Source: a virus. From it: a stretch of 21,384 bases of DNA. Positions 1 to 21,384 of this stretch are shown here, piece by piece (the stretch's first letter is position 1; each line of letters opens with the position of its first letter). Made by a program: the position numbers and the translations under genes. The stretch covers positions 1 through 21,384 of IMG/VR virus record IMGVR_UViG_3300031658_000167, one strand, 5' to 3'. Below the pieces are notes generated by a model. That model had not been told where the DNA came from. It ran no database searches and worked only from the letters and a program-made list of their open reading frames with translations.

Positions 1-49
1 CAGTACCATCTGGAGTTGTTAATGTATCTATCTTTAAAGTAGAAGCCAT
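1..49 (-). CDS. Tail fibre-type protein, N-terminal fragment (runs off window)
   Basis: Only the first 16 codons lie in the window. The reading begins MASTLKIDTLTTPDG, an opening seen in many phage tail-fibre or virion structural proteins, especially in marine phage genomes. A GAGG ribosome-binding site sits five bases before the ATG. It follows the 171-aa fibre gene by a few bases in the same direction, so it continues the fibre cassette. The function is inferred from the N-terminus and neighbours only. Confidence 0.6.
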   Translation of the reverse strand, partial: MASTLKIDTLTTPDGT

Positions 50-58
50 ATTATCCTC

Positions 59-574
59 TTAAACTATAGTCCAAGTTGAACCGCTTGTAACGGTCACGGT
101 AATTCCGCTATTAATTGTTACTGGGCCAGCAGTCATTCCGTTCTCAGATCCTAAGAAAGTGATGTTAGCAGCAATGACCTTCGCATTTGTACGTATGATT
201 GCATCTGCACCAAGGCTTGGGCCACCCGCAGTTCCCCAAGTGTTATCACCTTTAAGAGCTAATGATGAAGTAGGTGTTCCAGTTGCACTAAGCTGAGCAA
301 TGCCAACAGTACCAGTACCGGGAGCACCAATTGAAAGAGTAAGTCCAGTGTAAATAATTTGTATTTCAATAGGGGATGCTACAGCAGTAGTAAAAGTTAA
401 TTGATTACCTGCTATTGTGAAGTCAGTGGCATTCCGTTGTACTACTCCGTCTAGTGTTAACACTACTCCATGAGTAGTTGTGTCATGCGTTAGCGTATAT
501 AGAGTAGCGCCTGTACCGGTAATGTGATCCGAGACTGCATCACCTGAATTTATTCCTCTTCCTATGTAGGCCAT
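59..574 (-). CDS. Short tail-fibre / virion structural protein with MAYxG head domain
   Basis: 171 aa. Residues 1-80 form a beta-rich head with the pattern MAY-I-G, then a LTLDGVVQ-type strand, then DFTIAGNQLTFTTA. The same architecture opens the neighbouring 464-aa protein (MAYVG, LFIDNVRQ, SYTAVGTALTTS), so the two are paralogous at the N-terminus and probably dock to the same tail component. The C-terminus (GPVTINSGITVTVTSGSTWTIV-like) matches a tip common to short fibre proteins of marine phages. A GAGG ribosome-binding site precedes the ATG by seven bases. Role inferred: a virion protein at the tail or fibre tip. No enzymatic motif is visible. Confidence 0.7.
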   Translation of the reverse strand: MAYIGRGINSGDAVSDHITGTGATLYTLTHDTTTHGVVLTLDGVVQRNATDFTIAGNQLTFTTAVASPIEIQIIYTGLTLSIGAPGTGTVGIAQLSATGTPTSSLALKGDNTWGTAGGPSLGADAIIRTNAKVIAANITFLGSENGMTAGPVTINSGITVTVTSGSTWTIV

Positions 575-584
575 TTGTTATCCT

Positions 585-1979
585 CTATGCTTGAAATTGG
601 TATCTTATTATTACTACACCGGAACCGCCAGCCGTTGCTACGCCACTAACGCCATACGCTGCTCCTGCACCGCCACCTGTATTTACTGTTCCTGCTACCG
701 CAGAAGTAGTACTTGCATAATTTCCTCCGGCTCCACCCCCGCCATTACCGCCTACTGCTCCAGCAACAGAACTGGATGCGCCACCACCTCCACCAGATCG
801 AAAGATTGCTGAGCCTGTTATACTTGAACTTACTCCTACCCCGCCCACTCCACCAGAAAATCCAGAAGTATTTCCACCAACAGCACCCGCACCGCCACCG
901 CCTGCACCACCATCTTGTGACAAAACATTAGCACCACCATTATTGCCCTGACTTGGCGAAGTCGAGGGAGTATTTCCTGCTCCACCGGCTGAGTCATAAT
1001 GTCCACCACCCCCCCCTGATCCACCTGCAAGGCCAGTTTGAGTACCACTTAACCCACCGGCTGCGCCACCACCTCCTCCAGCAGATGTAACAGTACTGAA
1101 AACTGAATTACTACCATTTGCACCATCACTCGAATTACTTCCTGTAGACCCACCTGCACCACCTGCTCCTACTGTTACTGTAAGTCCAGTGTCCGACACA
1201 GTAAAACTGGTTGCTGTTCTATACCCTCCAGCACCTCCACCACCACCTCCACCGCCTTGTGCTGGGCCACTGCCACCGCCACCAGCGATAACTAAATACT
1301 CCACTATACTTCCAGATGCAACACTTCCAACAGTGGGAGTAAAAATTCCTGATGAAGTAAAGGTGTGAGCCTTATAACTGCCATCAGTAGTTATTACCCC
1401 GCCAGTAGCACTTAGATAAGATGGGAGATTCCCCACGCCTTCACCTATATTAGTCCAAATATTAGCTCCGGCAGTTGCATCAGTTAGCGAGAACATCTCA
1501 CCTGATGTCGTATTCAAATATACTGTACCAACTCCACCAGAAGGGTTTGTTGATACTGTAGGATCAGAGCTAGACTTTGTTATTTCGTCAGGCAAGTTAG
1601 TAAGACTAGCCCCTGATATTGCTGGAAGTGCGCCTGTTAATTTACTAGCTGCTAGTCCACTTATGTGGCTGTCATCAACAGAACCAGCTACTAGGTGACT
1701 TGAATCTACACTTCCAGCGGAAGGTGATACAGTCTCTACTGTCTTACCAATAAATAGGCAGTACATAGTACTCGGACTACTAATTGTACTAGTTGTTAAT
1801 GCTGTGCCAACAGCCGTATAGCTGGTGGGATCCTGACGCACATTATCAATAAAGAGTGCGATATCAATGCTGTTTGAAACAGATGTCGATAAAACGAAAC
1901 TGGTTCCTGTCGGACTACTGAAGGTCTGTTGAGTCAGTGAACTATACTTATCTGCTGGAATGTTGCCTACATAGGCCAT
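585..1979 (-). CDS. Glycine-rich tail fibre / receptor-binding adhesin
   Basis: 464 aa. Residues 1-85 are the MAYVG head domain shared with the 171-aa neighbour. Residues 86-130 are fibre-like (SVDSSHLVAGSVDDSHISG). Residues 131-185 carry a GTVYLNTTSGEMFSLTDA-type segment often found in phage fibres. From about residue 229 (EYLVIAGGGGSG) to 455 the chain is dominated by glycine runs up to eight long, ending VVIIRYQF. This is the glycine-rich domain of phage adhesins; in the Salmonella phage S16 adhesin such glycine-rich motifs pack as polyglycine-II helices and carry receptor specificity. I infer a host-recognition fibre. The AGGAG site lies five bases from the ATG. The C-rich plus-strand complement is repetitive, so the region is a likely recombination and length-variation hotspot. 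Confidence 0.8.
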   Translation of the reverse strand: MAYVGNIPADKYSSLTQQTFSSPTGTSFVLSTSVSNSIDIALFIDNVRQDPTSYTAVGTALTTSTISSPSTMYCLFIGKTVETVSPSAGSVDSSHLVAGSVDDSHISGLAASKLTGALPAISGASLTNLPDEITKSSSDPTVSTNPSGGVGTVYLNTTSGEMFSLTDATAGANIWTNIGEGVGNLPSYLSATGGVITTDGSYKAHTFTSSGIFTPTVGSVASGSIVEYLVIAGGGGSGPAQGGGGGGGGAGGYRTATSFTVSDTGLTVTVGAGGAGGSTGSNSSDGANGSNSVFSTVTSAGGGGGAAGGLSGTQTGLAGGSGGGGGHYDSAGGAGNTPSTSPSQGNNGGANVLSQDGGAGGGGAGAVGGNTSGFSGGVGGVGVSSSITGSAIFRSGGGGGASSSVAGAVGGNGGGGAGGNYASTTSAVAGTVNTGGGAGAAYGVSGVATAGGSGVVIIRYQFQA

Positions 1980-1987
1980 ATTATCTC

Positions 1988-2314
1988 CTAGACGCTGATT
2001 GCATCAATGCGTGAAATTACGGTATCCAATGAAACCGCTGTGTCTGATACAACCGTTAGCGCATCACCACTTTGCATGATGATCTTAGATCCGCCATCAA
2101 TAAGTTCTAATGCCGATCCGACTGGGATCGGTGCCGATTTTATAAGATAAAAATTAGCTGCGCCATTTACGATATAAACGTCTACATTAATAGAAGAGGC
2201 TGATACATTCGCACACCTAATTCCTACTACTGTGTCATCAGAGTCACTAGTAAAGACGGTGACTGGAGATGTCCCAGTTACTCTGTCGAGATGTCTCTCA
2301 AAATCCTGTGCCAT
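1988..2314 (-). CDS. Small beta-rich virion structural protein (fibre-associated)
   Basis: 108 aa, beginning MAQDFERHLDRVTGTSPVTVFTS. The sequence is alternating hydrophobic with many V, I, S and T and a regular strand pattern (VGIRC, INVDVYIVN, ANFYLIKSAPIPVGSALELI), consistent with a single beta-sandwich. A basic N-terminal helix of about 12 residues precedes it. Proteins of this size and composition recur in fibre cassettes of marine phages as adaptor or virion proteins. It sits between the 401-aa fibre and the glycine-rich adhesin, with a strong AGGAG site seven bases from the ATG. No catalytic motif is seen. The precise position in the virion is unknown. Confidence 0.6.
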   Translation of the reverse strand: MAQDFERHLDRVTGTSPVTVFTSDSDDTVVGIRCANVSASSINVDVYIVNGAANFYLIKSAPIPVGSALELIDGGSKIIMQSGDALTVVSDTAVSLDTVISRIDAISV

Positions 2315-2326
2315 TTATTGCTCCTT

Positions 2327-3532
2327 TTATAATGCGACAGACATCGCAATAGCGAAGCCGTTAGTAGCACCAGTTGGTGCTTGGAATGTGGGCGAAGACC
2401 CTGCTCCCAAACTAGTTAATACGTGCCCTGAAGAACCTTTAGATACTGGAATGTTACTTAAGTCTACATCTGAGTCAGCCATTGTAACAGTACGAGTAGT
2501 ACTAGTAGCTACACCGCTGACTTGGAAGGCTAACTCTTTAGTGTTATCCCCATCATCTTGGATCCTGAATACATCGTCTTGTACGTCAGTTACTGCTCCT
2601 GATACAAGTCCAGTTATTTGTGTCTGGATGTTTGAGGTAGCACCGTTTAGGTAACTAAACTCTGTATTACTTATGCTTCCATCATGTATCTTAGTGGCAT
2701 CAATAGCAGCACTAGCATTAATATCTGCATTGAGAATAGTTCCATCAAGAATATTAGTAGAGGTAACACCACCTGTCGAAATATCTCCAGTAAGAATTGT
2801 TGCATCCAGTATCTTACCAGTAGTTATAGCCCCGTCAGCAATGTCCCCCACGAGGATAGTACCGTCAAGTATGTTAGTAGATGTAACACCACCTGTTGAT
2901 ATATCACCAGTAAGAATTGTTCCGTCCAGTATCTTACCAGTAGTGATAGCCCCGTCAGCAATGTCATCAACGAGAATAGTACCGTCTAGTATCTCAGTTG
3001 TAGTCACAGCTCCTGCAGCTATAGATATAACACCAGCAGAACTAATGGTAGCATCACCAGAAGCAGCCACATTGGTAAATACCGTACCTGTTCCTATTAA
3101 TAGATGAGCACTAGTTGTAGCCAATGCGTCATCAATAAAGCTAACCTTTGGTGCAGTCACAGCATCATCAATGATGTCAGCTGTATCAACGGCAAGTGAG
3201 GAAATGGTTAGTACACCAGTATTAGATAGCGTCCCATCACCAGACATGATTACGTTGCTGAAGGTCGTTCCGTTACCAACCATGATGTGCGTGTCGGTAG
3301 CAACTATAGAGTCATCAATGAAATCAATCTTTGGTGCGGTCACATTATCATCAAGTATGCGAACTGTCGTTACCCAATCATTAGCTTCAATCGTGTCAAG
3401 TCTGCCATCATTCGTGTTGGCTCCACTTAGTAACTGGTCAAGCTCCGCATCAACCTTGGTAGCACTAATAGCTACTGGAGGTGTGGCATCTCTGTCAGTT
3501 TCAAAATCATGTATTCTAGTTAACGTTGCCAT
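2327..3532 (-). CDS. Tail fibre protein with internal repeats
   Basis: 401 aa. Residues 1-60 (MATLTRIHDFETDRDATPPV...) look like a head or attachment domain. Residues 61-181 hold two tandem units of about 61 residues, each starting with a DDxVTAPK motif (61-68 and 122-129) and containing a GNGTTFSNV or GTGTVFTNV core. Residues 181-265 hold more than four 20-residue repeats of the type ILDGTILxxDIxxGxxT, probably a beta-helical or trimeric shaft. The C-terminal part has DDGDNTKELAFQVSGV and TTRTVTMADSD, a segment widespread in phage tail fibres. An AGGGG site lies upstream of the ATG. I infer a trimeric fibre shaft. Confidence 0.8.
   Translation of the reverse strand: MATLTRIHDFETDRDATPPVAISATKVDAELDQLLSGANTNDGRLDTIEANDWVTTVRILDDNVTAPKIDFIDDSIVATDTHIMVGNGTTFSNVIMSGDGTLSNTGVLTISSLAVDTADIIDDAVTAPKVSFIDDALATTSAHLLIGTGTVFTNVAASGDATISSAGVISIAAGAVTTTEILDGTILVDDIADGAITTGKILDGTILTGDISTGGVTSTNILDGTILVGDIADGAITTGKILDATILTGDISTGGVTSTNILDGTILNADINASAAIDATKIHDGSISNTEFSYLNGATSNIQTQITGLVSGAVTDVQDDVFRIQDDGDNTKELAFQVSGVATSTTRTVTMADSDVDLSNIPVSKGSSGHVLTSLGAGSSPTFQAPTGATNGFAIAMSVAL
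2753..2992 (-). repeat. 120-bp tandem DNA repeat encoding fibre shaft repeats
   Basis: Two consecutive 120-bp units are visible by eye. For example, the plus-strand string GTAACACCACCTGT recurs exactly 120 bases later, and GCCCCGTCAGCAATGTC also recurs. Each unit codes for two 20-residue shaft repeats. Similarity at DNA level, not only protein level, points to recent duplication or gene conversion. Such repeats allow the fibre to lengthen or shorten by unequal recombination. Confidence 0.85.
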
Positions 3533-3540
3533 ATATCCCC

Positions 3541-5880
3541 TTAGTCATTAGCTCTGAATCCAGCGTTCGCATACTTCACACCATAGAATGCAATACTGAG
3601 ATCTGTTTTATGTGTTGCTGAGAATGAAAACTTAATTGCCCTGCCCATGCCTATCATTGGTATCAGCACCTTGTTAACGTCTGGGAAGTCCCAGTAGCCA
3701 GAATCCCATTCAGTCGTATCCCACTGACTAAATGTTGATTGTAGATAGAATGTTTTGTATGATGTAAGATCAAAATCAAAGTAGACATCTAGGTTAAACA
3801 ATCCAGCAGCACCACTACCTTTAAATTGAAAGTACTTAAACATTTTCTTTATACTGATGTTATCAAACCATAGCCATGGTGTGTCCCACTGCCATGCTAC
3901 ACCAAAGCTATTGTTCCCATCAGCGAATACATCAACATCACTTGAGTCAGTGTATTCACGGTAGACTCTCCCATAATTACCAGCACTAAAGATTTGGTCA
4001 TCAGGTGTTCTAATGGATTGATATATAGTTATGTCTCTATCTTCCATCCATGCTTTGATTTCGTAATCGTATATATATCTTCTCTCTATAGACGGGATGT
4101 TTATCCAAAACTCATTCTCTGACTTATGGTTAACAACGTTGATTTCATCTTGGTTAGCTACAGCTTTCAATAAAGGATTAATTCTGTCACGTATGTTGTC
4201 CGATAACTTTCTAGTCTTAAGCCCTTGAACTATCAGCTCACTCTTCATTGAGTTAAGCCCACCAGTTTCTACGATGTAATTATCAAGTCCAACCTCATCC
4301 ATCGCCCTGTGTGACATTGCCCCTGTATTAAATATTGTTTTATCAATAGCTATGTCTGCAAATACAGCAGGGACTGTGTACGTAACAATATGATTCTTAA
4401 GAGCAATAATAAGTTCATTCGTCTGGCCAAGACGATTAATACCAGTAATGGTATCACCTCTAGCCAGAACAGCAGCCAAATCTATATCAACGTAGTCCGA
4501 AGCCCCACTCCAATCATCTTCATCATCTACTGCACTACCTACAAATTGAGTCTTCCTGTTTAATATGCCAGCCATCCACACGCGGTTGTTCAATGCAAAC
4601 ACATACTTGGCAAGAGGAGGACTGTCTAATAGATCAATCGTATAGTATCCTGTATGAGATGCCGGAGGTGCAGCTCCATCATTCAAAGCTCCTGTTGCTT
4701 CTTGGTGGGCAACACCAATTGTTATTGGTGATACATTCTGTAACAATAAGGTACCTGATGTTTCACTGTAGTAAACGTTATACCCAGTAGCACCACGTAT
4801 TGCCACAGGAGAGGTAACACTAAGAACGTTATTCAACGCTACAAGTTGGCTACTCTCTGTGCTAGCTATTGATTCTCCACCAGCTGTTACATAAGTAACA
4901 GTTACATAATAAGTTCTTGCAGCCTTAGTACCAGCAGCTACAGTTCCAAGTGTTGGGGCTACTGGCCTAGGGGTGTAACCATACTTAAACGCAACATCAG
5001 TCCCGTTAGTAAGGATCATTTTATTCCTGAACATAGCCCAGTTAAGAGGCTTGTCAGCAGTAAGTCCTGTCTTAAGAACTACATCAAATGCTCCAGTTGC
5101 TGGTGTATACTTTAATAACCTTGTGTCAAACTGTCCTAGTATTTCATATGTACCGGGAAAGTCACCCTCGTACACGCCAACCATGTCGCATTTAGGCCCA
5201 GCCTTAAACAAATCAAATATTAAATCCTGTGTTAAGTCTGCAGCCCAACCTGAATCTTTAGTGTTAGTTCTAAATGTATTGTACGTAGCGTGTGCTGGTG
5301 CTGATGCATCACTACCAATGTCAATATAGTTGCTAGCGTTACCACCGTTGTATTCAAAGAACACTGTGTATGTGCCAGCAGTAGAAGTCTGTGGTTCCTC
5401 GAACGTAAACTCAGTCATAACATATGAAGTTGTCAGGTCAGCTGGATCTAGGATGAGTGACTCTTTTAATACAGACCCAGTTGGTAATCCATTAGTGCCT
5501 ACCGTTCCAGTTCCTAACCAAATATGCGCTACCATCCCACCTGTTGGTGCTCCCACTTTCTTTAGGTAAAACTGTACAGCTTGAACGTCCTGACCAGCGA
5601 GTGTAATAGCAAAGCCAACCTGTTCGTTGTTGCCATTATACATACTGATATCAGCATCTCTATTCACTATGGTTAGAGTGTCAATGCTATTACCAGCAGC
5701 GTGTTTAGCTGCTGTACTATTAAGGAACGTTCTACCTCTACGTTTACTAACCTCACCGTTCTGTGCTACACGTGAGTTCTGTAACTCAGTAGCAAAGTCA
5801 GCGGAGATGTTACCCTCACCAACAGCAATATCAAATAAGCCTTTATTGTTAGACTCAAATATTTTTTGTCGCAAGGCCAT
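3541..5880 (-). CDS. Tail hub / stabilisation protein (P22 gp10-like or T7 nozzle-like)
   Basis: 779 aa, beginning MALRQKIFESNNKGLFDIAVGE. It contains the RRGRTFLNS segment near residue 50, typical of podovirus tail proteins that open with 'NGEVSKRRG'. A fibronectin/Ig-like stretch follows at roughly residues 310-400 (TYYVTVTYVTAGGESIAS, ATGYNVYYSE). A long beta-rich domain comes next, with NRVWMAGILNRKTQFVGS and W-rich strands (WQWDTPWLWF, WDTTEWDSGYWDF). Size, position directly after the adaptor, and strand pattern fit the propeller-like tail nozzle or stabilisation protein of short-tailed phages, which closes the tail channel and carries fibres. Its ATG overlaps the stop of the adaptor gene (TAATG), so translation is coupled. 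Family assignment is from architecture and context; no search was run. Confidence 0.72.
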   Translation of the reverse strand: MALRQKIFESNNKGLFDIAVGEGNISADFATELQNSRVAQNGEVSKRRGRTFLNSTAAKHAAGNSIDTLTIVNRDADISMYNGNNEQVGFAITLAGQDVQAVQFYLKKVGAPTGGMVAHIWLGTGTVGTNGLPTGSVLKESLILDPADLTTSYVMTEFTFEEPQTSTAGTYTVFFEYNGGNASNYIDIGSDASAPAHATYNTFRTNTKDSGWAADLTQDLIFDLFKAGPKCDMVGVYEGDFPGTYEILGQFDTRLLKYTPATGAFDVVLKTGLTADKPLNWAMFRNKMILTNGTDVAFKYGYTPRPVAPTLGTVAAGTKAARTYYVTVTYVTAGGESIASTESSQLVALNNVLSVTSPVAIRGATGYNVYYSETSGTLLLQNVSPITIGVAHQEATGALNDGAAPPASHTGYYTIDLLDSPPLAKYVFALNNRVWMAGILNRKTQFVGSAVDDEDDWSGASDYVDIDLAAVLARGDTITGINRLGQTNELIIALKNHIVTYTVPAVFADIAIDKTIFNTGAMSHRAMDEVGLDNYIVETGGLNSMKSELIVQGLKTRKLSDNIRDRINPLLKAVANQDEINVVNHKSENEFWINIPSIERRYIYDYEIKAWMEDRDITIYQSIRTPDDQIFSAGNYGRVYREYTDSSDVDVFADGNNSFGVAWQWDTPWLWFDNISIKKMFKYFQFKGSGAAGLFNLDVYFDFDLTSYKTFYLQSTFSQWDTTEWDSGYWDFPDVNKVLIPMIGMGRAIKFSFSATHKTDLSIAFYGVKYANAGFRAND

Positions 5881-6563
5881 TAATAGGTTCCTTGAATAGT
5901 GTCAGTCAAGTTATAGTTCTTGCGAGTCAAAGGAGTAAACCTTACTGAACCGCGATTTCTAGCTTGTACTTTCTTTAACAAGTTGTTAGCAAGAGCCATC
6001 TCTCTGTCACGCTTAGCAAAGTCCTGATCGTATTCAGCATACTTACCCTTCACCATGTGACGTATGATTACTTCTTGGTGAGGTGTAGTGTCTGAGTCCG
6101 ATACTAAGTCTGATAGTTCTTGTTGATACCAGTAAGTAAGAAGTAATCCGTTCTGAGCCAATGCTGGAGTTGGAGTAACTTTAATCTGAGATACCTGAGT
6201 GGCATTACTCCCCCATGGAGTCCATAGCCTTGGCAATCCAGTGTTACCCTTAATGATTTCCTCTTGAAAGATCTGATTCGTTCTTGCTTTAGATACAAAC
6301 AAGTCTTCCGAATCTATGTAGAACCTTTCACCTATGATGTTGTTCACATCAACGTTTGTTTCTAATGCATACTGTTCTGTACTAGTAACTAATGTAACAG
6401 TAGCTGTATTTTTTAGAATGTTGAAGCGACCAAGAATGTTTATTTCCTGTATAGCTTCATTGATGTAATCAAGGATACGATTCTTCGCATCATTGACAAG
6501 GCTAGAGTTCGAGTCTAACCCTAGATCTCTTAGTATTGGGTTTCTTATGGTTGCGAGAGACAC
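5880..6563 (-). CDS. Head-tail adaptor / tail accessory protein (gp4-like)
   Basis: 227 aa. The N-terminus is helical (IRNPILRDLGL, NRILDYINEAIQEINILGRFNIL), followed by a beta-rich middle (TATVTLVTSTEQYAL) with a LPRLWTPWG loop, then a C-terminal helical part (HMVKGKYAEYDQDFAKRDREMALANNLLKK). This matches the layout of podovirus adaptor proteins that form a dodecameric ring under the portal. It lies immediately upstream of the tail hub gene with a one-base overlap. The start is GTG, chosen because AGGAGG lies five bases upstream; this overlaps the end of the glycosyltransferase gene by 19 bases. Confidence 0.75.
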   Translation of the reverse strand: MSLATIRNPILRDLGLDSNSSLVNDAKNRILDYINEAIQEINILGRFNILKNTATVTLVTSTEQYALETNVDVNNIIGERFYIDSEDLFVSKARTNQIFQEEIIKGNTGLPRLWTPWGSNATQVSQIKVTPTPALAQNGLLLTYWYQQELSDLVSDSDTTPHQEVIIRHMVKGKYAEYDQDFAKRDREMALANNLLKKVQARNRGSVRFTPLTRKNYNLTDTIQGTY

Positions 6564-7714
6564 GGTTCCTCCTGATGGTTCATTACTTTCTTTAATGCGT
6601 CTGCCCAGAGTTCTGCTCTTTCCACCGCATCAAAGTTTTCAACAATATAATTACGTGCTTGCTTACCAATCCTTCTACGTAATGCAGGGTTATCTATCAG
6701 TCTCTGTATCATCGCTTCGCATTCCTTATTATTGTTGTATAGGAATCCGTTTACTCCTTGTACTATTACCTTAGAGTAAGGTGGTATGTTCCGCACCACA
6801 CATGGGATTTCTAATGCTGAATACTCCACCCACTTGATAGCACTCTTACACGTATTGAACAAGTCATCCTTAAGTGGTATTACGGCTATGTCGTTATTCA
6901 ATAAAGCTTGCTTGTATGGATGAGCTAGTGTCGGCACCCACGAATGAAACTCATATTGTTTTTTTGGTATGTTTTTAAATATACCGGAAAACTCTTGCCC
7001 GCAAATTTGTAGCTTTAGGTCTTTGTTCTTCTTCACTAAACTCTCAAACACAGGCTTAATCTCTACCAAATCTTGGTAGTGAGAACACCCGCCATGCCAT
7101 GTGAGTCTGATAGTTGCATCCTTCTCAATTCTAACTGGCTTCCACACAGACAAGTCAATACAGTTTGGTAATACAATGACGTTCTTGTTGAACTGACTAT
7201 AATACTCTGCAAGCTCAGGAGTAGTAACAGTAACCGCATCTGCAATTTTGAGGCACTCTTTAGCTGCTTCAGTCTTTTTAATATTTCTAGTAATATCAAA
7301 GCTATTCTCCCCGTCCTTCCACACTACAATTTTTTCACCATCCATAACATAAGAAATATTTTCTATGCCCATGTCTTGATAATGCGGAGACAATGGGTTT
7401 AACGAAAATATATTATCATCATGGTCAATGATAATTTTCTTAGGCGGGTTATGAGCTTTCAACACTTTTATCAAGTCTAACATCTTCAAGCTAGCAGCCC
7501 GTGGTAGAATTGCTACATCACAGTCTTCAAGCAACTGGTACAATTCGCTGTTCTTACATCCAACCCCACCTAACGCAGCATCAATACCAAATTTCCCACT
7601 AACAGCTGCAATAGGCTGCCTAATCCTATAGAAGCCACATGCCCCATCATCCCTTACTACACCACAAACTTTAATATCATCTTCTTCGTTAAAGCCAATT
7701 GGTTTATCTATCAT
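6545..7714 (-). CDS. Glycosyltransferase, GT-B fold (GT4-like)
   Basis: 389 aa. The N-terminal Rossmann-like half includes CGVVRDDGACGFYRIRQP, DCDVAILPR (65-72) and a KIIIDHDDNIF segment (93-103). The linker NVIVLPNCIDLSVWKP (178-193) is the classic GT4 'pN-GvD...F' hinge. The C-terminal half has IRLTWHGGCSHYQDL (202-216), LQICG, then a nucleotide-sugar binding region at 278-307 (IPLKDDLFNTCKSAIKWVEY and EIPCVV), with E298 in the usual acidic position. The last helix (ENFDAVERAELWADAL) is also typical. It should move a sugar from a nucleotide donor; acceptor and sugar are unknown. It sits inside the virion gene block next to a second glycosyltransferase, so the acceptor may be a virion protein or host surface glycan. 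The ribosome-binding site is weak. Confidence 0.85.
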   Translation of the reverse strand: MIDKPIGFNEEDDIKVCGVVRDDGACGFYRIRQPIAAVSGKFGIDAALGGVGCKNSELYQLLEDCDVAILPRAASLKMLDLIKVLKAHNPPKKIIIDHDDNIFSLNPLSPHYQDMGIENISYVMDGEKIVVWKDGENSFDITRNIKKTEAAKECLKIADAVTVTTPELAEYYSQFNKNVIVLPNCIDLSVWKPVRIEKDATIRLTWHGGCSHYQDLVEIKPVFESLVKKNKDLKLQICGQEFSGIFKNIPKKQYEFHSWVPTLAHPYKQALLNNDIAVIPLKDDLFNTCKSAIKWVEYSALEIPCVVRNIPPYSKVIVQGVNGFLYNNNKECEAMIQRLIDNPALRRRIGKQARNYIVENFDAVERAELWADALKKVMNHQEEPCLSQP

Positions 7715-7723
7715 TGCCTAGTT

Positions 7724-8404
7724 CTATTTTGTACCGCCAACGCTCTGTATCGCAGTGACAGCCTGCTCCCCCATATGATGCCTAGTATAATTGTTCTTCA
7801 CATCCATTATTTCTTTAAGAAACTCGAAGTATCCATCACGCCCTTCGTCTTCATCTTTCTCTCCAAACTTGCGAATGAACCGTTGATAGACATGGTTCTT
7901 TACTACCATGCAGCTACCACCAATTTCTCCATACTCAGGCTGGTTGTCAGTGTCCTCTCCAAAGTAGTTCCACTTATCTTTACCGCAAGGTGTGTACTGC
8001 ATTTTAAATAAGACTATATCTTCATCACGATCCTTAAGCTTCTTAACGAAGTCATGGTCTATAATCTTATCGTCATCATCTAAGAGAAGAACGTACTCAC
8101 CCTTAACCAAATGCCTGTGGCTATAGAACAATCTATTTGCTTTAAGTAATCCAATACCATTTTCAGTCTGGTCATGTATAATTACCTGATCCCAGTCTCC
8201 ATCAGTTTGATTCTTAATGGAATACTGATTGATCCCCAACTGCTCGTTTCTTTTCCAAGTACGAGTTACTATTGTTAGGTAACCCGCTTCCGGCTGATCC
8301 CACGTGTTGCCATTAACGTGATTTGCAAACGACAATTTCATTGGAGGGGTGTCAGTCGTTTCTCCCTCACGTCTCATGTAATTATCTGTTGTTAACAAGA
8401 ACAC
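7724..8404 (-). CDS. Glycosyltransferase family 2-like (GT-A fold)
   Basis: 226 aa. The core begins LTIVTRTWKRNEQL (43-56), the GT2 N-terminal strand and loop. WDQVIIHDQTENGIG follows, then KGEYVLLLDDDDKII (101-115), whose acidic run at 109-112 supplies the DxD-type metal and nucleotide-sugar site. EYGEIGGSCMVVKN (about 157-170) resembles the acceptor-side loop of small GT2 enzymes. The enzyme is shorter than typical GT2 proteins but appears complete. The start is uncertain: the longest reading uses GTG directly after GAGAG; in-frame ATGs lie at codons 10 and 22. It ends 10 bases before the second glycosyltransferase, so the two probably act in one pathway. Confidence 0.75.
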   Translation of the reverse strand: MFLLTTDNYMRREGETTDTPPMKLSFANHVNGNTWDQPEAGYLTIVTRTWKRNEQLGINQYSIKNQTDGDWDQVIIHDQTENGIGLLKANRLFYSHRHLVKGEYVLLLDDDDKIIDHDFVKKLKDRDEDIVLFKMQYTPCGKDKWNYFGEDTDNQPEYGEIGGSCMVVKNHVYQRFIRKFGEKDEDEGRDGYFEFLKEIMDVKNNYTRHHMGEQAVTAIQSVGGTK

Positions 8405-8418
8405 CTCTCAGATATTGT

Positions 8419-8739
8419 TTATAAATACTTCTTACTATCGTTGTCAGTTTTAAATTCTGGATGATCGAAGAAGAAACGATTAACTGCTTTCGTCATAGCG
8501 TTCTGGTCTCCATCCAGAATGTCTTTATACTTGTCCTGCATAAGAAAGATGTTTGGTATGGTGCCACGCTTACGCATCATGCGCCCGTCAGTCCATCCGT
8601 TGTCTCCTGTCTTACGCTCTTTATCTGCAATCGCAGCAACAGAGTCGACATCCTGTATGTGTTGGATGCCATAGCTCTTATTGTCTGCCTTCATGCGAGT
8701 TGCTATGTCTTGAAAGATGTCGTCTTCGTTATCTATCAT
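8419..8739 (-). CDS. Unknown phage protein, 106 aa
   Basis: Unrecognised. The sequence is acidic at the start (MIDNEDDIFQDIATRM), with a central WTDGRMMRKRGTIPNIFL and a C-terminus FFFDHPEFKTDNDSKKYL. No Cys clusters, signal peptide or membrane segment are visible; it looks like a small soluble mixed-helix protein. Its start overlaps the end of the 219-aa gene by four bases (ATGA), so the two are translationally coupled and likely act together. Position after the capsid gene suggests a minor virion or head-completion role, by context only. Confidence 0.6.
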   Translation of the reverse strand: MIDNEDDIFQDIATRMKADNKSYGIQHIQDVDSVAAIADKERKTGDNGWTDGRMMRKRGTIPNIFLMQDKYKDILDGDQNAMTKAVNRFFFDHPEFKTDNDSKKYL

Positions 8740-9395
8740 TTGCCTATGTGCTTTCTAGCTTCGCTGATTAACGCTAGCTGCTTCTTATTAAATCCCCCAC
8801 CCTTTGCCATCCACTTTTGTTCACCGGGTTCATTCATTAACTCTGGGAAGACTCTCTCAAATACTAACCAATCACCAAGTGGCCCATCAAGTGCTGCTGG
8901 GAAACTCTCCCAATTGCTACCGGGAGGTGAACCTTCTTCTGATAGCATCTGAACAGTTCTCTCATAACGTTGTAAAGCCTCTGACATCTGCCTATTATCT
9001 AAGCTATCTATAATCTTACGCTTAATGCCAAACATCTTTGGGTCTACTGGTTTTCCAGCCCTATCCTTACTAGTGAGTATGTGTGTAGAATCAGCCCGTA
9101 TCATATTCCTTAGTTTGGGTAGGCCTTTACTGTTAGCCAACCCTATGGCCTTCCGTAATTCAATTTTATAGCTGTCGATACTACCATCATCGTACTCACC
9201 ATTAGGGCCAGTATCTCCCGGCTGTATGGTTTCCAAATGTCCCGGCCCAGTCTTATCACCCATGCGTAATTCTATAGGAAAATCCTTTAATGCACCTTGA
9301 TTTCTAACATCATTGAATGCTTTATTAGCAAAGAAGTTTACACCCGCAAGGTCACGTCCTTCGCCTATCTGTAGTTCGTCTTCTAAACCTTCCAT
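8736..9395 (-). CDS. Unknown phage protein, 219 aa (post-capsid)
   Basis: No family recognised. The protein is soluble and rich in charged residues, with the segments MEGLEDELQIGEGRDLAGVN, PIELRMGDKTGPGHLETIQP, and a helical C-terminal half (IKRKIIDSLDNRQMSEALQRYERTVQMLSEE). A perfect AAGGAGA site precedes the ATG. It is the first gene after the capsid terminator and is coupled to the 106-aa gene through a four-base overlap. In comparable phages this slot holds minor head or virion proteins, but nothing in the sequence proves that. Confidence 0.6.
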   Translation of the reverse strand: MEGLEDELQIGEGRDLAGVNFFANKAFNDVRNQGALKDFPIELRMGDKTGPGHLETIQPGDTGPNGEYDDGSIDSYKIELRKAIGLANSKGLPKLRNMIRADSTHILTSKDRAGKPVDPKMFGIKRKIIDSLDNRQMSEALQRYERTVQMLSEEGSPPGSNWESFPAALDGPLGDWLVFERVFPELMNEPGEQKWMAKGGGFNKKQLALISEARKHIGK

Positions 9396-9404
9396 TCAAT
9401 CTCC

Positions 9405-9433
9405 TTAAATAAAGGGGAGCCGAAGCTCCCCCC
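9405..9433 (-). terminator. Intrinsic terminator after the major capsid gene
   Basis: On the minus strand a perfect 7-bp stem GGGGAGC / GCTCCCC (9431-9425 and 9420-9414) encloses a UUCG tetraloop and is followed by TTTATTT. It starts about 10 bases after the capsid stop codon. The likely effect is to let capsid mRNA accumulate over the downstream genes, with some read-through. Confidence 0.88.
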
Positions 9434-9443
9434 TACCATTAAT

Positions 9444-10334
9444 TTACGCTACAGTGAGCAGCGTAATCTTGCCAGAGGCAGCCTCGTTAAGAGACTCCAA
9501 TGTCCATTCCGCTTCAACCATGCCACGCCTTGAACTACCTACCTTAGCGATAGGAGTATGCTTGACTGGCCTTAGCATCGCGACCTTCCACATTTCTTTC
9601 TGCAACTGACAAACCTTATCCGCGTCCATATGACGGTCAAGGATGATACGCTGCATACCGAAATCTGATTCGTATACATCAAGGCTAGCAATCAATTTCT
9701 TGCTTGAAGCTTCAATGTTACGAGTCTGAGATGCTGTGAACGCAGAGATCTGACGTTTCTGAAACCCATTTGCATAGGTCGTGTCAGGATTACCGCCACT
9801 GTTAAAGATGGTCTGCAAGTTGGTGTTATACAGAAGCTCAGTAAGAGCCTGCGTACCAGCTGCTGAACCAGTTTCAACATTAGTGGTAATGAATGAAAGA
9901 ACGCCACGAGCTGCTCTGCCCGTACCCGCTGATGCACCAGCAGCTGACACACCACTAACGATGTCGACTTCCATATCGGTAGCCATAATCTTCAGTGATT
10001 TAGCAAGTTGATACTCATACTCGCCACCCTTAACGCCAGCCTTATCGACAGCATCCAAGGTATCAGTTACTTCAAATGACTTACGATTGATCTGAGTATA
10101 GTTACCCAGACGAGAACGTGCAGTCAAAGTACCAGCAGTGAAGGCTGCGCCCTCAGCTACTCTCCCATTAGAACCTGCGGTGAGTGAGTCAGTGAGCCAC
10201 TCATGTAAAGTTCCACTTGCTTTACCCTTACCAAAGCCCGATAGCATCGGAGTTTCAGTAGGGGAAATATTAACGATAATGTCCAAAAGATCTTCACGAA
10301 GACCGTTCTGGTTATAAGTCTCAAATGTTGGCAT
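9444..10334 (-). CDS. Major capsid protein, SU10 / DUF5309 type
   Basis: 296 aa. The N-terminus MPTFETYNQNGLREDLLDII, then VNISPTETPML, GKGKASGTLHEWLTDSL and INRKSFEVTDTLDAV, is the signature order of the SU10-type HK97-fold capsid family (DUF5309). An E-loop-like region and the helical spine with KSLKIMATDMEVDIVSG (about 112-128) follow. C-terminal strands read MQRIILDRHMDADKVCQL and MVEAEWTLESLNEAA. Length is normal for the family. It lies directly after scaffold and before a strong terminator, as expected for the most abundant virion protein. An AGGAG site is about eight bases from the ATG. Phages with this capsid type include podoviruses with elongated heads; head shape here is not known. 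Confidence 0.88.
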   Translation of the reverse strand: MPTFETYNQNGLREDLLDIIVNISPTETPMLSGFGKGKASGTLHEWLTDSLTAGSNGRVAEGAAFTAGTLTARSRLGNYTQINRKSFEVTDTLDAVDKAGVKGGEYEYQLAKSLKIMATDMEVDIVSGVSAAGASAGTGRAARGVLSFITTNVETGSAAGTQALTELLYNTNLQTIFNSGGNPDTTYANGFQKRQISAFTASQTRNIEASSKKLIASLDVYESDFGMQRIILDRHMDADKVCQLQKEMWKVAMLRPVKHTPIAKVGSSRRGMVEAEWTLESLNEAASGKITLLTVA

Positions 10335-10359
10335 CCGAGGCTCTCCTATTTATATGACA

Positions 10360-11397
10360 CTAAGGTCTCCAAGTATGACCTCTTTGCTGGAGTAATTTAG
10401 CAAAGTTATCTACTGAACCACCTCGTAGTGTACCTACCGAATCCCGAAAAGACGGTTGAGCACTCTGTTGCGTTCTACCCTGTGGCGTAACATTACCTGC
10501 CATGGGTATCGCCTCTGCACGAGGGGCTGGAGAATTCCCAGTTATCTGATTATATTTAGCAGCATCAACCATAAGCTTAGAGAGTTCAGCAGCCAATACC
10601 ATATCCTGCGGGTGATTTTTAAAGTTAGGCCCGATGATGTTTTCTAACATCGGATACGCTTTAGTCTTCAGAGTCTTGTAATATTCGCTGTTAGGATCAG
10701 ATACAAAAGAGTAAGTCTCCTTAACATACTGGTCAGATTGCAGTCTCATTTGATCCTGTTGCTGAACAATATTTTGAGCGTTTTGTTGGGCTTGTGCTAC
10801 ACCCGCCTGTTTACTTACAAGATCCTGCCTACCCTGAACGTGCCTTGCTACCTCTGCGGGCGTGAAGATATCGCCTTCGTCTTCTAGCCTTTGATCCATT
10901 GCTGCGATCTCAGCATTGATAGCATCTACATCACCAGCTGGTGGTACATAAGATGATTGCAATGTTTCAAACTGCTGAGCCATGTCTGTAAGTTTCTGGA
11001 TCTGCTCTTCACGTGCAGCAATAACCAAATCCTTCTCAGCTAACTCTGAGTCTTTCCCTGCAATCTCCTGCTGTCCCTTACGCTTTAAGTCTGTAATGCG
11101 CTTACTCATGCCATCAGTAAGGTTCACATCTTGAGCTGGCTGTTGGTCTTCGGACGCTGCATGCGGTGCTTGGGATTGTTCCCCAACTCCTCGCTCTGCT
11201 GCAATCTGATCGAACTCCTGCAGGGGTTCCATCTCAGACCAATCTAAGTTGCCGGGGGTTACGTCATTACCGAAGTCCAACGTATGCCCCAGTTCAGATG
11301 CTTTATTTACTAATGCTTCCTGATTCACTCCATCGACAGGTGCCGTTTCCTGTTCAACAATGGGTGCTTGAGTTACTACTTGTTTACCGTCTGGCAT
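10360..11397 (-). CDS. Capsid scaffolding protein
   Basis: 345 aa. Acidic, Gln/Ala-rich and low in aromatics, with a disordered N-terminal third (residues 1-95). A predicted coiled coil spans about 97-147 (MSKRITDLKRKGQQEIAGKD and EKDLVIAAREEQIQKL), and a second helical stretch rich in Q spans about 160-215. The C-terminal part holds YKTLKTKAYPMLENIIGPNF and a basic tail FAKLLQQRGHTWRP that could bind capsid protein. Composition, coiled coils and position immediately before the capsid gene all fit a scaffold. The AAGGAG site precedes ATG by about seven bases. Whether it carries a protease cannot be seen; no catalytic motif was found. Confidence 0.82.
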   Translation of the reverse strand: MPDGKQVVTQAPIVEQETAPVDGVNQEALVNKASELGHTLDFGNDVTPGNLDWSEMEPLQEFDQIAAERGVGEQSQAPHAASEDQQPAQDVNLTDGMSKRITDLKRKGQQEIAGKDSELAEKDLVIAAREEQIQKLTDMAQQFETLQSSYVPPAGDVDAINAEIAAMDQRLEDEGDIFTPAEVARHVQGRQDLVSKQAGVAQAQQNAQNIVQQQDQMRLQSDQYVKETYSFVSDPNSEYYKTLKTKAYPMLENIIGPNFKNHPQDMVLAAELSKLMVDAAKYNQITGNSPAPRAEAIPMAGNVTPQGRTQQSAQPSFRDSVGTLRGGSVDNFAKLLQQRGHTWRP

Positions 11398-11428
11398 TTA
11401 ATTACTCCTTTTTCCCCTGTCCTGTTTA

Positions 11429-11710
11429 TTATTCGGGAGGACGAATCCGTTGTTGCCTATACGCAACAGTTTTAAGCAAGCCGTTAAGGTTTGCCATTTT
11501 CTTTAATGCTAAGACTTGCCCCTGTAAGCCTAAGAATTCTTCCAAGGTTTTACATTCGTCAAAGCACTCATAACTTTTAATCATCATGTCTTCGATTTCC
11601 TCTGCTACTTCTTTCCAATGAGGAGTCTCTAACAATGCTGTTAACTTACGCAAATGTATCTCCTTATCCTCTGGAGACTTTGCCCTTCTAAGGTACTTAT
11701 TAAAATTCAT
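11429..11710 (-). CDS. Small helical protein between portal and scaffold, 93 aa
   Basis: The protein is almost entirely predicted helical and charged: MNFNKYLRRAKSPEDKEIHL, HWKEVAEEIEDMMIKSYECF, and EFLGLQGQVLALKKMANLNG. It ends YRQQRIRPPE. Small helical proteins in this slot are common in podovirus head gene clusters, but their function is generally unknown. It is directly abutted (zero-base gap) by the basic 99-aa gene and has an AAGGAAG site before its ATG. No homologue is recalled with confidence. Confidence 0.65.
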   Translation of the reverse strand: MNFNKYLRRAKSPEDKEIHLRKLTALLETPHWKEVAEEIEDMMIKSYECFDECKTLEEFLGLQGQVLALKKMANLNGLLKTVAYRQQRIRPPE

Positions 11711-12010
11711 TTACTTCCTTTTTGCCTTTGGCGTATTGTCAGTGACAAACTTTCTTTTCTTTGTACGCTTTTTGTTTTCACTAGCTGTAACACGGTCACG
11801 TGCTTTTGTTGCAGCTTTGTTAGCGGTCTCCTTTGCGACAGTTGTGCGAGATGGGACGAGAACTGCTAAGCCGTCCTTTTTTACACCGTGATTCTCTTTG
11901 TCTAAGTTACGCCCAGTCTCTTTTTCAAACGTTTGTTTGCGAACCCTGTCAGCTACATCCTTCTTCTTTGAGAGCTTTGATAGTTTGTAAACCTTCTTCT
12001 TAGTCTTCAT
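11711..12010 (-). CDS. Very basic small protein, 99 aa
   Basis: Lys/Arg-dominated from end to end: MKTKKKVYKLSKLSKKKDVA, a middle HGVKKDGLAVLVPSRTTVAK, and the tail NKKRTKKRKFVTDNTPKAKR. It has no cysteines, no hydrophobic core and no recognisable fold, so it is probably disordered or nucleic-acid binding. It follows a second basic protein and precedes the scaffold, which suggests packaging with DNA in the head or contact with acidic scaffold. Function is inferred from charge and context only. The ribosome-binding site GGGAG lies unusually far (about 13 bases) from the ATG. Confidence 0.6.
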   Translation of the reverse strand: MKTKKKVYKLSKLSKKKDVADRVRKQTFEKETGRNLDKENHGVKKDGLAVLVPSRTTVAKETANKAATKARDRVTASENKKRTKKRKFVTDNTPKAKRK

Positions 12011-12016
12011 AAAAAA

Positions 12017-12400
12017 TCATCTACTCCCTTTAGTAATACCAACCTGCTTAACATTGTAAACCTTTTCAGCTCTATCCACCTGAGCCTTATTCTTAGCCCT
12101 ACGTGGAGCTTCTTTTTTAGTAGCTTCAATAGCCACTTTTATGCGTGTACGAAGCCTTGCATCACTCCTCTCACGCTCTCTTTGTTTGGATAGAAGCGCA
12201 GATGGGGGTGGCTTCGTGTTCTCCTTGTACTGTTTATTCATAGAATCCTGCTGGCCCTTGCGTTCTATCTCTACGTTTCTCTCTTTTGTTGCCTTAATCT
12301 GTTTAGCGGTTGGAGGTTTTGACGTTCTTCCGCCACCGAATCTATTAGGGTTTAAAGCAAAGTCTCCGCCTCCCGGCCCTACCATACGTTTTTTTGTCAT
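12017..12400 (-). CDS. Basic, low-complexity protein, 127 aa
   Basis: Begins MTKKRMVGPGGGDFALNPNR, then FGGGRTSKPPTAKQIKATKE, with a central RERERSDARLRTRIKVAIEA helix and a basic end. Gly/Pro-rich at the front and Arg/Lys-rich at the back, without cysteines or an obvious enzyme core. Its ATG shares one base with the portal stop (TAATG), so it is translated in coupling with the portal. I suspect a head-associated or DNA-binding protein, but nothing identifies it. The open frame on the other strand here is a shadow. Confidence 0.6.
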   Translation of the reverse strand: MTKKRMVGPGGGDFALNPNRFGGGRTSKPPTAKQIKATKERNVEIERKGQQDSMNKQYKENTKPPPSALLSKQRERERSDARLRTRIKVAIEATKKEAPRRAKNKAQVDRAEKVYNVKQVGITKGSR

Positions 12401-14709
12401 TAAACTACTGGCCCCTGTTGAGGTGGTAATGGCTGCCCTTGTGGTTGTTTGTTGCCACCCAAGCTACCTAATATTTGCTGTATCACTGGCCCTGCTTGAG
12501 CCAAGAGTGCTTGTATGTCTAGCCCACCAGCTGGTGCTTCACCCTGTTGAGCCGGAGCTTGCGGTTGCTGTGGTGCTTGAGATGCTGGATCACCTCCTTG
12601 CGGTTGTGGCGGGGGAATCAAGCCAGACTGTACAGCTAGCTCATTCACCTGTTGATATAGTACCTTGAGTATTTCAGGGTTCTCCTGTGCCATACGCATT
12701 ACAGCTTCGTTGACTGGGACAGCCACCTCATCTGCCATCTTAGATCCAGACTTCCTCATGAATTCTTTAATGAGGGGAGATACATTCACGAATTGAGGGC
12801 CAGCTCTCAGAGCGAGTTCCAACTGTTGTTGAATCTCGTTGAGTCTGCTCAACCTGTTAGAATTTACTGAATTCGCTGATAAGTCTATATCATATTGACC
12901 CTGTATCTCTTTAGCTGTGACAGCTCTTAAAGAAGTCTCAGCCCCCTCCACTACTCTGAAAAACATTTCCTCGTCACCAAACTGCTGTAACAATTGAAAC
13001 GTTTGTAATACTGCTTCATTAAATCCTAGGGCTACATTACGCAACATCATCTCTAGTCGTTGATTACCTTCGTTGACTATAGCGTTAACTCCTGTAGCAG
13101 TTTTGTTTTGGATTGCAGTGGCATCGTTTCCTATAGCAAAATCAGAGACACCAATTCTATCTTGTATGAGTCTTCGTACTAGTTCTTCTTCTCTGAAGCT
13201 GGAGAACTTAACATCACCAGTTTGTAATATCCCAATCTGATTTGGGCCAGCAGGGAATCCAACACCGGGGCCGGGACGATGAATCTCTGGATCTACGTCA
13301 GAGTTAGGATCGTACCAGAACATCGTGGCGTTAGTGATAGTTCCATTATCAATACGCATATTGTGTATGTCATTGATCTCCTGTTGCAAGTCTGTGATTA
13401 TCTCCGCAACACCCTGACTCTCAAATCTACCGGGAATAGGGAAAATACGAATCTCTGCAAAAGGTTTCTTGCCATGTAACAAGTCTGATTCTCTCGCTGA
13501 TAACAATACTTTATGCTTCTTGGAGAACGTGGCTACGATGTCTTCCATCCTGCCATCACCATCAATGTCATACCTACCATGGAACTCAATCAACTCTAAT
13601 TCAGCATAACCATCATCAGGCTCCATTGAATCTTGTTCGTAGCCTTCCTCTAACGTCTGAACATCTTTCAGTAATGATTCCCCATGGGCAGAGATACCGT
13701 CAGTATCGTTATCATTACTACCAACGTTTAACATTTCAACGTTGTCGTATGTGCCAGCGTCACCTAACTTCAATAAGGTATCGTAATCTCTGCGGAATCT
13801 ATGTGCTACGTATGGGGAGTCTGCTACTGTGATTGCTCTGGGATGGTAGATGAAGTCTTCGATTGGGATGAACTCCCAGTCAGGATTGTTGTATACTACT
13901 TCTTCTCTTTCTATCTTAATGAATGGTTTCTTAACCCAATCATTGTTCTCTAATATAAAAGACATCTGATCAAGGAACTCAAGGATTGCCGCGCTAACCT
14001 GACCAGTCTGTACCTGAGCCTGTGCAATTGCCACTTCATCCTGCACCTGCTGTTGGTTTAACCTGCGGGTGTACTTACGAACATCCTTGCGCCACATAAT
14101 CTTTACTGTGCCACGTCCGTAGATAAAGGCTTCACGGATCCAGTCCTGAGCCTTCGCGTATACTTGTACACGCTTTTGGAGAACGAAGTCCAACATGTTC
14201 TCTACATCATGTGCCTTATCGACATCCTTAATCTTACGGGGGGCATCGTTCCCCCCGTCGGGTGGTGCAGTTTGTTTCCCTGCTCCGCTCACCCCTCTAG
14301 CCGTAACTAACGGCTGTACTCCGAATATTGGGTTAATCATCCTACTCACCAGTGTATCTACTATGATACCAGTGATAGGAATGTGTAGGTTAGAACAACC
14401 CTTCCATGGGAAGTCTTTCTCTGTGACTACACCTTTATACTGCTTATACCATCTCTCTAGATTATTCTGCCAATCTTGTCTGGCATCCACAGAGTTCTGT
14501 ACTGACTGACAGAGGAAGTCTAATAGCTTAGCCTGCCCCTCTTCCTTTAATCTTGGGTCAATCGCTGGCTCTACTGTAGAGTTCTTCGGCTTATTAATAA
14601 CGTCACCACTAGCCAGCTTCTTAGGTGCTTGGGCTTGGCTCGTGACATCCTTGGCCTCGTGTGACGGAGACCCTGCCGATAGTTGGTTTGGACTTAGCTC
14701 TTCTGCCAT
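12400..14709 (-). CDS. Portal protein (P22-like podovirus portal)
   Basis: 769 aa, within the size range of podovirus portals. After a disordered N-terminus, the segment DFPWKGCSNLHIPITGIIVD and SRMINPIFG (99-130) is the characteristic portal start. A helical clip/wing region follows (VENMLDFVLQKRVQVYAKAQ, EAFIYGRGTVKIMW). ELIEFHGRYDIDGDGRMEDI and NDIHNMRIDNGTI are stem-region signatures. The last 70-75 residues are Gln/Pro/Gly-rich and low complexity (PPPQPQGGD, QQPQAPAQQ). The portal is the dodecameric DNA entry channel at one capsid vertex. A GGAG site precedes ATG by six bases. The terminase genes usually next to it are absent here, replaced upstream by a terminator-like hairpin and small genes. 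Confidence 0.88.
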   Translation of the reverse strand: MAEELSPNQLSAGSPSHEAKDVTSQAQAPKKLASGDVINKPKNSTVEPAIDPRLKEEGQAKLLDFLCQSVQNSVDARQDWQNNLERWYKQYKGVVTEKDFPWKGCSNLHIPITGIIVDTLVSRMINPIFGVQPLVTARGVSGAGKQTAPPDGGNDAPRKIKDVDKAHDVENMLDFVLQKRVQVYAKAQDWIREAFIYGRGTVKIMWRKDVRKYTRRLNQQQVQDEVAIAQAQVQTGQVSAAILEFLDQMSFILENNDWVKKPFIKIEREEVVYNNPDWEFIPIEDFIYHPRAITVADSPYVAHRFRRDYDTLLKLGDAGTYDNVEMLNVGSNDNDTDGISAHGESLLKDVQTLEEGYEQDSMEPDDGYAELELIEFHGRYDIDGDGRMEDIVATFSKKHKVLLSARESDLLHGKKPFAEIRIFPIPGRFESQGVAEIITDLQQEINDIHNMRIDNGTITNATMFWYDPNSDVDPEIHRPGPGVGFPAGPNQIGILQTGDVKFSSFREEELVRRLIQDRIGVSDFAIGNDATAIQNKTATGVNAIVNEGNQRLEMMLRNVALGFNEAVLQTFQLLQQFGDEEMFFRVVEGAETSLRAVTAKEIQGQYDIDLSANSVNSNRLSRLNEIQQQLELALRAGPQFVNVSPLIKEFMRKSGSKMADEVAVPVNEAVMRMAQENPEILKVLYQQVNELAVQSGLIPPPQPQGGDPASQAPQQPQAPAQQGEAPAGGLDIQALLAQAGPVIQQILGSLGGNKQPQGQPLPPQQGPVV

Positions 14710-14733
14710 TCTGTCTCCAATACACGATGCAAT

Positions 14734-14789
14734 AAAAAAACGATCACTAGAGACTGTAGGTGTAGCTGTTTAGGCTACGTCTCTGGTGA
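14734..14789 (-). terminator. Terminator-like hairpin just upstream of portal
   Basis: Minus strand: 11 paired bases TCACCAGAGAC / GTCTCTAGTGA (one G-U) at 14789-14779 and 14754-14744. An inner 5-bp stem GTAGC / GCTAC is stacked on it (14778-14774 and 14766-14762), with a seven-base bulge. TCG and a run of seven T (14740-14734) follow. The portal ribosome-binding site follows about 15 bases later. It could stop or attenuate transcription arriving from the upstream small genes. Confidence 0.75.
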
Positions 14790-14816
14790 CCGTCTAGTGT
14801 TCAGATAGGTCTATTC

Positions 14817-14848
14817 TAACTAGTTATAGTTGGCTTTGCCTCTAGTTA
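14817..14848. other. Small hairpin at the end of the 45-aa ORF
   Basis: Perfect 7-bp arms TAACTAG (14817-14823) and CTAGTTA (14842-14848), with an inner GGC/GCC mini-stem. The stop codon of the 45-aa ORF is inside the arm. There is no T-run, so it is not a standard terminator. The loop contains TAGTTGGCTTT, which also occurs in the structured element near 17402. Confidence 0.5.
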
Positions 14849-14983
14849 CAAATCACGCATAACTTCTTTGATCTCTATTTTCATAATCTTTCCTTCAGAC
14901 ATATGTATAGTGATGCTCCCCGTAAAGAAGTCACGTATCATCTTTATTACACGACCCTGAAGCTTTGTAAGATCAATTGGCAT
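14846..14983 (-). CDS. Small ORF, 45 aa (hypothetical)
   Basis: Reads MPIDLTKLQGRVIKMIRDFF then TGSITIHMSEGKIMKIEIKEVMRDL and stops with TAA. It fills most of the gap between the 101-aa gene and the portal hairpin and has a plausible helix-strand-strand-helix composition with no rare-residue clusters. No clear ribosome-binding site is seen before the ATG, which weakens the call. It lies directly downstream of one copy of the 39-bp repeat (14997-15035), so it would be the first gene of that unit. Function unknown. Confidence 0.5.
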   Translation of the reverse strand: MPIDLTKLQGRVIKMIRDFFTGSITIHMSEGKIMKIEIKEVMRDL

Positions 14984-14996
14984 AATTGTAGTGTTA

Positions 14997-15035
14997 CTAT
15001 ATAAGATGCAAAGGATTCAAAAAGGATTCATTTAT
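14997..15035 (-). repeat. 39-bp two-part repeat, copy A (candidate phage promoter or regulator site)
   Basis: Minus-strand reading: ATAAATGAATCCTTTTT, a 7-base variable middle, then TTGCATCTTATATAG. The copy at 17986-18024 is identical over the 17-base part and 13 of 15 over the second part, with the same 7-base gap and no indels. Both copies lie just before a minus-strand ORF. This copy overlaps the stop codon of the 101-aa gene. Within it TGAATCCTTT occurs twice. Confidence 0.7.
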
Positions 15036-15333
15036 CCAGAGGATTCTTCGGTGTTTTATCTTCTGTACAAGAATAACATATAAGACTAGCACTTACCATC
15101 ATTCCTTTCGGAACTTTGATGCGTTCTCCTACTACTTTACCGGGGGGTGGATCACGATGCATAATGAAGACGTAGGCCTTAGAGTTCATTCCATCATACC
15201 ATCCCATGAATTCTGTCGTAGGCGGGTCATTAAGGAAGTCCTCAGTATCGTTGTCAGTCCAATCATTACGTATCATAGTGTCATCCCAGACTACGTAATA
15301 AGGCTTACCCTTCTTTAGTTTAGGTGATTTCAT
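15028..15333 (-). CDS. Unknown phage protein, 101 aa
   Basis: Begins MKSPKLKKGKPYYVVWDDTM and includes NDTEDFLNDPPTTEFMGWYD, YVFIMHRDPPPGKVVGERIK and an end with ICYSCTEDKTPKNP. There is one CxxC pair (CYSC) but no second pair. It looks like a small beta-rich soluble protein with alternating strands (AYVFIMHRD, ASLICYSC). Its last codons and stop are part of the 39-bp repeat copy A. No convincing ribosome-binding site is visible upstream, and no family is recognised. Confidence 0.6.
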   Translation of the reverse strand: MKSPKLKKGKPYYVVWDDTMIRNDWTDNDTEDFLNDPPTTEFMGWYDGMNSKAYVFIMHRDPPPGKVVGERIKVPKGMMVSASLICYSCTEDKTPKNPLDK

Positions 15334-15423
15334 GACATTGAAAACGGAAAGTTACTACCCTGTGGATGGGTACGTCCTTCAATAATAAAATCCCATACAA
15401 CATAGAAGTATGGCTGCCCTATC

Positions 15424-16008
15424 CTATGTACAACTCTTTTGATTTTTATATTGATTGGCCTTCTTACACTGCTCATAGAACTCCTCCTGACTTAGATTCC
15501 ACTTTGCTGCATTAGCCCACTTAGTCACCCACTGGACATTACTAATATCTTCCTTTAGTTCGGGGAACTTACTGGCAGGCTTGATGTGGTCAAGAGACAT
15601 ATTATCGGTAGGAGTCAAGTGGTCTCCTGTAAGGGCACACTTGTATTGCTGTTTCTCCGCTAACCTCATTAAGTCATCAGCAAAATCACTAGAGCCTAAC
15701 CTATTTATAGCAGCATTTTTAAAAAAATGTGATTCACATAAACGACCATTCTTGAATGAAGCATTCTTACAGCCGTAAGAGTTACACAAGCCCTTCTTCT
15801 TAGCATTCATAGAGTAATGCTTGTATCGCTTCTTATCATTTAATGATACACAGTCCTTACATACATATTGTAGCTTGTCTGCAGTACTTGAGTGCTTGTG
15901 GAAATCAACTACGTCCACCATCGTCTTACAAGTCGAACAAAATTTTTCTGTATATTTGTAACTACGCGTTGCTTCGAGTGGTATCTCCATAACCATATCA
16001 TAATCCAA
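15424..16008 (-). CDS. HNH endonuclease with N-terminal zinc-binding cysteines
   Basis: 194 aa. Cysteine pairs C24/C27 and C50/C53 form a zinc ribbon; C75, C80 and C91 with H94 could form a second. The C-terminal nuclease core starts at C124 (YKCALTG) and has the hallmark LDHIKP with D140 and H141, then N157 in ISNVQWV, and WANAAKWNLS. This layout is that of free-standing phage HNH nucleases. It interrupts the order of small late genes and is probably mobile (homing-type) or a packaging-associated nuclease; the former is likelier because terminase is not adjacent. The start is unclear: the longest reading uses TTG; ATG at 15996 or 15990 would shorten it by four or six residues. Confidence 0.82.
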   Translation of the reverse strand: MDYDMVMEIPLEATRSYKYTEKFCSTCKTMVDVVDFHKHSSTADKLQYVCKDCVSLNDKKRYKHYSMNAKKKGLCNSYGCKNASFKNGRLCESHFFKNAAINRLGSSDFADDLMRLAEKQQYKCALTGDHLTPTDNMSLDHIKPASKFPELKEDISNVQWVTKWANAAKWNLSQEEFYEQCKKANQYKNQKSCT

Positions 16009-16026
16009 GCTTCATACTTGAGTCTT

Positions 16027-16215
16027 CTAATTAAGGTCTTCACCGTTAGTATCGGGGAACTTAAAAGCAATCTCTTGAAGAGCATCTGACGTATCCCTTA
16101 ATGATACTGCTATGTCACCATGGATCTTCTCCAAAGCAACAACGGTAGCTAATGAGTCCTTTTGGACGTTTAACAGATTGGTTAAGATTTGTAGCAGAAT
16201 TTCCTCGTTCTGCAT
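16027..16215 (-). CDS. Small helical protein, 62 aa (start revised)
   Basis: From the ATG at 16215 the protein reads MQNEEILLQILTNLLNVQKD, then SLATVVALEKIHGDIAVSLR, ending FPDTNGEDLN. It is strongly helical with heptad-like leucines, so may be a coiled-coil oligomer. The same frame stays open to a GTG at 16356 (109 aa), but that extension overlaps the 57-aa gene by about 130 bases and is Asn/Phe/Thr-rich and less protein-like. The 57-aa stop lies eight bases before this ATG, which favours the short form. Function unknown. Confidence 0.5.
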   Translation of the reverse strand: MQNEEILLQILTNLLNVQKDSLATVVALEKIHGDIAVSLRDTSDALQEIAFKFPDTNGEDLN

Positions 16216-16222
16216 AACAATC

Positions 16223-16396
16223 TTAAAACGAGGTGTCTGCGTCGTAGTAGGCATCTGCAACTTCGGGAAAGTACTGTTCCACAAATTGGAGAAGAACGAC
16301 CCTTGCTTCAAATTGGGATTGTTCAATTTCGATTGCTCCATCGTTTCTTCTTTCACAGATTCCCTCTAATTGTTTAACTGTTTGTTTTCTGTTCAT
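16223..16396 (-). CDS. Small protein, 57 aa (hypothetical)
   Basis: Starts MNRKQTVKQLEGICERRNDG and ends EQYFPEVADAYYDADTSF. It is acidic at the C-terminus and amphipathic in the middle (AIEIEQSQFEARVVLLQFVE). The ATG overlaps the kinase gene's end by 23 bases and has an AAGG motif six bases upstream, a better start than the longer in-frame ATG inside the kinase. The alternative is that the overlapping 109-aa frame is the real gene; codon-like composition and spacing favour this one. No family recognised. Confidence 0.5.
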   Translation of the reverse strand: MNRKQTVKQLEGICERRNDGAIEIEQSQFEARVVLLQFVEQYFPEVADAYYDADTSF

Positions 16397-16973
16397 AAAA
16401 AGCCTTAACATGGTGGTCGTGCATATGAGGTTCTTCCACCTGTTCTACAAACCCAAAGTGTTCACCTATCAACTTAGACAACTTAAGCTTTGTTCCGTAG
16501 TTTCTAAATGTGTAGTCTGGTCTGATATGCTCAATGTCTAATTCAGATGAATGCTCACTGAATATCTTACTCTTACGTTCTATTAACCATATCTCACCAC
16601 CTAACTCTCTGATCTTATTGGCCTCGTTGTGGAAGCGTACATCCTCAACACTAATTGGGGACGAATAAACTTCTACCCTTCTATGCCATGAATCAACCCA
16701 TATGTCTTGATCCATTGTATCACGACCCCACTCAGTACCAAGCTTCTGCATAGCATAACGTGGTGTACGGCCTCCGAAGATCATATTCGGCACTTCCTTA
16801 AGCCTACCCTCTATCATCTCATCTGTTACACCGGGGATACATAACATCATATCCTTAAGCGTCTGGCTAAACTTACTTCTCTTATAGCCATACTCAACAT
16901 GTAAGATGTCTGCTACTGTAGACTTTCCTGTTCCCATTCGTCCCATTAGGCCGATTATTTTGGGTTTACTCAT
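16374..16973 (-). CDS. Deoxynucleoside monophosphate kinase, T4 gp1-like
   Basis: 199 aa. The P-loop IGLMGRMGTGKSTVADIL (7-24, with K17 and S18) is followed by YGYKRSKFSQTLKDMM, the substrate-side helix of the T4 gene 1 family. Further signatures are GGRTPRYAMQKLGTEWGRD (68-86), VEDVRFHNEANKIRELGGEI (the 'DvRFpNE' motif binding nucleotide), and DIEHIRPDYTFRNYGT near the end. It phosphorylates dNMPs to dNDPs with ATP in the cytoplasm, supplying precursors for phage DNA synthesis. It overlaps the upstream 62-aa gene by eight bases. Length is near the family norm. Location at the head of the virion block, rather than with replication genes, is slightly unusual. Confidence 0.87.
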   Translation of the reverse strand: MSKPKIIGLMGRMGTGKSTVADILHVEYGYKRSKFSQTLKDMMLCIPGVTDEMIEGRLKEVPNMIFGGRTPRYAMQKLGTEWGRDTMDQDIWVDSWHRRVEVYSSPISVEDVRFHNEANKIRELGGEIWLIERKSKIFSEHSSELDIEHIRPDYTFRNYGTKLKLSKLIGEHFGFVEQVEEPHMHDHHVKAFYEQKTNS

Positions 16974-17154
16974 CTGAAGCCTCCATCAACTCTACAGTCG
17001 CTAGATCTTCTGGTACCTCTATGCAGGTGACATAACTCTTGCCAAGATGCTTATAGCTAGTTCTAACATACCATGTCCTACCATCTTGACACTTAAAGAT
17101 ACTGTTTGGGTGTACTGTTTCCCCTGCTCCAGTTAACATATAGAAGTTATCCAT
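16966..17154 (-). CDS. Small protein, 62 aa; first gene of the leftward block
   Basis: MDNFYMLTGAGETVHPNSIF, then KCQDGRTWYVRTSYKHLGKS and YVTCIEVPEDLATVELMEAS. It reads as a small beta-barrel-like protein (YVRTSYK, SYVTCIEV). An AGAGG and a GGAAG site lie before the ATG. Its end overlaps the kinase start by eight bases. It is the first ORF after the candidate promoter at 17190-17218. Function unknown. Confidence 0.6.
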   Translation of the reverse strand: MDNFYMLTGAGETVHPNSIFKCQDGRTWYVRTSYKHLGKSYVTCIEVPEDLATVELMEASDE

Positions 17155-17189
17155 GAATCTTCCAGTGACCTCTTGTTATTAATACGTTT

Positions 17190-17218
17190 AGGCTAGCATA
17201 GTTATCTTATAATGTCAA
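17190..17218 (-). promoter_or_regulatory. Candidate sigma70 promoter for the leftward virion block
   Basis: Minus strand: a perfect -35 TTGACA (17218-17213), 17-base spacer, and -10-like TAGCCT (17195-17190) preceded by TGC, i.e. an extended -10. The -10 hexamer matches consensus only at the first, second and last positions. The predicted transcript starts about 30 bases before the 62-aa gene. A host-type promoter here would give early or constitutive leftward transcription. Confidence 0.55.
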
Positions 17219-17249
17219 CGATAGAATCAAAAGATGGTTGGTAAGGAAA

Positions 17250-17289
17250 GGAAAAGAAAAATATATATTATTAATGGGCGTTAGCCCAT
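17250..17289 (-). terminator. Weak terminator-like hairpin
   Basis: The arms ATGGGC / GCCCAT (17289-17284 and 17279-17274) are a perfect 6-bp stem with a four-base loop. On the minus strand they are followed by an AT-rich run ending in TTTTTCTTTT. It would close transcripts from the Nfu unit before the next promoter 30 bases on. The T-rich tract begins about 10 bases after the stem, so efficiency is doubtful. Confidence 0.4.
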
Positions 17290-17302
17290 ACGAGCGTAGC
17301 GA

Positions 17303-17314
17303 GTGAACGTTCAC
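17303..17314. promoter_or_regulatory. Perfect 12-bp palindrome, possible operator
   Basis: GTGAACGTTCAC is a perfect inverted repeat with no spacer, about 85 bases upstream of the candidate leftward promoter. It is flanked by GAGCGTAGCGAGTG. It could be a dimeric repressor or activator site. No second copy was noticed in the window. Confidence 0.35.
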
Positions 17315-17351
17315 TTGTTTTGAGCACACGTATCCTATATAGCGGGTTTAT

Positions 17352-17507
17352 AAAAAAAAAGAAGAGCAACTCCCATCCCCCGAAGGACTAAGTCTGCAGG
17401 CTAGTTGGCTTTTAACCGATACGCAGTTTGGTATAGGCAACTAGATACTCACCCCCACCATAGCCTAGGTAAGCTAAAGTGGTGGGTATACCTACTCCTA
17501 GTGAGTA
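17352..17507 (-). ncRNA. Candidate structured RNA / cis-regulatory element
   Basis: No ORF lies here, but the stretch is dense in inverted repeats. There are 7-bp arms TACTCAC (17446-17452) and GTGAGTA (17501-17507). Nested inside are 7-bp arms CCCACCA (17454-17460) and TGGTGGG (17480-17486), with an inner TAGC/GCTA. The apical loop TAGGTA (17466-17471) can pair with TACCTA (17489-17494), giving a pseudoknot. A separate 7-bp stem CTAGTTG (17401-17407) / CAACTAG (17438-17444) lies beside it. On the minus strand the region ends in a run of nine T (17360-17352), so the minus strand is the likelier transcript, arriving from the Nfu unit. It is not a tRNA: no T-loop motif is seen. It could be a phage small RNA, an attenuator or an antitermination site. 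Confidence 0.5.
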
Positions 17508-17543
17508 AGCTTAAAATAATACTATATTAAAAATTTAAAGATG

Positions 17544-17804
17544 TCAACTGTTTATGGGGCGATATGCGTTAGTGGGGATTACTATGATGTCTGGATGCAC
17601 TTGATTCCTCAATGCCTTCTCAATTCCCCTTAGTGTACCACCAGCACTGGACGGACAACTACCACACGCCCCCTGAAATGATACCACTACTTCATCACCT
17701 TTAACTAAATCTAACTCTATGTTGCCACCGTCAGACATAAGGTATGGCCTTATAGATGCCTCAATCACCTTCTCTATTGCTTCATACTTCTCAGCGTCAT
17801 TCAT
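17544..17804 (-). CDS. Nfu / NifU C-terminal-domain protein (Fe-S cluster carrier)
   Basis: 86 aa, essentially one Nfu domain. Hallmarks in order are an N-terminal helix (IEKVIEASIRPYLMSDGG), the DGGNIEL strand (25-31), and VVVSFQGACGSCPSS with cluster-binding C47 and C50. TLRGIEKALRNQVHP follows. Nfu proteins bind a 4Fe-4S (or 2Fe-2S) cluster at the dimer interface through this CxxC and pass it to target enzymes. The protein lacks the A-type N-terminal domain of NfuA and is complete as a stand-alone domain. It is coupled through a four-base ATGA overlap to the upstream four-cysteine mini-protein. In a phage it counts as a putative auxiliary metabolic gene; its client is unknown. Confidence 0.9.
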   Translation of the reverse strand: MNDAEKYEAIEKVIEASIRPYLMSDGGNIELDLVKGDEVVVSFQGACGSCPSSAGGTLRGIEKALRNQVHPDIIVIPTNAYRPINS

Positions 17805-17974
17805 TTGAATACAGTCATTACAACTTTACTGTTCTCCATTGATCTCTCATATGCAGTCTTTACATCGCAGTCACCACATACCCGATGAGCACCATTCTCA
17901 ATCAAGTAATCTGCCATTACAAACATCTCACCGCATAAGACACACTTAACTTCAGTCATACTCATTTCGTCCAT
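17801..17974 (-). CDS. Four-cysteine mini-protein (zinc ribbon or Fe-S/rubredoxin-like), 57 aa
   Basis: From the ATG at 17974 it reads MDEMSMTEVKCVLCGEMFVM. C11/C14 (CVLC) and C33/C36 (CGDC) are 18 residues apart, enough to hold one metal. The frame extends upstream to an ATG at 18004, but that ATG sits inside the 39-bp repeat. The ATG at 17974 has AAGGGG four bases before it, so I take it as the start. The end overlaps the Nfu gene by four bases. The pairing with an Fe-S carrier makes a metal-site role plausible; a zinc-ribbon transcription or nucleic-acid protein is the main alternative. No named family recognised. Confidence 0.72.
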   Translation of the reverse strand: MDEMSMTEVKCVLCGEMFVMADYLIENGAHRVCGDCDVKTAYERSMENSKVVMTVFK

Positions 17975-17978
17975 AATT

Positions 17979-17984
17979 CCCCTT
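17979..17984 (-). promoter_or_regulatory. Ribosome-binding site deciding the start of the four-cysteine gene
   Basis: AAGGGG on the minus strand, four bases before the ATG at 17974. There is no equivalent before the upstream in-frame ATG at 18004. Confidence 0.65.
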
Positions 17985-17985
17985 T

Positions 17986-18024
17986 CTACATTAGATGCAA
18001 GCATATAAAAAAGGATTCATTTAT
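17986..18024 (-). repeat. 39-bp two-part repeat, copy B (candidate phage promoter or regulator site)
   Basis: Minus-strand reading: ATAAATGAATCCTTTTT, 7 variable bases, then TTGCATCTAATGTAG. It ends one base before the AAGGGG site of the four-cysteine gene. If the repeat is a promoter with start near its GTAG end, the leader would be about 10-15 bases and begin at the ribosome-binding site. See copy A at 14997-15035. Confidence 0.72.
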
Positions 18025-18434
18025 TATGCATATTTAACATTAAAATATATTAATCTTAGTAGTGTGTATCTATGTGGGCTAGGAGTATACAAACAAAGGT
18101 GTATGATAAAGTATACAGTTACGGTGATATTGTATATAAAAGTGCTAACTTGTTGCAGACTTGGGTGCTTAGCGGTTTTGCTGTTATGAAAAGTGCAAAA
18201 TAAATAGACGAGACAACCCATATTAATATCAATGAATTTCAATCAATGGGACTCCTAGTCGGGGGTAGGGGGCTATGCAAGCCCCTTGACACCCCTATTC
18301 TAGGGCTATTCAGGGGCGTTGTGACATCTTTGTGATATTATCCTTTAGAATCATATACTTAGCTAGTGGTTGCATCAGGGTATGAAGGGGGGGATACTTA
18401 CATCCCCCTCAAACTCTTATACGAGGTTCCAATC
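18025..18434. promoter_or_regulatory. Divergent control region between leftward and rightward genes
   Basis: No credible gene is present. The left half (18025-18240) is AT-rich and holds only weak promoter-like strings. The right half has three closely packed palindromes: GACTCCTAGTC near 18251-18261, GGGGCT/AGCCCC (18269-18274, 18280-18285) and CCCTA/TAGGG (18293-18297, 18301-18305). A TTGACA (18286-18291) lies between the last two, without a good -10 at normal spacing. TAGAAT (18346-18351) is a possible -10. A hairpin GGGGGAT/ATCCCCC (18389-18395, 18402-18408) lies in the leader of the first rightward gene. The packing suggests repressor operators or a replication/control locus; individual promoter calls are low confidence. 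Confidence 0.45.
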
Positions 18435-18815
18435 ATGAAAACGTACATCATTACACCTAAGCAATTGGTAGCATTCACTAAGTCCAACACCTTGCCTGCA
18501 GATAAAGTAGATGAGATAGTTGAGCTACAACGTATTGCTGAGGAGAACTCTAACCCTGCTACCCGAAATGAGTCTATATTTGCCATAAACAATCAGCGTA
18601 TAGGTGAAATCCAGACTGCTATTGCTCTCAAGCCAGTTCATACTTTCTTGGCTAGTTTGGGTGAGAAGCTAACAACGTCACTTGCAAAGCGTCCAATGAG
18701 TAAGAAGACTTATTCACAATTCATTACATTACTGGAATCACTTGTCAAAATCCTTGTCAAAGCTAGAGATGAGGGAGTTGTAATCATCAAAGATGCACCA
18801 AGCATCGACTACTAA
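18435..18815 (+). CDS. First rightward gene, unknown 126-aa protein
   Basis: From the ATG at 18435 it reads MKTYIITPKQLVAFTKSNTL, with ADKVDEIVELQRIAEENSNP, NNQRIGEIQTAIALKP and a helical C-terminal half (YSQFITLLESLVKILVKARD). It is predicted to be mostly helical and soluble, without cysteines. The frame opens further upstream (GTG at 18366), but GAGG nine bases before 18435 and the intervening leader hairpin favour this start. It is the first gene after the control region and is followed at once by a strong terminator, so it may be expressed alone at high level, as early phage takeover proteins often are. No family recognised. Confidence 0.7.
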   Translation: MKTYIITPKQLVAFTKSNTLPADKVDEIVELQRIAEENSNPATRNESIFAINNQRIGEIQTAIALKPVHTFLASLGEKLTTSLAKRPMSKKTYSQFITLLESLVKILVKARDEGVVIIKDAPSIDY

Positions 18816-18835
18816 GCAGGCGTTATTGCATCATG

Positions 18836-18866
18836 GAGGGGGGCTTCGGCCTCCCTCTTTTTTTTT
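18836..18866 (+). terminator. Strong intrinsic terminator
   Basis: Stem GAGGGGGGC / GCCTCCCTC (18836-18844 and 18849-18857, one G-U) with a TTCG tetraloop, followed by nine T (18858-18866). It lies 20 bases after the 126-aa gene, limiting read-through into the following small-gene run. Confidence 0.9.
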
Positions 18867-18892
18867 AACCTACTGATTCGAGGTATAATACT

Positions 18893-19123
18893 ATGAAAGG
18901 AAGGCCATATTACACGGTGATAGTACAACGGGAAGGCCACGGCTTATGGCATCATAGCTATGGGAGCTTTGATAAGTCAGACTGTATAGATGAGATTGCC
19001 TGTGCTTCTGACAACGCTAGCCTGTTGACATCGTTTAAGATTATCACGTCAGGACATACGCAATCAGACATAATGGAGTGTATCAATAACCTTAACAGAG
19101 GTATAAAACAATGCGAGATATAG
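18893..19123 (+). CDS. Small unknown protein, 76 aa
   Basis: MKGRPYYTVIVQREGHGLWH, then HSYGSFDKSDCIDEIACASD and FKIITSGHTQSDIMECINNL. It has a beta-alpha-beta-alpha look (YYTVIVQR, SFDKSDCIDEI, SFKIITSG, DIMECINNL). GAGG is nine bases before the ATG. The TATAAT just upstream overlaps the translation start region and has no -35, so it is not taken as a promoter. It overlaps the next gene by 13 bases. Unrecognised; probable early phage protein. Confidence 0.65.
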   Translation: MKGRPYYTVIVQREGHGLWHHSYGSFDKSDCIDEIACASDNASLLTSFKIITSGHTQSDIMECINNLNRGIKQCEI

Positions 19124-19278
19124 TACAACCACTAATCTACATCACGTTGTTTGTCACGTTTGTCATAGTTCTCTGGGTGATAGCAATACCAGCAGTTGAC
19201 AGGTGGGAGAGATCAAATGGATACCCATACGGTAAGCTATGTCAGATGTACGGTACTTGTGCTACTGGAGGTGAGTAA
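19111..19278 (+). CDS. Small membrane protein, 55 aa
   Basis: MRDIVQPLIYITLFVTFVIV followed by LWVIAIPAVDRWERSNGYPY. Residues 5-29 form one strong transmembrane helix. The remainder (with C45 and C52) is polar, probably on one face of the membrane. Its start overlaps the 76-aa gene, and its stop shares one base with the next ATG (TAATG), so it is part of a coupled run. Function unknown; superinfection exclusion or host membrane targeting would be guesses. Confidence 0.68.
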   Translation: MRDIVQPLIYITLFVTFVIVLWVIAIPAVDRWERSNGYPYGKLCQMYGTCATGGE

Positions 19279-19691
19279 TGGAACACACAAACCACTGCGA
19301 CCATAGCGATATGATATATGCAGGCACTTCTAAGTATACGCTCACCTCACCTGAGCGTGACATCAAGGCAGACTATTACTTCTGGCTTGCCAAAGAGGAT
19401 GGATGCTATGATTGGAGGATATGTGTACGCCTCAGCTCTGAGCCTAGTAATTACATGAGTGGTAGCATAGACATGTACTACAATAATCCTGATGTGATGC
19501 GTATGTTTGCTACATTCATGTGTAAAAAGCTAAAGGATTACAAGCTTGATAGCGAAGCGGGACACGATCATCTCAGGGATGTGGTTGGATCGTTGATGAT
19601 TGCACAGTTTAAAGGGGAGAGTAAACAAGACCGATACAGGTCTGTTATTAACGCTATATTTGAGGAGAAGGAGGTGAGTGAAGGTGCTTAA
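19278..19691 (+). CDS. Unknown protein, 137 aa
   Basis: MEHTNHCDHSDMIYAGTSKY, then DIKADYYFWLAKEDGCYDWR, ICVRLSSEPSNYMSGSIDMY, and a helical C-terminal half (MRMFATFMCKKLKDYKLDSE, VINAIFEEKEVSEGA). An N-terminal His/Cys cluster (H3, H6, C7, H9) could bind metal, but no paired partner motif is evident. Coupled to the membrane protein upstream by a one-base overlap, with GGAGGTGAG before the ATG. No family recognised. Confidence 0.65.
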   Translation: MEHTNHCDHSDMIYAGTSKYTLTSPERDIKADYYFWLAKEDGCYDWRICVRLSSEPSNYMSGSIDMYYNNPDVMRMFATFMCKKLKDYKLDSEAGHDHLRDVVGSLMIAQFKGESKQDRYRSVINAIFEEKEVSEGA

Positions 19692-19980
19692 AGAGATAAC
19701 AATCATGCTGTATCTGGTGATTCCTCACCCGTCACTAAGTACGGGTGCAAACATAGAGGTGATACCTAATCAGATACAGTTCATGCACAGGGATGGCTTA
19801 GAGGTGAGCTATCCGTACAGAGTCAATGACTGTCGTACTGTCACGCCACTAGCACATGAGTTTGTGGTAGAGATAGCAGATGGGGTAGTATGCTATGTCA
19901 TTGATACTAACCAACCTTTCCTGTTCCGATCCAATAGATGGATGGGTATACATGGAAAGACTTACAAGCTAGGAGAATGA
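19678..19980 (+). CDS. Unknown protein, 100 aa (start uncertain)
   Basis: Reads MKVLKEITIMLYLVIPHPSL, then TGANIEVIPNQIQFMHRDGL, PLAHEFVVEIADGVVCYVID and IHGKTYKLGE. A beta-rich soluble protein of regular strands. The GTG at 19678 is only three bases from GGAGG; GTG at 19684 (two codons shorter) has a better nine-base gap; ATG at 19705 is also possible. It overlaps the 137-aa gene. Function unknown. Confidence 0.6.
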   Translation: MKVLKEITIMLYLVIPHPSLSTGANIEVIPNQIQFMHRDGLEVSYPYRVNDCRTVTPLAHEFVVEIADGVVCYVIDTNQPFLFRSNRWMGIHGKTYKLGE

Positions 19981-19981
19981 T

Positions 19982-20071
19982 ATGAAAGATGTAAGATGGG
20001 AAGAGCTACTAATTTCCATAGCCATAGGGTCATTCCTATATGTTGTGGCATTGATAAGCACATCACTATGA
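19982..20071 (+). CDS. Mini membrane protein, 29 aa
   Basis: MKDVRWEELLISIAIGSFLY then VVALISTSL and TGA. A short charged N-terminus precedes one transmembrane helix (residues 9-27). An AGGAG site seven bases before the ATG, and its placement one base after the previous stop, support translation. Function unknown; small single-pass phage proteins often modulate host membrane proteins. Confidence 0.6.
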   Translation: MKDVRWEELLISIAIGSFLYVVALISTSL

Positions 20072-20092
20072 ACTACACAAAAGGAGACAGCT

Positions 20093-20272
20093 ATGAAGTT
20101 TGAAATAGAGAGCATAATAATAACGCCTAACAACGAAGATGGAGAGGATTATGGATGGATGGTCAGAGCTGAGTACGACCATGACATTAAGTATACCTAT
20201 CACAACAGTGCTAAGTCTTTAGCAAAGCAAGTGATGTTATTAATCGAAGATGATAAGGAGGATACAAGATGA
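20093..20272 (+). CDS. Small unknown protein, 59 aa
   Basis: MKFEIESIIITPNNEDGEDY, GWMVRAEYDHDIKYTYHNSA, then KSLAKQVMLLIEDDKEDTR. Predicted as beta strands followed by one amphipathic helix. AAGGAG lies eight bases before the ATG, and the stop overlaps the next gene by four bases (ATGA). Unrecognised. Confidence 0.65.
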   Translation: MKFEIESIIITPNNEDGEDYGWMVRAEYDHDIKYTYHNSAKSLAKQVMLLIEDDKEDTR

Positions 20273-20538
20273 CTGAGTACGAGATGATGAAAGATAGAGT
20301 GAAGGTTAACAGTAGCATTGATAGACTAAAACATATCACTGCCATCCTAATGCCAGAGAATTGCAGTACTCAGGCCTCACCTAATAGGTACGAGCGTATC
20401 TATGAGACGATAGCTGAGGTTGGTGAGGAGTCAGGCTATGACATGACTGATGGGCAAGCGATCATGTTGACTCAAGCAATAGAGCTTGTACTAACACATG
20501 AGTTTACACTTATTAAAAAAGGAGAGACAAATGAATGA
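20269..20538 (+). CDS. Small unknown protein, 89 aa
   Basis: MTEYEMMKDRVKVNSSIDRL, then KHITAILMPENCSTQ, ERIYETIAEVGEESGYDMTD and QAIMLTQAIELVLTHEFTLI. An all-helical soluble protein, with AAGGAGG before the ATG. Overlaps the 59-aa gene by four bases and the next by eight. No family recognised; probable early phage gene. Confidence 0.65.
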   Translation: MTEYEMMKDRVKVNSSIDRLKHITAILMPENCSTQASPNRYERIYETIAEVGEESGYDMTDGQAIMLTQAIELVLTHEFTLIKKGETNE

Positions 20539-21384
20539 CAACGTAGTAACAAAGAAGTGGAGGTTGCGTGAAGATAACAGGATGAAGGATGGCATGTACA
20601 AGGAAGCACCGTGGATAAGGGAAGATTGGTACCTTGACTCGCCATTTGCTGGCATCCACTATGCTCACACCAGTGAGACTAACCGTAACCTTGTAGCTTA
20701 CACGCCTGACTATGGTAAAGGTGAGCGTGATGTACGCAACAGTGCTAAGCCTCGCAAGTATCTAACCAAGCATTTCTATGATGTGTTAGGTGAGGATGGT
20801 GTTGAGAGGTGGGCTAATACATTCCTGACTATGAACTCTGATGTATTGCTAAAGGTAGCAAGGACACGTTCAGAGATCAAGTGGGTGTATCAGAATGGGC
20901 AGATAGGTTGCAATTCTGAGGACGATGACGGTACTGGGTCGTGCATGACATACCGAACAGAGCATTATGATTGCTCACCTATACATCCTGTTGAAGCATA
21001 CGCATCTGAAGACTTAGGTGTAGCATACACGACACGTGAAGATGGAACGGTATCAGCACGTGTAGTAGTATGGCCTGACAAGCTACGCTACAGTAAGATA
21101 TATGGGAGGCATGGCCATGAGGACAAGCTAAGGTCTATCCTTAAAGACTTAGGATGGGAGTCACACGGAATGTGGGGTGCTAGGATGCTACGTATTGATT
21201 GTGATGCAGGTGTAGTAGCACCATACCTTGACGGTGAGACTGATGCTGAGTTAAGAGATGATGACATAATGATAGGTGGCACATGTTGTGAGCATGTAGC
21301 TGACTCTCAACGTGGCATTCTCAACACAGCAGGTGATCCCTGTTATGATTGTGAAGAGATGATGGACATTGACTCTTCATACAC
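20531..21384 (+). CDS. Unknown phage protein with C-terminal Cys pairs, partial (runs off window)
   Basis: An open frame of 284 codons from the ATG to the window edge with no stop, beginning MNDNVVTKKWRLREDNRMKD. Residues 30-75 carry WIREDWYLDSPFAGIHYAHT and a YTPDYGKGERDVRNSAKPRK segment. The middle has VARTRSEIKWVYQNGQIGCN and SCMTYRTEHYDCSPIHP. GTCCEH and later CYDC near the end could form a zinc site. Proteins with a similar start recur as hypotheticals in phages, but I cannot name a family. GGAGA precedes the ATG, which overlaps the previous gene by eight bases. Truncated by the window, so the true C-terminus is unseen. Confidence 0.7.
   Translation, partial: MNDNVVTKKWRLREDNRMKDGMYKEAPWIREDWYLDSPFAGIHYAHTSETNRNLVAYTPDYGKGERDVRNSAKPRKYLTKHFYDVLGEDGVERWANTFLTMNSDVLLKVARTRSEIKWVYQNGQIGCNSEDDDGTGSCMTYRTEHYDCSPIHPVEAYASEDLGVAYTTREDGTVSARVVVWPDKLRYSKIYGRHGHEDKLRSILKDLGWESHGMWGARMLRIDCDAGVVAPYLDGETDAELRDDDIMIGGTCCEHVADSQRGILNTAGDPCYDCEEMMDIDSSY

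Follow-up and report, generated by a model that had tools for sequence, protein, structure and literature searches.

Two copies of a bipartite sequence on the minus strand of the window (the whole 21.4-kb virus record analysed here) are probably promoters of one class, TGAATCCTTTT-N9-TGCATCTWAT, which would be read by the host core RNA polymerase together with an ECF-type alternative sigma factor. From the sequence we infer the promoter activity, the ECF identity of the factor, the timing of transcription and starts near 14996 and 17985. Defined in this way by sequence only, the motif would represent a late-promoter class, with exact predicted starts, for a group of uncultured podophages.

The window comes from a podophage, of which it is a fragment, and encodes a portal and a major capsid protein of the SU10 type. 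Its structural genes are encoded on the minus strand and its early genes on the plus strand, with the divergence near 18.3 kb. Close relatives are lacking among annotated phages, where the nearest portal is about 24% identical and the nearest capsid protein, from a Pelagibacter phage, 41%. Relatives of the window are present as many fragments in IMG/VR.

Sequence and position of the two copies

A perfect block of 17 bases, ATAAATGAATCCTTTTT, is found on the minus strand at 15035-15019 and 18024-18008. In both copies it is followed by seven unlike bases and, without any indel, by a second block, TTGCATCT-n-AT-n-TAG (written TTGCATCTnATnTAG), so that the earlier note, which had described two 39-bp copies built in exactly this way, was correct to the base. 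The copies (Table 1) are identical in 31 of 39 positions, and the best pair of 39-mers in 60 dinucleotide-model sequences of the window's length had at most 29 identities. Because an exact 17-base repeat occurs in about four of the 60 model sequences, the pair alone is moderately unlikely and therefore suggestive. A position weight matrix built from 19 sites, including copies A and B themselves, gives 48.8 bits for copy A and 32.9 bits for copy B, the maximum in 500 kb of null sequence being 6.3.

The final 8 bases of an ORF (15028-15333) lie within copy A. Copy B is intergenic, as had been noted, provided that the four-cysteine gene starts at the ATG at 17974; the mechanical ORF from 18004 would overlap it. 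The small ORFs of 45 aa and with four cysteines do follow the two copies directly on the minus strand, and no sigma70 pair accounts for either copy: the sole pair touching copy A matches in 9 of 12 positions and is not conserved.

Table 1. Positions of the two copies, their elements and the genes and promoter discussed in the text.
Feature	Position	Strand	Remarks
Copy A	14997..15035	minus	internal candidate promoter before 45-aa gene and portal; sequence, weight matrix, 11 other lineages
Copy A, -35-like GAATCCTTTT	15029-15020	minus	
Copy A, -10-like TGCATCTTAT	15010-15001	minus	predicted start near 14996
Copy B	17986..18024	minus	candidate promoter, head of late operon; sequence, weight matrix, relatives
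Copy B, -35-like GAATCCTTTT	18018-18009	minus	
Copy B, -10-like TGCATCTAAT	17999-17990	minus	predicted start near 17985
Four-cysteine protein, 57 aa	17801..17974	minus	directly downstream of copy B; AAAGGGG before ATG
NifU-like domain protein	17544..17804	minus	second gene behind copy B; Pfam PF01106, E 3.1e-22
Sigma70-type promoter TTGACA-17-TAGTAT	17519..17547	minus	contrasting class; equivalents in relatives
dNMP kinase	16374..16973	minus	unit behind copy B; PHROG 139, E 1.6e-39; Pfam DNMK
Conserved small protein, 45 aa	14846..14983	minus	directly downstream of copy A
Portal	12400..14709	minus	first large late gene behind copy A; Pfam SU10_portal, E 2.6e-60

Conservation in related phages

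Relatives of the window place the conserved elements at TGAATCCTTTT and TGCATCTWAT, separated by nine bases and followed by a weak 3' tail; this refined motif differs slightly from the block borders of 17, 7 and 15 bases drawn in the earlier note. Some dozen lineages supplied 19 sites for an alignment, collected with a degenerate pattern and by protein-based fetching; its consensus is wAATTATGAATCCTTTT-N9-TGCATCTWATATAGTA, with two almost invariant cores and a random spacer. For copy A, compared across 12 lineages, mean pairwise identity is 0.98 and 0.90 for the elements, against 0.46 for the spacer and 0.40-0.41 for the flanking bases, a contrast partly shaped by the search pattern, and copy B is conserved in a similar manner. 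Because a pattern search fixes part of the conservation in advance, the short core GAATCC-N16..18-TCTWA was also counted in 490 kb of contigs retrieved by protein similarity only. It occurs 15 times (1.7 expected, maximum of 4 in 20 shuffles), and all 15 occurrences are full motifs with TTTT preceding the spacer.

The expectation of further copies and of copies in related phages was borne out, the relatives having two per lineage. The window, L005, L028, L031, L032, L033 and L035 each have two copies and no more, spaced by 2.4 to 3.0 kb and running in the direction of the late genes: one heads the late operon, and the other stands immediately before the conserved gene of 45-46 aa which precedes the portal gene. 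Copy A is found at the matching place in 11 other lineages; copy B has counterparts in L005, L028, L031, L032, L033 and L035 and, with one additional spacer base, in L050, where both copies are at the usual places with the same extra base and the first block of copy A is weaker. In L014 the 45-aa gene is lost and the retained motif now stands before the portal gene. A third copy is found in two contigs that continue the right end of the window and belong to very close kin, L102 and L104; it lies on the opposite strand, 179 nt before the gene of a YqaJ recombinase. Counted along the motif, the start codon of the 45-aa gene falls on position 46 for the window and the majority of its kin, but on 32-33 in L028, L031, L032 and L033.

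All eight lineages which bear the motif and have both regions sequenced possess both copies. In L010, L011, L016 and L109 both late copies are missing, and the available sequence covers both places. These four form one clade of the portal tree (92/89), with motif-bearing lineages on either side under midpoint rooting. The copies are thus kept or lost (or gained) jointly, which is what one shared trans-acting factor predicts. The clade keeps the genes, and at the motif's place L010, L011 and L016 have a TTGACA sequence; a replacement repeat pair was sought in all four lineages and not found.

Probable promoter class

A sigma70 pair TTGACA-16..18-TATAAT common to the 19 sites was not found, and placing the -35 of such a promoter within the T-run was tried and given up. 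Good TTGACA-17 promoters are present nearby, before a structured RNA (see below) and the dNMP kinase gene, and this coexistence suggests that the motif is a second promoter class. Where the start codon is at position 32-33 no room is left for a sigma70 -10 downstream, which makes TCTWAT the natural -10, presupposing that the 45-aa genes are read from the motif site.

ECF sigma factors consist of sigma2 and sigma4 only, and transcription from their promoters starts 5-9 nt after the -10, with which the observed start codon positions are compatible. The GAA core of ECF -35 elements is found in GAATCC, which is invariant in the 19 sites; this is partly fixed by the pattern, and the protein-fetched contigs agree. 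TCTWAT is a -10 of the TCT/GTC type at ECF spacing, with an offset of 23 from the G as in four of the five listed ECF26 promoters of Sinorhizobium (S.) meliloti. Two features speak against the ECF reading: the -35 is GAATCC and not the common GAAC, and its stretch of ten invariant bases is rather long for such an element.

In S. meliloti, ECF promoters of the form GAAT-N19-TCTAAT and GAAT-N19-TCTTAT have been mapped by 5'-RACE or RNA-seq (PMC6180224). These ECF26 promoters (RpoE1/RpoE4; PMC6180224) resemble the phage motif in having two blocks, a GAAT core in the -35, TCTAAT/TCTTAT as -10 and an identical 23-base offset, and they start about 33 nt from the G; the likeness rests on few published sequences, and recognition by an ECF sigma is not thereby proven. 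They differ in that the phage -35 extends invariantly to GAATCCTTTT, that the phage -10 has TGCA before TCT where ECF26 has CGT or GT, and that an ECF sigma gene was not identified in the phage contigs. The promoter of S. meliloti RpoE8 (ECF29), GGGAACATTT...GGCATCCAATA (PMC6180224), shares a GGCATC-type -10 and a GAAC-T-rich -35, but its offset is one base shorter and it has C for T in ATCC and GAAC instead of GAAT. The start of SMc04049, which both 5'-RACE and RNA-seq place 33 nt beyond the G (PMC6180224), serves as yardstick: by it, the window should have its starts near 14996 and 17985, and four relatives (L028, L031, L032, L033) would make leaderless transcripts.

Among phages, phiEco32 and 7-11, whose late genes follow the same logic, encode their own sigma factors and use alternative-sigma promoters (PMC8948821). 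The middle and late promoters of phiEco32 (tAATGTAtA, sigma phi32_gp36; PMC8948821) stand upstream of the corresponding units, one class serving the late cluster and middle genes, and according to the literature its capsid and portal belong to the SU10 group, all as seen or proposed for the window phage. However, they consist of a single element without a -35, whereas the motif described here has two, of which the upstream one is the most conserved part; TAATGTA (TAATGTAGA) is present in copy B only and absent from copy A and most relatives. The late promoters of 7-11 (GTAAtg-16-aCTA, sigma gp47; PMC8948821) are, like the motif, bipartite with a gap of about 16-17 bases, few in the genome and linked to late genes, but the consensus of the 19 sites differs from them in both elements. 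Judged by sequence, the motif is thus similar to phiEco32-like late promoters in its presumed working, lacks the defining sequence of the phiEco32 and 7-11 types, and matches ECF promoters in form.

Candidates for the recognizing factor

The window together with contigs of close kin (L102/L104/L106 and L113/L143, the latter two very close kin from other samples) covers about 51 kb, as estimated from overlaps, with a small gap at the tail fibres. In these contigs neither region 2 nor region 4 of Sigma70 was matched at E<=1, and phmmer searches with phi32_gp36 and gp47 of 7-11 gave no hit worth the name, so that a gp36 homologue was not found; nor was PHROG 1740, the family of the phage sigmas, matched in 18 records, whose contigs are incomplete. 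As positive controls, the Pfam region 2 profile detects gp36 at 0.002 and gp47 at 6e-6, and PHROG 1740 matches both strongly, hence a sigma of the phiEco32 type should have been seen. A single-subunit RNA polymerase (PF00940, RNA_pol) was not matched in the phage contigs either, which weighs little as the control set held no positive. Of the bipartite phage-specific promoter proposed in the earlier note, the promoter is therefore strengthened by the further copies and the relatives, while its phage specificity, and with it the phage sigma factor, activator or polymerase that the note called for, is one possibility, no sigma-like gene having been found in the 51 kb. Given the ECF geometry and that neither a phage sigma nor a phage polymerase was found, a host ECF sigma is equally possible; what remains as candidates are such a host factor, a strongly diverged factor of the phage itself, and an activator.

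In bacteria, the 37-bit pattern has nine matches in 257 Gb, with a rough chance expectation of about four. Four of the nine precede homologous TolC/RND genes, with no ECF gene beside them. Because of the near-chance count and the lack of an adjacent ECF gene we regard these matches as weak support only.

The four matches before a TolC/RND efflux operon, in bacterial MAGs (L077 5647, L081 7735, L083 7254, L084 4442), share TGAATCCTTTTT-N9-ACATCTAATAAACACGGAGG with diverged spacers, a bacterial promoter-like element with the form of the motif. A sigma gene in the record of L034 was set aside, as this record has no SU10 capsid gene. The viral matches L019-L024, L026, L027, L029, L030, L034 and L036 lie outside the phage group and were discarded as chance or coding matches, and a literature search for TGAATCC and sigma factor led only to a cloning primer.

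Alternative explanations

The conserved blocks could instead be the site of a phage activator which, like MotA of T4 or CII of lambda, recruits the host holoenzyme with the primary sigma. We consider this unlikely, even though the failure to find a sigma gene in the contigs covered, the AT-rich sequence after the second block and the many small early proteins of unknown function would fit it. No consistent TATAAT -10 follows downstream (the T(-7) position is a T in 6 of 19 sites), in four lineages the start codon occupies the place of such a -10 or its start, and the second block itself has the form and the spacing of a -10. More improbable still is a site unrelated to initiation, i.e. an operator or a recombination, packaging or nicking site. 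What has been shown is conservation of DNA only, and a tyrosine recombinase is encoded in contigs of close kin; however, the motif has no evident dyad symmetry and is always just upstream of, and co-directional with, a gene, and the joint loss in a clade which keeps the genes, with TTGACA at the same place in three of its lineages, also speaks for initiation.

The initiation end of T7-type promoters is resembled by ATATAG and ATGTAG, the 3' ends of the motif, which would suit a promoter of a phage-encoded single-subunit polymerase. We find this hardly credible, because the ATAG end is not conserved across the relatives, two blocks with a random 9-base spacer are unlike a contiguous T7-type promoter, and the covered contigs hold no unassigned non-structural ORF of polymerase size, to which the missing RNA_pol match adds its small weight. 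Least probable of all is chance or a recent duplication without function: the frequency of 17-base repeats in the shuffled sequences would allow it, but the pair stands at the same places in lineages with portal proteins 62-83% identical and with diverged spacers, and this conservation already refutes it.

Proposed regulation of the late genes

With the ECF-type promoter as the preferred reading, ordinary sigma70 promoters would serve the early genes and the structured RNA nearby. The appearance or release of an alternative factor would then redirect the polymerase to the three sites, which would set middle and late timing: copy B would start the late operon, copy A would restart it at the portal gene, and the third copy, on the other strand, would start the YqaJ/SSB replication-recombination genes. 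If the sigma is that of the host, the phage would tie its lytic programme to the host's stress regulon; if the factor is the phage's own, it would be a sigma or regulator so diverged that current models miss it. A more far-reaching version, possible but in our view rather doubtful, is that the phage has no sigma of its own, that its middle and late promoters mimic a host ECF regulon and so couple lytic timing to the release of a stress sigma, that the sister clade gave up this coupling by losing both late sites at once, and that leaderless mRNA is made in those relatives whose start codon coincides with the predicted start. The clade with the joint loss may serve as a natural control for finding the factor.

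Structured RNA and other features of the region

The stretch from copy B to the dNMP kinase gene also contains a structured RNA, about 142 nt long and with 41-55 pairs among its members. In six relatives 23 of 55 pairs have compensatory changes, a number reached by none of 500 shuffles. Rfam has no match to it even at E 1, and it is apparently a new structured family in this phage group. With a covariance model the RNA is recovered in the window (17488-17366, minus; 34.9 bits), whose species has a shortened form, and in the loci of fifteen relatives, including ones without the promoter motif (e.g. L028 7443-7584 -, L032 4020-4161 +, L109 4716-4881 +, L011 697-837 +, L014 524-665 +, L050 1238-1378 +). 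In several members the RNA has its own sigma70 promoter.

The genes behind copy B vary: in L028, L031, L032 and L035 the RNA follows directly, and in the window (17544-17974, minus) and L013 the NifU-like and four-cysteine genes do. Relatives of the four-cysteine protein are present in L013 and L014. The gene of 45-46 aa is found in 10 other lineages, and its product is weakly DUF2292-like (E 0.0023, below cut-off). In the divergent region (window 18205-18251, minus) there is a further conserved block, GGAGTCCCAT...ATATGGGTTGTCTgGGAGAAATTTTTT, which lies upstream of the RNA in L028, L031, L032, L035, L016 and L109, hence also in lineages without the promoter motif, and may represent a terminator, origin or attachment site.

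The large terminase subunit of close kin seems to be split (L106 318-1037 and 2504-3379, minus), by eye into an N-terminal-like and a C-terminal-like ORF with small genes between them, a layout also seen in L143, L144 and L146. A 44-bp match of 86% identity (window 15300-15343, L106 2348-2391) links the beginning of the ORF that precedes copy A with the gap between the terminase pieces; small paralogues of a K..G.PYYVVWD protein were noted here. The tyrosine recombinase gene lies among the replication genes of close kin (L104 7185-8336), and a temperate phage or one that resolves dimers is therefore possible. The strongest repeats of the window are tandem units of 60/120 bp in a tail-fibre-like ORF (2732-3031).
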